Shown here: positions 1-64,000 of the stretch, in pieces
Layout of the letters: each line of letters begins with the position of its first letter
How positions within the stretch are numbered: the stretch's first letter is position 1
From: Anaerolinea thermophila
Lineage (GTDB): Bacteria; Chloroflexota; Anaerolineae; Anaerolineales; Anaerolineaceae
Reading direction: 5' to 3'
Assembly: GCF_020723905.1 (NCBI RefSeq)
Contig: NZ_DYHZ01000002.1
Coordinates: 310,001 to 374,000 of the forward strand
DNA length: 64,000 nucleotides
Program-made: the position numbers and the translations under genes
The notes under the pieces: model-generated
What the model was told of the DNA's origin: nothing
Database searches by the model: none
Seen by the model: the letters and a program-made list of their open reading frames with translations, nothing else

Positions 1-1
1 A

Positions 2-223
2 GAATGGCTGGGAAGTCCCATCTTGACAGTAGCCTATCCCTATGGACGGGTGGATGAATATGTACTCAACCGCACCAGACGCTACGGCTTCACTGCCGGT
101 ATGGGGCTGGGTATTCTTAACCGGCATACACCGGGAACTCTGTATTATCTAAGCCGCCGTGAGGTCAGGGCGGATTATGATTTGGATCAATTCATTGACC
201 TGTTGAGCGTTCCACAACCCTGA
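2..223 (+). CDS. Polysaccharide deacetylase family protein, C-terminal end (5' truncated by window edge)
   Basis: The frame is open from the first bases of the window and stops at 221-223, so only about 73 C-terminal residues are visible and the true start lies outside. The remnant carries a YPYG motif followed by a segment ending in a YDLDQFIDLL-like tail. This resembles the end of NodB-fold polysaccharide deacetylases, where an (F/Y)xYPYG strand lies late in the barrel. Family members remove acetyl groups from N-acetylated surface glycans, usually outside the cytoplasm, but the catalytic Asp-His-His residues are not in view. It ends 16 nt before the MoeA-like gene on the same strand. The family call is moderate; substrate is unknown. 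Confidence 0.6.
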   Translation, partial: EWLGSPILTVAYPYGRVDEYVLNRTRRYGFTAGMGLGILNRHTPGTLYYLSRREVRADYDLDQFIDLLSVPQP

Positions 224-239
224 AGGGGAGGAGATCTCT

Positions 240-2204
240 ATGTCCGTTTATCTTCACGATATTCCCCTGCCTGAAGCACAACAGCGTTTCACACAGGCGC
301 TCGCCGGGGCAGGAATGGACGGCTTTTTAGGGAAGGAGGAGATTCCTCTGGATGAGCAGGCTCTGGGGCGTGTGCTGGCAGAGCCGGTCTGGGCGCGTCT
401 CTCTTCCCCTCACTATCATGCCGCGGCGATGGACGGCTTTGCCTTGCGTGCCGAAGCCACCGCGGGGGCTTCTCCCACCCGTCCGGTTACCCTGCAGGTG
501 AGCGAACAAGCCGTCTATGTGGATACCGGTGATCCGCTCCCCGACTGGGCAAACGCGGTTGTGCCCATTGAGAACGTGGAAGCCCTGGACGATCACGGGA
601 TGCCTGCATCCGATCCCCGTCACCCGCTGAGTATTCGCCTGCGCGAGGCGCTCCCGCCGTGGACGCACGTGCGTCCCATGGGCGAGGATATCGTCGCTAC
701 TGAACTGGTGTTGCCTGCCGGTCACATCCTGCGTCCGGTGGATCTGGGAGCGATTGCCGCCAGCGGTCACACCAGCGTTTGGGTTGCCCGTTTGCCGCGG
801 GTGGCAATTCTACCCACCGGAACAGAACTGATTCCCATCGGTCAGCCGGTCAGGCGTGGGGATATCATCGAGTACAACTCGCTGGTGCTGGCGGCGCAGG
901 TGCGCAGTTGGGGCGGTGAGGCAGTGCGTTTCCCCATCACCCCCGATAACTTTGAACAAATTTGCCAGCAGGTGCAAAAAGCCGCTGATACCTGCGATCT
1001 GGTACTGTTAAATGCGGGTTCCTCCGCCGGTTCTGAGGATTTCTCTGCCCGCGTGGTGGAACAACTGGGAACACTGCTGGTGCATGGTGTGGCGGTGCGC
1101 CCGGGACATCCCGTCATTCTGGGGCTGATTCGTCGTTCTCAGGGCGGCTGGACGCCCATGATCGGCGTGCCGGGGTATCCCGTCTCGGCGGCGCTGACTG
1201 GCGAGATTTTCGTAGAGCCGCTCCTTGCCCGCTGGCTTGGCAGGCGTCCGGCTGAACCTCTGGAAATCGAAGCCCGAATCACCCGCAAGGTGACTTCTCC
1301 GGCAGGAGATGACGATTACATGCGGGTGGTGGTGGGCAAAGTGGGTGACCGTGTGCTGGCGGCGCCTCTTTCCCGCGGGGCAGGTGTGATTACTTCGCTG
1401 GTGCGTGCAGATGGCATTGTCATTCTGCCGCGCGGTGTTCAGGGCGTGGAGGCAGGAACGCCGGTGAAGGTGCGCCTGTACCGCTCTCCCGCAGAGGTGG
1501 AACAGACCATCTTTGCCATTGGCTCGCACGATTTGACGCTGGATGTGCTGGCGCAGGCGCTTGCCTCCCGTAAGCGGCGGCTGGTCTCTGCCAATGTGGG
1601 CAGCCTTGGCGGGCTGGTAGCACTGCGCCGCGGTGAAGCCCATCTGGCGGGTTCTCATTTGCTTGACCCGCAGACGGGGGAATTTAACCTGCCCTATATT
1701 CGTCAATACCTGCCCGAAACACCCGTTACCCTGGTGGAATGGGTGGGGCGCATTCAGGGCTTGCTGGTGAAGAAGGGCAACCCGCTCCAGATTCACGGTC
1801 TGGAAGACCTGACCCGTCCTGAAGTGCGTTTTGTCAACCGTCAGCGCGGGGCGGGCACGCGCGTGCTGCTGGATTACCATCTGGAACGGCTGGGTATCGA
1901 TCCGGCTCAGGTACAGGGGTATGATCAGGAAGAGTACACCCATCTGGCGGTGGCGGCGGCAGTGGCTTCGGGGCGCGCAGATTGCGGACTGGGGGTGATG
2001 GCGGCAGCGCAGGCGCTGGATCTGGATTTTATTCCGCTGTTTACCGAGCGCTATCAACTGGTCATCCCCACGGTCTATTATGAGAGCGAGTTGCTTCGTC
2101 CTCTGCGCGACCTGATGCAGGATGAAACCTTCCGCCGCAGTGTACAGGGTTTACCCGGTTATACAGTGGAAAACATGGGTCAAATTGTGGCACAATTGCT
2201 GTAG
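240..2204 (+). CDS. MoeA-type molybdopterin molybdenumtransferase fused to a PBP-like domain
   Basis: 654 residues, against about 400 for plain MoeA. Residues 1 to about 190 form the MoeA N-terminal region with the AMDGFAL signature at 63-69. A MoCF-type domain follows (about 190-335, with TGTELIPIG), then the MoeA C-terminal beta domain (about 350-415). The last 220 residues are a periplasmic-binding-protein-like (LysR-substrate-like) domain. MoeA inserts molybdate into adenylated molybdopterin in the cytoplasm; the fused PBP-like domain is known from bacteria and archaea and is usually supposed to sense or bind oxyanion or cofactor, which is inference here. The start is supported by GGGAGGAG just upstream. 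No other moa/mob gene is in the window. Confidence 0.9.
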   Translation: MSVYLHDIPLPEAQQRFTQALAGAGMDGFLGKEEIPLDEQALGRVLAEPVWARLSSPHYHAAAMDGFALRAEATAGASPTRPVTLQVSEQAVYVDTGDPLPDWANAVVPIENVEALDDHGMPASDPRHPLSIRLREALPPWTHVRPMGEDIVATELVLPAGHILRPVDLGAIAASGHTSVWVARLPRVAILPTGTELIPIGQPVRRGDIIEYNSLVLAAQVRSWGGEAVRFPITPDNFEQICQQVQKAADTCDLVLLNAGSSAGSEDFSARVVEQLGTLLVHGVAVRPGHPVILGLIRRSQGGWTPMIGVPGYPVSAALTGEIFVEPLLARWLGRRPAEPLEIEARITRKVTSPAGDDDYMRVVVGKVGDRVLAAPLSRGAGVITSLVRADGIVILPRGVQGVEAGTPVKVRLYRSPAEVEQTIFAIGSHDLTLDVLAQALASRKRRLVSANVGSLGGLVALRRGEAHLAGSHLLDPQTGEFNLPYIRQYLPETPVTLVEWVGRIQGLLVKKGNPLQIHGLEDLTRPEVRFVNRQRGAGTRVLLDYHLERLGIDPAQVQGYDQEEYTHLAVAAAVASGRADCGLGVMAAAQALDLDFIPLFTERYQLVIPTVYYESELLRPLRDLMQDETFRRSVQGLPGYTVENMGQIVAQLL

Positions 2205-2227
2205 TCATTTTTCACAGGAGGTTATTT

Positions 2228-2707
2228 ATGGTTCTTTCAGCCAATCAACCTGCGCCCGACTTCAGCCTTGCGGATGAGACCGGAACGGTGCGTTCGCTTT
2301 CTGAGTTTCGGGGCAAGCCGGTAGTACTGTATTTCTATCCCAAGGATGACACCCCGGGGTGCACCACCGAAGCCTGTAATTTCCGCGATGATTATCATGT
2401 CTATGCTGAAAACGGCGTGGTGATTCTGGGGGTCAGTCCGGATTCACCCAGGTCCCATGCCAAATTCAAAGCCAAATACAACCTTCCCTTCACCCTGCTG
2501 GCGGATGAAGATCACCGCGTGTGTGAGATGTACGGCGTGTGGGGGCGGAAGAAGTTCATGGGCAAAGAGTATGATGGTGTCTTCCGCACAACTTTCCTGA
2601 TCGACCCTGAAGGGACGATTGTGAAAGTCTGGGAAGGCGTCAAACCCGAGGGACACAGCCAGGAAGTGCTGGAAGCCCTGCGCAACTGGCAGGGCGCCAG
2701 CACCTGA
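2228..2707 (+). CDS. bcp: Thioredoxin-dependent thiol peroxidase (Bcp/PrxQ type)
   Basis: 159-residue atypical 2-Cys peroxiredoxin that reduces hydrogen peroxide and organic hydroperoxides using thioredoxin. The PGCTTEACNFRD segment places the peroxidatic cysteine at Cys45 and the resolving cysteine five residues later at Cys50, the PrxQ spacing. Length matches the family. A good Shine-Dalgarno (CAGGAGG) precedes the ATG. It lies 23 nt after the MoeA-PBP gene and may be cotranscribed with it; a perfect 14-bp hairpin follows. A cytosolic antioxidant role fits the redox-regulator genes next door. Confidence 0.95.
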   Translation: MVLSANQPAPDFSLADETGTVRSLSEFRGKPVVLYFYPKDDTPGCTTEACNFRDDYHVYAENGVVILGVSPDSPRSHAKFKAKYNLPFTLLADEDHRVCEMYGVWGRKKFMGKEYDGVFRTTFLIDPEGTIVKVWEGVKPEGHSQEVLEALRNWQGAST

Positions 2708-2737
2708 GACTCGTTATATTGCCCCATGCATGAATGC

Positions 2738-2771
2738 CATCGAGACGCTTCCACCCCGAAGCGTCTCGATG
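2738..2771. terminator. Hairpin between convergent bcp and Rrf2 gene
   Basis: A perfect 14-bp stem (2738-2751 with 2758-2771) closes a 6-nt loop between two convergent genes. The T tract after it is weak on the plus strand (GTTTCTC), so termination is inferred mainly from position and stem strength. It may serve both directions. Confidence 0.75.
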
Positions 2772-2802
2772 GTTTCTCAGGAGGTCAGGACATGGACGGC
2801 GA

Positions 2803-3243
2803 TCAGTTGTTGCGTTCCGCCATGTTAATGGACTCAACCGAAAGCGAGATTCCCTGAGGGGCTTTCTTTGCCAGTTCACTCAGGCGGATATTCGCCAGAG
2901 TCGCCACTACCTTTTCCTGCAAGTCTTGCCACACTTCACGGGTCATCATGCCGTTGCCATTGGATTCGGGGATAATGCGCATGGGACCCTCAAGGGATTC
3001 GATGATTTGCAGGAGCGAAATGTTCTCTGCCGGTTGTTTCAGGCGCAATCCGCCGCGCGGTCCGGGTGTGGCGCGGATATAGCCGCTCTGGATGAGCGAA
3101 CGGCCAATCTGGTGCAGGAAAGGCAGAGGAATGTGCAGTTTCTCTGCCAGAATAGCGGTCGGAACAGGGCGATCGGTTTCAGTCTGTGCCAGAGCAATCA
3201 TTAACTGAACACCGTAATCAATTCTTCGACTCACTCGAAACAT
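2803..3243 (-). CDS. Rrf2-family transcriptional regulator lacking cluster cysteines
   Basis: 146 residues. The N-terminal winged helix (MFRVSRRIDYGVQLMIALA...) and the GxxGGxxL wing segment (GPRGGLRL near residues 72-79) are diagnostic of Rrf2. IscR- or NsrR-type members bind an Fe-S cluster through three cysteines near residues 92-106; this protein has no cysteine at all, so it cannot be a cysteine-ligated cluster sensor and is closer in logic to CymR-like members. It is divergent from the cytochrome c gene across a 319-nt region with inverted repeats. Autoregulation and control of the cytochrome are inference. Start chosen at the ATG with GAGGTGAACC upstream. Confidence 0.88.
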   Translation of the reverse strand: MFRVSRRIDYGVQLMIALAQTETDRPVPTAILAEKLHIPLPFLHQIGRSLIQSGYIRATPGPRGGLRLKQPAENISLLQIIESLEGPMRIIPESNGNGMMTREVWQDLQEKVVATLANIRLSELAKKAPQGISLSVESINMAERNN

Positions 3244-3267
3244 GGTTCACCTCTATTGTGTTTAATA

Positions 3268-3296
3268 TTATTATGATTGACCAGAATAATAATCAA
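3268..3296 (-). promoter_or_regulatory. Promoter of the Rrf2 gene with operator-like inverted repeat
   Basis: On the minus strand TTGATT (3291-3296) and TAATAA (3268-3273) are separated by 17 nt. ATTATGATTG at 3270-3279 overlaps the -10 box and reappears inverted as CAATCATAAT at 3350-3359. This pair is a plausible binding site for the adjacent regulator. The remainder of the 3244-3562 gap is AT-rich and has no other gene that I can support. Confidence 0.5.
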
Positions 3297-3491
3297 TTGA
3301 AAACGTTCTCAAAAGTGACATTTTTTACTTTTTGGTTTGATAACCATCACAATCATAATCAATTCAGTCCAGAATTGTCCAGCCCACGGAGTTTACAAAC
3401 AGTTAACAATCCGGGTGGAGGATGAAAAAATCATCGAAATGGAGACCCTGTATCACCCGTATCTCCATCTTCCATTAAGATAGATTAAGAC

Positions 3492-3497
3492 TATAAT
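3492..3497 (+). promoter_or_regulatory. -10 box for the cytochrome c gene
   Basis: TATAAT lies 65 nt before the ATG, in an AT-rich context. The -35 region at about 17 nt upstream matches the consensus poorly, so an activator may be involved. Confidence 0.45.
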
Positions 3498-3562
3498 AAA
3501 TTTGTGAACCAATTCACCAAAAACGATTTGTTTTTGATTTCACCAGAGGAGGATTTTGTCCT

Positions 3563-3994
3563 ATGAAGAAGAGTATTTGGATACTTCTGGCTGTGGTTGT
3601 GATGAGCGCGCTTGTACTGGCGGCTTGTGGCGGGGGTGGTGGTCAGGCAAAGGTTGAGCGCAAAGCGCCCCCTCCGGAGTATGCTGGAAAGACCAATCCC
3701 TATGGAGATAACGAAGCCGCTATTGCCGAGGGTAAGGAACTGTACAACATCAACTGTGCCACCTGCCACGGTGAAACCGGCGCCGGAGATGGTCCTGCGG
3801 GCGCTTCGCTGGATCCCAAACCCTCCAGTTTGATCGTCGCCGCGAAAGAGGCTTCGGAAGATTACAAATTCTGGATTGTGTCTGAGGGCGGCGCCGCGGC
3901 TGGACGCAGCGCTTCCATGGCGGCGTATAAGGGCGTTCTTACCGAGGATGAAATCTGGAAGATCCTGGCATACATCGACACCTTCGGGAAATAA
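3563..3994 (+). CDS. Lipoprotein monohaem cytochrome c
   Basis: 143 residues. The signal peptide ends in a lipobox LAAC with the lipidated cysteine at Cys22, followed by a Gly-rich linker. One haem-binding CATCH motif lies at residues 65-69; a later SMAAYKG segment offers a Met as the likely sixth haem ligand. The fold is a class I small c-type cytochrome held on the outer face of the membrane, where it would carry one electron. AGAGGAGG precedes the ATG. It is monocistronic: its own -10 box lies upstream and a good terminator downstream. The divergent Rrf2 gene is the likely regulator by position only. The redox partner is not visible here. Confidence 0.9.
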   Translation: MKKSIWILLAVVVMSALVLAACGGGGGQAKVERKAPPPEYAGKTNPYGDNEAAIAEGKELYNINCATCHGETGAGDGPAGASLDPKPSSLIVAAKEASEDYKFWIVSEGGAAAGRSASMAAYKGVLTEDEIWKILAYIDTFGK

Positions 3995-4027
3995 ATCCCT
4001 GTTCGTTTCTGCATAGGGTTATATGAG

Positions 4028-4055
4028 GGCGAGGAGTCAACTTCCTCGCCTTTTT
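4028..4055 (+). terminator. Rho-independent terminator after cytochrome c
   Basis: GGCGAGGA (4028-4035) pairs with TCCTCGCC (4043-4050) over a 7-nt loop, followed directly by TTTTT. Confidence 0.9.
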
Positions 4056-4059
4056 GTTA

Positions 4060-4065
4060 TACAAT
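4060..4065 (+). promoter_or_regulatory. -10 box of a probable leaderless transcript (histidine kinase)
   Basis: TACAAT ends exactly 6 nt before the ATG at 4072 and there is no Shine-Dalgarno sequence. With usual -10 to +1 spacing the transcript would begin at the A of the start codon. Confidence 0.55.
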
Positions 4066-4071
4066 TATGGC

Positions 4072-5757
4072 ATGCGCATCCAGGATGTGTCGATTTTCTG
4101 GTGGATTGGGGTGATTTTCGTTGCCCTGGCGGTAACGGGAATTTTCCTCTGGTGGTTGCGCCGGCAAAATGACCGTGCCCACCAGTTCCAGTCTCGTTTA
4201 GAGGAGATAGAACGCCAACTGGATGTGGTCCTTCGTCTGAACCGGGCACTGGCGGAGAAGGAAGACGAAAAAAGCCTCATCGAGACGGCGCTGGCGCAAA
4301 TTAATCGTCTGGTGGGCGGGGTGGGGGCTTCCTTTGTGCCCTTTGATGCCTGGGGAGAGCCTTTGCCTGCCTTTACCGCGGGTGACTTACCCGAACCCGT
4401 TCTCAAAGGCTGGGCGGAACATCTGGTTTCCGAACAGGTACGGGGTACCTGCCGCACCTGCGCAGTGCTGCAATCAGCGCCGGGGCAAGCCTGCCCTTTG
4501 CGCTGGGGACCGATGGGGGCAATGGGCATTTACTGTTTCCCGCTTTCTCTGGGTGAGCGCCGGCTGGGAATGGTCAATCTTTATCTGCCTTCGGAACGCT
4601 CCCTGGATCCAGCCGTTCATGACTTTTTGCAGGGCATTCTCAACGAACTGGCACTGGCAGTAGAGACGGCGCGTCTGCACCGGCAGGAAATCATAACCCT
4701 GCGCCAGATTCAGGCTCTGCGCCTGCCTCGCCGTGACCTGCAGAGTACCCTCATGGCGCTCCTGCAGCGGGTGAGAAATCATCTGGGCTTTGGTACGTTG
4801 ATTGTTCAGGTGCGCCCGCTTCAAGATGAACGCCTTTCGGGTATGCGGGTTGTGACTGGAGAGGCACAGGCATATCCGGCGGGATGGCTGGAGAGTTTGC
4901 TGGAACAGGCGCTGGTCTGTAAAGAAGCCCATCAGCGGCGTGAGGAATATGGCTGGGTTTGTCTGTACCCCTTGCAGTTACCCGAAGGGCTGTCTATGGG
5001 ATGTCTGGTCTTGCTGGCGCCGAATGTGGAAAACCTGCTTCCGGCTCAGCAAGCCCTCTTGCAAACCGCGGCGGCGCAGGCGGCGTTGATCATTGAAAAC
5101 GAGCGCTCTCTGCTCACTCTTGAATACACCCTTATTCTGCAGGAACGCACCCGTCTGGCGCGGGAAATTCATGATGGACTGGCACAGACGCTGGCTTTCC
5201 TGAAAATGCAGGTCTCGCAGATGCAAACTGCCCTTCAACAGGGCGATCTTGCCCGGTTGGGGCGACTTCTCCACGATCACCGTCAGGCGCTGGAAGAGGT
5301 CTATCAGGACACCCGCCAGACCATTGATCATCTGCGCGCCCAGCCCGAAGAAGATTTGACCGTGTGGCTGGAGGGGCTGGCTTCCAGTTTTCAGCGCAAT
5401 ACCGGCATTCCCACTGAAGTGAAGTGGTTGATTCAACCGCCGAGGCTGGCACCGGAAACGCAGGTGCAGATGGTGCGTATCCTTCAGGAAGCCCTCAATA
5501 ACATCCGCAAGCATGCCCATGCCTCACGGGTGAGTATCACCTTGCGGGAATGGGGCGGGGATGTGGTCATGGAGATTCATGATGATGGGCGTGGCTTTGA
5601 TCCCGAAGATGTTCCGGAGGTGGCGCAGTATGGCTTGCGCGGTATGCGCGAACGGGCTGAAATGATCGGGGCGGAACTGCAAATCATCAGCGCGCCACAT
5701 CTGGGGACAACCGTGCGTGTATCGTTGCCCTCTCGTCAGGAGGAAAATGTAGAATGA
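4072..5757 (+). CDS. NarL/DegS-type sensor histidine kinase with a GAF-like cysteine cluster
   Basis: 561 residues. One N-terminal membrane helix (about 8-28) is followed by a short coiled region, a GAF-like sensory region and a second GAF-like region. The HisKA_3 dimerisation helix has LAREIHDGLAQ with the phospho-acceptor His367. The HATPase domain (about 455-558) shows the N box (EALNNIRKHA) and DDGRGFD. Within the first sensory region Cys127, Cys130, Cys141 and Cys155 form C-x2-C-x10-C-x13-C, recalling the redox cysteines of NreB and NarX/NarQ. The start at ATG 4072 is preferred over TTG 4054 because a -10 box lies 6 nt before it. The 3' end overlaps the response regulator by 4 nt, so the two form a cognate pair. 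Confidence 0.9.
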   Translation: MRIQDVSIFWWIGVIFVALAVTGIFLWWLRRQNDRAHQFQSRLEEIERQLDVVLRLNRALAEKEDEKSLIETALAQINRLVGGVGASFVPFDAWGEPLPAFTAGDLPEPVLKGWAEHLVSEQVRGTCRTCAVLQSAPGQACPLRWGPMGAMGIYCFPLSLGERRLGMVNLYLPSERSLDPAVHDFLQGILNELALAVETARLHRQEIITLRQIQALRLPRRDLQSTLMALLQRVRNHLGFGTLIVQVRPLQDERLSGMRVVTGEAQAYPAGWLESLLEQALVCKEAHQRREEYGWVCLYPLQLPEGLSMGCLVLLAPNVENLLPAQQALLQTAAAQAALIIENERSLLTLEYTLILQERTRLAREIHDGLAQTLAFLKMQVSQMQTALQQGDLARLGRLLHDHRQALEEVYQDTRQTIDHLRAQPEEDLTVWLEGLASSFQRNTGIPTEVKWLIQPPRLAPETQVQMVRILQEALNNIRKHAHASRVSITLREWGGDVVMEIHDDGRGFDPEDVPEVAQYGLRGMRERAEMIGAELQIISAPHLGTTVRVSLPSRQEENVE

Positions 5758-6398
5758 GCAGGAAGTTCCGGTTAGTGGTTGTGGATGATCATGCCCTCTT
5801 TCGTCGAGGGTTGATCAGCCTGCTGGAAGAGATGTCTGAGTTTGAGGTGGTGGGCGAAGCCAGCGATGGTGAGGAAGCCCTGCGGGTGATCGCTCAAAGG
5901 CATCCGGATATTGCTCTGGTGGATGTGAACATGCCGCGCATGGATGGAATTGCGCTGGTGCAAGCCCTGCGGCGGCAAAAATCATCCCTGCGTGTATTGA
6001 TGTTGACCATCTCACAGGAAGATCAGGATCTCATCGGGGCAATCCGGGCGGGTGCTAATGGCTACATCCTCAAAAACACCGAGCCGGAGGATTTGCGCAA
6101 AGCCCTCCTGAACATTGCCGAAGGCAAAGGGGTGCTTTCTCCGGAGGTGGTTCCCCCCGTGCTGGGAGTGATGCAGAGAGGCACCCTTGAGGCATCCACA
6201 CAATTGCTCAGCGACCGCGAACTGGAAGTCCTGCAATGTCTTGCCGAAGGGCTGACAACCCAGCAAATTGCTTCCCGGTTGTTCATCTCTGAAAACACTG
6301 TCAAGACGCACATCCGTCACATTCTGGACAAACTGGAAGCCTCCAACCGCACGGAAGCGGTGGGCAAAGCCACTCAACTGGGCATTTTACGGCGCTGA
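5754..6398 (+). CDS. NarL/FixJ-family response regulator
   Basis: 214 residues. The receiver domain (1 to about 120) has the acidic pair Asp11-Asp12 and the phospho-acceptor Asp57 in LVDVNMPRMDG. The C-terminal LuxR-type helix-turn-helix (about 148-212) shows the LSDRELEVLQCLAEG and NTVKTHI landmarks. It starts inside the kinase stop codon (ATGA overlap), so translation is coupled and it is the partner of the preceding kinase. Targets cannot be read from sequence; the cytochrome c and Rrf2 genes just upstream are candidates by proximity only. Confidence 0.95.
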   Translation: MSRKFRLVVVDDHALFRRGLISLLEEMSEFEVVGEASDGEEALRVIAQRHPDIALVDVNMPRMDGIALVQALRRQKSSLRVLMLTISQEDQDLIGAIRAGANGYILKNTEPEDLRKALLNIAEGKGVLSPEVVPPVLGVMQRGTLEASTQLLSDRELEVLQCLAEGLTTQQIASRLFISENTVKTHIRHILDKLEASNRTEAVGKATQLGILRR

Positions 6399-6475
6399 AA
6401 AGAGCATTTTTTGACTTTTGTTTTCTTTTGTGCTATCCTATGCCCTGCTGATTTTAAAATGGAAGATTGGGCTGT

Positions 6476-7336
6476 ATGCAACGCGAACGAATTTCGGAAA
6501 ACGTCTACTGGTTTCAAAGCGAAATTTACGCTCAGGTGACAGCAGGTGCCATTACAGGGCCGTACTGGGCGGTAGTCATTGATACGCTGGCGTTACCGGA
6601 AGAAACGCTGGCAATGCGTGCTTTTATCGAAGAGGAACTGGGGGTTCCGGTGCGCTACGTCATCAATACCCACTACCATGCCGATCACTGCTGGGGGAAT
6701 GGGTTCTTCCCCGGGGCTACCGTGTTGGGCCATGCCCTGACCCGCAAGTTATTGCTTGAAAAAGGCGCGGCTTCGCTTGAATCGGCAAAACGCCAGAATC
6801 CGACCTTCAAGCAGGTGAAACTGGTTCCACCGCATATTACTCTGGAAGAAGGCACGCTCGTTCTGCGGGTGGGGAAGAAGAGTTTGACCATTTTCCCAAC
6901 CCCCGGGCACAGTGCGGATGGCATTTCAGTGCTGGTTGAGGAAGACCGCGTGCTGTTTGCTGGCGATGCCTTTTTACCCTTGCCATACATTGTGGATGGC
7001 GATGCCGAGGTGCTCAGCGAAACCATCCGTAAGATTGGCAAGATGGGGCTGGAAAACATCGTGCAGGGGCACGGTGACATCATTCTGCGCGGCGAAATTG
7101 ACGAAGCGGTCAAAGAAAATCTGGCATACCTCAGCACCATCCGCAAGCAGGTGCGCGCCGCTCTGCGCAAGCGCAATCCTGTAGATGCGCTCTACGCCAT
7201 TGACATTGAGTCTTGCGGGAAGAGCCGTGTCTTCCTGGGGGGGTTGGCGGAAGAATTGCACCGTCGCAACCTGCGCTTTCTCTTCCGTCAGATGCAGAAT
7301 GAAGAGGATCGCGTGGAAGCCGGTGAGCGTCAGTAA
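6476..7336 (+). CDS. MBL-fold metallo-hydrolase
   Basis: 286 residues. The metal-binding THYHADH motif is at 65-71, followed by a later TPGHSADG segment, a GDAF strand and a QGHGD segment, the ordered histidine/aspartate set of the metallo-beta-lactamase fold. Start set at ATG 6476, preceded by GGAAGA, not at the upstream in-frame TTG. It resembles general MBL hydrolases such as glyoxalase II-like or quinoprotein-relay-like enzymes; sequence alone does not give the substrate. There is no signal peptide, so it is cytosolic. It is followed by a bidirectional terminator and seems monocistronic. Confidence 0.88.
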   Translation: MQRERISENVYWFQSEIYAQVTAGAITGPYWAVVIDTLALPEETLAMRAFIEEELGVPVRYVINTHYHADHCWGNGFFPGATVLGHALTRKLLLEKGAASLESAKRQNPTFKQVKLVPPHITLEEGTLVLRVGKKSLTIFPTPGHSADGISVLVEEDRVLFAGDAFLPLPYIVDGDAEVLSETIRKIGKMGLENIVQGHGDIILRGEIDEAVKENLAYLSTIRKQVRAALRKRNPVDALYAIDIESCGKSRVFLGGLAEELHRRNLRFLFRQMQNEEDRVEAGERQ

Positions 7337-7355
7337 TTTCGAAAAAGACGTAAAC

Positions 7356-7385
7356 AAAAAGCAGGGATGCTCGTCCCTGCTTTTT
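7356..7385. terminator. Bidirectional terminator between MBL hydrolase and plsY
   Basis: AAAAAGCAGGGA pairs with TCCCTGCTTTTT around a 6-nt loop. It provides a T tract in both directions between convergent genes. Confidence 0.93.
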
Positions 7386-7388
7386 CGT

Positions 7389-8078
7389 TTATTTTGACTG
7401 CGCCTGGCGCCGTTTTTGCAGATATGCCCGCAGTCCTACAGCCCGTTCGGTTCCCTCTGCCAGACGTTTCAGGTTGGGGCGTAGTGCCCATGCCAGAATC
7501 AGCAGGCTGAAGACCCCGTAGAGGATGTACTGCCACGGGTATCCCTGCGTCAGCGTCAGGTAGGTGAAAAGGGCAATGGATGAAATGGCGATGCTCAGCG
7601 TGGTCACTGAGGCATAACCGACGAATACGTAAACCAGCACCGCTACAGGCAGGATAATGTAGGCACTCCACGGCAAAATGCCCAGCGTTCCGCCAAAGCA
7701 GGGTGCGCCTCCGGCACCGCCTCGCAGGGTAACCTTACCGTCGCTGTGGCGGGTGAGCATGTAAATTGAGTAGTTATGCCCCATGATCGCCATGAGCGGT
7801 GCGGCAACTTCCAGCCAGATGCGAATGCCCCAGTCGGCAGGAATAAACCACACCACCAGCCAGTGGGTAACGTAGGCTTTGGCGACATCGCCGATTGCCG
7901 TGAACAGCCCTGCCAGAAAGCCCGCCGCGCGCATGGCGTTGGTGCCGCCCATACGTCCGCTTTCCACTTCGCGGATATCTCGCCCGGTGGTCAGTTTGAC
8001 GATGATCCATCCAAAGGGGATGGATCCCAACAGGTAGGAAACAACCAGTACACCAAGAACCTGAACGACCTGCATCAT
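7389..8078 (-). CDS. plsY: Acyl-phosphate glycerol-3-phosphate acyltransferase PlsY
   Basis: 229-residue integral membrane enzyme that transfers acyl groups from acyl-phosphate to glycerol-3-phosphate, the first committed step of phospholipid synthesis. The conserved PlsY motifs appear in order: GSIPFG (18-23), a GNxGATN-like loop written SGRMGGTNAMR (40-50), and GHNYS (100-104). At 229 residues it is slightly longer than the usual 200 or so, with an extended polar C-terminus. Several hydrophobic helices are clear. It is the last gene of a minus-strand unit behind the JAMM peptidase (35 nt gap). Two adjacent ATGs (8078 or 8075) could serve as start. No plsX is seen nearby. Confidence 0.85.
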   Translation of the reverse strand: MMQVVQVLGVLVVSYLLGSIPFGWIIVKLTTGRDIREVESGRMGGTNAMRAAGFLAGLFTAIGDVAKAYVTHWLVVWFIPADWGIRIWLEVAAPLMAIMGHNYSIYMLTRHSDGKVTLRGGAGGAPCFGGTLGILPWSAYIILPVAVLVYVFVGYASVTTLSIAISSIALFTYLTLTQGYPWQYILYGVFSLLILAWALRPNLKRLAEGTERAVGLRAYLQKRRQAQSK

Positions 8079-8113
8079 TTTCTCGATTTCCTCGCGTTAT
8101 AGTTTAACCCATT

Positions 8114-8521
8114 TTACGCAGATGGGTTACGACAGATTTCCAGCGGTTCTTCTCGAATGGTTCCCTCATCCAGCCAGAATGCGCGCAGTTGCCAGTCATT
8201 CGGTGCAGGGGAAGCGATGAGATACAGCACCCCCGGATAGGCAAACTCGGCAAGGTCGGTGGGCGAAGGGGTGGGTGGTCCGCCCGGATGAGAATGAACG
8301 ATGGCAATCAGTTCCAGCCCGCTGGCTTCAAAGGTTTGAAATGCCTGCCATTGCTCCGTGGGATCCATGCGAAAGCGGGTCGGGCTTCGCAGGACGTTGG
8401 TAGTAGGGATGAACAGACGGGCTTCCCCGGCAATGCCGCCGATCAGCCCGCAGCGTTCTTCGGAAACGTCGTGCCGGGCATGTGCGAGAATCTGGTTAAC
8501 CATTTCCTCTGGAATACGCAT
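8114..8521 (-). CDS. JAMM/MPN-domain metalloprotease (Mov34/JAB family)
   Basis: 135 residues. HSHPGGPPTPSPTD gives a complete JAMM zinc signature (H-x-H-x7-S-x2-D), with the upstream catalytic Glu in SEERCG near residue 21. Stand-alone bacterial JAMM proteins cleave after the C-terminal Gly-Gly of small ubiquitin-like sulfur carriers or other isopeptide-type bonds. No ubiquitin-like partner is seen in the window. The start at 8521 matches the natural N-terminus MRIPEEM; longer versions run into the upstream gene. It starts 5 nt after the stop of the membrane-protein gene, so the two are cotranscribed. Confidence 0.88.
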   Translation of the reverse strand: MRIPEEMVNQILAHARHDVSEERCGLIGGIAGEARLFIPTTNVLRSPTRFRMDPTEQWQAFQTFEASGLELIAIVHSHPGGPPTPSPTDLAEFAYPGVLYLIASPAPNDWQLRAFWLDEGTIREEPLEICRNPSA

Positions 8522-8526
8522 GGGTT

Positions 8527-9351
8527 TTACCCCCGAATCAGTACCGCCAGCAAAAGTAAGATTCCAAACATCAAAGTGGGTTCCAGCCACAACCCAGAGC
8601 CAGTGCGCTCTTCTTCATAGGCGGTGACGATGCTGGTCAGGGCATACGCCAGACCGGTGAGCAGTAGCCCATACTGCAGGGCAGAAAGAGGAAAGTAGTG
8701 AAGCGCCGAGGCAATCTGCGCCGTGACTAAAGCGACCACCAGAGCACCTTTCCAGTGCCAGACCCCACCCAGACGCAGGTACAGCGTGCGCAGCGCCGCA
8801 AGCCCCACCGCCAGCGTGATGGCGGGGAAGGTGAGAAAGAGTCGTAAACCGGTTGCTTTTAGCGAAACGGATAACAGGAGGAACAGCGCAAAGGAGAGCG
8901 CCGTTAACCCAATGGCGGCAGGAGCATGGCGTACATCTTCGGGGTCAAAAGCGATGTACTCTGCCAGCAGGACAATGACCAGGAAAACTCCTCCCAGACC
9001 GAAGAGCGCCCACCATTCCGGACCTGCTTCCAGCGAGTTGAGCGGCACGCCGATCACCCAGGCGGTCAGTGCCGGAAGAAGCCAGTGCCTGCCGCGATTT
9101 TGCCAGGTGGGGTACAGAGGATGATCCAGCAGGAGCCACCAGGAGCCGGTAGCGGCAAGCGCTGCTGCCAGAAGGGAAGATAAGGTAGAAAAATCAATGG
9201 TGAAGGAGAGAAACAGCCCCGGCAGTTGGGTTTGCAGTACCAGCGGAGCAATTTGAACAAAAGGCGTAATGGCATACGCCAGCATCACGGCGGCGATGAC
9301 TACGCTCATGCGATTGCGATCGGGCAGATGCTCATGGTCTTCCATGTCCAT
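8527..9351 (-). CDS. Hypothetical polytopic membrane protein
   Basis: 274 residues counted from ATG 9351 (ATG 9345 is also possible). After a short charged N-terminus (MDMEDHEHLPDRNRM) come about eight hydrophobic helices rich in Leu, Ala and Val. I do not recognise a family or catalytic motif. It is the first gene of the minus-strand unit with the JAMM peptidase and plsY, so a link to membrane or lipid homeostasis is possible but is only inferred from position. The 122-nt gap to the divergent gene at 9474 holds the promoters of both. Confidence 0.75.
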   Translation of the reverse strand: MDMEDHEHLPDRNRMSVVIAAVMLAYAITPFVQIAPLVLQTQLPGLFLSFTIDFSTLSSLLAAALAATGSWWLLLDHPLYPTWQNRGRHWLLPALTAWVIGVPLNSLEAGPEWWALFGLGGVFLVIVLLAEYIAFDPEDVRHAPAAIGLTALSFALFLLLSVSLKATGLRLFLTFPAITLAVGLAALRTLYLRLGGVWHWKGALVVALVTAQIASALHYFPLSALQYGLLLTGLAYALTSIVTAYEEERTGSGLWLEPTLMFGILLLLAVLIRG

Positions 9352-9473
9352 TTTGATTGTACCGCAAGGGCTGCGCTTTGGGGATGAGCCTTGCAGGTTT
9401 GGAGAGTCCAACCTGTTGCGCGCCGTGTGCCCGTTCGTTTGAAAGCCCTTCCTATGGTAAAATAGAATTTCGT

Positions 9474-10460
9474 ATGGATTCATCTGTCCGCACCGAAATT
9501 GCCCCACCCCGCCTGATAGCGTCTATCCAGGCTGGATTCAATCTGGTTGCCAATCGCGCTTACCTGCTGGTGTTTCCCATCCTGCTGGATTTATTCATCT
9601 GGCTCGGACCGCGCTATCGGGTGAAAGCCCTGTTTTCTCCCTTCATCGAAGACTGGCTTAACATGACGCAGACGATGGCGGGAGAGCAGGCGGCTTCGAT
9701 GGTCGAGGTGGTGCGCCAGTTCTGGCAATTTCAACTGGAGCGTTTCAATCTCTTCAGTGCGTTAAGCACCTTCCCAATCGGCATCCCCAGCATGATGGCA
9801 GGGTTAATGCCTGCCAGAACGCCCTGGGGCATGCCCTTGATTATTGAAGCGCAATCCTTCGGACAGTTCTTAAGTGGATGGTTGCTCTTTGGCTTGCTGG
9901 GACTGGTGCTGGGGTGTGTGTATTTCAGCCTGCTTGCCAGTGAAGTTAGGCTCTTTGAGGAACGCGATTCGATCCGCTTGCTGGTTTGGGAGGTTGGGCA
10001 GGTCTTCCTGCTGGTGATGAGTTTGATCCTGCTGGCGCTGGTCATCAGTGTGCCTTTGCTGGGCATGGCGGTGATTCTGGAGATGATCAGTCTGCAATTT
10101 TTGCAGATGTTCATCCTGGTGGTGATGGTGGCGCTCCTCTGGATCGTTGTGCCACTGGCGTTTACCCCGCACGGGATTTTTGTGGCAAGGCGCAATTTCC
10201 TCACCTCCGCACTGCTCAGCGTGCGCACATGGCGCTGGCTTTTCCCGGGTATTGCGCTGTTTTTAATCAGCCTGTTGCTCATCTCTCAGGGGTTGGGTTA
10301 TCTGTGGCGTATCCCGCCGGAAGATTCCTGGCTGATGCTGGCAGGCATTCTGGGCAATGCGGTGGTCAGCACTGCATTGCTGGGGGCAAGTTTTGTGTAC
10401 TATCGGGATGCGCTGTTGTGGGCTGAAACCCTGCGGCGCGCCACACAAGTTTTGAAATAA
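9474..10460 (+). CDS. Hypothetical integral membrane protein
   Basis: 328 residues with about six strongly hydrophobic segments. The N-terminus (PPRLIASIQAGFNLVANRAY) recalls membrane proteins of the DUF4013/YIP1-like type in which a helix-loop region repeats, but no specific family can be assigned. There is no Shine-Dalgarno sequence; A/T-rich -10-like boxes (TAAAAT 9458-9463, TAGAAT 9463-9468) lie 5-10 nt before the ATG, so the mRNA may have a very short or no leader. It stands 39 nt upstream of gyrB with a small hairpin between them and may be cotranscribed with it. Confidence 0.72.
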   Translation: MDSSVRTEIAPPRLIASIQAGFNLVANRAYLLVFPILLDLFIWLGPRYRVKALFSPFIEDWLNMTQTMAGEQAASMVEVVRQFWQFQLERFNLFSALSTFPIGIPSMMAGLMPARTPWGMPLIIEAQSFGQFLSGWLLFGLLGLVLGCVYFSLLASEVRLFEERDSIRLLVWEVGQVFLLVMSLILLALVISVPLLGMAVILEMISLQFLQMFILVVMVALLWIVVPLAFTPHGIFVARRNFLTSALLSVRTWRWLFPGIALFLISLLLISQGLGYLWRIPPEDSWLMLAGILGNAVVSTALLGASFVYYRDALLWAETLRRATQVLK

Positions 10461-10463
10461 GGC

Positions 10464-10483
10464 GCGGCTTCGCCAGAAGCCGC
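10464..10483 (+). other. Small intergenic hairpin before gyrB
   Basis: GCGGCTT (10464-10470) pairs with AAGCCGC (10477-10483) over a 6-nt loop. There is no T tract, so this is not a convincing terminator. It may be an RNA stability or processing element. Confidence 0.45.
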
Positions 10484-10487
10484 TTGA

Positions 10488-12419
<1,932 letters not shown>

Positions 12420-12445
12420 CCGGCGGCTTCCTTCTGATCATTTTG

Positions 12446-12470
12446 AGTCCCCCGACACGGGGGACTTTTT
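12446..12470 (+). terminator. Terminator after gyrB
   Basis: AGTCCCCCG (12446-12454) pairs perfectly with CGGGGGACT (12458-12466) over a 3-nt loop and runs into TTTTT. Confidence 0.93.
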
Positions 12471-12515
12471 ATCCCGGCGGAGATAGTTTCTTCCCCCGTT
12501 CGGGGAATTTGTATC

Positions 12516-12532
12516 ATAGTGCGGTATACTAT
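12516..12532 (+). promoter_or_regulatory. -10 box and inverted repeat before the Crp-family gene
   Basis: TATACT (12525-12530) lies about 48 nt before the ATG. It sits within the inverted repeat ATAGT-gcggtat-ACTAT (12516-12532), a plausible operator overlapping the promoter. No good -35 box is visible. Confidence 0.4.
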
Positions 12533-12577
12533 TTAAAAATTCTGCAACCGGCATTTTAATCCTCTGGGTGGATAAAC

Positions 12578-13288
12578 ATGGGTGTAAAAGAACTGGCAAC
12601 GGGACTGGAAAGCGTACGGCTGTTTCGCGGATTGACCCCTCAGCAGTTAGAATGGGTGGCAGCGCGGGCTTACAGCCGGACCTTTCCTGCAGGTGCGGAA
12701 CTGATTGTTGCCGGGACGCCCGGCGAGACGGTCTATTTCATCCTCAGCGGGACGGTGAAGATCTTCGTGCCTCAGGTGGACGGTTCGGAAGTTATCGTCA
12801 ACATCCTCGGTCCTGGCGATACCGTGGGGGAACTGGGCGTCATTGACGGCGGGGAGCGCTCTGCCAGTGTGGTGACGCTGGAGCGCACCGAAACTATCTG
12901 GATGACCGGCGAAATGTTTCAGGAAGCCCTGCGCACTATTCCTCAGATGAACGAGAATCTTCTGCGCATCCTCTCGGCACGGGTGCGCCTGACGACCGAA
13001 AACGTGCAGGCTTACGCTTCTCTGGACATCCCTGGACGGATTGCCCGGCAGTTGCTTTCGCTGGCGCACACCTACGGCAGAGAACAGGGCGGTGGGGTGT
13101 TTATTCCTCTGCGCCTCACTCAGGGGGATATTGCCGAACTGGTGGGTTCTTCGCGTAAGCGCGTCAATCAGGTCATGGTGACCTTGCGCCGGGAAGGAGT
13201 GCTCACCTTTGACACCGAGGGGCATATCACCCTCTTTCGTCCGAAAGACCTGGAGCGCATGCTCGAAGGCAGGACGGGACTGGATTAA
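12578..13288 (+). CDS. Crp/Fnr-family transcriptional regulator
   Basis: 236 residues. The N-terminal cyclic-nucleotide-binding-type beta roll (about 15-130) has GETVYFILSGTVKI and the GDTVGELGVIDGGERSASV phosphate-binding-cassette-like loop. A long dimerisation helix follows, then a C-terminal Crp-type winged helix (about 165-225) with LTQGDIAELVGSSRKRVNQ as recognition region. No cysteines are present, so an Fnr-type Fe-S cluster is ruled out. The cassette resembles but does not prove cAMP binding. It is monocistronic between two terminators. Target genes are unknown. Confidence 0.92.
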   Translation: MGVKELATGLESVRLFRGLTPQQLEWVAARAYSRTFPAGAELIVAGTPGETVYFILSGTVKIFVPQVDGSEVIVNILGPGDTVGELGVIDGGERSASVVTLERTETIWMTGEMFQEALRTIPQMNENLLRILSARVRLTTENVQAYASLDIPGRIARQLLSLAHTYGREQGGGVFIPLRLTQGDIAELVGSSRKRVNQVMVTLRREGVLTFDTEGHITLFRPKDLERMLEGRTGLD

Positions 13289-13302
13289 CTCGGGGGAACG
13301 AG

Positions 13303-13347
13303 AAGGTGATATCCCCTCCCATCACCTTACGGGAGGGGATATTTGTT
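13303..13347. terminator. Terminator between convergent Crp-type and MFS genes, with an alternative hairpin
   Basis: ATATCCCCTCCC (13309-13320) pairs with GGGAGGGGATAT (13331-13342), followed by TTGTT. A competing stem pairs AAGGTGAT (13303-13310) with ATCACCTT (13321-13328); the two cannot both form fully. Most likely a bidirectional terminator. Confidence 0.8.
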
Positions 13348-13358
13348 GCTCCACAGGT

Positions 13359-14615
13359 TTACCCCTGTTCGTTTTCTGGTGCGGATTGTCCTTCCGGGAT
13401 AATAATAGAAGGTGTACCGCTGTGGGCGCGGAATTTGAACCACGCTGGCAATATGGTCAGAAAAGAGATGACCGTGGTAAGCATAAACGGCGCGCGCGGG
13501 CTGAACTTTTCATACAGGTAGGCTCCAATGGATGGGGCAGGCAGGGAGAACACCCCCAGACTGGAGTGCAGCAGTCCAAAGCCGGTGCCGCGCAGACGTT
13601 CCGGCAGGGCTTTGCTCATTAGCGAACTGTATGCCGGGCTCATCATGCCAATGCCTACTCCCGCCAGCGTCCACGAGAGCAAAAACATCGGGAAGGTGTG
13701 GGCGTTGAGGAAGATGACCATGGAGATCCCTTCAATTAGAAACCCTGAACTGATGGCGACATGTTCGCCTTTACGGTCTGCCAGCCAGCCGCCTGCCAGG
13801 TTGGTTGCCATGATCGCGCCGCTCAGAGCGGCGCTCAGCCAGCCAATCTGTTGAATGGTCAGTCCACCCACCGATTTGAGGTAAACGGGGAAGAAAGTGA
13901 ACGACATGCGGAAGAAGATATCGCGCACCCCGTCTGTGAGGAACAGCCACGTCAGCAATCCACCGCTGACCAGCAAGATCAGCAGACTGCGCAGGTTGAC
14001 GCGTAAACTGTCCAGCGTTAACGGGCTGGCTGGCGCCGGGTTTTGTCGGCGGGCATTGCGTGCCATGCGAACCCGGATGATGGTAGCGCTCAGGTAGAGG
14101 ATTCCCGCCACAAACAGCATGGGCTTGAATCCGCGGATTTGCACCAGCCATGCTCCCAGCGGTGGACCGATGATGCCCACAACCGCGTAGAGCGTCTCGA
14201 CCACCCCAAACACACGGGCGCGGTTTTCCTCGCTGGACGATTCGGCAATGAATGCGCCGTAACTGGGGGCGACCAGCGCCGTTGTTACCGCGCCTAACCC
14301 CTGCGCCAGCAAAATCCATTCCCATGAGGGCGCCAGCACCAGTCCAACGTAGGAAAGCACTCCTGCCAGACTGCCCATGGCGATACTGCGCAGGCGCCCC
14401 AGACTATCGGAGATCCAACCACCCAGAATTTGCAGCGCCAGCGGGATGATGGCGGAAAGGGTGAAGAACAACCCCACCTGTGTGACGGTAGCGTTCAATT
14501 CCTGCAGGTACAGGGGCAGAAGATCCATGTACATGGATCCGGCGATATTCGCCAGAATCATGGCGATGAGAAACCAGATTAAGGTCTCATTCAGCAGCGG
14601 CTTTTTCGTGTTCAT
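13359..14615 (-). CDS. Major facilitator superfamily transporter
   Basis: 418 residues with about 12 hydrophobic helices. The MFS loop 2-3 motif appears as GGWISDSLGRLRSIAMG, and a second copy lies after helix 8 (GGWLADRKGEHV), the duplicated-half architecture of the family. Such DHA-type proteins usually export drugs or metabolites by proton antiport; the substrate cannot be read. The start codon lies 29 nt inside the 3' end of the acetyltransferase gene, so the two are translated together. The pair sits behind a leader containing a small ORF and a terminator. Export of a compound that the acetyltransferase modifies is an inference. Confidence 0.88.
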   Translation of the reverse strand: MNTKKPLLNETLIWFLIAMILANIAGSMYMDLLPLYLQELNATVTQVGLFFTLSAIIPLALQILGGWISDSLGRLRSIAMGSLAGVLSYVGLVLAPSWEWILLAQGLGAVTTALVAPSYGAFIAESSSEENRARVFGVVETLYAVVGIIGPPLGAWLVQIRGFKPMLFVAGILYLSATIIRVRMARNARRQNPAPASPLTLDSLRVNLRSLLILLVSGGLLTWLFLTDGVRDIFFRMSFTFFPVYLKSVGGLTIQQIGWLSAALSGAIMATNLAGGWLADRKGEHVAISSGFLIEGISMVIFLNAHTFPMFLLSWTLAGVGIGMMSPAYSSLMSKALPERLRGTGFGLLHSSLGVFSLPAPSIGAYLYEKFSPRAPFMLTTVISFLTILPAWFKFRAHSGTPSIIIPEGQSAPENEQG

Positions 14616-15630
14616 GACCTTCGATGGTTTGCGTCAGATAATCTTTGCCGGGGCGCATCTCGTATTCAAAGAGATGATACTCTCGATGGACGTGCATCCC
14701 GGCACGTTGATAAAGACGGGTAGCACCGGTCAGGTTGGAAGCATCCACTCCAAGCCCGATACGGTAAAACCCGCGCTGATACAGCGCATGGAATCCGTGT
14801 AACAGCAGCGCCAGCCCCAGTCCATGCTTGCGCCACTCACGGCGCACACCCAGCAGGTTGATCCAGCCCAGTTGCGGGTCTTCTTCAGTGCCGGTTGAGC
14901 ACAGGCAGTACCCGGCAATTTCCCCGCCGTTCATGGCAACAAACCACAGAGCCGGGTCAACGTGCGGGTCGGTTTCAATCCAGTGCCGCCAGTCCTTGAG
15001 CGCTTCCTCCATGGGGGTTTCCACGTATCCCCAGTGGTCTTTAAAGGTCTGTTTATGGGCGTGAATGAGTGCTTCAAGGTCCTGTTCCAGATTCACCGGA
15101 CGCACCTGAATGCCCTCCGGGAAGATGGCAGGCTGTGGAGGAGTGTTGAACTCGATGCGCATCTGGTAACTGTTGCGGATGTGCCGAAAACCAGACCTTT
15201 CCAGCAATTGCGCGCCGTCAACTGCCTGCGAGGGCAGGTACTGATGCACAACCACGCGCGCCTCAGCGGGGGCGCTTTCCAGCGCAAGAGCAGCCCGCGC
15301 CAGCCCCCACTGGATGAGGGCTGTGCCCAGCCCTTTGCCCTTCCATTCGGGGTGCACCCTGCCATACAGATACAGGCGCACATGCGGGGGCGAGTCGTAC
15401 ATCTCCCCATAGGCTACCACCTGCTGATCCTCATCGAGAATCAGCAGGGTGTCCCGTTCCAGGTTCATCATGGGGTTTGTCCAGAAACTGAGGATGTCTT
15501 GCGCGCTGGTTTCAGGAGCGCCGACCCATTCCATCGAACACCGGTTTAACAAACTGGCTACCGCTTCAGCGTCGGCAAGAGTTGCCGGTCGGGAAGTGAA
15601 GGCAGGGGGTAGAGAGAAATTCGGTTTCAT
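14587..15630 (-). CDS. Two-domain GNAT-family N-acetyltransferase
   Basis: 347 residues containing two GNAT folds, about 5-150 and 165-325. Each has an acetyl-CoA pyrophosphate loop: HPEWKGKGLGTAL in the first and RREWRKHGLGLAL in the second. Tandem GNATs of this size include mycothiol synthase (MshD)-like proteins and antibiotic acetyltransferases; sequence does not choose between them. The start at 15630 has GGAGAA 8 nt upstream; the longer in-frame version begins inside the leader terminator and is rejected. The last 29 nt overlap the MFS gene. No convincing independent promoter lies in the 46 nt between the leader terminator and the ATG, so expression probably depends on read-through. Confidence 0.85.
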   Translation of the reverse strand: MKPNFSLPPAFTSRPATLADAEAVASLLNRCSMEWVGAPETSAQDILSFWTNPMMNLERDTLLILDEDQQVVAYGEMYDSPPHVRLYLYGRVHPEWKGKGLGTALIQWGLARAALALESAPAEARVVVHQYLPSQAVDGAQLLERSGFRHIRNSYQMRIEFNTPPQPAIFPEGIQVRPVNLEQDLEALIHAHKQTFKDHWGYVETPMEEALKDWRHWIETDPHVDPALWFVAMNGGEIAGYCLCSTGTEEDPQLGWINLLGVRREWRKHGLGLALLLHGFHALYQRGFYRIGLGVDASNLTGATRLYQRAGMHVHREYHLFEYEMRPGKDYLTQTIEGHEHEKAAAE

Positions 15631-15676
15631 GACAGTTCTCCATATCAAAAACTTTTTAACGGTTCGCCCGGTGGGG

Positions 15677-15721
15677 AAAATAAAACCAGCCACGGGGCGG
15701 GGAGCATGTCCGTGGCTGGTT
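15677..15721 (-). terminator. Strong leader terminator upstream of the acetyltransferase-MFS operon
   Basis: On the minus strand a perfect 12-bp stem (15721-15710 with 15695-15684) with a 14-nt loop is followed by TTTTATTTT. It lies after the 30-codon small ORF and 46 nt before the acetyltransferase ATG, which is the position of an attenuator. Confidence 0.88.
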
Positions 15722-15741
15722 CATCAGCAATTTTGTGTAGA

Positions 15742-15834
15742 TTACCTGCCTGTAGACACACTCCGAGAAGGAATCAGCGCACCACTCGCTTCGGTACGGA
15801 GACGAACAGCAACCTGGATGACAGAATAGACCAT
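15742..15834 (-). CDS. Candidate 30-residue leader peptide
   Basis: A 30-codon ORF beginning MVYSVIQVAVRLRT, preceded at 8 nt by AAGGAAG and sitting about 25 nt after the predicted start of a transcript from a near-consensus promoter (15866-15894). A strong terminator starts 20 nt after its stop. The peptide contains Arg-Leu-Arg at residues 11-13, a +X(+) pattern like that in macrolide-responsive stalling peptides such as ErmDL. It has no recognisable domain. It may act by ribosome stalling to control read-through into the acetyltransferase and exporter; alternatively it could be a free-standing small protein gene or a non-coding leader. Translation is not proven. Confidence 0.55.
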   Translation of the reverse strand: MVYSVIQVAVRLRTEASGALIPSRSVSTGR

Positions 15835-15865
15835 GCGTTTTGCTTCCTTTCTCAGAGTTAATCTC

Positions 15866-15894
15866 ATTTTAATGTAAGCCCGGAAATTGGTCAA
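15866..15894 (-). promoter_or_regulatory. Sigma-70-type promoter of the leader ORF
   Basis: Minus-strand TTGACC (15889-15894) and TAAAAT (15866-15871) are spaced by exactly 17 nt. The same two hexamers with the same spacing precede tRNA-Gly at 59155. In the rest of the 15631-15979 gap I see only the leader ORF, its terminator and the opposing -10 box at 15968. Confidence 0.8.
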
Positions 15895-15967
15895 GGGTTT
15901 TTCCCCACATGAAATTGCACCTGTAAATGCGCCCTGAAAGCGACATGATGCCTTCTGGAGAGCATGG

Positions 15968-15973
15968 TACAAT
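15968..15973 (+). promoter_or_regulatory. -10 box of a probable leaderless transcript (glycosidase-like gene)
   Basis: TACAAT, preceded by TGG (extended -10 type), ends exactly 6 nt before ATG 15980. No Shine-Dalgarno sequence is present. Confidence 0.6.
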
Positions 15974-15979
15974 CATTTT

Positions 15980-18349
15980 ATGCGCTCATGGAAATTGAAC
16001 GAGGATGCTCCACTGTTCTTAACACTGGCGGCAAATGCGCGGGTGACTTCCACCACATACCCTAACGATATCATCTGGGCATTGCAACTGCACGGTGGAG
16101 AGCCACCGGCGCTGGCAGTGACGACTACGTTTGGTTTACGCGCCGCGCAGATGCGCCTCTTCCCCATCTTTCGATTTGGTCAGCGCAGTGTTCATGATCC
16201 GGCTGAGTTTCATCGTCCACCACAGGTGACTCAGATTCTTCCCGGTTATCTTTCCCTGACCCTTTCGCCCTTTGAAGGGGTGGATGTGCAGTTAGAGTAC
16301 AGGGTGGATTCTTCACAGACCCTCACCGGGCGGGTGCGGGTTTTGAACCGCAGTGTGCTAGCGCAGGAGGGCTGTGTGGATTGGGCGGGGGTGCTGGACC
16401 CGCTGGGGTATGGCGTAGGGCTGGGTGTCCTTCCTGTGGGGTTGAACACCATCCTGCATGGGAACACGGGCGATCTGGCAGTTGTGGTGTTCGTCTCTGG
16501 GGGGATTGAACCCGGCAAAGGGGTGTACCCCTCGTTGTGCCTACCCATTAACCTCTATCCGGGTGGGAGTATTGCTTTCCACTGGGCGGTCTCTGCCGCG
16601 GCAGATACCGACCAGGCCTTTGAGCAGGCTCGCGAAGCCACCATGCGCTCATGGGATGCTGCCACCGCCCGCATTGAACTGCAAACCACCGCCGATTTCA
16701 TCGAAGTCGTCACTTCTCAACCGGAGTGGGATGCGCTGTTCTGGCAGGCGCAGGTTGCCGCGGTATCTTTGTTGCAAACCCATACCGACGCTCTTCCTGA
16801 AGATTCTTTTGTGCTTACCCGCCGCCCCGATCAGGGCTACTCCACCCGCGGCGATGGCAGTGATTATCCCTACCTGTGGAGCGGGCAAACCGCTTTCGAC
16901 AGTTTGTATTTTCTCGATGTCCTGCCCGGCATCCCCGATCTGGGAAAGCGCTTCCTGCGTAATTTTGCCGCCGCCGTGAATGAAGAGGGTGTGCCGGTAT
17001 GGAAACCCGGGTTGGGCGGACAGCGTTCCAGCCGGCTGGCGCTCCCCCTGTTGACTCAACTGTACGATCTCACATCGCTCTCTCAAGAAGAGACAGAAAC
17101 TTTCTTTCCGATTCTGTTCCACCTGATCCAGGCGTGGCTGGATTACGAACATGATCGCGATCAGGACGCTCTGCCCGAGTATCAGCATCCCCTGCAGACC
17201 ATGCTGGAAAATCATCCCCTGTTTGATCTGTGGCATCCTTCGGCTCAGGGGATGAGCATTGAATGGGTGGAATCCCCTGCTCTGGGTGCCATGCTGGTGC
17301 GCGAGGTCGAGGTTCTCTTGAGCCTGGCGCGCCGTTTGGGACGCGGCGAAGAAGAAGCCTGGCTGGAAGCCAAAGCCGCGCTGTTGAATGCCGCCGTGCA
17401 GTCCTGCTGGGATCATCGCAGCGGTGTCTTCCGCTACCGGGATATGCAGTCCCACCGCTCTCCTGCCGCGCGGGAACTGCTCGCTTTTCATGGCTCGGGG
17501 GTGTTCAAACCCAAACGTCAACCGCTTAAACCGCAAAGGCTGGTGGTGCAACTGACTGCACCCGAGGCGCACACCCTTTCGGCAATTGTGCACATCCGCG
17601 GGGTGAATGCGGTCAACGAACGGGTGCAGGAAGAGTTTTCACCGCGCGAAATCTCCTGGCACAATGGCGTGGGTCGTCTTACCACCCGCAATCTGTTCGC
17701 CCGGGTGGAGGAAATTTCGGTCAGCGGCGTTCCTTTCGGAGATCAGGGCAGGGTGCTTGCCGCGGGACTGGATGTGGTGGACATCAGTCTGTTCCTGCCG
17801 TTGTGGGCGGGTGTGGTGAAGGATAAACAGGCAAAAAATTTGGTGCAAAAGACCCTCTTCCGGCAAATGCTCCGCCGTTTTGGCTTGCCCGTGTTGATGG
17901 GTAAGGGAAAAAATTCCCCGACGCCTGCCGAGGGGCAGGCGGTATCTTTGCCGTGGAATGCGTTGATTGCCCACAGCCTTCTGGATTGGGGAATGCGCCG
18001 GGAAGCCGCGGATTTGTTTGGGCGCTTTCTCCAGCCTGCCCTGGAAGCGCTGAAGACCCGGCATACTTTCTTCCAGTACTATCATGCCGAAACCGGCGCT
18101 CCCATGGGGGAAGCCGGTCATCTGTGGGGCATTCCCCCGTTGAGATTGTTCCTGCGTATTGCCGGTATTGAGAAAATTGCTCCACAGGAAGTGGAAGTGA
18201 GCGGTTTTAATGCCTTTCCATTCCCAGTTACGGTAAAATATCAGAGAATCAGCGTGACGCGGGAAGGGGATACCACCACTGTACGGTTTCCGGGACATCC
18301 TGCTTACACGGTTACCGGCTCGGAAGCCCGACGCATCTCCTTGACCTGA
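15980..18349 (+). CDS. Six-hairpin glycosidase-like protein (glycogen-debranching/GH63-like)
   Basis: 789 residues, cytosolic (no signal peptide). The N-terminal 230 residues look beta-rich (sandwich domain); from about 240 on the sequence alternates long helices in the manner of an (alpha/alpha)6 toroid. Landmarks include the RGDGSDYPYLWSGQTAFDS segment, the conserved entry region of trehalase/GH63/debranching-like enzymes, and MSIEWVESPALGAMLVREV, NALIAHSLLDWGMRREA and GEAGHLWGIPP further on. A catalytic acid/base pair cannot be assigned with confidence. A role in alpha-glucan or disaccharide breakdown is plausible and would suit the glgP gene at 61.3 kb. The two DarA-like genes follow at 33 nt, so they may share its transcript. 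Confidence 0.6.
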   Translation: MRSWKLNEDAPLFLTLAANARVTSTTYPNDIIWALQLHGGEPPALAVTTTFGLRAAQMRLFPIFRFGQRSVHDPAEFHRPPQVTQILPGYLSLTLSPFEGVDVQLEYRVDSSQTLTGRVRVLNRSVLAQEGCVDWAGVLDPLGYGVGLGVLPVGLNTILHGNTGDLAVVVFVSGGIEPGKGVYPSLCLPINLYPGGSIAFHWAVSAAADTDQAFEQAREATMRSWDAATARIELQTTADFIEVVTSQPEWDALFWQAQVAAVSLLQTHTDALPEDSFVLTRRPDQGYSTRGDGSDYPYLWSGQTAFDSLYFLDVLPGIPDLGKRFLRNFAAAVNEEGVPVWKPGLGGQRSSRLALPLLTQLYDLTSLSQEETETFFPILFHLIQAWLDYEHDRDQDALPEYQHPLQTMLENHPLFDLWHPSAQGMSIEWVESPALGAMLVREVEVLLSLARRLGRGEEEAWLEAKAALLNAAVQSCWDHRSGVFRYRDMQSHRSPAARELLAFHGSGVFKPKRQPLKPQRLVVQLTAPEAHTLSAIVHIRGVNAVNERVQEEFSPREISWHNGVGRLTTRNLFARVEEISVSGVPFGDQGRVLAAGLDVVDISLFLPLWAGVVKDKQAKNLVQKTLFRQMLRRFGLPVLMGKGKNSPTPAEGQAVSLPWNALIAHSLLDWGMRREAADLFGRFLQPALEALKTRHTFFQYYHAETGAPMGEAGHLWGIPPLRLFLRIAGIEKIAPQEVEVSGFNAFPFPVTVKYQRISVTREGDTTTVRFPGHPAYTVTGSEARRISLT

Positions 18350-18382
18350 AGACTCGATTAATTTTCCGAGAAAGGAGGATGA

Positions 18383-18730
18383 ATGAGCGCGGAGTTTCCT
18401 ATCCAACCCATTCGTTTATGGATTGCCGTGGTGCAGGCGCAGGACGCCGAGATTGCCCGCGAAGCCGTTGAGAAATTAGGACTGCACGTGGAGCGGCTTC
18501 CCAGCGTGGGGGGTTTTTTGGGGCGGCGCAACGCCACCCTGTTAATTGGGGTGCCCCCGGAGAAACAGGATCTGGTGGAGCAAGCCCTGCACGAGAATTG
18601 CCGTCAGCGGGTGGAGTTCATTGCCATCCCTCTGGAAAGTGCCCCCCTGCCCATGCCTACTCCCACACCGGTGACGGTGGGCGGGGCAACCATTTTCACC
18701 CTTGAAGTGGATCATTATGAGGAGATTTAG
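18383..18730 (+). CDS. Cyclic-di-AMP receptor-like protein (DarA/PstA, PII-like fold), copy 1
   Basis: 115 residues. The GGFLGRRNATLLIG segment (43-56) is the signature of the CdAMP receptor family (DUF970), and the C-terminal GGATIFTLEVD strand fits the PII-like trimer core. In Firmicutes these proteins bind c-di-AMP between subunits through the GGF and T-loop region. Here ligand binding is inferred from that motif. A Pro-rich stretch (PLPMPTPTPVTVGG) lies in the loop before the last strand. GAAAGGAGG precedes the ATG. The second copy begins 2 nt after its stop. No diadenylate cyclase gene is in the window. Confidence 0.85.
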   Translation: MSAEFPIQPIRLWIAVVQAQDAEIAREAVEKLGLHVERLPSVGGFLGRRNATLLIGVPPEKQDLVEQALHENCRQRVEFIAIPLESAPLPMPTPTPVTVGGATIFTLEVDHYEEI

Positions 18731-18732
18731 CC

Positions 18733-18999
18733 ATGAAACTGATTCTTGCGATTCTACGCGATATTGATCATGATGCGGTTTCTCAAGCCCTCACCTCTGC
18801 CGGTTACCGGGTCACAATGATTGCTTCAACGGGCGGTTTCTGGCGGCGCGGCAACACCACCCTGATGGTGGGGTGTGAAGACGAGCAGGTTGAACCTGCT
18901 TTGCAGATCATCCGCAATAACTGTCAGACACCCGCAGAACCTGGCACCCGTCATGCCACCATCTTTGTGATTAAAGTAGATCAGTACGTCCACTTCTAA
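18733..18999 (+). CDS. Cyclic-di-AMP receptor-like protein, compact copy 2
   Basis: 88 residues, clearly paralogous to the preceding gene: it shares GGFWRRGNTTLMVG (34-47), a short acidic linker, an IIRNNC helix end and an ATIFVIKVDQY last strand. It lacks the N-terminal extension and has a shorter loop before the final strand than copy 1 or typical 109-residue DarA. The 2-nt spacing means strict cotranscription and possible translational coupling, so a mixed oligomer is conceivable. The ligand is inferred, not shown. It is followed 35 nt later by the DUF4013 membrane protein. Confidence 0.8.
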   Translation: MKLILAILRDIDHDAVSQALTSAGYRVTMIASTGGFWRRGNTTLMVGCEDEQVEPALQIIRNNCQTPAEPGTRHATIFVIKVDQYVHF

Positions 19000-19034
19000 C
19001 CCTGCTCACTACTCTGTCATCTGGAGAGAACATC

Positions 19035-19685
19035 ATGGATTTTGCCAGACCTTTTACGTTCGTGTTTGAAGATGAGAAGTGGCTTGAGAAGATTGCTCTT
19101 GTGGCGATTGTCTCCCTGATTCCCGTGGTCGGGGTGCTGGTCCTGTTGGGCTGGGGGCTGGATATTACCCGCCGGGTGATTCGGGATGAGCGTCCCTGGT
19201 TGCCTGAACTGGACTTTGGCAGGCATCTGAGCGATGGCTTCAAAGGGTTTATCATCGGTCTGGTGTATTCTGTGCCGATGATTGTGCTGGCGATCTTAAG
19301 CACCATTTTTGGCGTTGCTCTCGACAATGCCTCCTCTGATTTTGCCAGCGCCATTCTTGTCCTGTTGATGGTATGCGTGGTTCTTCTCATCTTCCTGTAC
19401 GGGCTGGTGCTTAACCTGCTGGCGCCGGCAGCATATGCGCGCTTTGCTGCCACCGATACGTTGAGAGCCGCTTTCCAGTTCGGCGAGGTGTGGCGCACCG
19501 TCACCGGTAATCCTGGCGGTTATCTGATTGTGCTCTTGGCAACGATTCTTTGCGGGTTTGTTGCCGGGCTCGGCTCGATTGCCTGCGTGGTAGGGGTGAT
19601 TTTCACCTATACCTATGCTGCGGCGGTGCTGTATCACTTCTACGGGCAGGCTTACAAACAGGCGCAGGTCAATCGCTCACTGTAA
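19035..19685 (+). CDS. DUF4013-family membrane protein
   Basis: 216 residues with a short cytosolic N-terminus (MDFARPFTFVFEDEKW) and about four to five hydrophobic segments. The opening DEKWLEKI...IPVVGVLVLLGW...RVIRDERPWLPEL pattern is typical of DUF4013, a family of bacterial and archaeal membrane proteins of unknown function. It follows the two DarA-like genes on the same strand and is closed by a terminator, so the unit may be glycosidase-like, darA-like, darA-like, DUF4013. A membrane target for c-di-AMP signalling is a speculative reading of this order. Confidence 0.82.
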   Translation: MDFARPFTFVFEDEKWLEKIALVAIVSLIPVVGVLVLLGWGLDITRRVIRDERPWLPELDFGRHLSDGFKGFIIGLVYSVPMIVLAILSTIFGVALDNASSDFASAILVLLMVCVVLLIFLYGLVLNLLAPAAYARFAATDTLRAAFQFGEVWRTVTGNPGGYLIVLLATILCGFVAGLGSIACVVGVIFTYTYAAAVLYHFYGQAYKQAQVNRSL

Positions 19686-19710
19686 CCCACTGTTTAAACT
19701 AAACAGAATT

Positions 19711-19746
19711 TGCCCCCCGGCGAATGGACTGGGGGGCATGTTTTTT
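19711..19746. terminator. Terminator between DUF4013 gene and AMMECR1 gene
   Basis: TGCCCCCC (19711-19718) pairs with GGGGGGCA (19731-19738), followed by TGTTTTTT. A second smaller inverted repeat, CTGTTTA-aac-TAAACAG (19690-19706), precedes it. Confidence 0.88.
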
Positions 19747-20320
19747 ATTCGTGGAATTCTTCTACTTCGTAGGTGTACACGTCCAGTTTTTTCTTACGCC
19801 ATAAACCGGCAGGTGCCCCCATCTTCTGACACAGATGACTGAGGAACGCTTCCGGTTCGGGAATCTTTTCCCACACCTGCGGCAGGAAGGTTGCCCGGCG
19901 GATGCCATCCCGCAAAATCACCCCGTCCACATGCGGTCTCAGCAGGCGGGGCAGGTCTTCAGGGTTCTCATAGGGCAGGGGACGAGGCGGAGTCAGGCGG
20001 GAAATTTCGATTTTCAAGTGCTCCACCTCTTGCGGGCGAACGGGGGGAAAGCGGTAGTCTTCCAGGGCGGCGGCGACGGCGTGCTCGCGAACGTCTTCCA
20101 CCAGGGGTTGATATGCCTCCAGTGCTCCCACGCACCCGCGTAGTTCTCCATGAGCATCTGTCAGGGTGACGAAACACACCCCTGGCTCGAACAACCGCGC
20201 CGGGTACTCTTCAGGGCGAATCTCAGGAAGGGGTTTGCCGTTCACAGCGGCTTCGATCGATCGGCGCGCCAGTTGCAGTAACAGGCGGCGTTCCTCTTCA
20301 CTCAGCGGCTCTCGAGACAT
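19745..20320 (-). CDS. AMMECR1 domain protein
   Basis: 191 residues. The invariant LRGCVG motif is at 60-65, followed by a helix rich in Ala/Val and the RFPPV turn that also marks this family. AMMECR1-domain proteins occur in all domains of life. In bacteria they often neighbour MEMO1-like and radical-SAM genes (AmmeMemoRadiSam system), but neither is present here. The biochemical function is not established. The flavin reductase gene is 31 nt upstream on the same strand, so they probably form one transcript from the promoter at 20888-20916. Confidence 0.9.
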   Translation of the reverse strand: MSREPLSEEERRLLLQLARRSIEAAVNGKPLPEIRPEEYPARLFEPGVCFVTLTDAHGELRGCVGALEAYQPLVEDVREHAVAAALEDYRFPPVRPQEVEHLKIEISRLTPPRPLPYENPEDLPRLLRPHVDGVILRDGIRRATFLPQVWEKIPEPEAFLSHLCQKMGAPAGLWRKKKLDVYTYEVEEFHE

Positions 20321-20351
20321 ACTGCCCTCCCTTCTTGATTTTCCTATCTGA

Positions 20352-20855
20352 TCAGCAGTCCTTCAGGCAGCGGTAAGCGCGGTTGACATACACCAGCGGC
20401 TCACCGTCCTCGCGTACCCAGACCTGTTCCACCTCGCCAACAAACAGGGTGGAATGGGGCATCTCATAGCGGTGCACCACATGGCACTCCAGCGCCGCCA
20501 GTCCGCCTTTCAACAGAGGTACTTGCCCGGACAGCGAGAACACCTCTAACCCGTGAAAACGGTCACCATCTTCGGGGATACGCCCGGCAAAACGATCTGA
20601 TACGGTTTGCTGATGAATATCCAGAATGGTTACCCCAAAACGTCCTGACTCGCTGACCAGTTTATGGGTGCGGGTAGTGTTCGCCAGGGTGACGGTTACC
20701 AGCGGCGGGTCAATTGAGACGGAGACAAACGAGTTGACCGTCATGCCGTGGCGTTTACCGTCGTGTGCTGCGGTCACAATGGAAACCCCCGTGACCCAGC
20801 GCCGCATTGCACGGCGCAGATCTTCTCCACGGGGGGAAAGAATGCGTTCAGTCAT
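20352..20855 (-). CDS. Flavin reductase-like FMN-binding protein
   Basis: 167 residues with the split-barrel flavin reductase fold. MRRWVTGVSIVTA and HGMTVNSFVSVSIDPPLVTV are the characteristic FMN-binding strands, and the C-terminal LVYVNRAYRCL closes the barrel. Such proteins either supply reduced flavin to a monooxygenase or act as stand-alone FMN-dependent reductases; no monooxygenase partner is adjacent. The enzyme is cytosolic. It is the first gene of a two-gene minus unit with AMMECR1. Confidence 0.9.
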   Translation of the reverse strand: MTERILSPRGEDLRRAMRRWVTGVSIVTAAHDGKRHGMTVNSFVSVSIDPPLVTVTLANTTRTHKLVSESGRFGVTILDIHQQTVSDRFAGRIPEDGDRFHGLEVFSLSGQVPLLKGGLAALECHVVHRYEMPHSTLFVGEVEQVWVREDGEPLVYVNRAYRCLKDC

Positions 20856-20887
20856 GTGATCATTCCTGTAATGCCAGTTTTAATTTG

Positions 20888-20916
20888 TTTATACAAAGGG
20901 AATGGGCTTCCGTCAA
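20888..20916 (-). promoter_or_regulatory. Promoter of the flavin reductase-AMMECR1 unit
   Basis: Minus-strand TTGACG (20911-20916), 17-nt spacer, TATAAA (20888-20893), about 33 nt before the start codon. Confidence 0.75.
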
Positions 20917-20963
20917 GGGGAACAGAAAAGGTTTCGGAACTTGCCTCTGCGTTTCTAAAAGTC

Positions 20964-20992
20964 TTGTGTTTTACTTTTTATCGGGCTATACT
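20964..20992 (+). promoter_or_regulatory. Promoter of the protealysin-emfourin unit
   Basis: TTGTGT (20964-20969), 17-nt spacer, TATACT (20987-20992). A second A/T-rich -10-like box (TATAGAAT) lies near 21004-21011. Confidence 0.65.
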
Positions 20993-21032
20993 GAATAAGA
21001 ATGGTATAGAATTTCCCTGAGGAGGTGATTCC

Positions 21033-22166
21033 TTGTCTCACCGTCATCCTTTATTTTGCGTTATCCCGCCTTACATGTTGGAGCGCATTGCCGAAAATGG
21101 AACGGCTGTTCAGCAGGAACGCGCCAAACAAGCCCTGGTCCTTTCCGAGCAGATGCGAGAACAGCGCCAGAAGGCGGTGCGCACTGAAGCCTTGCGAGGC
21201 GCAGGGCCAGCGGTACGTCAGCGCTCGGTGCATTCTGCCCAGTTTTTGAGCAACCTGCCGGGCGTGCTGGTACGCTCCGAGGGATCAGCCCCCAGCGGAG
21301 ATCCCGCTGTGGATGAAGCCTACGACGGCTCCGGCGCTACATACGATTTGTTCTGGGATGTCTATCAGCGCAATTCGATTGACGGCGCAGGGATGCCGCT
21401 GGTATCCACGGTTCATTACCAGAAAGGGTACGATAACGCTTTCTGGAACGGGTATCAAATGGTGTACGGCGACGGCGATGAAGATTTACCGGAAGAAGAT
21501 CGTCTGTTTAACCGCTTTACCATCTCGCTGGATGTCATTGGACACGAACTGACCCACGGCATCACCCAGTACACCGCTAACCTGACCTATGCCAATCAGT
21601 CGGGGGCGCTTAACGAGTCTTTCTCCGATGTGTTTGGCTCGCTGGTACGGCAGTATCAGTTGCGCCAGACCGCCGCCGAGGCGGACTGGATCATTGGCAA
21701 AGGGCTGTTTACCTCGAACGTCAGTGGGGTAGGGCTGCGCTCCATGAAAGAGCCGGGCACGGCGTACAACGATCCCATTCTGGGCAAAGACCCGCAACCC
21801 GGACACATGCGCGATTACGTCACCACCACCCGCGATAACGGGGGAGTGCACATTAACTCGGGCATTCCCAACCATGCCTTCTACTATGCGGCAATCGAGA
21901 TGGGTGGGTATGCTTGGGAAAAAGCCGGACGCATCTGGTACGTGACCCTGCGCGACCGTCTGCGGGCGGGTTCGACGTTTCAGGATGCCGCAAACCTGAC
22001 GTTTGCGGTAGCAGGCGATCTGTTTGGGGCAAACAGCCTGGAACAACAGGCGGTTAAGCGTGCCTGGTCGCTGGTAGGTATCGAGGTGACCGGCGATGGC
22101 GGCGGAAACGGCAGTCCCAATCCTGGTTGTTTGCAGGCATTTTTGAAATTGTTGAGGGGTGCATGA
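21033..22166 (+). CDS. Protealysin-like M4-family neutral metalloprotease
   Basis: 377 residues. The zinc-binding HELTH motif is at 171-175, the third ligand Glu is in NESFSD (194-199), and the catalytic-side His is in the GVHINSGIPNHAFY region. There is no signal peptide and no FTP/PepSY propeptide; instead the N-terminus carries CVIPPYML (9-16), the signature of the short protealysin-type propeptide. Like protealysin it is probably made in the cytoplasm as a self-processing zymogen. The start is TTG 21033, with a near-perfect GAGGAGGTGAT upstream. Its stop overlaps the start of the emfourin gene, the expected inhibitor partner. Confidence 0.92.
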   Translation: MSHRHPLFCVIPPYMLERIAENGTAVQQERAKQALVLSEQMREQRQKAVRTEALRGAGPAVRQRSVHSAQFLSNLPGVLVRSEGSAPSGDPAVDEAYDGSGATYDLFWDVYQRNSIDGAGMPLVSTVHYQKGYDNAFWNGYQMVYGDGDEDLPEEDRLFNRFTISLDVIGHELTHGITQYTANLTYANQSGALNESFSDVFGSLVRQYQLRQTAAEADWIIGKGLFTSNVSGVGLRSMKEPGTAYNDPILGKDPQPGHMRDYVTTTRDNGGVHINSGIPNHAFYYAAIEMGGYAWEKAGRIWYVTLRDRLRAGSTFQDAANLTFAVAGDLFGANSLEQQAVKRAWSLVGIEVTGDGGGNGSPNPGCLQAFLKLLRGA

Positions 22167-22483
22167 TCATTCAAGTGGAACGGACGGGCGGCTTTGCCGG
22201 GTTGAGCATGCATGCCGTCATTGATACCGAGCGCCTGGATGCAGAAGAGCGCGAAGAACTGGAAGATCTGGTGGAAAAGAGCGAATTCTTCCGTCTTCCA
22301 TCGCGTCTCACTGCCAACACCCTGGCTGTGAATCAGTTTGAGTATATCATCACCATCGAGGACGAGGTTCAGCGGCACACGCTGGAAGCCCACGAAGAAG
22401 CCCTCGATCCTCGTCTGCTTGAACTGGTGCGACGGGTTTTACGGCTGGCTCGACGGCAACAGCGCGAGAAAAAAGACGATTGA
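22163..22483 (+). CDS. Emfourin-type protealysin inhibitor
   Basis: 106 residues beginning MIIQVERTGGFAGL, matching the IxVxRxGGFAG opening of emfourins, small proteins that inhibit M4 proteases of the protealysin branch and are encoded next to them. The remainder is acidic with a helical middle (EEREELEDLVEKSEFF) and a charged C-terminal helix. The ATG overlaps the protease stop by 4 nt (ATGA), so the two proteins are translationally coupled, as expected for a toxic enzyme and its inhibitor. A strong terminator follows. Inhibition itself is inferred from family and linkage. Confidence 0.85.
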   Translation: MIIQVERTGGFAGLSMHAVIDTERLDAEEREELEDLVEKSEFFRLPSRLTANTLAVNQFEYIITIEDEVQRHTLEAHEEALDPRLLELVRRVLRLARRQQREKKDD

Positions 22484-22505
22484 GTTTCGACAAACGATTG
22501 AAGGA

Positions 22506-22546
22506 AAAACAACCTGCCTCTTCCTTCAAGCGGGGCAGGTTGTTTT
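22506..22546 (+). terminator. Terminator after the emfourin gene
   Basis: A 13-bp perfect stem (22506-22518 with 22534-22546) carries A on the left arm and T on the right arm, so the T tract is part of the stem base. Confidence 0.9.
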
Positions 22547-22647
22547 AATTCAGATGCACGGGTTGCCTGAAGGTGACGTGAACAATGTTTGCATTCCTGC
22601 GGAAACTTATCACTACCTTTTTTATCGAGAATTGCGCCATAATGAAA

Positions 22648-22673
22648 GTGCGCATAAAAAGCGCACAGTTTTT
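22648..22673 (+). promoter_or_regulatory. Possible attenuator hairpin in the leader of the oxidoreductase operon
   Basis: GTGCGC (22648-22653) pairs with GCGCAC (22661-22666) over ATAAAAA and is followed by AGTTTTT, 36 nt before the ferredoxin ATG. It has the form of a weak terminator. No -35/-10 pair upstream is clear, although CATAAT lies just before it. Confidence 0.4.
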
Positions 22674-22708
22674 GTCCGAGTTCTCAAATTTACACAGGAG
22701 GACTGCGA

Positions 22709-22954
22709 ATGCCCGTACAGGGACGTATAGTTGTCAGCGATTTGTATTGTAAAGGTTGCGAGTTGTGCGTTGCCGCATGTCCACAACATGTGTTGCAACT
22801 CTCGCCCGATCGTCTTACCGCCAAGGGGTACCACCCGGCAGAACTGGCGGGACCCGGTTGCACCGGTTGCGGCATCTGTGCAGTGGTTTGTCCGGAAGCC
22901 GCCATTACGGTATACCGGCAAAAGATGCCGACTCGCAAAGCGGCTGAAGCATAG
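22709..22954 (+). CDS. 2-oxoacid:ferredoxin oxidoreductase, ferredoxin-like delta subunit
   Basis: 81 residues carrying two [4Fe-4S] motifs: Cys14-Cys17-Cys20-Cys24 with proline, and Cys51-Cys54-Cys57-Cys61 with proline. It passes electrons from the thiamine-pyrophosphate subunit to free ferredoxin. It is the first of four tightly packed genes (9, 12 and 13 nt gaps), whose order delta, alpha, beta, gamma matches 2-oxoisovalerate/2-oxoglutarate type enzymes. AGGAGG precedes the ATG. Confidence 0.92.
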
Positions 22955-22963
22955 GAGGGCGTC

Positions 22964-24082
22964 ATGGCGCGCGAACTGTTGAAAGGAAATGAAGCCATCG
23001 CTGAAGCCGCCATCCGTGCGGGATTGCAGGCTTATTTTGGTTACCCCATTACCCCGCAAACTGAACTGCTGGAATGGATGTCCAAACGCATGCCCGAACT
23101 GGGGCGTGCCTTTGTTCAGGCGGAGTCCGAACTTGCCGCAATCAACATGGTATATGGAGCGGCGTGTACCGGGGCAAGAGTGATGACATCTTCATCCAGC
23201 CCCGGTATCAGTTTAATGATGGAGGGAATTTCCTACATCATCGGTACCGAAGTGCCTGCCGTGCTGGTGGATGTGATGCGCGGCGGCCCGGGTCTGGGCA
23301 ACATTGCCCCGGCGCAAAGCGACTACAATCAAATCGTGCACGGCGGCGGGCACGGCGACTATCACCTCATTGTGCTGGCGCCTGCCAGTGTTCAGGAAGC
23401 GGTTGATCTCACCGTGCTGGCGTTTGACCTTGCGGAGAAGTACCGCACGGTAGCCGTGGTTTTGCTGGATGGTTCGCTGGGACAGATGATGGAACCGGCG
23501 GAATTGCCCCCCATGCGGCCGGTCAAAACCACTTTCCCGGAATGGGCGGCAACCGGTATGATGGGAAAGCGGGAAAAGCGTAACATCCTCACCAGCATTT
23601 ACCTCAATCCCCCCGATGAGGAGCAAACCAACCTGCGCCTTTTGCGCCGCTGGCAAGAGGTAGAAGCCAGTGAAATCCGTTTCAAGGAATACTTCATGGA
23701 CGATGCCCGCTATGTGGTGGTGGGGTTTGGCTCGGCGGGACGGGTGGCGCTTTCGGCGGTGCGTGCGGCTCGCGCCGAGGGCATTCCCGTGGGCTTGCTT
23801 CGTCCTGTCACTCTCAGCCCCTTCCCGTATGAGCACATCCGCAAACTGGCACAACGGGTGGAAGGCTTCCTGGTGGTGGAGATGAATGCCGGGCAAATGC
23901 TCGAAGATGTGCGCCTGGCGGTTGCCGGGCAAAAGCCGGTGGAGTTTTACGGGCGTCTGGGCGGAGTGATGCCTTTCCCCGATGAAATCCTCTCCGAGAT
24001 TCAGCGCATTGCGTCCGGCGGTCTCACGCTGGAAGGACATCCTCGCGAACGCTGGCTCCAGCGTATGAATGGTAAGAATTAG
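22964..24082 (+). CDS. vorB: 2-oxoacid:ferredoxin oxidoreductase alpha subunit (VorB/KorA-like)
   Basis: 372 residues. The opening [14 protein letters not shown]...[15 protein letters not shown] is typical of the VorB/KorA alpha subunit, whose N-terminal domain binds the TPP pyrimidine ring; a transketolase C-terminal-like domain occupies roughly 255-360 ([21 protein letters not shown]). The complex oxidatively decarboxylates a branched-chain or other 2-oxoacid to the acyl-CoA and reduces ferredoxin; it is oxygen-sensitive and typical of anaerobes. Sequence does not firmly separate the 2-oxoisovalerate and 2-oxoglutarate versions, and the symbol reflects the closest resemblance. GGAGGGCG precedes the ATG. 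Confidence 0.88.
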
Positions 24083-24094
24083 GAGGTAGGTGCG

Positions 24095-24877
24095 ATGGTC
24101 ATGGAACAGATCCTTCCGGAAGAAATTGTCTATCAGCGTCCTGAATCGCTGGTAGAGGTGAGCACCCATTATTGCCCCGGGTGTACGCATGGTGTAGCCC
24201 ACCGTTTGATTGCCGAGGTGATTGATGAAATGGGCATCCGCGATCGCATGATTGGTGTGGCATCGGTGGGTTGCTCGGTGTTTGCTTACAACTACTTTGA
24301 TTTCGACTGGGTGCAGGCACCTCATGGGCGCGCCCCTGCCATGGCAACCGGCATCAAACGGGTATTGCCCGATCGCTTTGTGGTGACCTATCAGGGAGAT
24401 GGCGATATGGCATCCATCGGCATGGCAGAGGTGGTGCATGCTGCTGCCCGGGGGGAGAACATTACCGTGTTTTTCATCAACAATGCCAATTACGGCATGA
24501 CCGGCGGACAGATGGCGCCCACCACGTTGCCCGGACAGCGCACCACTTCCTCACCCGGCGGGCGCGATGTGGAAACTGCCGGGTATCCCATCCGTGCCGC
24601 TGAACTGCTGGCAACGCTCGAAGGGGCGTCTTACGTGGTGCGCCGCAGTTTGCACGATCCCAAAAACATTCGCCTTGCCAAGAAAGCCATCCGCACCGCG
24701 CTGGAAGTGCAGGCGCAGGGCATGGGTTTTTCCATGGTGGAATTGCTTTCCATCTGCCCCACCAACTGGGGAATGACGCCGGTGGATTCGCTGCACTGGC
24801 TGGAAGAACACATGGTTCCGTATTATCCGCTGGGCGATTACAAAGTTGCCCCAATGGTGGCGCAGATTCGGATTTAA
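24095..24877 (+). CDS. 2-oxoacid:ferredoxin oxidoreductase beta subunit (TPP-binding)
   Basis: 260 residues. HYCPGC (Cys27, Cys30) lies near the start, as in KorB/VorA-type subunits, with Cys60 as a third candidate cluster ligand. The TPP-binding motif opens with GDGDMASIG (101-109) and continues to [11 protein letters not shown] about 30 residues later. It carries the catalytic cofactor of the complex. The start is ATG 24095 with AGGAGGTAGG upstream; an internal ATG two codons on is possible. It is the third gene of the operon, 12 nt after the alpha subunit. Confidence 0.92.
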
Positions 24878-24890
24878 GGAGGGAACAGGT

Positions 24891-25436
24891 ATGCAAACAG
24901 AAATCATCATCGCCGGGTTTGGCGGGCAGGGCGTGTTATTTGCCGGGCAGTTGCTTTCCTATGCCGCCATGGATGCCGGCAAGGAGGTTACGTGGATTCC
25001 CTCGTACGGTCCGGAGATGCGCGGCGGCACTGCCAACTGTACCGTGGTCATCTCCGATGAGGAGATTGGCTCGCCGCTGGTCAGACACCCGCAGGCGGTC
25101 ATTGCCATGAACCTGCCTTCGCTGGATAAGTATGAGCCGCTGGTCAAAAGTGGGGGCGTACTGATCGTCAATGCCTCAATGGTCAACCGTCAGCCCACCC
25201 GCACCGATATCCACTGGGTGATGGTGCCGGGTAATGAGATCGCTGAGGAACTGGGCGACCGCCGCATGACCAATATGGTCATGCTGGGGGCTTTGCTGGC
25301 GAATCTACCCATCCTGCCGCTGGAAGCGCTGATCCAGACACTGGAAGCGCACCTGCCGGCGCGGCATCACCGCCTGTTGCCGTTGAACGTCGAGGCGCTG
25401 AAACGCGGCGCGGAGTACCTTGCCGTTAAGGCATAA
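24891..25436 (+). CDS. 2-oxoacid:ferredoxin oxidoreductase gamma subunit
   Basis: 181 residues with the opening [18 protein letters not shown] and the later [14 protein letters not shown] segment that define the gamma (POR/KOR gamma) domain. The domain binds the CoA side of the reaction. The start at 24891 is set by AGGAGGGAACAGGT and matches the family N-terminus; the longer frame overlaps the beta subunit. It is the last gene of the operon, followed after 26 nt by a strong terminator shared with convergent clpC. Confidence 0.93.
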
Positions 25437-25462
25437 GCCTTGAGGGGAATTCCATAAACAAA

Positions 25463-25498
25463 CACACCCCCGGCAACTCGTCGGGGGTGTGCTGTTTT
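25463..25498. terminator. Terminator between the oxidoreductase operon and clpC
   Basis: CACACCCCCG (25463-25472) pairs with CGGGGGTGTG (25482-25491), followed by CTGTTTT. Lies between convergent genes and may serve both. Confidence 0.88.
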
Positions 25499-25510
25499 AC
25501 GATCGAACCG

Positions 25511-28030
25511 TTAACTCATGTTCAGGGCTTGTTCAGGCTCCTGAGGACTTTCCTCTGGACGACAGAGGATGATGTCGTTGGTCTCGGGGTCGAGATCCAC
25601 CAGTACCTCATCGCCGGGATTGAACTCTTTCGCCAGCACCAGATCGGAGAGGCGGTCTTCCACTTTGTTCTGGATGACACGGCGCAGAGGACGGGCACCC
25701 ATTTCGGGGTCGTAACCCTCTTCTGCCAGTTTCTCCAGCGCGGCTTCGGTCGCCCGCAGGGTGATGCCGTTTTCTTTGAGCCGTTCCGCCACCTTGTTGA
25801 GTTCCAGGTTGACAATCTGGCGAATGTGGTCGCGGTTGAGGGCGCGGAAGACGATGACCGAGTCCAGACGGTTGATGAATTCCGGACGGAACACCCGCCG
25901 CAGGGAATCGAGCAGTTTCTTGCGCATATCCTCGTAGGCTTCCTGCTCTTCCTTTGTCTGGTCTTTTGCCAGTGGGAAGCCCAGCGAGGTTTGACGTTTG
26001 ATCATATCCGCGCCGATGTTCGAGGTCATGATGATGATGGCGTTGCGGAAGTCCACCTTGTGCCCTTTGGCATCGGAGAGATGCCCCTCTTCCATGATTT
26101 GCAGAAGCATGTTGTGGGCTTCGGGGTGGGCTTTCTCGATTTCGTCGAACACTACAATGGAGTACGGACGGCGGCGGATGGCTTCGGTGAGTTGACCGGC
26201 TTCCTCGTAGCCCACGTATCCGGGCGGCGCGCCCACCAGACGACTGACGGTGTGGCGTTCCATGAATTCGCTCATATCCAGCTGGATGAGCGCATCCTCG
26301 CTCCCGAACATGAAGCGTGCAAGGGCTTTGGTCAGTTCGGTCTTGCCAACGCCGGTTGGACCGAGGAAGATGAATGAGCCGATGGGGCGGCGCGGGTCTT
26401 TCAGACCGGCGCGGGCGCGGCGCACCGCTTTGGCGATGGCGTCAATGGCTTCATCCTGTCCGACGATGTGCTTGCGCAGTTCTTCTTCCATGTGAAGCAA
26501 TCGCTCGGATTCTTCGGTTGCCATTTGCATGACCGGCACGCCCGTCCACATCGAAACCACCTCGGCAATGTCATCGGCAGTCACTTTGGGGCTGGCGGCA
26601 CGATCCCAACCGGTGCGCAGACGTTCCAGTTGTTCTTCCAGTTCGGCTTCGCGCTCCAGAAATTCCTGGGCGTCGTCCAGTCGTCCATCTTCAACCGCAA
26701 GGGCGTGATTCTGACGCACCTCGCGCAGTTTCTTCATGATTTCGCGGGCAGTTGCGGCGGCAGTGCTTTTGTACATGCGCACTCGCGAGGCAGCCTCATC
26801 CACCAGATCGATGGCTTTATCGGGCAGGAACCGATCGGTGACGTAGCGCGCCGAAAGTTTGGCGGCGGCTTCAAGGGCTTCATCGGTGATGGTCAGGCGG
26901 TGATGTTCTTCGTATGCCGTCTTGATGCCCTTAAGGATTTCGATGGTTTCCTCAATGGTGGGTTCGTTGACGATGATGGGCTGGAAGCGGCGCTCCAGTG
27001 CGGCATCGCTTTCGATGTGCTTGCGGTATTCATCCAGTGTGGTTGCGCCGATGACCTGCAGTTCGCCGCGCGAAAGGGCGGGTTTGAGAATGTTGGCGGC
27101 ATCCACAGAGGAGCCCGCTGCGCCAGCGCCAACCAGCATGTGCACTTCATCAATGAAGAGAATTGCGCCGGAGGACTTTAACTCGTCAATGACCCGTTTG
27201 AGGCGTTCCTCGAATTGACCGCGGTACATGGTGCCCGCCACCAGCGATCCTACATCCAGTTGCAGGACACGCTTGCCCAGCAGAAGTGGTGGCACATCGC
27301 CTTCGACGATGCGCTGTGCCAGTCCTTCGACAATAGCGGTCTTGCCCACGCCGGGTTCGCCAATCAGAGCAGGGTTGTTCTTGGATCGGCGCGCCAGAAT
27401 CTGGATGACGCGCTCAATTTCCATCTGGCGCCCAATGACCGGGTCCAGTTTACCCTCTTCGGCTTTGGCGGTCAGGTCCACTGCCAGTTGATCCACCAGC
27501 GGAGTCTTGGGGCGTTCCTTCTCCTGGCGGGAAGAGGCAGGGCGTCCGCCTGTTGGGGCAGTCCCGGCAGGAGCGCCGGTAGGCGCAGAACTGCTTTCCT
27601 GCAGGATACGCCGCGTCTGGCGGCGGATTTGCTCGGCTGTGACGCCCAGTTTGCGCAGTACTTCCATGCCCAGCCCGTCGGTGGATCGAACCAGCCCCAG
27701 CAAGAGGTGTTCTGTACCGATGTAGTGGTGCCCCATGCGGCGGGCTTCTTCAATGGCGTATTCCAGTACCTGTTGGGTGCCGGGAGCAAGATCAATTTTA
27801 CCGCCGCGGTAAGTACCGATGCCTCCCAGGCGCTCAACCATTTCGCGCACCCGTTCAGGCTCCAGCCCTAACTCTCGCAGAACCCGACCGGCAATGCCTC
27901 CATCTTCTTCAATCAATCCCAACAGTAAGTGCTCTGTATTGATGGTCTCCTGGCGCAGGCGCTCTGCCTCCTGGTGAGCCAGACTGAGCACACGCCGCGC
28001 TCTTTGGGTAAAACGTTCCATTCCTGACAT
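25511..28030 (-). CDS. clpC: ATP-dependent Clp protease ATP-binding subunit ClpC
   Basis: 839 residues. A double Clp N-domain (about 4-145) precedes two AAA+ modules: the first Walker A GEPGVGKT is at 224-231 and the second, GPTGVGKT, lies near residue 565. A coiled middle segment (about 415-480) of the short ClpC type lies between them. The C-terminal D2-small domain is followed by a Pro/Glu-rich tail. It unfolds substrates for ClpP or acts with adaptors in protein quality control. clpP, mcsA/B and ctsR are not adjacent. Start at 28030 with GAGGAG upstream; an ATG three codons later is also possible. Confidence 0.95.
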
Positions 28031-28101
28031 AGTGGATCACTCCTCTTTCCTCAACCCCACACCACCTCGAAGGGTTCGAGCGGGGTTTTCCAGACAGACC
28101 C

Positions 28102-28156
28102 GGGAACGGGAGGGAGATCACAAATGAGTTCATTTGCCCCCTCTCCACAGGTTCCC
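28102..28156 (-). promoter_or_regulatory. Structured leader/operator-like element of clpC
   Basis: The perfect inverted repeat CAAATGA-gt-TCATTTG (28121-28136) is nested inside an outer pair GGGAAC (28102-28107) with GTTCCC (28151-28156), within the untranslated leader of clpC. It could be a heat-shock repressor site or an RNA hairpin. It does not match the CtsR heptad or CIRCE by eye. Confidence 0.45.
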
Positions 28157-28181
28157 GTAAGATTGCAACTTTCCTGCTCTG

Positions 28182-28209
28182 ATTCTACCATCAACCAAAG
28201 GTTTGTCGA
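28182..28209 (-). promoter_or_regulatory. clpC promoter
   Basis: Minus-strand TCGACA (28204-28209), 16-nt spacer, TAGAAT (28182-28187), giving a leader of about 145 nt. With the rplS promoter and the nested repeat this accounts for most of the 342-nt gap 28031-28372. Confidence 0.6.
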
Positions 28210-28279
28210 GTCACCTGTTTGAGCGATATAATCTTTCCTCAAGAGGGAAGACAAGGAGAAAAACTGGCTGAAAAAAACC

Positions 28280-28308
28280 TTTACCTGCTGTCGTTCCCAT
28301 GATATAAT
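28280..28308 (+). promoter_or_regulatory. rplS promoter
   Basis: TTTACC (28280-28285), 17-nt spacer, consensus TATAAT (28303-28308), about 58 nt before the rplS ATG. Confidence 0.75.
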
Positions 28309-28372
28309 CCCGCCTTGCGCCTACGAGCGGCAATGGAATGAGCCATTATAACCATGGAAGGATTATTAAACC

Positions 28373-28720
28373 ATGAGCGAGCAAATTTTGAAAGCAATTG
28401 AACCTCAGCCCAATCCGAATGTTCCGCCCCTGCGTCCCGGGGATGTGGTGAGCGTGCATGTGAAAATCAAAGAAGGCAACCGCGAACGTGTACAGGAATT
28501 TAAGGGCACCGTCCTGTTCACCAAGAACGCGGGTGCTGGCTCCACCTTCACCGTGCGCCGCATTGCGTCCAACGGCATTGGCGTAGAACGCACCTTCCTC
28601 ACTTACTCGCCCCGCATTGAGAAGGTCGTGGTGGAACGTCACAGCAAGGTGCGCCGCGCTCGTCTGTTCTACCTGCGCAACCGCACGGGCAAGAGCGCGC
28701 GCCTCAAACAGCGTTTCTAA
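28373..28720 (+). CDS. rplS: 50S ribosomal protein L19
   Basis: 115 residues, the usual length of bL19. The conserved core is intact: PGDVVSVHVKIKEGNRERVQEFKG..., a GVERTF turn and the basic C-terminus KVRRARLFYLRNRTGKSARLKQ. L19 sits at the 30S-50S interface. It is alone here, with its own promoter and terminator; the usual rpsP-rimM-trmD partners are not adjacent. Confidence 0.97.
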   Translation: MSEQILKAIEPQPNPNVPPLRPGDVVSVHVKIKEGNRERVQEFKGTVLFTKNAGAGSTFTVRRIASNGIGVERTFLTYSPRIEKVVVERHSKVRRARLFYLRNRTGKSARLKQRF

Positions 28721-28741
28721 GAATCTTTGTGGTGTAAACTT

Positions 28742-28772
28742 AAGGTGCAGTCTGCTACGGCTGCACCTTTTT
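28742..28772 (+). terminator. Terminator after rplS
   Basis: AAGGTGCAG (28742-28750) pairs with CTGCACCTT (28761-28769), running into TTT then GTGTTT. Confidence 0.85.
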
Positions 28773-28830
28773 GTGTTTGCCAGAACCTCTGACTGTTTGT
28801 AATTTTTTGCCGTCCTGGAGGAAAAAGAAG

Positions 28831-29559
28831 ATGACCCTGCCCCTTATTGGAATTACTGCCAGCCGAAAGGAAGGAGAAGCGGGACAGACCCACTGGTATG
28901 CTACTCCCTTCTCGTATATTCAGGCTGTTCAACGTGCCGGAGGAATTCCGGTGTTGATTCCGCCCGTGTTCTCCCGCGAGCAGATTCCTGCCTTGCTGGA
29001 GCGCCTTGATGGGGTATTGATCACCGGCGGCGGCGACCTCGACCCTGCTCTCTATCAGGGAGAGGAGCATCCGCGGGTTTATGGCATTGAACCCGAACGC
29101 GATTCGATGGAAATCCATCTTGTGCGCGTGGCGCTGGAGGCATCCATGCCTCTGCTGGGCATTTGCCGCGGGGTGCAGGTGATGAATGTGGCGCTGGGCG
29201 GCACCCTCTACACAGACCTCGCTGATCAAATGCCCGGCGCGCTCAAACATGATTACTTCCCCGGTTATCCCCGTAATACCCTGGCGCATGCCGTTCAGGT
29301 ACATCCCCAGAGCCTGCTGGCGCGGGTGCTGGGGGGCACGCAGTTCGAGGTTAACAGTCTGCACCATCAGGGCATTCGATCGGTAGCGCCCTCTTTGCGG
29401 GTGACGGCGCACGCTCCGGACGGTCTGGTTGAAGGGGTGGAAGTGGAGGGACATCCCTTTGCAGTGGGGGTGCAATGGCACCCGGAATGGTTGCAGGAAT
29501 ACGCTCCTCAACAGGCGCTGTTCTCTGCTTTTGTGCAGTCTGCTGTCCGTCAGAAATAA
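28831..29559 (+). CDS. Class I glutamine amidotransferase / gamma-glutamyl hydrolase (peptidase C26)
   Basis: 242 residues. LGICRGVQ holds the nucleophile Cys112, and the His217/Glu219 pair lies in GVQWHPEW, completing the triad. ITGGGDLDP (64-72) and the PLLG strand are as in PuuD-type gamma-glutamyl-gamma-aminobutyrate hydrolases. Enzymes of this family cleave gamma-glutamyl amides in polyamine breakdown or related salvage; no puu genes are nearby, so the substrate is open. The start at 28831 has GGAGGAAAAAG upstream. murI follows after 14 nt but appears to have its own -10 box. Confidence 0.88.
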   Translation: MTLPLIGITASRKEGEAGQTHWYATPFSYIQAVQRAGGIPVLIPPVFSREQIPALLERLDGVLITGGGDLDPALYQGEEHPRVYGIEPERDSMEIHLVRVALEASMPLLGICRGVQVMNVALGGTLYTDLADQMPGALKHDYFPGYPRNTLAHAVQVHPQSLLARVLGGTQFEVNSLHHQGIRSVAPSLRVTAHAPDGLVEGVEVEGHPFAVGVQWHPEWLQEYAPQQALFSAFVQSAVRQK

Positions 29560-29561
29560 GA

Positions 29562-29567
29562 TACAAT
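29562..29567 (+). promoter_or_regulatory. -10 box of a probable leaderless murI transcript
   Basis: TACAAT ends exactly 6 nt before ATG 29574. There is no Shine-Dalgarno sequence before murI. Confidence 0.55.
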
Positions 29568-29573
29568 ACGGCT

Positions 29574-30395
29574 ATGATTGGCGTGTTCGATTCAGGTGTG
29601 GGCGGGCTTTCGGTCCTGCGGGCAATTCGTACCCTCATTCCCGCTCAGCCGGTCATCTATCTGGCAGATCAGGCGCATGTGCCTTATGGACCGCGTCCTC
29701 TGGATGAGGTGCGCGAATTTTCCCGCGCCATCAGCCAGTTCCTGATTCAGCAAGGCGCACAGGTGATTGTGGTGGCTTGCAACACGGCTTCAGCGGCGGC
29801 GCTGTACCATTTGCGGCAAACCTTCCCGGAGACGCCATTTGTGGGCATGGAACCGGCGGTCAAGCCCGCCGCCGAGAGCACCCAGTCGGGCGTGGTGGGG
29901 GTGCTGGCAACCCCGGCAACCTTTCAGGGGGCGCTGTACGCTTCGGTGGTGGAGCGGTTCGCTCATGGGGTGACTCTTCTGCAGGATACCTGCTCAGGGC
30001 TGGTTCAGCAAATTGAAGCAGGCAACCTGAATGGAGAAGACACCCGCCGTATTCTGGAAAATGCCCTGCTCCCTATGCTGGCGCGCGGCATGGATACGGT
30101 GGTGATGGGCTGTACCCATTATCCCTTTGTAATTCCACTTATTCAGCAGATTGTCGGCGAGGCGGTGCGGGTGATTGACCCTGCCCCCGCGGTGGCGCGG
30201 CAGACTCTCCGTGTGTTGGAAGCGCATGGCTGGCTTGCAGAGGGGGATGCGCCGGCACCGGTGCGGTTCCTGACTACTGGAGATGGAGAGGCTTTTCGGA
30301 GGATGATTGTACGGTTGCTCGGGAAGGTCTTTCCCAATCCTCAGGTAGAGGTCATACAGTGGGATGAGCAGATTCATCCGGAACTGGTATACTAA
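29574..30395 (+). CDS. murI: Glutamate racemase
   Basis: 273 residues. It interconverts L- and D-glutamate for peptidoglycan. IGVFDSGVGGLSVLRAI opens the protein, the two catalytic cysteines are Cys69 (VACNTAS) and Cys180 (MGCTHYP), and the PYG and DxxxxLR-type contexts are normal. The longer upstream frame overlaps the preceding gene and has no family similarity, so the start at 29574 is firm. It shows that the organism makes at least some D-glutamate-containing wall material or that murI is retained for another role. The DUF3090 gene follows after 17 nt. Confidence 0.95.
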   Translation: MIGVFDSGVGGLSVLRAIRTLIPAQPVIYLADQAHVPYGPRPLDEVREFSRAISQFLIQQGAQVIVVACNTASAAALYHLRQTFPETPFVGMEPAVKPAAESTQSGVVGVLATPATFQGALYASVVERFAHGVTLLQDTCSGLVQQIEAGNLNGEDTRRILENALLPMLARGMDTVVMGCTHYPFVIPLIQQIVGEAVRVIDPAPAVARQTLRVLEAHGWLAEGDAPAPVRFLTTGDGEAFRRMIVRLLGKVFPNPQVEVIQWDEQIHPELVY

Positions 30396-30412
30396 CAAAG
30401 AGGAGTCATCTT

Positions 30413-30964
30413 ATGCCGCGTTTTGAACTGGACCTGAACCCGGTGGATCACATTACCACCGATGCTATTGGACAACCCGGCAAGCGGGTATTTTACATTC
30501 AAGGGGTGCAAGGCGATCAGGTTGTGACGCTGATCGTGGAAAAAATTCAAATCCAGACGCTTGCTCTTGGGGTAGAGGAATTTTTACAGGAAATTGCCAA
30601 CCGGTTTCCTCACCTGAGCGCTCCCGCTGCAGAGTTTGACGAATCTAAAATGCGCATTTCTCCACCGGTGGATCCGCTCTTTCGGGTGGGCGAACTGGCA
30701 CTGGCATACGATGCTGACAATGACCGGGTGATTTTGATTGCCCGAGAACTGGTGGCAGAAGAAGAAATGGGAGAAGACCCCGCCTCGATGGAGGAACGCG
30801 CCGCGGTGGTGCGTTTCTGGTGCACCCGATCGCAAATTCATGCCATGGCGCGCTGGGGATTAGAGGTGGCGGCGCGCGGACGTCCAATTTGTCCGTATTG
30901 CGGTCAGCCCATGGATCCCGAAGGACACTTCTGTCCCAAACGCAACGGGCACAAGAAGCATTGA
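30413..30964 (+). CDS. DUF3090 family protein with C-terminal zinc-finger-like motif
   Basis: 183 residues, matching DUF3090, a family found in Actinobacteria and Chloroflexi: the opening DLNPVDHITTDAIGQPGKRVFYIQG-type beta strand region, the EEAAVVRFWCTRSQ-like centre and the C-terminal PxCPxCGxPxDPxGHxCP ending. The last part (CPYCG...GHFCPKRNGH) could bind zinc. Function unknown. In actinobacteria the family sits near a histidine phosphatase and a second hypothetical gene; those are absent here. GAGGAG precedes the start, and it follows murI closely, so cotranscription is likely. Confidence 0.85.
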   Translation: MPRFELDLNPVDHITTDAIGQPGKRVFYIQGVQGDQVVTLIVEKIQIQTLALGVEEFLQEIANRFPHLSAPAAEFDESKMRISPPVDPLFRVGELALAYDADNDRVILIARELVAEEEMGEDPASMEERAAVVRFWCTRSQIHAMARWGLEVAARGRPICPYCGQPMDPEGHFCPKRNGHKKH

Positions 30965-30981
30965 TGTTCAGAGTTAAAAAG

Positions 30982-31014
30982 AAACGCCCGCATCCAGACA
31001 GGGTGCGGGCGTTT
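30982..31014. terminator. Hairpin after the DUF3090 gene
   Basis: AAACGCCCGCA and TGCGGGCGTTT form an 11-bp perfect stem around a 10-12-nt loop (30982-31014). The T tract is within the stem. It sits between convergent units. Confidence 0.8.
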
Positions 31015-31036
31015 GGGTTTAAGTAGACCAGAAGGG

Positions 31037-31400
31037 CTATTTGCTGGAACCCAGCGTCAACCCCTGGATGAAGTAGCGCTGCAGGAAGACAAAAACGATC
31101 AGGGTGGGGATAGTTGCCAGTAAAGCCCCCGCGGTGATGACGGGCCAGTCGGTGTTGTACTGTCCCCGCAGGGTTGCCAGTCCAGCCGTCACCGGGCGGA
31201 GGGTATCGGCACGGAGCAGGATAATTGCCCAGAGATAATCGTTAAACACCCGGGTGAATTCCAGGGTTGCCAGAGTGTGGCAACGGACACAGTCCAGATG
31301 AGCGGGGCAGGGACTTTTCCAAACCATGGCATGAAAATGAACTCAGCAAGATGGTCCCAGGGATGGGGGTAAAGAGATTGGCGGTGGAATAATTGCACAT
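31037..31400 (-). pseudogene. Remnant of a carbohydrate ABC transporter permease (MalG type)
   Basis: The last 75 or so codons before the stop at 31037 read as the C-terminus of a MalG-type sugar permease: FNDYLWAIILL, RPVTAGLATLRGQYNTDWP, a final ALLATIPTLIVF helix and the QRYFIQGLTLGSSK tail. Upstream, the required helices and the EAA loop are missing. The 31270-31400 stretch continues in other frames without a plausible start or Shine-Dalgarno. A full permease has about 275 residues. No binding-protein or ATPase partner is adjacent. This is best read as a decayed remnant of a lost sugar transporter operon. Confidence 0.75.
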
Positions 31401-31464
31401 TGTACGGGAAGGGGGCATTTTCATCGAAAAGCCAGAACTACTGGAAAAAAGCCCCGGATTTTTC

Positions 31465-31470
31465 TATAAT
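31465..31470 (+). promoter_or_regulatory. -10 box before the helix-hairpin-helix protein
   Basis: Consensus TATAAT 16 nt before the ATG at 31487, leaving room for the GGAGGTG ribosome site. The -35 region is poor. Confidence 0.5.
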
Positions 31471-31486
31471 ATAAATGGAGGTGTGC

Positions 31487-31879
31487 ATGCAACAAAGACG
31501 TGCTGGGGTGGCATGGTGGTTTGTGATCCCGCTGATGGCGTTACTGGCAGGCTTGTTTGCCCTCTTGCTGGTAGAGCGCCGCAAACGGGTTCATCAACAG
31601 GGTCCCGCGGTTTCTCCGCCTGCCCCGCGCATTGTCCTCCCCCCGGAAGAGGATGCCCCTCTCCCCGCTGACGACCTGACGGTCATCCGGGGCATTGGAC
31701 CCAAAACTGCCAGCGTGCTGGCTCAAGCCGGCATCCGCACTTTTGCCCAACTGGCGCAATCTTCGCCGGATGTTTTGCGGGACCTGCTGAGCCAGTCCGG
31801 ATTACGCCTTCCCAACGCCAATCCGGAAGACTGGATTGCTCAGGCGCAGGTGCGGCTGGAGGGAAAAGCGGCACCTTAA
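31487..31879 (+). CDS. Membrane-anchored helix-hairpin-helix protein
   Basis: 130 residues. One N-terminal membrane helix (about 8-27) is followed by a Pro-rich linker and a C-terminal helix-hairpin-helix domain (about 65-125) with DDLTVIRGIGPKTASVLAQAGIRTFAQLAQ. Such HHH_5/DUF4332-like domains often bind DNA, but the same domain occurs in respiratory and ribosome-associated proteins. The membrane anchor with an HHH domain on the cytosolic side would be unusual for a DNA-metabolism enzyme; function is open. The start is set by GGAGGTG five nt before ATG 31487. The 35-codon gene follows 79 nt later. Confidence 0.75.
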   Translation: MQQRRAGVAWWFVIPLMALLAGLFALLLVERRKRVHQQGPAVSPPAPRIVLPPEEDAPLPADDLTVIRGIGPKTASVLAQAGIRTFAQLAQSSPDVLRDLLSQSGLRLPNANPEDWIAQAQVRLEGKAAP

Positions 31880-31958
31880 AACCGGACGAGAATTGCGGGA
31901 CTGTTCGTTCATCAAGCGTCATCGCAGGTCGAGCCTTTTAGACATACGGAGGTGAGAG

Positions 31959-32066
31959 ATGAACGCTGGTAACGACATCCTCGGTTTGGTCGCTGTGCTT
32001 GCCGGTATTGTGCTTCTGCTGGTGTTTGCCTGGTGGCAGAGCCGCACACCGCTTCAGAAGAAATGA
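31959..32066 (+). CDS. 35-residue single-pass membrane peptide
   Basis: A short ORF with an excellent GGAGGTGAG five nt from its ATG and a perfect terminator 22 nt after its stop. The product is MNAGND, then a hydrophobic helix of about 18-20 residues (ILGLVAVLAGIVLLLVFAWW) and a basic tail (QSRTPLQKK), a typical small membrane-protein layout with the positive end inside. I recognise no family. It probably shares a transcript with the helix-hairpin-helix gene. Small membrane peptides of this kind often tune a larger membrane complex, but nothing here identifies the partner. Confidence 0.7.
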   Translation: MNAGNDILGLVAVLAGIVLLLVFAWWQSRTPLQKK

Positions 32067-32088
32067 AGCCAGTACCGCTCCATCACCA

Positions 32089-32125
32089 GCCTTCCCGCAG
32101 GAAACCCTGCGGGAAGGCGTTTTTC
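32089..32125 (+). terminator. Terminator after the 35-codon gene
   Basis: A perfect 13-bp stem (32089-32101 with 32106-32118) with a 4-nt loop leads into TTTTTT. Confidence 0.95.
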
Positions 32126-32130
32126 TAGGG

Positions 32131-32685
32131 CTACTCTTCGGGCATCCATCCACCCAGCAGTGCCAGCAGAAGCGGGTCAAGCGGTATTTCAGGAAGGTCT
32201 CCGGTACGGTAACTACCTCCCTGGAGGGCGCGTTCGCGCAGGGAACGCCACAGCACCTGCCGTTCTTCTTCGTTCCGAACGGTCAGGTCGGCAAGTGTGC
32301 GCGCGCGCAACAGGCGTTCTCCGGTGGTGTACAGGAAGGTGATGCGCTTCCAGCGTCCCGCAAGGATAGGTGCTGGCAGGCGCTCCAGCGCGCCAATCTG
32401 GATCTTGTAGTATTCCTCATGCGCGCGGGGGTGTTCGGGTTCATCGCGCAGCAGGGCGGCGCGGGTGGTGAGTTCGTGACCCAGCACCCGCGCAATGGAC
32501 TCAATGCGCCAGCGGTGATCTTCTCCAAACGCCGCTCCCTGATAAAATGCCAGATAGTCCACTTCGATGATTTTGGGAGCATGGCGCAGGGGGATGCGGT
32601 ACCAGCCCAGCACACGGGCAATTTCCCAATCGCGCGGCGCGGGCAGGTAAACGACCAGAATTAAATCGGTATCAACCGGCGGCAT
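32131..32685 (-). CDS. Conserved hypothetical protein
   Basis: 184 residues starting MPPVDTDLILVVYLPAPRDWEIARVLGWYRIPLR. It is a soluble, mixed alpha/beta protein with a VLGWYRIP motif, an AFYQGAAFGE segment, a basic centre (HRWRIESIARVLGHEL) and a KIQIGALERLPAPI region. No known domain is recognised. The frame extends 117 codons further upstream but that part lies antisense/out of frame to the PLP enzyme gene and a terminator, so the start at 32685 is preferred. There is no clear Shine-Dalgarno sequence. It lies downstream of the PLP-enzyme terminator and may be expressed by read-through or from a weak own promoter. Confidence 0.65.
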   Translation of the reverse strand: MPPVDTDLILVVYLPAPRDWEIARVLGWYRIPLRHAPKIIEVDYLAFYQGAAFGEDHRWRIESIARVLGHELTTRAALLRDEPEHPRAHEEYYKIQIGALERLPAPILAGRWKRITFLYTTGERLLRARTLADLTVRNEEERQVLWRSLRERALQGGSYRTGDLPEIPLDPLLLALLGGWMPEE

Positions 32686-32702
32686 AGGATTTTGAAGAAG
32701 AA

Positions 32703-32732
32703 ACGTGCGCCGTTCAGCAGAGCGGCGCACGT
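32703..32732 (-). terminator. Terminator after the PLP-dependent enzyme gene
   Basis: ACGTGCGCCG (32703-32712) pairs with CGGCGCACGT (32723-32732). On the minus strand the stem is followed by TTTCTTCTTC. Confidence 0.75.
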
Positions 32733-32746
32733 AAAACCCGGAACCT

Positions 32747-34213
32747 TTACAGCAAGCCCACCATACGGTTGAAGGCTTCAATTTTGGCGTCAATTTCGCC
32801 AACCTGGCGCTGAATATCTGTCCAGTAATTGGGGTCGTACCACTGTGCCTGAATTTCCTCGTAGGTTTTGCCCTGCTGTTCAACCCAGGTGTAGTACTTG
32901 AGGTTGTGAATGCGCTTGCGCTCGGCGTATGAGAGTTCAAGCAGCGCATCGGTGCGCACGCCGTGCAGGGCGCCGGCAAAGGCTTCAGCGGCGTCGGCGG
33001 GAGTAAACTCGCCGAATTGCTCGCGGTATTCTTCAATGCGCGTGTTGTACAGTTCCATCGAGTCGGTCAGTACCGTCAGGACAACATCGTTGCCGGTCAG
33101 TTCATAGTATTTGGCAAACTTGATTGCCGACAGGACATTGGCAATGCCGGAGAATCCCAGCAGGTCCAGTTGTTCGATGATTTCCACCGGAACGCCCTTG
33201 CGTTGCAGATATTCCTGCCCTGCCGGCTCGTTGAACAGGCGCATGATTTTGACCACGTCATTATCATCAATGGCAACCACGATGTCCGTGTTCTTGATGT
33301 TGTGAATCCACGGTACGTGCTTGTCGCCAATGCCTTCGATGCGGTGCGCGCCAAAGCCGTTTTGCAAAAGGGTGGGGCACTGCAGGGCTTCTGAGGCGAT
33401 GATCTTGCTGGTGGGGTACAACTGTTTCAGGTAATCGCCGCTGGCAATCGTCCCTGCTGAACCGGTGGTCAACGCCACGCCGCGATAGGCATCGTTTGAA
33501 CCTAAGGCGCTGTGCAGGACTTCTTCCATGGCGTGACCGGTGACCTCGTAATGCCACAGGTAATTGCCAAATTCGTCAAATTGATTGAAAATCATCAGGT
33601 CTTCACCCGAGCGGCGCAGTTCCCAGCATTTATCGAAAATTTCTTTGACGTTGGACTCGCTTCCCGGGGTGGCAATGACCTCACCGGCGATGCGGGAAAG
33701 CCATTCAAAGCGCTCGCGGCTCATTCCTTCCGGCAGGATGGCAATGGACTGGCATCCCAGAAGAGCCGAGTCATACGCGCCGCCGCGGCAGTAATTACCG
33801 GTGGAGGGCCAGACGGCTTTTTGCGTGGTGGGGTCAAACTGTCCGGTGACCAGCCGCGGCACCAGACAGCCAAACGCGGCGCCGACCTTGTGTGCTCCTG
33901 TGGGGAACCACTTGCCCACCAGTGCAATGATGCGCGCAGGCACGCCGGTCAGGCTGGAGGGAAACTCGATGAAATTCACCCCGCCATACAGTCCGCCAAA
34001 GGGTTTGGGTTCATTTTTCCAGGTGATGCGGAAGAGGTTGACGGGGGTCACGTCCCACAATCCGGTTTGCTTCAACTGCTCACGGATTTTCTCCGGAATG
34101 CGGGTGGGATCTTTCATTTGCGCAAAGGTAGGAATGATGATGCCGCGTTCGCGGGCGCGCTGGACGGCGCGCTCCAGTCGGTCGGGGTGGACAGTCAAAT
34201 CAATGGTTGCCAT
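32747..34213 (-). CDS. PLP-dependent enzyme of the tryptophan-synthase-beta/cysteine-synthase fold
   Basis: 488 residues of fold type II. The Schiff-base lysine is predicted in PTGAHKVGAA (about residue 108), followed by STGNYCRGGAYDSALLG and a glycine loop TTGSAGTIASG that would cradle the phosphate. The protein is longer than cysteine synthase (about 310) and lacks the SFKDR motif of threonine synthase; the substrate is not clear. Similar stand-alone proteins are known in anaerobes without an agreed function. The glycosyltransferase gene ends 12 nt upstream, so they are cotranscribed. GAAAGGAAAAT precedes the start. Confidence 0.8.
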   Translation of the reverse strand: MATIDLTVHPDRLERAVQRARERGIIIPTFAQMKDPTRIPEKIREQLKQTGLWDVTPVNLFRITWKNEPKPFGGLYGGVNFIEFPSSLTGVPARIIALVGKWFPTGAHKVGAAFGCLVPRLVTGQFDPTTQKAVWPSTGNYCRGGAYDSALLGCQSIAILPEGMSRERFEWLSRIAGEVIATPGSESNVKEIFDKCWELRRSGEDLMIFNQFDEFGNYLWHYEVTGHAMEEVLHSALGSNDAYRGVALTTGSAGTIASGDYLKQLYPTSKIIASEALQCPTLLQNGFGAHRIEGIGDKHVPWIHNIKNTDIVVAIDDNDVVKIMRLFNEPAGQEYLQRKGVPVEIIEQLDLLGFSGIANVLSAIKFAKYYELTGNDVVLTVLTDSMELYNTRIEEYREQFGEFTPADAAEAFAGALHGVRTDALLELSYAERKRIHNLKYYTWVEQQGKTYEEIQAQWYDPNYWTDIQRQVGEIDAKIEAFNRMVGLL

Positions 34214-34225
34214 GATTTTCCTTTC

Positions 34226-35176
34226 TCATTTTTGAGGTTGGGAAGAGTCGTTTTCGGGCGCTTCGCGCACAATGTACAGGGGTCTGCCTTTGACCTCATC
34301 ATAGATTCGCCCGATGTATTCACCTAAAATGCCCAGACAAATTAACTGCACGCCGCCCAGGAAAAGCACGCTGACCAGTGTGGTTGCCTGCCCGAAGAAG
34401 GCTTGATTGCCGATCAACCGCTCAATGACGACGATGGGGATGAAAATCAGCGCCAGCCCTGCGGCAATGAAGCCCAGATAGGTGGCTACCTGCAGGGGAA
34501 AGTACGAAAAACCGGTGATGGCAGTAAGCGCCAGCCGGAGCATTTTCTTGAAAGGATACTTGGTGCTTCCGGCAAAGCGCGCGGCGCGTTTGTACGGCAC
34601 GCCAATTTGTCGAAAGCCCACCCATGCTGCCATACCCCGCAGGAAGCGGTGTCTTTCGCGCATGGTTTTCAGTACATTCACCACCTTGCGGTCGAGCAGG
34701 CGGAAGTCGCCCGTGTCCATGGGAATTTTGACATCGGTGATGCGGAAGATAAGGCGGTAGAACAGCGAGGCGGTGAAGAGTTTAAACCACGATTCGCCCT
34801 CGCGTTCGGTGCGCACGGCATAGACCACCTCGTACCCTTCCCGCCAGCGTGCCACCAGGTCGGGAATGACCTCCGGCGGATCTTGCAGGTCGGCGTCAAT
34901 GATCACCACGGCATCACCGCGGGCGTAATCCAATCCGGCGGTCACGGCAATTTGATGCCCGAAGTTGCGCGCAAAGATGACCGGACGGATATGCTCATCC
35001 TGCTCTGCCAGCCGGCGAATCAGTTCAGTGGAGCCGTCCGAAGAGCCGTCGTCCACCAGAATCAGTTCCCACGGCTCGCCCAGACCGTTCATCACCGCGC
35101 TCACCCGCCGGTGCAGTTCAGGAAGGGAATCATGTTCATTGTAAATGGGGGCTATGATTGAGAAAACGGGTTTCAT
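34226..35176 (-). CDS. Family 2 glycosyltransferase with C-terminal membrane helices (polyprenyl-phosphate sugar transferase type)
   Basis: 316 residues. The GT-A nucleotide-binding region (1 to about 230) shows [30 protein letters not shown] and the metal-binding DADLQDPPE. Two hydrophobic helices lie near 235-295. This matches DPM1/GtrB/ArnC-type enzymes that attach a sugar to undecaprenyl phosphate at the membrane for later transfer to wall or surface polymers. Start at 35176 with AGGAAGTG at 4 nt; the in-frame ATG five codons upstream has no such site. It is the first gene of the two-gene unit with the PLP enzyme. Confidence 0.9.
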
Positions 35177-35251
35177 AGTCACTTCCTGCAAGAATTATAA
35201 CGCACTCTACCAGTTGACTGACAATTCCGTACACGTCATTTGTCATCCAAA

Positions 35252-35282
35252 ACCCCTGCGGGTTATCCATTCCCGCAGGGGT
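35252..35282 (-). terminator. Terminator after threonine synthase
   Basis: ACCCCTGCGGG (35252-35262) pairs with CCCGCAGGGGT (35272-35282). On the minus strand TTTT follows. Confidence 0.88.
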
Positions 35283-35290
35283 CCGTGACA

Positions 35291-36550
35291 TTAGACAGGG
35301 TTTTGGCTCAGTAAGCGCTTAAGGGCATCCAGAGAGGGTTCGATGATGGGCGCTTCCGGCACCGCTCGCATGGCAGAGCGCACATCTTTCAAGCCGGATC
35401 CGGTGTTGATGACCACCACCGGATCGTCTGGATAAATTTGCCCGTTCTTCAGGGCTTCCAGCAGACCGGCGTAAGCCGTCGCGCCTGCCGGCTCTGCAAA
35501 GATGCCCGCCTTACCCAGTGCGGCGATGGCTTGCAAAATGGCATCATCGGAGACGAGAATGTACGCTCCACCGGTTTGACGGGCGGCACGCACCGCGCGC
35601 ACGCCATCGCGCGGCAAATCCACCGAGATGCTGTCGGCAAGGGTACTGGCTTGCACGGGAATGATTTCTTCTGTTCCGGCAAAGTAGGCGTTGGCAACTG
35701 CCGCCGATCCGGTGCTTTGCACGCCGAACAGGCGTGGCATGGTGTCCAGCCAGCCCAGTTCCTGCAAGTCCTTAAAGCCCTTGTGAATGCCGGAGATGAT
35801 GTTGCCATCGCCCACGGAGACGAACACGCACAGGGGGCGCTTCAGCCGGTTGGGCAGGATGACCTGCTCGAAGATTTCCAGCGCGGCAGTCTTCTTGCCC
35901 TCGACGGTGAAGGGGTTATAGCCGGTATTGCGGCAGTACCAGCCAAACTCCTGCGCGGCTTGCACGGTCAGGTCAAAGGCATGGTCGTAATTGCCATCCA
36001 CCAGAATGACCTGCGCGCCAAAAACCAGCAACTGGGCAATTTTCGCCGGCGGCGCCGTGCGCGGTGCAAAAATCACCGCGCGATGTCCTACCGCTGCCGC
36101 CATGCCTGCCAGCGCCGCGCCAGCGTTCCCGGTTGAGGCCGTTACCACCACTTCGGCACCCATCTGCCGGGCGCGTGCCACCACTACAGCGCTGGCGCGA
36201 TCTTTGAAGGAAGCGGTAGGGTTTTTGCCTTCATCCTTCACCCACAGGGCTGGCAGACCGGTTTCGGCTTGCAGGGCTGGTGGGGAATAAAGCGGCGTCC
36301 AGCCAGCAGTGCGAAGAGGCGTGCCCCATCCGTTGGGGTCGTTTACCGGCAACAGGGGCAGGTATCGCCACAGAGAAGGATCTGCCTGCGCGGCAATTTG
36401 CCGGGGAGAGACCTGTTGCCGGATCGCGGAGTAATCCAGCACGATATCCAGATTGCCCCCGTCGTGAGGGCAGGTGTAAAGCCAGTCCTGCGGGGCAAAA
36501 TCTGCCCCGCAGAGACTGCAACGATATCCTTGAAAGGTTGCCCGCGTCAT
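35291..36550 (-). CDS. thrC: Threonine synthase, copy with N-terminal Cys motif
   Basis: 419 residues. NPTASFKDRAS holds the PLP lysine (Lys116), STGNAGAALAGMAAAVG forms the cofactor site and INTGSGLKD lies near the C-terminus. The N-terminus carries Cys11-x2-Cys14 and Cys27, a zinc-ribbon-like lid seen in many archaeal and bacterial threonine synthases. It converts O-phosphohomoserine to threonine. A second threonine synthase lies at 53960 beside thrB, so this copy may differ in partner or regulation, or may act on a related substrate. It is the last gene in a minus run after the PPOX gene (21-nt gap). Confidence 0.88.
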   Translation of the reverse strand: MTRATFQGYRCSLCGADFAPQDWLYTCPHDGGNLDIVLDYSAIRQQVSPRQIAAQADPSLWRYLPLLPVNDPNGWGTPLRTAGWTPLYSPPALQAETGLPALWVKDEGKNPTASFKDRASAVVVARARQMGAEVVVTASTGNAGAALAGMAAAVGHRAVIFAPRTAPPAKIAQLLVFGAQVILVDGNYDHAFDLTVQAAQEFGWYCRNTGYNPFTVEGKKTAALEIFEQVILPNRLKRPLCVFVSVGDGNIISGIHKGFKDLQELGWLDTMPRLFGVQSTGSAAVANAYFAGTEEIIPVQASTLADSISVDLPRDGVRAVRAARQTGGAYILVSDDAILQAIAALGKAGIFAEPAGATAYAGLLEALKNGQIYPDDPVVVINTGSGLKDVRSAMRAVPEAPIIEPSLDALKRLLSQNPV

Positions 36551-36571
36551 TCGATTCCTTTCGATGAAAGA

Positions 36572-36973
36572 TTATCCCATCCCCTGAACGCGTTCGGGAA
36601 GCACCCGGTAAGTGACCCGCACCTCGCCTTCGCCAATTTTGAAATAGCGGTGACCATGGTATTTCTCGCACAGATCACGAATCTGCTCCACGGCGTTGCT
36701 TTCGTCTTCATCCACCACCTGACCGCTGACTTGCAGATACCGGTAGGGGTTATCGGGATCCTGGATGACAAAAGCCACTTTGGGATGACGGCGCAAGATG
36801 CGGTCTTTGACTCTGCCGCGGGCGGTGTTAAAGATGAAATGGGTGCCATCGTAGTCAAACCAGATGGGGGTTACCTGCGGCGAACCATCTTTCTTCACCA
36901 GCGCCAGATATGCCATGGCTTTTTTCTCACGGGAGACTAAATCGGCGAAATCAGGGGGAATTTTATTGTCCAT
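36572..36973 (-). CDS. PPOX-class (F420/FMN-dependent) oxidoreductase family protein
   Basis: 133 residues with the split beta-barrel of the pyridoxamine-phosphate-oxidase family: KKAMAYLALVKKDGSPQVTPIWFDYDGTHFIFNT opens the barrel, and RYLQVSGQVV follows. Members bind FMN or F420; the NTARGR loop after the second strand is typical of TIGR03618-like F420-type proteins, which fits but does not prove F420 use. Start at ATG 36973 with AGAGGTGA five nt upstream. It sits 26 nt after the last transporter permease and 21 nt before thrC, so all may be on one long message. Confidence 0.82.
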   Translation of the reverse strand: MDNKIPPDFADLVSREKKAMAYLALVKKDGSPQVTPIWFDYDGTHFIFNTARGRVKDRILRRHPKVAFVIQDPDNPYRYLQVSGQVVDEDESNAVEQIRDLCEKYHGHRYFKIGEGEVRVTYRVLPERVQGMG

Positions 36974-36999
36974 GGGAGTCACCTCTGGCTAATTTTACC

Positions 37000-37968
37000 T
37001 TATACGCCGCGTTCGCCGCGGATATAGGGAATGCCGAGCGCGGTAGGCGCACCCAGACGACGGCGGATGGCTTCGCGCGAACCAATCACCAGTACGATGA
37101 TGGTGAAGGCATACGGGAGCATTTCGAGGAAAAATCCCCAGTACGGGTTGTAATAGAAGGGGTTGCGCAAACCAAACAGCATCATGGGCGCCTGAATATC
37201 CAGCACCAGACGGCGCAGTGCCCCGAATGCATATGAGCCAAAAGCGGCGCGGAGCGGATCCCATTGAGCGAAGATCACCAGACCGATGGCAATCCAGCCC
37301 TGTCCGGCGGTCGTCAGTTCGCTGAACCAGCCCGGAGCAATTGCCAGACTGATGGTCGCACCAGCCAGTCCGGCAAACATTCCGCCCACGAAGACATACA
37401 GATAGCGCAGGGCAAACACGTTCACCCCCAGCGAATCTGCCGCCGCGGGGTACTCGCCCACCGCGCGCAAATGCAAACCCGGGCGGGTATAGTTAATGTA
37501 GTACCATGCCAGCGGGACAATTACATAGCCCACATAAACAAGCAGTTTCTGGTTGGTGAAAAAAATCGGTCCCAGGATGGGAATCTGGCTCAGCACCGGC
37601 ACGGTAAAGGAAGGAATCAGAGTGATTGTGCCGGCTTTGCTCAACCCTTCGCCCAGCACCAGACTTAACCCTGTGGCAAGAAAGCCCAGCGAAAGTCCGC
37701 TGACCACCTGATCTGCCTGCAGGGTAATGGAGATAAAGGCGTGAATCTGGCTGATCAATCCTGCCGCCAGCATGGCAACCAGCAATCCCAGCCAGGGATT
37801 TCCGGTGCGGGTGGCAATGCTGAAGGCGCTCATGGCGCCGAGTAACATCATCCCTTCCACGCCCAGGTTCATCACTCCCGAGCGTTCGGCAAAGATTTCG
37901 CCCAGGGTGGCAAATAAAAGGATCGTTCCAGTGGCAACCCCTGCCTGTAAAACGATGATGAGGTCCAT
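37000..37968 (-). CDS. BMP-family nucleoside ABC transporter permease (NupQ-like)
   Basis: 322 residues with about 8-9 hydrophobic helices and the GERSGVMNLGVEGMMLLGAM-type opening common to the second permease of the BMP/NupNOPQ and other BPD_transp_2 importers. The partner permease gene ends 1 nt upstream of its start codon, so translation is coupled. It forms the membrane channel with the 376-residue partner and would take up purine nucleosides, judged from the family and the BMP-type binding protein. It is the last transporter gene of the operon. Confidence 0.9.
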   Translation of the reverse strand: MDLIIVLQAGVATGTILLFATLGEIFAERSGVMNLGVEGMMLLGAMSAFSIATRTGNPWLGLLVAMLAAGLISQIHAFISITLQADQVVSGLSLGFLATGLSLVLGEGLSKAGTITLIPSFTVPVLSQIPILGPIFFTNQKLLVYVGYVIVPLAWYYINYTRPGLHLRAVGEYPAAADSLGVNVFALRYLYVFVGGMFAGLAGATISLAIAPGWFSELTTAGQGWIAIGLVIFAQWDPLRAAFGSYAFGALRRLVLDIQAPMMLFGLRNPFYYNPYWGFFLEMLPYAFTIIVLVIGSREAIRRRLGAPTALGIPYIRGERGV

Positions 37969-37969
37969 G

Positions 37970-39100
37970 CTATGCTTCTCCTTTGCGGCGAATGCGAATT
38001 TTATTGCGCATTAAGAAATCGCTGGCAATCAGGCATACCAGGATGATGCCCTGAATCATCTTGGGTATCCCTGACGGCTGAATCTCCCGACCGGCAAGGA
38101 TAAGCGCCCCAAAGAAAATGGCAACCGGGATGACGGCAAAGGGGTTGAGTTTTGCCAGCCATGCCACGATGATGCCAGTGTAGCCGTACCCGGGGGAAAT
38201 TGCCCCCTGCAGGCGGTGAACGACGCCGCTGATTTCCGACATCCCAGCCAGCCCCGCCAGCGCGCCCGAAAGCATCATGACCAGCACGGTATTGCGGGCA
38301 ATGGGGATGCCGGCGTATCTGGCGGTTGGGGGGTTGTCGCCCACCACGCGGATTTCGTACCCCCACTGACTGCGGTACAGAATCAGCCATACCACTATCG
38401 CGGCAAGGATTGCCAGAACCAGACCAAAATGGACGGTCAGACCGCCAAAAGCGGGGACGCGGTCGGCAAAATCGGTCAGCCGGGGGAGCCAGGCGTTGCG
38501 CGGGAACATTCTGGACATCTGGAAACCGCCCTCGGTCCATACGGCATAAATCCAGTAGTTGTTCCACGAGACGGCAATGTAGTTCAGCATCAGTGTGGAA
38601 ATGACCTCGTTGACGTTGAATTTTGCCTTCAGGTAGCCAGGAATAAAGCCCCAGATGGCGCCTGCCGCCATGCCAAAGATCAACATGGTGAGGATAAACA
38701 GCCACTGTGGTGAATCGGAGGGCAGGATTGGGGTAAGCACGACTGCACTGGCGCCAAACGCCCCCAGAAAGAACTGTCCCTCGGCGCCAATGTTCCAGAT
38801 GCGCATACGGAAGGCAATTGTGCAGGCAAGCCCGACGATCATCAGCGGAATGGCTTTGACCAGCGTATCGGAAAGCACCCCAATGCTCCCGAAGGATGCC
38901 CGCGCAATGTGACTATAAGCCGCCCATGGGTTTCCTCCAGCAAAGGCGATGACCAGCGCGCCAATCAAAAGCGCAAAGATGATCAGTCCAATGGTGAGCG
39001 CCCACGAAAACCAGGCGGGGGGCGGGGTCAGGCGCGGTTCCACTTCCACGGTGAAAGGTAGCCAGTTCGATTTCCGTTGATTGAGGGTTGATTCACTCAT
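37970..39100 (-). CDS. BMP-family nucleoside ABC transporter permease (NupP-like)
   Basis: 376 residues: a long cytosolic N-terminus (about 25 residues), then about 9-10 hydrophobic helices. The RMRIWNIGAEGQFFLGAF segment (about 95-112) is the typical EAA-like loop of the first permease in BMP-type importers. The start overlaps the ATPase gene by 8 nt, and its stop lies 1 nt before the next permease. The protein pairs with the downstream permease to form the channel. Confidence 0.9.
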   Translation of the reverse strand: MSESTLNQRKSNWLPFTVEVEPRLTPPPAWFSWALTIGLIIFALLIGALVIAFAGGNPWAAYSHIARASFGSIGVLSDTLVKAIPLMIVGLACTIAFRMRIWNIGAEGQFFLGAFGASAVVLTPILPSDSPQWLFILTMLIFGMAAGAIWGFIPGYLKAKFNVNEVISTLMLNYIAVSWNNYWIYAVWTEGGFQMSRMFPRNAWLPRLTDFADRVPAFGGLTVHFGLVLAILAAIVVWLILYRSQWGYEIRVVGDNPPTARYAGIPIARNTVLVMMLSGALAGLAGMSEISGVVHRLQGAISPGYGYTGIIVAWLAKLNPFAVIPVAIFFGALILAGREIQPSGIPKMIQGIILVCLIASDFLMRNKIRIRRKGEA

Positions 39101-40658
39101 GATGTGCCTCCTGCGAAACGGGGGCGTTCTCCAGACGGGTTCCGGTCATCATCAAACCAATGGCTTCGATGTTGCCATCGGTGACCTCTCCCATGATTTG
39201 CCCTTCATAGATTCCCAGAATGCGGTCGCTCAAATCAATTAACTCCTCCAGTTCCTCCGATATGAGCAGAATCGCAGCACCTGCTTCCCGTTGCGCCAGA
39301 AGAAGCCGATGCACCCCCTCGATTGCGCCCACATCCAGCCCCCGGGTGGGCTGGACGGCAATGAGCAGTTGCGGTTGTGCCGAAATTTCCCGCGCCAGAA
39401 TAACCCGTTGCAGGTTCCCGCCCGAAAGCAGGCGCACGGGCGTTTCCACGGTGGGAACGAGGATTTCAAAGCCCTTTTTCAGGTCTTCGGCGTACCCCGT
39501 AGCGGCGACATGGTTCAGCATCCATCCACTGGCGATGGGTGGTTCTTTATATTTTTTAAGGATGACGTTATCGGTCACGCTCAGGTTCGGGGCGGTGCCG
39601 ACGTGGTTGCGGTCTTCGGGGATGTGCGCCACCCCTTTGCGAATGCCCTTGCTCACATTGCAGTTGGTGATTTCCTCACCGCCAACCCAGACATGACCCT
39701 TTTCGGCTTTGCGCATGCAGGTGATGACTTCTGCCAGTTCTCGCTGACCGTTGCCCGCCACCCCTGCCAGACCGACAATTTCCCCGCGGCGCACCTCAAA
39801 ACTCACCCCGCGCAGGGCAGGCAAGCCGCGGTCGTTGAGGGCATGCAGGTTCTCTACCTTGAGAACCACCTCACCGGGCTGAACAGGTTTTTTCTGAATG
39901 TTGAAGACCACCTCTCGTCCCACCATCAGGCGCGCCAGTTCAGCGCGGGAAACCCCTGCCAGCGGGAGTCCGGCGGCGGTCACTTTGCCGCGGCGCAAAA
40001 CCGTCACCCGGTCGGCAATGCTGGTCACCTCATTCAACTTATGGCTGATGAAGATGATGGATTTGCCCTCTTCGCGCATGCGCCGCAGGGTGTGGAACAA
40101 TTCTTCCACTTCAGCAGGAGCAAGTACGGCGGTTGGCTCGTCCATGATGAGAATCTCCGCTCCGCGGTAAAGCATTTTGAGAATTTCCACCCGCTGTTGC
40201 TCCCCAACCGAGAGTTGCCAGATGCGGGCTTTGGGGTCCACCTTCATGCCAAAGCGTTCTCCCAGTGCGCTGATCTGCTCATCGTAGTAAGGCAGGCGCA
40301 AACGGAAACGCGGCTCTTCCAGTCCAAGCAGAATATTTTCGGTGACTGTCATGGATGGAACCAGCATGAAGTGCTGATGAATCATCCCGATCCCGGCATG
40401 AATGGCGTCGCGGGGTGAGTTAAAGTGGCATATTTTCCCGTTGACAACAATCGTACCGGCATCAGGATGATACAGCCCTGCCAGAATATTCATCAGGGTG
40501 CTTTTCCCTGCCCCGTTCTCCCCCAGCAGGGCGTGGATTTCTCCCTTCAACAGGGTGAAGTCCACATGATCATTGGCGAGCACACCCGGAAAGTGCTTGA
40601 CAATGCCGCTCATCTGCACGGCAATCGGTTTTTCCTGAGAGTTTTGTACTGCCTCCAT
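39093..40658 (-). CDS. BMP-family nucleoside ABC transporter ATP-binding protein (NupO-like)
   Basis: 521 residues with two ABC domains, as in ribose/nucleoside (RbsA/NupO) ATPases. Domain 1 has Walker A GENGAGKS, signature LSVGEQQRVEILK and LIMDEPTAVL. Domain 2 has a degenerate Walker A (AGVAGNGQREL) and signature LSGGNLQRV with the LIAVQPTRGLDVGA Walker B. The weak second site is normal in this family. It energises import by the two permeases downstream. Start at 40658 follows the binding-protein gene after a 108-nt gap that contains a hairpin. Confidence 0.93.
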   Translation of the reverse strand: MEAVQNSQEKPIAVQMSGIVKHFPGVLANDHVDFTLLKGEIHALLGENGAGKSTLMNILAGLYHPDAGTIVVNGKICHFNSPRDAIHAGIGMIHQHFMLVPSMTVTENILLGLEEPRFRLRLPYYDEQISALGERFGMKVDPKARIWQLSVGEQQRVEILKMLYRGAEILIMDEPTAVLAPAEVEELFHTLRRMREEGKSIIFISHKLNEVTSIADRVTVLRRGKVTAAGLPLAGVSRAELARLMVGREVVFNIQKKPVQPGEVVLKVENLHALNDRGLPALRGVSFEVRRGEIVGLAGVAGNGQRELAEVITCMRKAEKGHVWVGGEEITNCNVSKGIRKGVAHIPEDRNHVGTAPNLSVTDNVILKKYKEPPIASGWMLNHVAATGYAEDLKKGFEILVPTVETPVRLLSGGNLQRVILAREISAQPQLLIAVQPTRGLDVGAIEGVHRLLLAQREAGAAILLISEELEELIDLSDRILGIYEGQIMGEVTDGNIEAIGLMMTGTRLENAPVSQEAHHE

Positions 40659-40686
40659 GAGCCCTCGTCGGTTTTGCTAATAAGAT

Positions 40687-40722
40687 GTTCGCAGGATGTG
40701 CCTTCCGGCACACCCTGCGAAC
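40687..40722 (-). other. Intercistronic hairpin between the BMP and ATPase genes
   Basis: GTTCGCAGG-a-TGTGCC pairs with GGCACA-c-CCTGCGAAC over a 4-nt loop. There is no T tract on the minus strand, so it is likely an mRNA-stability or partial-termination element that keeps the binding protein in excess over the membrane components. Confidence 0.6.
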
Positions 40723-40766
40723 TTTACCGGTTTACATGAAGAATGGCAAAGAACCCAGCATCGGCA

Positions 40767-41978
40767 TTATTGAGTCTGCGGCAATTCAGCGGTAATGCCT
40801 TCAGCCCACCATTTCATGCAGTACTTGCAGCCCAAACCCATCTCGGGGAACTGGTCCAGATCAATCTGCTGGAGCGTTTCCCCTTCGGGCACAATCAGTT
40901 TGCCAGTATTGTCCCTGATGGGACCTTTGAAAACATCGAAGCGGTTGAACTCGCCCTTGAGCGCTTTGGCGACCAATTCCTTCACTTCATTTACCACTTC
41001 TGGTGGCAGTTCGGCAACCCCCTTGGGAAGGGTCTGCCCTTCCATGAAGCCATACAACCCCAGACCGCCCGAGTCAGCATCGAAGTAATCCCAGCCGGGT
41101 TTGTAGGTCTTGTCAATCACACCCTGGGTGATCTTGGCGTACACGGGACCCCAGTTCCAGTACGGCGCAGTGAGGCAGCGCTCGGCTTTGCAGGATCCTA
41201 CCCAGTCATAGGTGACGCCCCATTTGCCCTTCTCGGTGGCAACATCCGCAACGGCGGGAGTATCTGCACCGGTGAAGACTACCTGAGCACCGGCATCGAA
41301 GAGCGAAGCGGCGGCTTCCTTCTCTTTCACCGGGTCATGCCAGGTGTTGAGCCAGCGCACGTCCATGGTGCATTCGGGGCAGGTCTTGCGCATGCCCAGC
41401 GCCATAGCGTTGCCCAGGCGCAGTTCTTCCGGAATGGGGAAGGTTGCCATATAGCCCAGTTTGGGGTTGCCGTCCATCTTGGCACGCGCGCCTCCCAGCA
41501 TCCCTGCCAGGTACTTCATGGTTTCCATGGCGCCAAACAGGTTGCCAAAGTTCTTTTCATTGGACTTGTACCCCGAAATGTGAATGTAGGTGATGTTGGG
41601 GAATTCGCTGGCAACGGTTTCCATTGGATCCATGAAGCCAAAGGACGTTCCGAAGATCAGGTTGAAGCCCTTGCGGGAGAGGGCGCGGAAGACCTGTTCG
41701 GAGTCGGCGCCTTCGGGCACGTTTTCAATGTAGGCAACGTGCACATTGGGCACGTTCTTTTCTACATAGAGCAAGCCCTCATAATGCGCCTGAGACCAGC
41801 CGCCATCATCGTGCGGACCGATCAGCACCATGGCAACGTTGAACTTGCCTTTTTGAATTTCAGGAATCTGGAAGTTTCCTACTTTTTCCGGAGTAGCCGC
41901 CGAGGGCTGACAGGCACCCAACAGCATGGCTACAAAGACCAGTAGCGCCACTGCGCGCAACAGAACACGGTTTTTCAT
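40767..41978 (-). CDS. BMP-family ABC transporter substrate-binding lipoprotein
   Basis: 403 residues. The signal peptide ends in a lipobox LLGAC with lipidated Cys23. The rest is a periplasmic-type two-lobe fold of the Med/BMP (PnrA) family: FNVAMVLIGPHDDGGWSQAHYEGL, LIFGTSFGFMDP, YIHISGYKS and VVFTGADTPAVADVA. PnrA-like proteins bind purine nucleosides, so nucleoside uptake is the likely role. GAAGGAGGAG precedes the ATG. It is the first gene of the transporter operon and carries an upstream promoter with a GntR-type operator. Confidence 0.92.
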   Translation of the reverse strand: MKNRVLLRAVALLVFVAMLLGACQPSAATPEKVGNFQIPEIQKGKFNVAMVLIGPHDDGGWSQAHYEGLLYVEKNVPNVHVAYIENVPEGADSEQVFRALSRKGFNLIFGTSFGFMDPMETVASEFPNITYIHISGYKSNEKNFGNLFGAMETMKYLAGMLGGARAKMDGNPKLGYMATFPIPEELRLGNAMALGMRKTCPECTMDVRWLNTWHDPVKEKEAAASLFDAGAQVVFTGADTPAVADVATEKGKWGVTYDWVGSCKAERCLTAPYWNWGPVYAKITQGVIDKTYKPGWDYFDADSGGLGLYGFMEGQTLPKGVAELPPEVVNEVKELVAKALKGEFNRFDVFKGPIRDNTGKLIVPEGETLQQIDLDQFPEMGLGCKYCMKWWAEGITAELPQTQ

Positions 41979-42111
41979 AAACGATCTCCTCCTTCGAACG
42001 AACAGTACAAATGGATTGAAAAGGTTGGGAAGGGAAAAACAAAAACTAAATTGCCGCCACTCACCTCCTTCTTTCTTAGAGTAGGGCTACTGATGATGCT
42101 TGTACAGCAAG

Positions 42112-42123
42112 TTGTCTATACAA
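42112..42123. promoter_or_regulatory. GntR/HutC-type operator upstream of the BMP transporter
   Basis: TTGTCTATACAA fits the HutC-subfamily GT-N-TA-N-AC operator core (GTCTATAC). It lies about 8-20 nt downstream of the predicted start of transcription, a repressor position. TGTACA palindromes flank it at 42101 and 42161. No GntR gene lies within the window. Confidence 0.55.
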
Positions 42124-42137
42124 TAGCCGTTGGCACT

Positions 42138-42167
42138 ATTTTACTGGAATCTGTTTTTATTGTACAA
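42138..42167 (-). promoter_or_regulatory. Promoter of the BMP transporter operon
   Basis: Minus-strand TTGTAC (42162-42167), 18-nt spacer, TAAAAT (42138-42143). This gives a leader of about 150 nt. I saw no purine riboswitch fold in it. Confidence 0.5.
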
Positions 42168-42445
42168 CGAATTTGAGGGAAAAATTCTAGTGATAATTGT
42201 CATGAGATTGGGGTATGGAAAAAACAAATGATGTCAGACATTCCCTGCCGCCCACTGAAGAACGGGAAACTGCTTCCATATCAAATTCAGAAAAGTCGTT
42301 TTTCTCAACCTGATATACATAAAAAGATAATATGAGTATAATTACTACTGATAATTATATTTTCAGGAGGTGAACGCAATTTTTAATCCTGTTGGAAATT
42401 TTTCTCCGTCTTTTGTATCAGGTTGAAAAAGAAAAAGAGGAAATC
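42168..42445. other. AT-rich intergenic region, no gene seen
   Basis: Between the transporter promoter and the first secreted-protein gene the DNA is AT-rich with -10-like strings (ATAATATGAG, TATAAT near 42340). An orphan AGGAGGTGA at 42365-42373 is not followed by a usable start codon. I support no gene in it. Confidence 0.5.
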
Positions 42446-42979
42446 ATGAAATCTTCGGTTAAGACTGTTTTTTTAATTGCCCTGTTAGGGATGGCTCTGG
42501 TCATCTCGTGGAATGCCGCAAATGCGCAGAGAAATGAAGCGCCTCCCGCCCCGCAATCCGAAATGCAGGATGGGAATACCCGCACGCTGGACTCTGTTCA
42601 ACCGCAAGGGCTGATCGGCTTTATCACCACCAGCAACCCCTATTGCTACCAGCCTGATGTGACCCGCAACGAATGCGTGATCAACTTTCGTTACACGCAG
42701 GCAAATCAAGATGGAAATTCCCCCTACCTGAAGAACCTTCAATTTTCCATTGATGGCAAGATTCGCTACTACAGCGGAATGTTTTTTGAAAACAGCAATA
42801 CCTACGATTATGCCATGGTGCCTCAGGGTTTTAAGGTGCTCTGTGGTTCTCCCAATGAAAGCGGGTTGGGCAATGACTATGGAAAATCCTATTCTGTGGT
42901 CATAAGTGCTATCAGCACCACAGGCACTCAAATGGGCGCCAATTTCTTTAGCGTGGCATGCCCGGCATATGCTCCATGA
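42446..42979 (+). CDS. Secreted four-cysteine protein, copy 1
   Basis: 177 residues. The N-terminus is a classical Sec signal peptide with predicted cleavage after Ala27 (ANA|Q). The mature part has a Pro/Glu-rich linker and then a single domain with Cys in NPYCYQP, ECVINF, VLCGSPNESG and VACPAYA, so two disulfides are likely. It shares the ordered pattern NPxC...C-x-I...GxxFENS...GFxVxCG...NxSG...DYG...VVI...CP with the next gene. I recognise no described domain; beta-rich character suggests an Ig- or lectin-like fold. Start at 42446 with AGAGGAAA upstream. Four-cysteine structure suggests work outside the cell. Confidence 0.7.
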   Translation: MKSSVKTVFLIALLGMALVISWNAANAQRNEAPPAPQSEMQDGNTRTLDSVQPQGLIGFITTSNPYCYQPDVTRNECVINFRYTQANQDGNSPYLKNLQFSIDGKIRYYSGMFFENSNTYDYAMVPQGFKVLCGSPNESGLGNDYGKSYSVVISAISTTGTQMGANFFSVACPAYAP

Positions 42980-42993
42980 ACAAAGGGGGCGTT

Positions 42994-43461
42994 ATGCACA
43001 GATTCAGGTTGTTTCTTCTGGTGATTGCGCTGACAGTCCTGCTGTTCCTTTCTCCCAGCCCGGGTTCTGCGCAGACTTCTTCCATTTCCCTTCAAATTCA
43101 AAACCCGGTGTGTGTTCAGGTTTCCTTGAACAGCGGCACCTGTTTCATTCGCATGCGCAGCATCTCTGCTGTGGGGAGTGGCAGTTCTTTTTCGCGCCTG
43201 CGGGTGTTTGTCAACGGGAAACTGCGGGCAAACATGATCGGTTTCTTTGAAAACAGTGGGTATGTGGTTGGGAACATGTTCGGGGATGGGTTTGTGGTTT
43301 CCTGTGGGGGGAAAAACGCCAGCGGCAATCCTGACTATGGAAATGCTTACCCTATTGTGGTCATAGCCTCACTGGCAGATCAAACTACCGTGTCTGGATC
43401 AACCACAGTCTATTGCCCGTATTTCGAAGGCAAATCGTTTCTGCCGCTTCTGCTTCGCTGA
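42994..43461 (+). CDS. Secreted four-cysteine protein, copy 2
   Basis: 155 residues, a paralogue of the preceding gene. Signal peptide with predicted cleavage after Ala26 (GSA|Q). Conserved positions include NPVCVQ, TCFIRM, GFFENSG, VVSCGG with NASGNPDYGNAYP, and YCPYFEG. The C-terminus ends in a hydrophobic/basic FLPLLLR. The start is ATG 42994 with AAAGGGGGC upstream; an in-frame ATG at 42976 lacks one. The gap to copy 1 is 14 nt, so both are one transcript ended by the hairpin at 43482. Function unknown; domain architecture is shared by the pair, which probably arose by duplication. Confidence 0.7.
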   Translation: MHRFRLFLLVIALTVLLFLSPSPGSAQTSSISLQIQNPVCVQVSLNSGTCFIRMRSISAVGSGSSFSRLRVFVNGKLRANMIGFFENSGYVVGNMFGDGFVVSCGGKNASGNPDYGNAYPIVVIASLADQTTVSGSTTVYCPYFEGKSFLPLLLR

Positions 43462-43481
43462 AAATTCTTTTCTTCGATTTC

Positions 43482-43519
43482 AACAGGCTGATTGGGTGGC
43501 TCCGCTCGATCAGCCTGTT
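43482..43519 (+). terminator. Terminator after the secreted pair
   Basis: AACAGGCTGAT (43482-43492) pairs with ATCAGCCTGTT (43509-43519), followed by T and G-rich sequence. The T tract is short. Confidence 0.75.
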
Positions 43520-43569
43520 TGGGACTCAAAAGGGTTCCCTTAAAAAACGGTAATTGCAGGATTGTGATT

Positions 43570-43575
43570 TATAAT
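43570..43575 (+). promoter_or_regulatory. -10 box before the SARP-type regulator gene
   Basis: Consensus TATAAT 34 nt before ATG 43610. The -35 region is poor and no Shine-Dalgarno sequence precedes the start codon. Confidence 0.45.
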
Positions 43576-43609
43576 AAATCGGTATTCTGTCCGCAGGGAT
43601 TTCCCAGAA

Positions 43610-46600
43610 ATGGAACAGCATTTTCCCATCACGGCGACTAAAATTTTTGTTCCCCGCCGCCGCGAGGAGATTCTTTCACGTCCGCGCCTGCTGGAACTGC
43701 TGAAGCAGTGGAGCGATTTGCGGCTCATCATTGTGGCGGCGCCGGCAGGCTATGGGAAGACCTCCCTGCTGGTGGATTTTGCCTCTCAATCGCGCATGCC
43801 GGTCTGCTGGCTGGGGCTGGATTTGCTCGATCAGACCCTGCCGCGACTGGTTGCTCATCTGATTGCCTCCATTCGACAAAATTTCCCTGCCTTTGGCACC
43901 TCCAGTCTGGCGGCGTTACAGGGATGGAGCGCTGGCAACCTTCGCGATGATGCTCTGGTTTCCATCATTGCCAACGATCTTTATGAACACACCCCTGAAC
44001 ATTTGGTGATCATTCTGGATGATTATCATCTTGTGGAAGAGAGTCGACCGGTTGTCCAGTTTTTGAACGACCTCATTCAACAGGTAGATGAAAACTGTCA
44101 TTTCATCATTTCCTCGCGTACCCTGCTGAATTTACCCGACATGCCACTGCTCGTGGCGCGTTCTCTGGTGGGCGGGCTTTCTTTTGAAGAACTGGCGTTC
44201 CAGCCGGCAGAAATTCAACAACTGTGGCTCAGAAACTTTAAAATCCCTCTCTCTGATCAGGAAGCCGATCAACTGGCGCGGGAAACCGAGGGCTGGATTA
44301 CCGGCATCTTGCTCACTCATCAGGCGCCGGGAGGCAGGCTGGAAGACCGCCTGCGCGGCGCAAAGGTTGCCGGGGTGGGGTTGTACGAGTACCTGGCTCA
44401 GCAGGTGCTGGAGCGTCAATCGCCTCAGATGCAGGAATTTCTCCTGCATACCTCACTGCTGGAAGAATTTGATGCTGAACTGTGCCAGGAAGTGTTAGGC
44501 GAGCCACCTGATGAGGTGCCATGGCAAACATGGATGGAGCAAGCCCTGCGTGCCAATCTGTTTATCCAGCCGGTAGGCACCGAGCGCGTCTTCCTGCGTT
44601 ATCATCACCGCTTCCGTGATTTTTTACAGGCGCGTATGGCGCGTCTGTATCCCGAACGCACAAGGCAAATCCTGATTACCCTGGCTGAAGTGTGGGCGCG
44701 GCGCGGTGAGTGGGAGCGGGCATATGCCGTGTACCGCCGGCTGGGGAATGAGGAATGGATTGCTCAACTGGTCGAGCGCGCTGCCACCGATCTCATTGCC
44801 CGCGGGAACATCCAGACGCTGGGGGAGTGGCTGGAATCCCTGCCTGAATCCTACCGCAGCCGTCCTGCTATCCTCTCTTCGCTGGGGACGGTGTACGTTA
44901 CCCGCGGGAATACGCCCCGCGGCGTTCAACTGCTGGATCGCGCGGTTCAGGCGTACCAGGAGATTGGAGAAAGGTCGGGGCTGGCGCGGGCGCTGGTGCG
45001 TCGGGCAACTGCCCTGCGCTTGCAGGGCAATACTCTCGCCGCCATTGATGATATCCGTCAGGCGCTTGCCATCATGGAAGACATTGAGGGGGAACATTCC
45101 CTGCGCGGCGATGCCCTCAATGAACTGGGGGTAGCGTACTTTTACCTGGGACATCTATCGGATGCGCTCCCCGCGCTGGAACAAGCCGCCGATTTGTTTC
45201 GGCAAAACCGAGATGCCGAGAGTGTGGCGAAGAATGCCATGCACCGGGGGATGGTGGCGCGCGCCATGGGACGTTTTAGCGAAGCCGAGCGCTTTTACAA
45301 TGAAGCCCTCCAGTACTATCAGAAGAGCCACAATCTCATCTGGCTTGCCAATGTGCTCAACAATCTGGGAGTGCTCAAGCAGTATCGCGGAGATTACGAG
45401 GGGGCGGCGCTGGCGTTTGAGAAGGTGGTTCAATATGCTCACCTTGCCGGGTACAACCGGCTGGAAGCCTATGCACTGGCTGGGATTGCCGAACTGTACC
45501 GGGATTTGAATGCCGTCGCCGAGGCGCGTCAGGCCTGTCAACGGGCGCGCGCAGTAGCCGCTCAAATGGGCGACCAGTTCCTGCTCTTTTATCTCAATCT
45601 CCTTGAGGTCAGTCTTTCAATTCAGGAAGAGAACTGGACACAGGCACGTCAGGAACTGGAAACTGCCCGGCAATTCATGGGTGAAGGCGCTTCGCCGTAC
45701 CAACAGCAACTTTTCATCATGGTCCGGGCGCATCTGGCTTTGTCCAACCATCCTTCCGAGGCGATACTGGCAGACCTCCTGCAATCGCGGCGCGTGCTCG
45801 AAGAGTCCAGCCGGCGCACGGATGCCCTGCATGCCACCTCTCTGATTGCCGGTATTGCCTATCGTCTGAAAGAGGTTCACACCGCCTGCCGCGAACTGGC
45901 AGTGCTTCAGGATGCCCTGCGAGATGCGGATTTAAATCATACTGCCACACTCTGCGCATTACGGATTCGTCATGTACTGGAAGAGATGCAGGAAAGCGAT
46001 TGCAAGGCTTCCGTTTTCGCACTGAGAGAAGCCATCAGCGTCTTTGAGCGACGCATTCCCCTGCTCAAGCAGGCTTTACGCCGCCACCTGCAAACCGTGC
46101 CGCTGGGACCGCCCAGATTGTCCATTCAAACTCTGGGGAAGGTGCAGATTCGCCTGAACGGTCGGCTCATCCCCAATTCTGCCTGGGTGACCAAAACCTC
46201 GCGAGAATTGTTCTTACTGCTGGTTGCCACGCCCGAGGGACTTTCCAAAGAGCAGATTGGCGAAATCCTCTGGCCCGACTCCGAACCCGAGGATTTAAAC
46301 TACCGCTTCAAGAATGCCATTTACCGCCTGCGGCGAGCAGTAGGCAAAGAAGCCATTCTATGGGAAGGGGACATTTACCAGTTCAACCGTTCCCTGGATT
46401 ATGAAGAAGATGCCGAGGTCTTTCTGAAGGAAATTGAACTGGCAGAATCCAGCCAGGATGTGGAAAAAGCCATTGCCCACTACCAGCAAGCCATGCGGTT
46501 GTACCGGGGCTCCTATTTGCCAGATGTGGAAGGCAGTTGGGTACATCTCCGCCGTCAGAAATTACGCAACAAATACCTGCAGGGTTTGCACCAACTGGCT

Positions 46601-46837
46601 GGACTGGAGTTCCGCCAGAAGCACTACGAAGAAGCCCTGCAGGTGTTGCAGAAGTTACTGGAAGAAGATGCCTGCATGGAAGAAGCGCATCGTCTGGCAA
46701 TGGTCATCCATGCCGCAATGGGCAATCGCACTGCGGTGATGCGCCAGTTTGAACTCTGCCAGACGGCATTGAAGCGCGAATTCAATGCACCACCCAGTGA
46801 GCAAACCCGTCAATTATTCCAGATGCTGATTCGTTAA
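43610..46837 (+). CDS. Giant MalT/SARP-type transcriptional regulator (AAA/STAND ATPase, TPR, BTAD)
   Basis: 1075 residues. N-terminal STAND-type ATPase (about 10-330) with Walker A APAGYGKTSLL and Walker B LVIILDDYHLV. A long TPR superhelix follows (about 370-800). At the C-terminus a winged-helix DNA-binding domain (about 845-925, LSIQTLGKVQIRLNG...SKEQIGEILWPDSEPEDLNYRFKNAIYRLRRAVG) and a bacterial transcriptional-activator (BTAD) domain (about 930-1070) complete the SARP architecture. These proteins activate transcription when a small ligand binds the sensor part. It sits 148 nt after the secreted paralogue pair, a plausible target. The last 24 nt overlap the convergent NUDIX gene. Confidence 0.9.
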   Translation: MEQHFPITATKIFVPRRREEILSRPRLLELLKQWSDLRLIIVAAPAGYGKTSLLVDFASQSRMPVCWLGLDLLDQTLPRLVAHLIASIRQNFPAFGTSSLAALQGWSAGNLRDDALVSIIANDLYEHTPEHLVIILDDYHLVEESRPVVQFLNDLIQQVDENCHFIISSRTLLNLPDMPLLVARSLVGGLSFEELAFQPAEIQQLWLRNFKIPLSDQEADQLARETEGWITGILLTHQAPGGRLEDRLRGAKVAGVGLYEYLAQQVLERQSPQMQEFLLHTSLLEEFDAELCQEVLGEPPDEVPWQTWMEQALRANLFIQPVGTERVFLRYHHRFRDFLQARMARLYPERTRQILITLAEVWARRGEWERAYAVYRRLGNEEWIAQLVERAATDLIARGNIQTLGEWLESLPESYRSRPAILSSLGTVYVTRGNTPRGVQLLDRAVQAYQEIGERSGLARALVRRATALRLQGNTLAAIDDIRQALAIMEDIEGEHSLRGDALNELGVAYFYLGHLSDALPALEQAADLFRQNRDAESVAKNAMHRGMVARAMGRFSEAERFYNEALQYYQKSHNLIWLANVLNNLGVLKQYRGDYEGAALAFEKVVQYAHLAGYNRLEAYALAGIAELYRDLNAVAEARQACQRARAVAAQMGDQFLLFYLNLLEVSLSIQEENWTQARQELETARQFMGEGASPYQQQLFIMVRAHLALSNHPSEAILADLLQSRRVLEESSRRTDALHATSLIAGIAYRLKEVHTACRELAVLQDALRDADLNHTATLCALRIRHVLEEMQESDCKASVFALREAISVFERRIPLLKQALRRHLQTVPLGPPRLSIQTLGKVQIRLNGRLIPNSAWVTKTSRELFLLLVATPEGLSKEQIGEILWPDSEPEDLNYRFKNAIYRLRRAVGKEAILWEGDIYQFNRSLDYEEDAEVFLKEIELAESSQDVEKAIAHYQQAMRLYRGSYLPDVEGSWVHLRRQKLRNKYLQGLHQLAGLEFRQKHYEEALQVLQKLLEEDACMEEAHRLAMVIHAAMGNRTAVMRQFELCQTALKREFNAPPSEQTRQLFQMLIR

Positions 46838-47356
46838 CTCCGGCAGTGCCAGGAAGAGAGCTACCAGCGTTTTCCCGTCTTCAATCTCTCCGCGCTGTGC
46901 CATTGCCAGCGCCTCCTTAACCGGAATGGACACCCGTTCGATGAATTCATCTTCGTCCTGGGGTAGCGGTGCGGGGGTTAAGTCGTCTGCCAGAAAGACG
47001 TGCATGTACTCGGTCGAATATCCCGGCGCCATGTAAAATCCTCCCAGGCGTTTCAGATTTCCTGCCGCCATACCGATTTCTTCCCGCACTTCCCGTGCTG
47101 CACCTTCCAGCGGATCTTCTCCCGCGTGCAGGACGCCCGCAGGCAATTCCAGCAGAGGATGCCCGGCGCCCAGACGGTACTGGCGCACGAACCAGATGTT
47201 TCCCGCTTGATCCAGCGGAAGAATGGTCACCGCGCCTTCATGTTCCACCAGATCATAGGTTTGGGATTTGCCGTTGGGCAGTTGCAGGGTGTGTTGAGCC
47301 ACGGTAAACACACGCCCGGCGTGCAATACAGTGCGTTGAAGTAATTCAAAAGCCAT
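46814..47356 (-). CDS. NUDIX hydrolase, ADP-ribose pyrophosphatase-like
   Basis: 180 residues. The NUDIX box is intact: Gly74-x5-Glu80-x7-Arg88-Glu89-V-R-Glu92-Glu93-I-Gly95-M. Flanking strands GAVTILPLD...IWFVRQYRLGAGHPLLELPAG match the ADP-ribose diphosphatase (NudF-like) branch. It would clear ADP-ribose or related nucleoside diphosphate derivatives in the cytosol. The 3' end overlaps the 3' end of the convergent SARP gene by 24 nt, with no space for an ordinary terminator. GGGAGG precedes the ATG. Confidence 0.9.
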   Translation of the reverse strand: MAFELLQRTVLHAGRVFTVAQHTLQLPNGKSQTYDLVEHEGAVTILPLDQAGNIWFVRQYRLGAGHPLLELPAGVLHAGEDPLEGAAREVREEIGMAAGNLKRLGGFYMAPGYSTEYMHVFLADDLTPAPLPQDEDEFIERVSIPVKEALAMAQRGEIEDGKTLVALFLALPELTNQHLE

Positions 47357-47383
47357 GCAGAACCTCCCTGGAGAGAATGAAAA

Positions 47384-47409
47384 GGAGGCGGGGTCCTTCC
47401 CCGCCTTCC
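47384..47409 (-). terminator. Terminator after the LysM lipoprotein gene
   Basis: On the minus strand a GC-rich stem (47384-47393 with 47399-47409, one bulge) with a 5-nt loop is followed by TTTTC. Confidence 0.7.
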
Positions 47410-47438
47410 AGAACAGACGTGGATAAAGGGATTAAGGT

Positions 47439-48074
47439 TTATGGAATCTTCAGGGTCATGCCCACTTTGATGTCGTCCGGGCTGTTCAAGCCGTTAGCGG
47501 CAAGGATGGCTTCCGGAGAAACGTCGCCAAAGTAGCAGGCAATGGTGTAGACGGTATCGCCCGCGGCAACTTTATAATCGGTGTGCTTGCGCAGTACGCG
47601 GGGACCATAAGCCGCTTCGTTCCAGTTCCCGCTGGAGGGGATCTTCAATACCGTACCCACTGCGGGACGGGAATTCATGCTCAACCCGTTGAGCGAGAAA
47701 AAGGCGTTGAGGTCCAGGTCATACCGGCGGGCAATGCAGATGGGCCATTCGCCTTTCTGCAGGGTGTACGTGGAAGGGCGCTCCAGCGTGGGGATGGGCT
47801 TGGGTTGTGGCGCCTGTGCGGTGGGTTGCGGCTGCTCGGCTTGTTGAGGAACAGGTGTGGGGACTTGCTCCATTTGCGGAGTTGCTGTAGCCACCTGCGG
47901 CTGTGCCTGGGCGGTTTGGGTTTGCACGGCGTTGGCAAGCGAGGTGGGGGTTGGGAAGAGCACGCCCTGTTCCTGTGTGGGGGCGGGTGTGGAAGCGCGC
48001 AAGGTGCAGGCTGTGCTCAACACCAGCACAACAAGCAGGACCATCATCCAGAAAAAGCGAAGCGACTTATTCAT
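47439..48074 (-). CDS. LysM-domain lipoprotein
   Basis: 211 residues. A lipobox LSTAC puts the lipidated cysteine at Cys23. A long Pro/Gln/Thr-rich linker (about 28-100) leads to two LysM modules, about 100-148 (YTLQKGEWPICIARRYDLDL...VGTVLKIP) and 162-210 (YKVAAGDTVYTIACYFGD...VGMTLKIP). LysM binds peptidoglycan or chitin-like glycans, so the protein is likely a surface, wall-bound lipoprotein. No catalytic domain is attached. It has its own promoter at 48188-48216 and a terminator. Confidence 0.9.
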   Translation of the reverse strand: MNKSLRFFWMMVLLVVLVLSTACTLRASTPAPTQEQGVLFPTPTSLANAVQTQTAQAQPQVATATPQMEQVPTPVPQQAEQPQPTAQAPQPKPIPTLERPSTYTLQKGEWPICIARRYDLDLNAFFSLNGLSMNSRPAVGTVLKIPSSGNWNEAAYGPRVLRKHTDYKVAAGDTVYTIACYFGDVSPEAILAANGLNSPDDIKVGMTLKIP

Positions 48075-48187
48075 GACCTCTGTTCTCCTTCTGTAACCGG
48101 ATGCATTTCTCCAGAATGGACTGCATTGAAAAATCCTGACAAATTCCGGTTTACTTTTCTATATTTTAAATCTTAATTTTCTTCATC

Positions 48188-48216
48188 ATAGTAGCATAAG
48201 GCATTTTATGCGTCAA
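48188..48216 (-). promoter_or_regulatory. LysM lipoprotein promoter
   Basis: Minus-strand TTGACG (48211-48216), 17-nt spacer, TACTAT (48188-48193), giving a leader of about 105 nt. In the rest of the 48075-48443 gap are A/T-rich strings and a TATGATTATATT stretch near 48384 that may hold the prp promoter; no gene is seen. Confidence 0.75.
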
Positions 48217-48443
48217 GCGCAATGCGATTGCAATTTTTAGCGCTGCCTGTCCAGTTGCGTTGCAGGAAATGTGCCAGTTTTTTCCGGGGGGATTAGCCCT
48301 GTACTGGATGAACGTTCTCACCCGAAAGAATGACCTGAACGGAAAAAAGATGAAATTTTTTATGAGTTTTTCCGGTTTTATTGTATGATTATATTGTAAG
48401 AGGACTCATTTTACCTGAAAAATCTCATTTCGGAGGGGAGTGA

Positions 48444-49337
48444 ATGGCAGAACAGTCTTCGGCGGGCAGACGCCTTCGGCAGGCGCTGGAGATGGAACAG
48501 CCCTTGCAGGTGGTGGGGGTGATTAACGCCTACGCCGCCCTGCTGGCAGAACGCGCAGGCTTTCGTGCGCTTTATCTGTCAGGTGGCGGGGTGGCGGCGG
48601 CATCGCTGGGGGTACCCGATTTAGGTATTACCACGCTGGAAGATGTACTCATTGATACCCGTCGAATTACCGATGCCACTTCTCTACCTCTACTTGTAGA
48701 TGCCGATACCGGTTTTGGCAGTGCTTTTAACATCGCCCGCACGGTGCGCTCGTTGATCAAAGCCGGAGCGGCAGGTATGCATATTGAGGATCAGGTGCAG
48801 GCAAAACGGTGCGGTCATCGCCCGGGTAAACAACTGGTCTCGCCCGATGAGATGGTGGACCGCATCAAAGCCGCTGTGGATGCCCGCACCGATGAAGATT
48901 TTGTCATCATGGCGCGCACCGATGCGCTTGCCAGTGAAGGGCTGGATGCCGCTCTGGCGCGCGCTTCCCGTTATGTGCAGGCAGGCGCCGATATGATTTT
49001 TGCCGAAGCCGTCACCGATTTAGCGCAGTACGCTGCCTTTGTGCAGACCTGCGGCGTACCGGTGCTGGCAAACCTGACCGAGTTTGGCAAGACCCCCCTT
49101 TACACACTGGATGATCTGCGGTCGGCGGGGGTTCGTCTGGCGCTGTACCCGCTTTCGGCGTTTCGCGCGATGGCGGCAGCGGCGCTGGAGGTTTATCGCA
49201 CCATTCGCACGGAAGGCACTCAGGGGAGGGTGGTCCCGCTGATGCAGACCCGCGCTGAACTGTATGAGGTGCTGAATTACTACGCTTACGAACAAAAACT
49301 GGATGAGTTGTTTGGAAAGGAGAAGGGAGATGGCTGA
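48444..49337 (+). CDS. prpB: Methylisocitrate lyase
   Basis: 297 residues of the isocitrate lyase/PEP mutase superfamily. VDADTGFG holds metal-binding aspartates, and [17 protein letters not shown] carries the active-site KRCGH loop typical of PrpB. It splits 2-methylisocitrate into succinate and pyruvate at the end of the methylcitrate cycle for propionyl-CoA. It is the first gene of prpBCD; its stop overlaps the prpC start by 8 nt. AGGGGAG precedes the ATG. Confidence 0.93.
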
Positions 49338-50487
49338 GATGAGTGCTGTTCAAGAAGCGCCCCGCAAGAAGTCGGTGGCGCTTTCGGGTGTTCCGGCGGG
49401 TAATACCGCCATTTGCCGGGTGGGTTTTGAGGGCAATGACCTGCGTTATCGCGGCTATGACATCAATGATTTAGCCGAGCATTCCACCTTCGAAGAGGTG
49501 GCTTTCCTGCTGGTGCATGGCAAACTGCCGCTGGCTTCGGAACTGGAACGTTACCGCCTGAAACTGAAACGCCTGCGGGGGTTGCCTGCGCCCGTCAAAG
49601 CCGTGCTGGAATTGATTCCTGCGGCGGCGCATCCCATGGACGTTTTGCGCACGGGTATTTCCATGCTGGGAGCAACCCTGCCCGAACGGGATGATCACAA
49701 TGCCGAAGGCGCGCGTCATATTGCTGATCACCTGCTGGCAATCATGCCGTCCATTCTGCTGTACTGGTATCAGTATGCTCATCACGGTCGGCGCATCGAG
49801 GTAGAGACCGATGATGACTCCATTGCCGGGCATTTCCTGCATCTGTTGCACGGGCGCCGTCCCAGTGATCTGCATCAGCGCGCGCTGGATATTACTCTGA
49901 TTCTCTACGCCGAGCATGAATTTAATGCCTCCACCTTTACCACCCGCGTCATTGCAGGCACTGGATCGGATATTTATTCCGCCATCACCGGGGGGATTGG
50001 CGCCCTGAAGGGCTTTAAGCATGGCGGTGCCAATGAAGGGGCAATGGAAGTCATCGAGCGCTACCGCACTCCCGATGAAGCCGAAAAGGATGTACGCCGC
50101 ATCCTCAAAGACAAGGGCATTATCCTGGGCTTTGGGCATCCGGTTTACACCATTGCCGACCCGCGCGCGAAAATCCTCAAGGACCTGTCCTGCACCCTGT
50201 GCAAGGACTTTGGCGATGAAAGCATGTGCGATGTCGCCGAGCGCATTGAGGCAGTCATGTGGGAAGAGAAAAACCTCTTCCCCAACCTGGACTGGTACGC
50301 CGCTGTGACCTATCACATGATGGGCATTCCGACCTTCATGTTTACTCCCCTGTTCGTCATGGCTCGTACTGCTGGCTGGGCGGCTCACATTATCGAACAG
50401 CGTGAGGATGGAAAGATCATTCGCCCCTCTGCCAATTACGTGGGACCGGAACCTTTGACTTATGTGCCGATCATGAAGCGGGGCTGA
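49330..50487 (+). CDS. prpC: 2-methylcitrate synthase / citrate synthase family
   Basis: 385 residues. The citrate-synthase catalytic residues lie in HGGANEGAM and [13 protein letters not shown], with the last Asp/Arg set in the C-terminal part ([30 protein letters not shown]). Operon context with prpB and prpD makes 2-methylcitrate synthase the best call, though the enzyme may also make citrate. It condenses propionyl-CoA with oxaloacetate. Start at 49330 with AAGGAGAAGGG upstream; the second ATG three codons later is possible. Confidence 0.92.
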
Positions 50488-50499
50488 AACGGGGTGGAT

Positions 50500-51942
50500 A
50501 TGTCTGGCAGTCATGGAGAAGTACGCGGGGCTTTCGACCCGCTGATAGTGGAGATTGCCGATTACGTCACCCGCGCGCAAATTGAGAGTTCTGAGGCTTA
50601 CCACACTGCGCGCCTGTGCCTGATGGATTCGCTTGGCTGTGCGCTGGAGGCGCTTTCGTATCCCGCCTGCACCAAACTGCTGGGTCCCCCTGTGCCGGGG
50701 ATGAGTGTTCTCAATGGGGCGAAAGTTCCCGGGACGCCTTATCAACTCGATCCGGTGACGGCGGCGTTTAACCTGGGGGCAATGATTCGCTGGCTGGATT
50801 TCAACGATACCTGGCTGGCGGCAGAGTGGGGGCATCCCTCGGACAATCTGGGTGGAATTTTGATGAGCGCCGATTGGCTTTCCCGTCAGGCGGTGGCGGC
50901 GGGCAAACGTCCTCTGGTGGTACGTGATGTGCTTACTGCCATGATCAAAGCCCATGAGATTCAGGGTGTGCTGGCGCTGGAAAATGCTTTCAATCGTGTG
51001 GGGCTGGATCATGTCCTGCTGGTGCGGGTGGCAAGCGCGGCAGTGGTGACGGGCTTGCTGGGGGGAACGCATGAGGATGTACTCAATGCAGTGTCCAATG
51101 CCTGGGTGGATGGCGGCACTCTGCGGGTGTACCGCCATGGCAGCAACACTGGCTCGCGCAAATCGTGGGCGGCGGGTGATGCCACATCGCGCGGGGTGAG
51201 GCTGGCGCTGATGGCTTTGAAGGGCGAAATGGGTTACCCCGGGGCGCTCACCGCGCCTGTATGGGGTTTTCAGGATGTCTTCTTCAAAGGGCAACCAATT
51301 CGACTGGGCAGACCACTGGGTTCGTATGTCATGGAAAACGTCCTTTTCAAGGTCTCGTTCCCGGCGGAGTTTCACGCTCAGACGGCGGTGGAAGCGGCTT
51401 TTCAACTGCACCCGCTGGTAAAAGACCGCCTGGACGAGATTGAAAAAGTGGTGATCACCACGCACGAATCTGCTCTGCGTATTATTGACAAGAAAGGTCC
51501 CCTCCGCAACCCTGCCGATCGCGATCACTGTATCCAGTATATGACTGCCATCGGATTGATCTTTGGACACCTGACTGCGGAAGACTATGAGGATGAACGC
51601 GCTGCTGACCCGCGCATTGATGCCCTGCGGGAAAAAATGGTGTGCGTGGAAAACCCGCAGTACAGCAGGGACTATCTGGACCCGGAAAAACGCTCGATTG
51701 CCAATGCCGTGCAGGTCTTCTTCCGCGATGGCACCGCTACCCCGCAGGTAGTGGTAGAGTATCCGCTCGGTCATCGCCGCAGACGCGCTGAAGCCCTGCC
51801 CCTGCTGGAAGCCAAGTTTCACGCCAGTTTACAGCGTCACCTTTCCCCGCGGCAGGGGGCGGCAATTCAGGCGCTGTTTGCCAACCCGGGCAGACTGGAA
51901 GCCGTACCGGTGCATGAATTTATGGATTGGTTTGCTTTGTAA
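50500..51942 (+). CDS. prpD: 2-methylcitrate dehydratase
   Basis: 480 residues of the MmgE/PrpD family. The helical N-terminal domain has [10 protein letters not shown] and [43 protein letters not shown]-like and WDxxG contexts follow later in the chain. It dehydrates 2-methylcitrate to 2-methyl-cis-aconitate without an Fe-S cluster. With prpB and prpC it completes the cycle except for the hydration step, usually done by aconitase elsewhere. Start chosen at ATG 50500 after GGGGTGG, not the in-frame GTG at 50494. Confidence 0.93.
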
Positions 51943-51947
51943 GGAAG

Positions 51948-52199
51948 TTATCTTATAACGGTGCTGAGGAAGCGCAATCCTGCCCATGCCAGTCCGCCCA
52001 GCCCCAGCGGATAGAGGACGAACAGGAATAACCCATCCAGCCAGCGCAGGGCGCGCAGGGCTTGTCCGGCGCTATTCACTGACATGTTCTGCAGGAAGGT
52101 GTACCATGTGGACAGGTTCAACATACCTGCCAGAACATTCAGCACGATGGCGCCGATTAGAATGATCCATCCGACAAGAAACATCCGCGCGAGAATCAT
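51948..52199 (-). CDS. Small hypothetical membrane protein cotranscribed with mgsA
   Basis: 83 residues with two clear hydrophobic helices (about 6-27 and 53-78) joined by a polar loop (LSTWYTFLQNMSVNSAGQALRALRW). No signal peptide or known domain. It begins 12 nt after the mgsA stop, so it is the second gene of that unit, and it converges on prpD with only 5 nt between stop codons. Function unknown. Confidence 0.72.
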   Translation of the reverse strand: MILARMFLVGWIILIGAIVLNVLAGMLNLSTWYTFLQNMSVNSAGQALRALRWLDGLFLFVLYPLGLGGLAWAGLRFLSTVIR

Positions 52200-52211
52200 C
52201 GTGGAACGCCC

Positions 52212-52667
52212 CTACAGTTCGCGGTGAATCTTGCGGGAGAAATCGGGCAGTGTGCGGGTGTACTCGCTTTCCATCAGTGGGGAAGCGATGAGGTAATCGG
52301 CGGTGGCGCGATTACAAGCGGTAGGAATGTTGTACAGAACCGCTACCCGCAACAGGGCTTTGACATCCGGGTCGTGCGGTTGCGGTTCCAGTGGATCCCA
52401 GAAGAAGATCAGGAAATCAATTTTGCCTTCCACAATCCCTGCCCCGATTTGCAGGTCTCCCCCGAGCGGTCCGCTCGACAGGATACTGACGGGTAAGCCG
52501 GTGTGTTCCATGATTAACTTTCCTGTCGAAGAGGTGGCATACAGAAAATGGCGTGAGAGCGTGCCTTTGTTGAAATCCACCCACTCCAGGAGTTCCTGTT
52601 TCATCCCGTCGTGGGCGATCAGGGCAATGTGTTTTTTGGCTTGAGAAACCAGTGTGCGTTCGTGCAT
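52212..52667 (-). CDS. mgsA: Methylglyoxal synthase
   Basis: 151 residues. It converts dihydroxyacetone phosphate to methylglyoxal and phosphate, a bypass of lower glycolysis. The opening KKHIALIAHDGMKQELLEWV and the GPLGGDLQIGA loop holding the catalytic Asp, followed by FFWDPLEPQPHDPDVKALLRVA, are diagnostic. The frame extends 62 codons further upstream but the family N-terminus and AAAGGCAG ribosome site fix the start at 52667. A TATAAT on the minus strand (52701-52706) may be its -10 box. Confidence 0.93.
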   Translation of the reverse strand: MHERTLVSQAKKHIALIAHDGMKQELLEWVDFNKGTLSRHFLYATSSTGKLIMEHTGLPVSILSSGPLGGDLQIGAGIVEGKIDFLIFFWDPLEPQPHDPDVKALLRVAVLYNIPTACNRATADYLIASPLMESEYTRTLPDFSRKIHREL

Positions 52668-52762
52668 GTGTGCCTGCCTTTCTAGACTGCTTCTGTCTCC
52701 ATTATATTCATAACCCGGAAAACCGCGTGTAGAAACAGGTGAAGAAATTGTTAAGGTTTCTC

Positions 52763-52790
52763 TTGACGGCAGGGACTGATATGCTATACT
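52763..52790 (+). promoter_or_regulatory. Promoter of the FmdB-type gene
   Basis: TTGACG (52763-52768), 16-nt spacer, TATACT (52785-52790). The ribosome site GAGAGGAG follows about 24 nt later. Confidence 0.75.
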
Positions 52791-52826
52791 CCAGTAGGGT
52801 ATATTGAAACGAGAGGAGCAGACGCA

Positions 52827-53051
52827 TTGCCTATGCCGCTGTATGAATATCATTGCGATGAGTGTCAGGAAGATTTCGAAAAGATGGTGCGCTTGAGCGA
52901 GTGTGACGTCAACCCGCGCTGTCCAAGATGCGGCAGTTTACGCACCCGCAAGCAACTTTCCACCTTTGCCTCGCGCGGTGGATCGTCGCCCACCTGGAGT
53001 TTGTCGTCTTCTTCTTCAGGGTGTTCCTCGAGCGGAAGCCGCTTCAGTTGA
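52827..53051 (+). CDS. FmdB-family zinc-ribbon protein
   Basis: 74 residues. MPLYEYHCDECQEDFEKMV and CPRCGS form a four-cysteine zinc ribbon of the FmdB regulatory-protein family; the C-terminal third is Ser-rich with SSSSSGCSSSG. Such proteins are widespread, and their role (regulation of formamidase in the founding case) is generally not known. The start may be TTG 52827 (8 nt from AGGAG) or ATG 52833 (14 nt); the spacing favours TTG while family N-termini favour ATG. It has its own promoter and terminator, so it is monocistronic. Confidence 0.82.
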   Translation: MPMPLYEYHCDECQEDFEKMVRLSECDVNPRCPRCGSLRTRKQLSTFASRGGSSPTWSLSSSSSGCSSSGSRFS

Positions 53052-53067
53052 GCGGGGTAAGCCTGTT

Positions 53068-53094
53068 GCCAGCCGTGTGCTGGCTTTCTTTTTT
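53068..53094 (+). terminator. Terminator after the FmdB-type gene
   Basis: GCCAGC (53068-53073) pairs with GCTGGC (53079-53084), followed by TTCTTTTTT. Confidence 0.88.
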
Positions 53095-53110
53095 ACCTTG
53101 AGGGTGTACA

Positions 53111-53392
53111 ATGAAATTACGAGATCCTCAATTGCAAGAGTCGTTGATTCAGCGCCTGCGTCGCATCGAGGGGCAGATTCGCGGCGTTGAAGGTATGCTG
53201 GAACAGCAACGGGACTGTAAGGAGATCCTTCAGCAGGTTTCGGCAGTCCAGGCGGCTTTGCGCAGTTTCAGCCGTTTGCTCCTGGAGGAATACGCGGTGA
53301 CCTGCCTGCTGGATGAGGAAGCCCGCGAGAATCCGCGCCTGGCAGAACAAAACCTGCGCGAATTGATTGATTTAATCAGCAAGGCTCAATAA
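53111..53392 (+). CDS. CsoR/CstR-family metal- or persulfide-sensing repressor
   Basis: 93 residues of the all-helical DUF156 family (LRRIEGQIRGVEGMLEQQRDC). The Cu(I)-CsoR ligand positions Cys36 and Cys65 are kept exactly, but the ligand His61 is Tyr61. Two cysteines without the histidine is the pattern of CstR, which senses persulfides, so a sulfur sensor is at least as likely as a copper sensor. It is followed after 13 nt by an OsmC-type gene, which it probably controls. A GAGGG ribosome site precedes the ATG. Confidence 0.85.
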   Translation: MKLRDPQLQESLIQRLRRIEGQIRGVEGMLEQQRDCKEILQQVSAVQAALRSFSRLLLEEYAVTCLLDEEARENPRLAEQNLRELIDLISKAQ

Positions 53393-53405
53393 TCAGGAGG
53401 AAAAA

Positions 53406-53816
53406 ATGGCATCAGCACGCATCAAATGGACGGGAGAGAAGGAGTTTATCGGGGTGGATTCCACCAATCACTCGGTGGTGATTTCCACACCTGCCGAGAA
53501 CACGGGCATGAAACCCTCGGAATTACTGCTGGTGGCGCTGGCGTCCTGCACTGCGGTGGACGTGGTGGAGATTCTCGCCAAAAAGAAACTCACCCTCACC
53601 GGGCTGGAAATTTTTGCTACCGGGGAACAGGAAGCCGATCCGCCGTGGACTTTCCGCAAAATCCACCTGAAGTATGTTTTCCGCGGAAAGGATCTTACGG
53701 AGAAAGCCGTTGAACAGGCCATCGCCTTATCTGAGGAAAAGTACTGCTCGGTAGCCGCGACCATCCGCGGGAAAGCCGAAATAACCACCTCATACGAACT
53801 GCATCTCGAGGAATAA
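53406..53816 (+). CDS. OsmC-family peroxiredoxin-like protein
   Basis: 136 residues with the OsmC fold: KPSELLLVALASCTAVDVVEIL carries the first cysteine (Cys48) on the central helix, and EEKYCSVAATIRG has the second (Cys114). OsmC-type proteins reduce organic hydroperoxides with this cysteine pair; the YhfA-like branch has broader thiol roles. It sits downstream of a CsoR/CstR-like regulator, which suggests a thiol or sulfane-sulfur role. AGGAGGAAAAA precedes the ATG. A terminator follows. Confidence 0.9.
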   Translation: MASARIKWTGEKEFIGVDSTNHSVVISTPAENTGMKPSELLLVALASCTAVDVVEILAKKKLTLTGLEIFATGEQEADPPWTFRKIHLKYVFRGKDLTEKAVEQAIALSEEKYCSVAATIRGKAEITTSYELHLEE

Positions 53817-53831
53817 AGAAAGAAAAAACTG

Positions 53832-53860
53832 CGCCGTCCGAACCCTTTCGGGCGGCGTTT
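53832..53860 (+). terminator. Terminator after the OsmC gene
   Basis: CGCCGTCCGAA (53832-53842) pairs with TTCGGGCGGCG (53847-53857, one G-U pair), followed by TTT. Confidence 0.85.
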
Positions 53861-53959
53861 GCGTTAAAATATCTTGAAATTTAAACCCTTTTCTCAGCGT
53901 TGTTGTCCATTCGTTATTCAGGGGTTTTTCTTTATTCCTGTTTTTGGATTCGAGGTTTC

Positions 53960-55045
53960 TTGAACGCATCTGCATCTTCTTACTCTGGTGTGCTGGCGCG
54001 TTATGGCGCATGGATGGATCTGCCTGCCCACACTCGCGCTGTGACCCTTCTGGAGGGCAACACGCCGCTGATTCCCATGCCGCAACTGGCTCAGGAACTG
54101 GGCGGTGGTTTTGAATTGTTTGTGAAATTCGAGGGCATGAACCCGACCGGCTCGTTCAAAGACCGTGGTATGACCGCCGCCATCAGCGAAGCCTTTGGGC
54201 GTGGGGTGCATACGGTCATTTGCGCCTCGACGGGCAACACAGCGGCGTCGGCGGCGGCGTACGCCGCCCGCGCGGGCATGCGCGCCATTGTCATCATTCC
54301 CGAGGGTAAGGTTGCCGCAGGAAAACTGGCGGGAGCGGTGGCATACGGCGCGCAGGTCATTCAGATTCAGGGTTCTTTTGATGATGCCTTGAGCCTGGTG
54401 GTGGAAATTTCCGAGCGCCATCCCATTGCGCTGGTCAATTCCCTCAACCCTTACCGCCTGGAAGGGCAGAAAACAGCCGCTTTTGAAATTGTGGATGCGC
54501 TGGGGCATGCGCCCGACTGGCTGTGCCTGCCGGTTGGCAATGCAGGCAACATTACCTCGTACTGGATGGGGTTTCGTCAGGATCATGCCCGCCGTTCCAG
54601 CGGATTACCGCGCATTCTGGGTGTGCAGGCAGAGGGCGCCGCACCGCTGGTGTTGGGACATCCCGTAGAGCATCCCGAAACGGTAGCAACCGCGATTCGC
54701 ATCGGCAAGCCTGCCCGCGGTGAACAGGCCCTGGAAGCCGCCGAACAGTCCGGCGGGCGCATCATTGCCGTCAGTGATGATGAAATTCTTGCCATGCAGA
54801 GACATCTGGCTGGCGAGGGGGTGTGGGTGGAGCCTGCCTCGGCGGCAGGGCTGGCGGGGTTAGCCCGACAGTTACGCGAAGGCGTCATCCGCGTTCAGGA
54901 TTTGCGCGGCAGGCGCGTGGTGGCGGTTTGCACCGGACACGGGTTGAAGGACCCGGAAATCATTGCCCACAGGATGCCAGCGCCGTTACGCCTTCCCGCC
55001 CGCATGGATGCGCTGGAAGAAGCCATTCTGGGAGCGCCGCGATGA
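53960..55045 (+). CDS. thrC: Threonine synthase (copy in thrCB operon)
   Basis: 361 residues. LLEGNTPLIPMPQLAQELGG and GMNPTGSFKDRGM with PLP Lys67 are typical; STGNTAASAAAYAARAG and the C-terminal CTGHGLKDPE complete the set. It lacks the N-terminal cysteine motif of the other threonine synthase (35291). The start is placed at TTG 53960 after CGAGG, because family similarity begins at YSGVLARYGAW just after it; the upstream frame is AT-rich, and the next ATG (54014) would cut into the conserved part. Its last codon overlaps thrB (ATGA). Confidence 0.88.
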   Translation: MNASASSYSGVLARYGAWMDLPAHTRAVTLLEGNTPLIPMPQLAQELGGGFELFVKFEGMNPTGSFKDRGMTAAISEAFGRGVHTVICASTGNTAASAAAYAARAGMRAIVIIPEGKVAAGKLAGAVAYGAQVIQIQGSFDDALSLVVEISERHPIALVNSLNPYRLEGQKTAAFEIVDALGHAPDWLCLPVGNAGNITSYWMGFRQDHARRSSGLPRILGVQAEGAAPLVLGHPVEHPETVATAIRIGKPARGEQALEAAEQSGGRIIAVSDDEILAMQRHLAGEGVWVEPASAAGLAGLARQLREGVIRVQDLRGRRVVAVCTGHGLKDPEIIAHRMPAPLRLPARMDALEEAILGAPR

Positions 55046-55941
55046 ACGTCAGGGTGCGCGTCCCGGCAACCACTGCCAATCTCGGTCCCGGCTTTGACTG
55101 TCTGAGCCTTGCGCTGGATCTCTGGAACGAAGCGGAGTTTCGCTTTGAGGGTGAGGGCGTGTGCATGGAGATTCACGGTGAAGGGGCAGAAGTGCTCTCC
55201 CGGAAGCCGGATAACCTGATCCTCACCGCGTTTTACCGCCTGCTCCGGCAGGTTGGGGCGCCTGCGCCGCGCGGACTGCGCCTTTGCGTGCATAACGCCA
55301 TCCCGGTAGGCTCCGGGTTGGGTTCCAGCGCTTCGGCGGTGGTGGCGGGCCTGCTGGCGGCGCGGACATGGAGCGGTGTGGAGATTCCACTGGAGCAACT
55401 GGTAGAACTGGCTGTCTCCATGGAAGGGCATGCCGACAATGCCAGCGCAGCGCTGTATGGTGGGCTGACCGTCTCGGTGAACACCTCCAGTGGCTGGCTG
55501 GTGGAACGCTTTGAGATTGCCCCCCTGCAGGTGGTAGTGGTGCTTCCTCAGATCAATCTGTCCACGCGTTCGGCACGGTTGATTCTTCCTGCCTTGCTCG
55601 AGCACCGGGATGCAGTCTTCAACATTGGGCGTTCGGTTCTGGTCACCGAAGCCCTGCGTACGGGTGATCTGGATTTGCTGGGCAGAGTCATGGAAGATCG
55701 GCTGCATCAGCCCTACCGCCTGCCGCTCATCCCCGGGGCGCAGGATGCCATGCGGGCGGCACGTGAAGCGGGAGCGGCGGCAGTGGCGCTTTCGGGGGCG
55801 GGTCCCAGTTTGATCGCCTTCCCCAATCAAGCCCCGCAAAGTGTGGCTGATGCCATGCAGGCGGCATTTCGAAAGCAGGGCGTGCCATCGCGGGCGTTTC
55901 TGCTGCGCACAACCCTGCTGGGAGCGCAAATTCAAGCCTGA
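55042..55941 (+). CDS. thrB: Homoserine kinase
   Basis: 299 residues of the GHMP kinase superfamily. It opens with [21 protein letters not shown], and the phosphate-binding loop is [20 protein letters not shown]; the [11 protein letters not shown] motif 3 lies near the C-terminus. It phosphorylates homoserine for threonine synthase. The ATG overlaps the thrC stop, so the two are coupled. Upstream homoserine dehydrogenase is not in the window. Confidence 0.95.
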
Positions 55942-55982
55942 TTCCCGGCTCTATCCCCCTCAGCATGCAGGGTTTCCTGATG

Positions 55983-55988
55983 TACAAT
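55983..55988 (+). promoter_or_regulatory. -10 box of a probable leaderless thiolase transcript
   Basis: TACAAT ends exactly 6 nt before ATG 55995. There is no Shine-Dalgarno sequence, and the longer in-frame start (55965) lies before it. Confidence 0.55.
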
Positions 55989-55994
55989 CGAAGT

Positions 55995-57215
55995 ATGGTA
56001 GAAGAGGCAGTAATCATAGATGCTGTTCGTACCCCCATCGGTGCGTTGGGGGGCAGTCTGGCGCGGGTGCGCCCTGATGATCTGGCGGCGCACGTCCTGC
56101 AAGCCTTGTTGAAACGTACGCAGATGGACCCTGCGCTGGTTGAAGAGGTCATTCTGGGGTGCGCCAATCAGGCAGGCGAGGACAACCGTAACGTTGCCCG
56201 CATGGCGCTTTTGCTGGCGGGTTTCCCGGTCGAGGTGGCAGGTGTTACCGTCAACCGGTTGTGTGCCTCGGGGTTGAGTGCAGTCAATATGGCGGCGCGG
56301 GCAATCCGTCTGGGAGAAGGGGATGTCTTCATCGCCGGCGGGGTGGAGAGTATGTCCCGGGCGCCGTACTCGCTCCCCAAAGCCGAGACAGGTTTCCCCT
56401 TTGGCAACCTGACCGCGTATGACACTGCGCTGGGCTGGCGTTATCCCAACCCGCGCATGCAGGAACGGTACGGAACCGAGTCCATGGGCGAGACGGCGGA
56501 AAACATAGCCGAGATGACCGGCATCACCCGGGAAGAACAGGACCGCTTCGCGCTTGCCAGTCATCAGCGCGCCATTGCCGCCATAGACTTGGGGAAGTTT
56601 GCCGAGGAAATTGTCCCGGTTCCCGTCCCGCAGAAGAAGGGCGATGTACTGCTGGTGGACACCGATGAACGTCCCCGCCGGGATACCAGCCTGGAATCGC
56701 TGGCAAAACTCAAGCCTGCCTTCCGTCCCAACGGCACGGTGACGGCGGGCAATGCTTCCGGGATGAATGACGGTGCCGCCGCCCTGCTGTTGATGAGCGC
56801 CTCACGTGCCGCGCAACTGGGACTGAAGCCGCTGGCACGCATTATCAGTTCCGCCGCAGCAGGGGTTCCGCCGCGCATCATGGGCATGGGACCGGTTCCT
56901 GCTACCCGCAAGGCGCTGGCGCGCGCCGGGTTGAACCTGGACCAGATCGGACTGGTGGAAATCAACGAAGCCTTTGCGGTACAGACTCTGGCGGTGATGC
57001 GCGAACTGGGGCTGTCTCATGAGATGGTCAATGTGAACGGTGGTGCAATCGCGCTGGGGCATCCGCTGGGTTGTTCGGGAGCGCGCATTCTCACCACGCT
57101 GATTCACGAGATGCGCCGCCGCGCACCGTACATGCCGAGACCCTTCTATGGACTGGCGACGCTGTGCGTGGGTGTGGGGCAGGGCGAAGCCACCATTGTG
57201 GAGTGGCTGGCATGA
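55995..57215 (+). CDS. Acetyl-CoA C-acyltransferase (thiolase)
   Basis: 406 residues. Active-site Cys90 lies in NRLCASG, His356 in [10 protein letters not shown] and Cys391 in [10 protein letters not shown]. The enzyme condenses or cleaves 3-oxoacyl-CoA; the [12 protein letters not shown] and INEAFAVQ elements are normal. Sequence resembles both degradative (PcaF/FadA-like) and biosynthetic thiolases, so direction is not assigned. The start at 55995 matches the family N-terminus [15 protein letters not shown]. It overlaps the epimerase gene by 4 nt. Confidence 0.92.
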
Positions 57216-58183
57216 ATGTGCTGGTAACCGGCGCAAGCGGATTCATCGGCGGTAACCTGTGCCGTGCACTGGTCCATGCAGGGCACCGCGTGCGTGCGTT
57301 TCACCGCGCTTCCAGTGTGCTGACCCTGCTGGATGGGCTGGATGTGGAGCATGTAGTGGGGGATCTCACCCAGCCAGAAAGCGTAGCCCGCGCCATGCAA
57401 GGCATTGAGGTGGTTTTCCATGCCGCGGCGTGGATGGGCAGCAGCGATCCCGGCAAACTGTATGCAGTCACAGTGGAAGGTACTCGCACAGTGTTGCGAT
57501 ATGCCCGCGAGGCAGGAGTACGCCGGGTGGTGCATACCAGTTCGGTTGCCGCGCTGGGGGTTCCAGAGTACCGCTCTCCGTTTCCCATCAACGAAAACCA
57601 TACCTGGAATTACCATCCGAAGCGCTATCCTTACGGATATGCCAAGTATCTGGCGGAACTGGAAGTGCAGCGCGCGGTGGCACAGGGACTGGACGTGGTC
57701 ATTGTCAACCCGGCGCTGGTGTTTGGATCAGGTGATGTCTATCGTCAATCGCGCTCCCTGCTGAAACAGGTTGCCGATCGCCGCATACCGTTTTCGGTGG
57801 AAGGCGGCTTGAACGTGGTGCATCTCGAAGATGTCATTGAGGGACATCTGGCGGCGCTGGAGCGCGGACGCACCGGTGAGCGCTACATCCTTGGCGGGGA
57901 GAACCTGAGCCTTCATGCCATGCTCAGCCTTGCTGCCGCGGTGGTGGGGGCTCCACCCCCTGCATGGATGCTTCCTGCCGGGCTGGTACGCACTGCGGCG
58001 TTTCCGCTGAGGGGGTTACAGCGTTTTCTGAATCTGCCAATTCCGGTTGAAACGCTTCATCTGGCGGGGTACTACTTTTATTTCGACACCACCAGAGCCC
58101 GCAAGGAACTGGGCATCACTCTGGGACGCACTGCCCGTGAGGCGTTTGAGGATGCCTGGGAATGGATGCGCTCTCCCCGCTGA
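57212..58183 (+). CDS. NAD-dependent epimerase/dehydratase (extended SDR)
   Basis: 323 residues. The Rossmann motif is [12 protein letters not shown] (4-15), the catalytic serine is in HTSSVAALG, and the YxxxK motif appears as [10 protein letters not shown]. Similar to dihydroflavonol-4-reductase/HpnA-type extended SDRs, which act on sugar or isoprenoid/sterol-like aldehydes and ketones; the substrate is open. The start is in the thiolase stop codon (ATGA), so it is coupled with the thiolase, which suggests a common CoA or lipid pathway. Confidence 0.88.
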
Positions 58184-58203
58184 ATGGGATCGGGAGGTGT
58201 GCA

Positions 58204-59001
58204 ATGAAACAGGGTTTGAGAGGGTGGTTTCAACGGCATCCGTTGATGATGTTTTACCTGCTGGCGTTTCTGTTCTCGTGGCTGGGGTGGATTCCTCAAC
58301 TGCTCACCGCTCGTGGCGTCTGGAGGGTGGAACATCCGCTGTTAACCTTTCTGGGCGGAGGCGGTCCTACGCTGGCGGCGGTGCTGGTGGTGTGGTTGAC
58401 GCAGGGCAGGCAGGCGGTGGGTGGATTGTTCGCCCGCCTGTTTGATGTGCGGGCGGGCTGGCGCTGGCTGGGGGTTGTTTTAGCATTCTGGATTATCACC
58501 GGTGCGGTGGCGCTGGGTTTGATGGCTCTGTTTACCCCGCATCGCCCCGAACTGCAGGGCTTTTCCTGGGGAGCGCTGGCTCCGGTGTTCGTCGCCATGC
58601 TCCTTTCCAACGTATGGGAAGAAATTGGCTGGCGCGGGTTTGCCCTGCCGCGCTTTCAGGAACGCTTCTCCGACTGGCACACAGCCCTCATCATGTCGGT
58701 GTTGTGGAGCGTGTGGCATTTGCCGCTCCTCTTGAACCCGGATCATCCCATGTCTGGCTTACCGTGGGGCGTAGAATGGCTCTTCAGCCTCTCGCTCACG
58801 GTGATGTATATCTGGCTGTACCGGCAGACCCGCGGCAGTCTCTTCTACGTGACGGTCTTCCATGCCCTTTCGAACACGCTGGCATTTGCCTTTCTGGAGT
58901 GGGGGGTGTTCTTTGCGTCCTATGGCTTTGTTGTGGGGGCGGTCACGCTGGCGGCGGTGTGGGTGTTGAGAACGTCTCCATCCAGAACACAGGGCGGCTG
59001 A
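58204..59001 (+). CDS. CPBP-family intramembrane glutamic protease
   Basis: 265 residues with about eight membrane helices. The CPBP/Rce1 motifs are present in order: EEIGWRGFALP (EExxxR), VLWSVWHLPLL (F/WxxxH) and VFHALSNT (HxxxN). Family members cleave prenylated or other membrane substrates, or protect against bacteriocins, inside the membrane. Start at 58204 with GGGAGGTG at 5 nt. It is the third gene of the thiolase-epimerase-protease run (20-nt gap). Confidence 0.9.
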   Translation: MKQGLRGWFQRHPLMMFYLLAFLFSWLGWIPQLLTARGVWRVEHPLLTFLGGGGPTLAAVLVVWLTQGRQAVGGLFARLFDVRAGWRWLGVVLAFWIITGAVALGLMALFTPHRPELQGFSWGALAPVFVAMLLSNVWEEIGWRGFALPRFQERFSDWHTALIMSVLWSVWHLPLLLNPDHPMSGLPWGVEWLFSLSLTVMYIWLYRQTRGSLFYVTVFHALSNTLAFAFLEWGVFFASYGFVVGAVTLAAVWVLRTSPSRTQGG

Positions 59002-59154
59002 ACTGATGAATTTCGGTAGAGAAATTTCTTTTCATCTCCATGTGATGTCCTGTATCCAGAGTTTGATTGTAGATGGGCGGGGGTAAAAAGCCTTTACCGG
59101 AGGGAGGATTTAGGGTGAGGGTGGAGAAAGCCCTGGATTTTATCCGCGTCAACC

Positions 59155-59183
59155 TTGACCGCCAGCCTGAGCATGGGTAAAAT
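59155..59183 (+). promoter_or_regulatory. tRNA-Gly promoter
   Basis: TTGACC (59155-59160), 17-nt spacer, TAAAAT (59178-59183), ending 10 nt before the tRNA. The two hexamers and spacing equal those at 15866-15894. The 59002-59154 stretch has no gene I can support. Confidence 0.85.
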
Positions 59184-59193
59184 AATAACGCTT

Positions 59194-59265
59194 GCGGGAG
59201 TGGCCAAGCGGTAAGGCATCAGCCTTCCAAGCTGATATTCGCGGGTTCGAATCCCGTCTCCCGCT
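59194..59265 (+). tRNA. tRNA-Gly (anticodon UCC)
   Basis: The cloverleaf is complete: acceptor GCGGGAG (59194-59200) with CTCCCGC (59258-59264), anticodon stem TCAGC/GCTGA with loop CTTCCAA giving anticodon TCC at 59226-59228, T arm GCGGG-TTCGAAT-CCCGT, and discriminator T. CCA is not encoded. A T7 run follows within 10 nt. Confidence 0.96.
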
Positions 59266-59366
59266 CTCTTTTTTTAATTCTCCCTCTTTGAAGTTGTAAT
59301 TTCGCAGCATTCCAGAAGGTGATGGTGTTCAAATCCCGCCTTCCCCCATTGACGGGTATTTTTCAT
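59266..59366. other. Short non-coding stretch after the tRNA
   Basis: T-rich sequence directly after the tRNA probably ends its transcript. A string near 59325 looks like a tRNA T arm but its flanks do not pair. I see no gene here. Confidence 0.5.
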
Positions 59367-59394
59367 TTGCCTTCCCTTCAGGCTTGAATATAAT
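59367..59394 (+). promoter_or_regulatory. Promoter of the XRE-type gene
   Basis: TTGCCT (59367-59372), 16-nt spacer, TATAAT (59389-59394). Confidence 0.7.
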
Positions 59395-59425
59395 CAAATC
59401 AAACATTTCCTGCAGGGAGGGACGT

Positions 59426-59836
59426 ATGCCTGAATTTCACCAGTGGTTGGAACAGAAATTCCGTCAGTGGGAAAAAGAGCAGGGTAAATCCCAGTCATAC
59501 TATGCCTTTGCACGCTTTTTAGGCGTATCCCAGAGTGCCCTCGCCCTGTGGATGACTGGTGACAGCCTGCCCGGCGCTGATGACCTTGCCCTGCTGGCTG
59601 AAAAACTGGGGAATGAAGTTTATGCGGTCATGGACAAGCCCCGTCCCGACCCCTTCCTGCAAAAACTGGTGGATGCCTTTCCCGCTCTGCCGGTGGGATT
59701 GCGCGAACGTCTTGCCAGTGCAGCGTGGGATACCCGCCAGTACATTCAAAGCCGTGGTCTTGACCCCGAATCGGTCGAAGCCAAAAAAGCGCTGGTAGAA
59801 ATTTTCCAGCGCTACGGCATTCGTTTTGGCAGTTAA
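59426..59836 (+). CDS. XRE-type helix-turn-helix protein
   Basis: 136 residues. An N-terminal Cro/C1-type helix-turn-helix (about 20-65: SYYAFARFLGVSQSALALWMTG...) is followed by a helical C-terminal part without a known domain. It is likely a small DNA-binding regulator. Start at 59426 with GGGAGGGACGT upstream. It is convergent with rnz, with the two stop codons 1 nt apart and no room for a terminator. Confidence 0.8.
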   Translation: MPEFHQWLEQKFRQWEKEQGKSQSYYAFARFLGVSQSALALWMTGDSLPGADDLALLAEKLGNEVYAVMDKPRPDPFLQKLVDAFPALPVGLRERLASAAWDTRQYIQSRGLDPESVEAKKALVEIFQRYGIRFGS

Positions 59837-59837
59837 T

Positions 59838-60758
59838 TCACTCGTTGCGTTTGACAGTAAAGGTATCGAAATCCCTTACCACCACTGCGTCTGGAAAGAC
59901 GCTCTGGGCTTCGGTGAGGATGTCTTTCTCGCGGTAGCGGCGTGAGAGATGGGTGAGGTAAAGCGCTTTCACCCCGGCGCGCTGTGCCAGTTCTGCCGCC
60001 ATGCGCGCGGTGAGGTGTGAGAACTGATGCGCCATCTCGCGTTCCTCTTCCAGATAGGTGGCTTCGATGACCAGTGCGTCGGCTCCGTGGACGATTCCTG
60101 AAAGACTTTCGGTCTCTCCGCAATCGCCCACGTGCACCAGCCGTGTGCCGGGGCGCTCTTCGCCCAGCACCATATCCGGGGTGATGGTCCTGCCGTCCGG
60201 CAGGCGCACCGAACGCCCTTCCACCAGATCCCGGCGCAGAGGTCCGGCAGGTACGCCCAGCGCATCGGCTTTTTCGGGCAGGAAGGGACGCCGCGAATGT
60301 TCCTCGAACAGATACCCCAGACTCTCGCTGCCGCGGTGATGCACGGGGAACGCCGAAACGCGGAAATCATCGCCCTCAAAGAACACCCCGGGGGTGATGG
60401 GGATGAGGGTCAGCGGCATGGGAGGGCGCGCTCCGCGCAGGACCACCCGTGTCAGCAAATCGTCAATGCGCTCCAGCGCCGAGCGTGGACCGTAAATCTC
60501 CAGATGGTCGATGGTTTCCCAGCGCATGAAGGTGGAAAGCAGTCCCGCCAGCCCGAGGATATGATCCAGATGCCCGTGGGTAATCAGGATGTGGTTGAGA
60601 CGTTTGAAGCCTAATCCGGCTTGTAAAATCTGGCGCTGTGTGCCTTCCCCGCAGTCAATCAGAAAGCGGTATTCGTTGTGTTTTACCAGTTGCGCAGAAA
60701 GCCCCCGCTTGACGGAGGGGGCTGAAGCCGAAGTGCCCAGAAAGGTGATTTCAAACAT
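59838..60758 (-). CDS. rnz: Ribonuclease Z
   Basis: 306 residues of the metallo-beta-lactamase fold. LGTSASAPSVKRG is the typical N-terminal strand-turn, the metal site HGHLDH is at 61-66, and HVGDCGET with a LTHLSRRY segment near the C-terminus complete the ligand set. It cuts the 3' trailer of tRNA precursors, which fits the tRNA gene here that lacks an encoded CCA. Start at 60758; the longer frame runs into the UPF0316 gene, whose stop lies 1 nt upstream (TAAAATG). Confidence 0.92.
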   Translation of the reverse strand: MFEITFLGTSASAPSVKRGLSAQLVKHNEYRFLIDCGEGTQRQILQAGLGFKRLNHILITHGHLDHILGLAGLLSTFMRWETIDHLEIYGPRSALERIDDLLTRVVLRGARPPMPLTLIPITPGVFFEGDDFRVSAFPVHHRGSESLGYLFEEHSRRPFLPEKADALGVPAGPLRRDLVEGRSVRLPDGRTITPDMVLGEERPGTRLVHVGDCGETESLSGIVHGADALVIEATYLEEEREMAHQFSHLTARMAAELAQRAGVKALYLTHLSRRYREKDILTEAQSVFPDAVVVRDFDTFTVKRNE

Positions 60759-60759
60759 T

Positions 60760-61287
60760 TTATGACCGCCAGAATCCTCGATGAATGGCGCGCACTTCCT
60801 CGGCGGTGATGAAGGCTTCGGGGTCTGCCTTGCGGATGATGTCCTCGGCGTGGTCGAAATCTCGTCGCAGGACACTGCAGTTGAGCATGGTGACCGCGCC
60901 GTTTTTGCCGAAGGCGGGAATCTCCGTCACCGCGAAGCCAGCATCACGCAGCGCCTGAGCAATTTGCGAGCCTGCCGCTGTGCTGATGATGGTGATGCGC
61001 ACATGCCCGATTGCCATTTTATCTTCGATGATCATGCCCACAATGTTACCGGTGGCAAACCCGGTAGCATATGCCAGCACGCTCAAGGGATGCACATCGC
61101 CGCTCAGCACCCGCGACACCGCAATGATGAAAACGAGCGATTGCAAAAAGCCCAGGATCCAGGAAAAGAGTTTCTTCCCGCGCACGACAAAGAGAATGCG
61201 GATGGTGTCCATGGACATGTCCACCACACGCATCACAAAAATTATCAGCGCGGTCAGAAAGATTTCAGGGGTCAGAAAGGATTGCAT
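60760..61287 (-). CDS. UPF0316 / DUF2179-domain membrane protein
   Basis: 175 residues: three N-terminal membrane helices (DMSMDTIRILFVVRGKK between the first and second) and a C-terminal DUF2179 domain (about 95-170). This is the UPF0316/YebE-like family, of unknown function. The DUF2179 domain is a small alpha/beta module of the kind found on regulatory proteins. The gene lies 18 nt after glgP and one base before rnz, so it belongs to the glgP-UPF0316-rnz unit. Confidence 0.88.
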   Translation of the reverse strand: MQSFLTPEIFLTALIIFVMRVVDMSMDTIRILFVVRGKKLFSWILGFLQSLVFIIAVSRVLSGDVHPLSVLAYATGFATGNIVGMIIEDKMAIGHVRITIISTAAGSQIAQALRDAGFAVTEIPAFGKNGAVTMLNCSVLRRDFDHAEDIIRKADPEAFITAEEVRAIHRGFWRS

Positions 61288-61305
61288 AATGCCACCTGTT
61301 CAAAA

Positions 61306-63492
61306 TCAGGGCTTTTTCTCGCCGGGGAGCGCTTCCATCTGGAGCGCCGCTTCCATGGCGGGTAGATAAGCCTGCTGCAGGTACTCTTTGAGCATGCGTC
61401 GGGTAGAGAATTGTGGAATGAGAGTGCGCATGGACTCTTTGATACGTTCAATCCAGGCGTGGGGGATGTCGTCGCCGGCACGGCTCCCGTAGTACAACGG
61501 GATAATCTCATTCTCCAGCGTGGCATACAGGCTTTGCGCGTCGTGCTCGTCCTGCTCGTTGGGGTCGGCGTAATCCTTTTCTTCCCCGATCGCCCAGCCG
61601 TTTTTACCGTTGTATCCTTCGCGCCACCAGCCATCCAGCACCGAGAAGTTCAGCACGCCGTTCATGGCGGCTTTCATGCCCGAAGTACCCGAGGCTTCAT
61701 TCGGACGGCGCGGGGTGTTCATCCAAACATCAACGCCCTGAACCAGCAACCGCGCCAGATTCATGTCATAGTCTTCAAGGAAGACCAGACGCCCGCCAGC
61801 GCGCGAGTCCTTCACCGCGCGGTAAACCTGCTGGATGAGCAGTTTCCCCGGCTCATCGGCAGGGTGCGCTTTGCCGGCAAAGATGATCTGCACCGGCATT
61901 TCGGCGTTGGTGATGATGCGAATCAGGCGATCCACGTCGCGCATGATGAGGTTGGCGCGCTTGTACGTGGCAAACCGCCGCGCAAAGCCAATGGTGAGTG
62001 AATACGGCTCCAGCAGGACGCCACCCGCTACCACCTGTACGGGGTGGGCTTCACCGGTCACCCAGTGACGGCGAGCCCGTTCGATGGCGTAATGGACCAG
62101 TTTGTTCTTGAGATGGCGGCGCACTGCCCAGATTTCTGCGTCGGGGATGTTGTCAATCATCATCCACATTTCGGGATCATCCAGATTGTCCATCCAGTCC
62201 ATCCCCAGGTAGCGTTCAAAAAGCAAACGCCAGCGGCGCGCCATCCACGTGCCCACATGCACCCCGTTGGTGATGTGGAAGATGGGCACATCGTCTTCCT
62301 TTCGGTCAGCCCACAGTTTATGCCACATGCGCCGCGAAACGCGTCCATGCAGTTCCGAAACGGCGTTGCATTTTTCGGAAAGGCGCAGTGCCAGCACCGG
62401 CATGCTGAAAGTTTCTCCCCATTCCTGCATGTTCCGCCCGAGGTCAATGAACAGATCACGGTCCATCTTCAACTCGTTGTACACATGCGAGAAGTACTTG
62501 TCCATCATCCACAGGGGGAATTCGTCGTTCCCGGCGGGCACGGGGGTGTGGGTGGTAAAAATGTTGGTCTTGCGGATGCGTTCTCTGGCTTCTTCCAGCG
62601 AGAATCCCTGCGCTACATACTCCCGCAGGCGCTGAATGGTCAGGAAGGCGGAGTGTCCTTCGTTCATGTGCCAGACGGTCGGATCGTAGCCCAGCAGACG
62701 CAGGGCGCGCAGACCGCCGATTCCCAGCAGAATTTCCTGAGAAATGCGCACTTCCTGATCGCTGGTGTACAGGCGTGCGGTCAGCGAGCGGTCGGCGAGG
62801 GTGTTGCTTTCCACGTCGGTATCCAGCAGGAAGAGGGGAACCCGTCCTACCTGAATCTGCAAAATGCGGGCAAAGACTTTGCGCCCTGCCAGGGTTACCG
62901 AAACCATCAGCGGTCCGCCTTCGGGGTGCACCAGCGGGACAACCGGCAGTTCCTCGTAGTTCAGGCGCAGATTGCGGGTTTCCTGCCATCCATCTTCGGT
63001 GATTTTCTGAGAGAAATAGCCTTGCGTGTAGTAAAAACCCACCCCTGCAAGGGGCAAGCCCAGATCACTGGCTTCTTTCAGGTGGTCGCCTGCCAGCACG
63101 CCCAGACCGCCGGCATACACCGGCAGCGATTCGTGCAAGCCAAACTCAAAGGAAAAATAGGCAATTTGCTGGCTGGTCAACTGCGGATAGGTGCGCCGGA
63201 ACCAGGTGTTTTCTTCAGCCATGTACTGGTCAAAGGCGCGAATCACTGCATCGTAACTTTCAAGGAAGTATCGGTCGTTGGTCGCCGCGTTGAGGTGGCG
63301 CCGTTCTACCCGGCGCAGGAATGCCACCGGATTGTGATAGACCTGTTCCCACAGGGTGCGATCAATGCGGGCAAACAATCGCAGGGCTTCCGGATTCCAT
63401 GCCCACCACAGGTTGTACGCCAGATCTCCAAGGCGTGCAATGCGGCGCGGCAGGCTGAAATGATTGGGCGTTTCACGAACGAAAGAAGACAT
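61306..63492 (-). CDS. glgP: Alpha-glucan (glycogen/maltodextrin) phosphorylase, short GT35 form
   Basis: 728 residues, the short TIGR02094-type phosphorylase rather than the 800-residue MalP/GlgP form. FSFEFGLHESLPVYAGGLGVLAGDHLKEASDL is the conserved N-terminal nucleotide/substrate region; the PLP lysine lies in EASGTSGMKAAMNG near residue 605. It releases glucose-1-phosphate from alpha-1,4-glucans. It is the first gene of a minus-strand unit with UPF0316 and rnz. GAGGTT precedes the ATG. Confidence 0.94.
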   Translation of the reverse strand: MSSFVRETPNHFSLPRRIARLGDLAYNLWWAWNPEALRLFARIDRTLWEQVYHNPVAFLRRVERRHLNAATNDRYFLESYDAVIRAFDQYMAEENTWFRRTYPQLTSQQIAYFSFEFGLHESLPVYAGGLGVLAGDHLKEASDLGLPLAGVGFYYTQGYFSQKITEDGWQETRNLRLNYEELPVVPLVHPEGGPLMVSVTLAGRKVFARILQIQVGRVPLFLLDTDVESNTLADRSLTARLYTSDQEVRISQEILLGIGGLRALRLLGYDPTVWHMNEGHSAFLTIQRLREYVAQGFSLEEARERIRKTNIFTTHTPVPAGNDEFPLWMMDKYFSHVYNELKMDRDLFIDLGRNMQEWGETFSMPVLALRLSEKCNAVSELHGRVSRRMWHKLWADRKEDDVPIFHITNGVHVGTWMARRWRLLFERYLGMDWMDNLDDPEMWMMIDNIPDAEIWAVRRHLKNKLVHYAIERARRHWVTGEAHPVQVVAGGVLLEPYSLTIGFARRFATYKRANLIMRDVDRLIRIITNAEMPVQIIFAGKAHPADEPGKLLIQQVYRAVKDSRAGGRLVFLEDYDMNLARLLVQGVDVWMNTPRRPNEASGTSGMKAAMNGVLNFSVLDGWWREGYNGKNGWAIGEEKDYADPNEQDEHDAQSLYATLENEIIPLYYGSRAGDDIPHAWIERIKESMRTLIPQFSTRRMLKEYLQQAYLPAMEAALQMEALPGEKKP

Positions 63493-63582
63493 TTTCAGAA
63501 CCTCATTTTCTAAATTCCAAAATAAACTGACCTGCTTTCGCAGGGTATGGGGTCAAAGCAGACTTTATTGATAGCGAAAGGG

Positions 63583-63588
63583 ATTATA
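63583..63588 (-). promoter_or_regulatory. Extended -10 promoter of glgP
   Basis: Minus-strand TGGTATAAT (extended -10) with TATAAT at 63583-63588, about 90 nt before the ATG. The -35 region is weak. Confidence 0.6.
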
Positions 63589-63651
63589 CCATATCCACAT
63601 GAAGCCTTCAGATGACTCTGGTTGTGCTTCATGTCCTCGAATCGCCCGCTT

Positions 63652-64000
63652 TTATCCCGGTTCCTGCCGGGTATTGCCGGTTCGGGTGGCGGCGGAGGAT
63701 TCCATCAACAGACGCCAGTTCAATCCCGCAGGCAGGAAAACCAGGACAAAGTTCAGCAATAACAGAAGGGTGGATTGGAAGATTTCCGATGAAGCAATGA
63801 TGTAGGGCGGCGTACCTGCCAGTTTGACCAGCCACAGGGCTGAACAGTAAGCAAAAGCGATCAGGAACATCGCCGAATAAAGGATGCTGGAACCCAGACG
63901 GTAAATGACGGGCAGTGCGCTGCCCGCCAATCCCAGCAACATAACCAGAAGGACGCTCATCCAGTAAGCATTCGGATCACACGATAGATCGGAAATACAC
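63652..64000 (-). CDS. Hypothetical membrane protein, N-terminus cut by window end
   Basis: The frame is open from the right edge to the stop at 63652, so at least 115 residues are visible and the true start may lie beyond 64000. An ATG at 63960 exists, but in-frame codons continue upstream (ending in ...DPNAYW before that Met) without a stop. The visible part has about four hydrophobic helices (VLLVMLLGLAGSALPVIYR, LYSAMFLIAFAYCSALWLVK, STLLLLLNFVLVFLP and others) and a polar tail. No family is recognised. It lies upstream of glgP on the same strand, 160 nt away. Confidence 0.6.
   Translation of the reverse strand, partial: CISDLSCDPNAYWMSVLLVMLLGLAGSALPVIYRLGSSILYSAMFLIAFAYCSALWLVKLAGTPPYIIASSEIFQSTLLLLLNFVLVFLPAGLNWRLLMESSAATRTGNTRQEPG

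Follow-up and report, generated by a model that had tools for sequence, protein, structure and literature searches.

Organization of the leader and its operon

The window, the whole 64,000-nt stretch of Anaerolinea thermophila DNA that was analysed, carries on its minus strand a leader spanning positions 15894–15677, followed by two genes that we identified with Pfam and NCBIfam models. The first encodes a double-GNAT acetyltransferase of 347 aa (14587..15630) and the second an MFS exporter (13359..14615), and the two genes overlap by 29 nt. We took the ATG at 15630 as the start of the GNAT gene; a longer GTG start at 15693, present in the ORF list, would overlap the terminator. The double GNAT scores 67.6 bits against the NCBIfam model of mycothiol synthase MshD, below its cut-off of 163.1. 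We infer a resistance function for the GNAT–MFS pair.

The leader begins with a sigma-70-like promoter, TTGACC-17-TAAAAT (15866..15894). Three promoter-like sites occur within 5 kb compared with 2.6 expected, and the window promoter taken alone is thus within chance. Among the related leaders described below, the pattern TTGACN-N16..18-TANNNT is found 220 to 50 nt 5' of a conserved block in 118 of 130 cases, counting the window, whereas dinucleotide shuffles give a mean of 1. A separate gene promoter, on whose absence an earlier note on this DNA had staked its reading, was not found: the 46 nt from the T tract to the GNAT ATG are without a promoter match in our scan of the window, and the family pattern occurs between the terminator region and the first downstream ORF in 0 of 128 leaders.

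The leader ORF (uORF), MVYSVIQVAVRLRTEASGALIPSRSVSTGR, has 30 codons and a stop (15742..15834) and is preceded by the Shine–Dalgarno (SD) sequence AAAGGAA (15844..15850; score 6). Its codons 11–13 (15796..15804) read Arg-Leu-Arg, a candidate drug-dependent stall site. The conserved block CCTTCTCGGAGTGTGTC (15755..15771), recognized from the family alignment, contains the switch strand GGAGTGTGTC (15755..15764), termed region 2, which starts 40 nt after the start of the Arg-Leu-Arg codons. Region 3, GACATGCTCC (15701..15710), was assigned by pairing tests as the antiterminator partner of region 2. Region 1, ACTCTGAGAA (15849..15858), runs into the SD and, according to duplex and fold calculations, is predicted to form an anti-antiterminator with TTCTCGGAGT (15769–15760).

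The intrinsic terminator (15677..15721) consists of a perfect 12-bp stem (15721–15710/15695–15684) with a 14-nt loop, followed by TTATTTT. It is absent from the hairpin-scan list because the scan allows loops only up to 8 nt. Across the family, all seven core pairs of the terminator are formed, each in 38 of 38 aligned leaders. The elements that the earlier note had read from the letters (promoter, ORF with its own ribosome site, Arg-Leu-Arg at residues 11–13, terminator, promoter-free gap and overlapping gene pair) are therefore all present.

A family of leaders in the Anaerolineae

Searches for DNA similarity to the whole leader in 101 genomes returned matches mostly at chance level, and a few weak matches upstream of GNAT homologues led to the leader family. 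The homologues themselves, searched independently of the leader matches, occur at E ≤ 1e-20 in 78 of 151 genomes. Common to the weak-match leaders are CCTTCTCGGAGTGYGYC and a terminator. When 301 genomes of the order were searched by pattern, 13 places turned up, distributed over 12 genomes; four of these places (L039, L044, L047 and L051) are chance matches outside leaders and were discarded.

An exact 20-nt scan for CTTCTCGGAGTGCGCCTRTT over 84,980 species yielded 38 stretches, including some from the cultured relatives Bellilinea caldifistulae GOMI-1, Ornatilinea apprima P3M-1 and Thermanaerothrix daxensis GNS-1, and all lie in Chloroflexota records, as judged by titles that give Chloroflexi, Anaerolineae or Chloroflexota genera and families. 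In all 38, a hairpin and a T-rich tail come after the block. With a covariance model built from 38 aligned leaders, matches at E ≤ 0.01 were obtained in at least 188 of 396 genomes of class Anaerolineae and in 126 of 222 genera, with up to five per genome; the genome count is a lower bound because only ten candidates per genome were scored. Very divergent leaders would be missed, since the model was built mostly from exact-match sequences. The matches that we inspected were the strongest only (weakest used E 4.9e-8), and the weaker ones among the 188 are putative.

In a phylum-wide sample of 400 genomes, 37 have a match at E ≤ 1e-4, of which 36 belong to class Anaerolineae. The sole out-of-class match covers model positions 65–100 only, which is the terminator, and was rejected. 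The window's own genome holds one convincing copy of the leader; the next-best site (L120; 19 bits, E 0.035) was discarded after inspection of its sequence. The leader family is thus seen here only in Chloroflexota, mainly in Anaerolineae.

For the comparisons below, 100 sources (the window, 19 of 30 laid-out loci and 80 further stretches) provided 100 model hits. Together with the exact-scan, DNA-similarity and GNAT-homologue leaders, these make 141 leaders, or 134 after removal of duplicates. Covariation was measured on the model hits because the exact-match set is biased to the invariant block.

The window leader has no Rfam match even at E ≤ 1, and six related loci are likewise without an Rfam match. 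We found no description of the family among the listed titles and abstracts of the open-licence literature searched with Chloroflexi or Anaerolineae terms or with the peptide strings. Term searches found Chloroflexi absent from the main text of two RNA-motif papers; a further one lists Chloroflexi motifs under other names. As far as the matched terms go, PMC4833913 names Chloroflexi solely as a group with few genomes and PMC3766115 uses "attenuator" for amino-acid types.

The leader ORF and its reading frames

An ATG with an SD score of at least 5 opens the usual reading frame over the block in 97 of the 134 leaders, compared with 1.15 in dinucleotide shuffles. When any frame and an SD score of at least 4 are allowed, the number rises to 116 of 134, compared with 18 in shuffles. 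Among the 100 model hits, 92 have a uORF (GTG allowed, SD score at least 4) that starts 37–82 nt before the block and mostly stops 20–29 nt after the start of the block; eight are without a uORF at this SD score.

The usual frame reads P[SC]RSAPVxR* in 115 of 123 leaders with an SD-preceded uORF, which answers the earlier note's call for conservation of the frame in relatives. RSAP is exact in 85 of these 115 usual-frame (frame B) uORFs; by position, R is kept in 101, S in 113, A in 106 and P in 106.

Four leaders in front of ABC-F genes (L004, L072, L078 and L089) read the block nucleotides in another frame, as SFSECAC* or SFSECVC*. The same SFSEC-type ending is found in L079 and L086, which have no gene within their sequence stretch. 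The usual frame is without a start codon over the block in L041/L079, L043/L072, L049/L089 and L004. Overall, it is used in 3 of 11 leaders before ABC-F genes compared with 117 of 122 others with a candidate ORF (Fisher p 1e-7; some of the starts, which were picked by score, have no good SD, and the leaders are not statistically independent). The frame swap is a natural test of RNA versus peptide: since the block is conserved across two reading frames, the RNA itself matters. The RSAP peptide may have an added role alongside the RNA.

The antiterminator helix

The earlier note had failed to find a clean antiterminator helix by eye, but one exists. It is formed by positions 15764–15755 and 15710–15701, so that region 2 near the end of the uORF pairs with region 3 in the terminator. 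This pairing is equalled by 1 of 1000 letter shuffles and differs from the family consensus at two pairs, where U-A replaces C-G. Family-wide, region 2 corresponds to the GGAGTGCGCC portion of the block, and region 3 comprises the end of the terminator 5' arm and the loop.

For the 100 model hits, the duplex of region 2 with its own region 3 has a mean energy of −17.4 kcal/mol, compared with −14.8 kcal/mol when partners are exchanged between leaders (0 of 20,000 permutations) and −9.3 kcal/mol with shuffled letters. The own-partner excess persists in 69 leaders with less than 70% identity and in 48 with less than 65% (0 of 5000 each); permutation within related sequences overstates certainty, which such thinning reduces but does not remove. 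Without gaps, at least 8 of 10 pairs form in 69 of 100 leaders and 6 or fewer in 6 of 100. Pair 2 of the helix occurs as G-C, U-A, C-G and A-U among those 69 leaders, that is, as all four Watson–Crick types.

The variable base of the block provides a further measure. GNAG is present in 85 leaders; region 3 contains a CTNC tetramer in 42 of these and lacks one in the other 43. In 34 of the 42 (34 of 85 overall), the base facing the variable base is its exact complement, compared with 13.5 by permutation (0 of 20,000). The antiterminator thus shares sequence with the terminator and overlaps the uORF. It may exclude the hairpin strictly, although less clearly so in the many leaders, among them the window, whose region 3 falls largely in the terminator loop than in those with region 3 in the 5' arm.

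The anti-antiterminator helix

GCGCAC or a close variant surrounds the uORF SD in 43 of 92 leaders, as in AGGAGGCGCACTTC-ATG, and can pair with region 2. The leaders' own 1:2 pairs reach −14.7, compared with −13.0 for exchanged ones (92 leaders, 0 of 5000); the corresponding count for a more upstream control region is 1482 of 5000. With a wider region 1, the values are −16.1 and −14.6 (115 leaders, 0 of 5000), and thinning to 64 and 44 leaders again gave 0 of 5000 each. The pairing is weak in some leaders (L139, L144 and L146).

The usual family form of this helix is absent from the window, where region −20..+3 of the uORF start gives only −5.7. In a shifted register, ACTCTGAGAA and the SD pair with TTCCTTCTCGGAGT at −23.5 kcal/mol (region −30..+3, a widening chosen after seeing the window fold), which is the third strongest value of 115 and was reached by 0 of 1000 letter shuffles. 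An anti-antiterminator is thus found at the family level.

Folding in the presence of ribosomes

We folded transcripts cut before the terminator 3' arm with ribosomes at different positions, using assumed footprint sizes. In 92 leaders, the mean number of 2:3 pairs is 5.9 in the free transcript and 9.5 with a ribosome on the start codon. It is 7.7 when the ribosome stands at codon 5 and 6.6 when it stands at codon 8; a ribosome on the block leaves 0.0 pairs and one on the stop codon 0.6. Occupation of the start codon also lowers the mean number of 1:2 pairs from 4.0 to 0.1. A ribosome held early therefore favours the antiterminator, and a finishing ribosome forbids it.

The window leader, for which the earlier note had proposed folding with and without a ribosome, follows this behaviour in part. 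Its cut transcript has 9.3 2:3 pairs when free, 9.3 with the start codon occupied and 0.0 with a ribosome on the stop codon. Since the start codon state equals the free state and 1:2 partly coexists with 2:3, folding of the window agrees with the finished-ribosome state and lends no support to the role of region 1.

These results bear on the possibility that the peptide ending RSAP causes arrest by itself, with RNA pairing as a mere by-product. The exact recurrence of RSAP would fit such a peptide, as would the variable block base, which is the third position of an Arg codon. Nevertheless, nearly the same nucleotides read SFSECAC or SFSECVC before ABC-F genes and the block covaries with region 3; moreover, a ribosome arrested on the block would allow 0.0 2:3 pairs and favour termination. 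We consider an arrest at RSAP quite improbable as the basis of this leader.

Arg-X-Arg sites at a fixed distance from the switch strand

R-x-R precedes the block in 15 of 123 uORFs, compared with 5.2 in shuffles (0 of 500). The narrower motif R-[LIVM]-R is found in 13 uORFs (1.8 in shuffles) and the broader [RK]-x-[RK] in 25 of 123 (12.1 in shuffles). Although they lie at peptide residues 5 to 14, 14 of the 15 R-x-R motifs begin 40 or 43 nt before region 2; 2000 shuffles gave at most 5 in any two adjacent offsets. The codons vary (CGC ATT CGC, CGA ATG CGA, CGG CTT CGC). After removal of similar peptides (89 left), 11 of 12 R-x-R motifs are at the fixed distance (0 of 2000), and their total number is reached by 2 of 2000. 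This positional rule for candidate R-x-R stall sites is testable in vitro.

The Arg-Leu-Arg of the window belongs to the fixed-distance set and has the Arg/Lys-X-Arg/Lys pattern of +X+ arrest leaders. The earlier note had pointed to it as the +X(+) pattern of macrolide-arrest peptides, a proposal that gains from the recurrence of R-x-R at one place. As a general trigger it does not hold for the family: 108 of 123 uORFs are without R-x-R, which therefore cannot be the only trigger.

In 14 of the 15 leaders, the leading edge assumed for a ribosome on R-x-R would lie 20–23 nt from region 2. On its own, such a ribosome hardly changes the fold (15 leaders; 2:3 pairs 8.0 compared with 7.7 free, 1:2 pairs 4.8 compared with 4.5). 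Adding a further ribosome at the start codon lowers the 1:2 pairs to 0.02 and raises the 2:3 pairs to 9.9.

Genes behind the leaders

Of the first ORFs downstream of 128 leaders, 117 match one of 16 representatives, compared with 3 of 190 control ORFs (58 from the window and 132 from upstream flanks). Without the loci that supplied the representatives, 105 of 116 first ORFs match. Six leaders have no downstream ORF within their sequence stretch. Representatives were classified with Pfam and NCBIfam and the other genes by blastp only; on this basis, the first ORFs are ABC exporters (50), GNAT kinds (29), ABC-2 ATPases or permeases (12), ABC-F proteins (11), an unnamed family (9), HAD-like proteins (5) and an MFS protein (1). 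The ABC-F protein of L072 passes the NCBI cut-off for ribosome-protection ABC-F proteins (470.6 compared with 380 bits), and that of L004, which is cut by the locus end, scores 277.5 bits, below this cut-off.

For the 11 unmatched first ORFs, Pfam identifies GNAT proteins in L140, L150, L168 and L194 and an MFS protein in L204. RIO-domain proteins are encoded by the first ORF after two leader copies (L166:3945-4892:- and L187:671-1720:+), with an MFS gene next in L166. The first ORF of L202 has no Pfam match, and the others are those of L094 (154-aa ORF, then RtcB), L130 and L205 (ABC ATPase next). An RtcB-type RNA ligase gene is located about 0.6 kb behind the leader copy in both L063 (L063:2374-3798:-) and L094 (L094:1-984:-), possibly an RNA-repair gene under a ribosome-stress switch.

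The unnamed family consists of first ORFs of 148–225 aa in nine leaders (L056:6230-6733:-, and L005, L059, L061, L068, L075, L076, L080 and L093) and GNAT, ABC-2 or MFS genes come next. Scans of two members gave no Pfam match, and for one of them no NCBIfam match either. In L056, L057 and L005, a second terminator-like hairpin comes shortly after the first. Its loop is without the region 3 letters, and region 2 would thus not open it.

Three GNAT genes in a row and then a double GNAT lie behind the leader in L126, L133, L134, L149, L170 and L195 (blastp classes), an order that suggests a set of related acetyltransferases under one control. A small 23S_rRNA_IVP gene (PF05635) is situated between two ABC exporter genes in L067 (L067:3489-3860:+) and L083 (L083:4915-5310:-), and also in L127 and L151; its identity comes from two scanned members.

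The downstream genes are also informative about whether the leader responds to an amino acid or a charged tRNA. The 1:2, 2:3 and 3:4 layout is that of trp-type attenuators, and runs of three equal residues are slightly over-represented in the uORFs (10 of 115 compared with 5.8 in shuffles, a number reached by 14 of 300). Yet three is the longest run, the repeated residue differs between leaders and is mostly Gly, so that the 115 uORFs have no single regulatory codon run, and most of the identified downstream genes encode exporters, ABC-F proteins and GNATs rather than biosynthetic enzymes. An amino-acid attenuator is thus very improbable.

Discussion

We interpret the leader as a ribosome-mediated transcription attenuator belonging to a family common across Anaerolineae, and place the probability of this reading at about 0.8. 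Its members probably activate drug-resistance genes in response to ribosomes slowed by antibiotics. Comparative sequence analysis shows the uORF, the terminator, both alternative helices, the gene association and the placement of R-x-R; translation, stalling, kinetic capture and the inducers are what we infer from these features. The layout of a ribosome-stalling attenuator, suggested by the earlier note, is thus strengthened by an antiterminator that covaries and by R-x-R motifs that recur at a fixed distance from the switch strand.

According to this model, the uORF would be translated while it is being transcribed. A ribosome that reaches the stop codon would cover region 2, the terminator (3:4) would form and transcription would end. 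If no ribosome is loaded, region 1 around the SD could pair with region 2, and the terminator would form again. A drug-held ribosome at or near the start codon would mask region 1 and leave region 2 free. Alternatively, one ribosome might be held at R-x-R, 40–43 nt before the block, while another on the SD masks region 1. Free region 2 would then capture region 3 before the 3' arm of the terminator is made, and the polymerase would enter the resistance or export genes.

When the complete terminator is folded to equilibrium, the hairpin wins in every ribosome state (means of 7.5–8.4 of 9 pairs; 9.0 in the window), and read-through must therefore be kinetic. The same result would suit a constitutive terminator, or a small RNA, combined with an ordinary small protein, the operon being read by leak-through. 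Such an arrangement would have no use for two alternative helices kept by compensation, and we regard it as highly improbable. Least probable of all is a ligand-binding riboswitch with an incidental leader ORF: the leader is conserved, with a terminator and covarying helices, but it finds no Rfam match, its alignments have no conserved core beyond the switch strands and the terminator, and an SD-preceded ATG opens over the block far more often than in shuffles.

The attenuator reading may be extended, tentatively and at somewhat less than even odds, to a class-wide cis-regulon for ribosome stress in Anaerolineae that relies on one conserved RNA switch. Here, a fixed switch strand would be combined with an interchangeable upstream coding sensor. 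R-x-R would have arisen repeatedly at one distance for tunnel-binding drugs, other segments would sense other drugs, and the ABC-F leaders would use another frame over the same strand.

What is unusual about the family is that one strongly conserved switch strand precedes several kinds of resistance operon across a class. So are the frame swap, the constant position of R-x-R and a region 1 that surrounds the SD. In the papers cited below, the drug-inducible attenuators of Firmicutes and Actinobacteria were characterized one gene at a time; here, a single family in nearly half of the sampled class genomes stands before exporters, ABC-F proteins and poorly characterised acetyltransferases. The leader can thereby serve as a sequence tag in the search for candidate resistance genes in a group that is known largely through metagenomes.

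Comparison with known attenuators

Judged by its published description, the closest system in target and logic appears to be bmrB–bmrCD of Bacillus subtilis. As described in the sections of PMC4191407 that we draw on, the bmrB leader is induced by lincomycin and requires translation of its ORF. A small, translated ORF and a terminator, together with predicted antiterminator and anti-antiterminator helices, precede a two-gene ABC multidrug exporter there. In the Anaerolineae family, too, ABC exporters are the most frequent first genes (50 of 128). The same sections describe one operon, with the terminator inside a 53-codon ORF. The Anaerolineae leaders differ in having the terminator after the ORF, a strongly conserved switch strand and several kinds of operon, a comparison made by description and not by sequence.

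The ABC-F attenuators lmrC (PMC8546547), tiaA and are5sc (PMC12421871) are similar in that they combine a uORF, a premature terminator and an alternative antiterminator. In contrast to the present family, they are actinobacterial, and the leader peptides of are5sc and tiaA have 3–9 residues; the parts of the two reports consulted (PMC8546547, PMC12421871) mention no conserved strand common to the three.

The Arg-X-Arg motif is shared with the +X+ macrolide and ketolide arrest of ermDL. In ErmDL, as described in the portion of PMC8298421 used here, RLR occupies residues 6–8, the ketolide-bound ribosome stops when Leu7 is in the P site and the Arg after it in the A site, and refolding of the mRNA favours expression of the methyltransferase. 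In the Anaerolineae leaders, by contrast, R-x-R starts anywhere from residue 5 to 14 and is fixed to the RNA switch in 14 of 15 cases, and a transcription terminator is present.

Trp-type attenuators, as summarized in the section consulted of PMC4191407, use alternative 1:2, 2:3 and 3:4 helices with the ribosome as the sensor. Unlike in these systems, region 1 of the present leaders surrounds the SD rather than sensing codons, and no run of sensing codons was found. On comparative grounds, the leader is thus best described as a new family of a known kind, the ribosome-mediated transcription attenuator.
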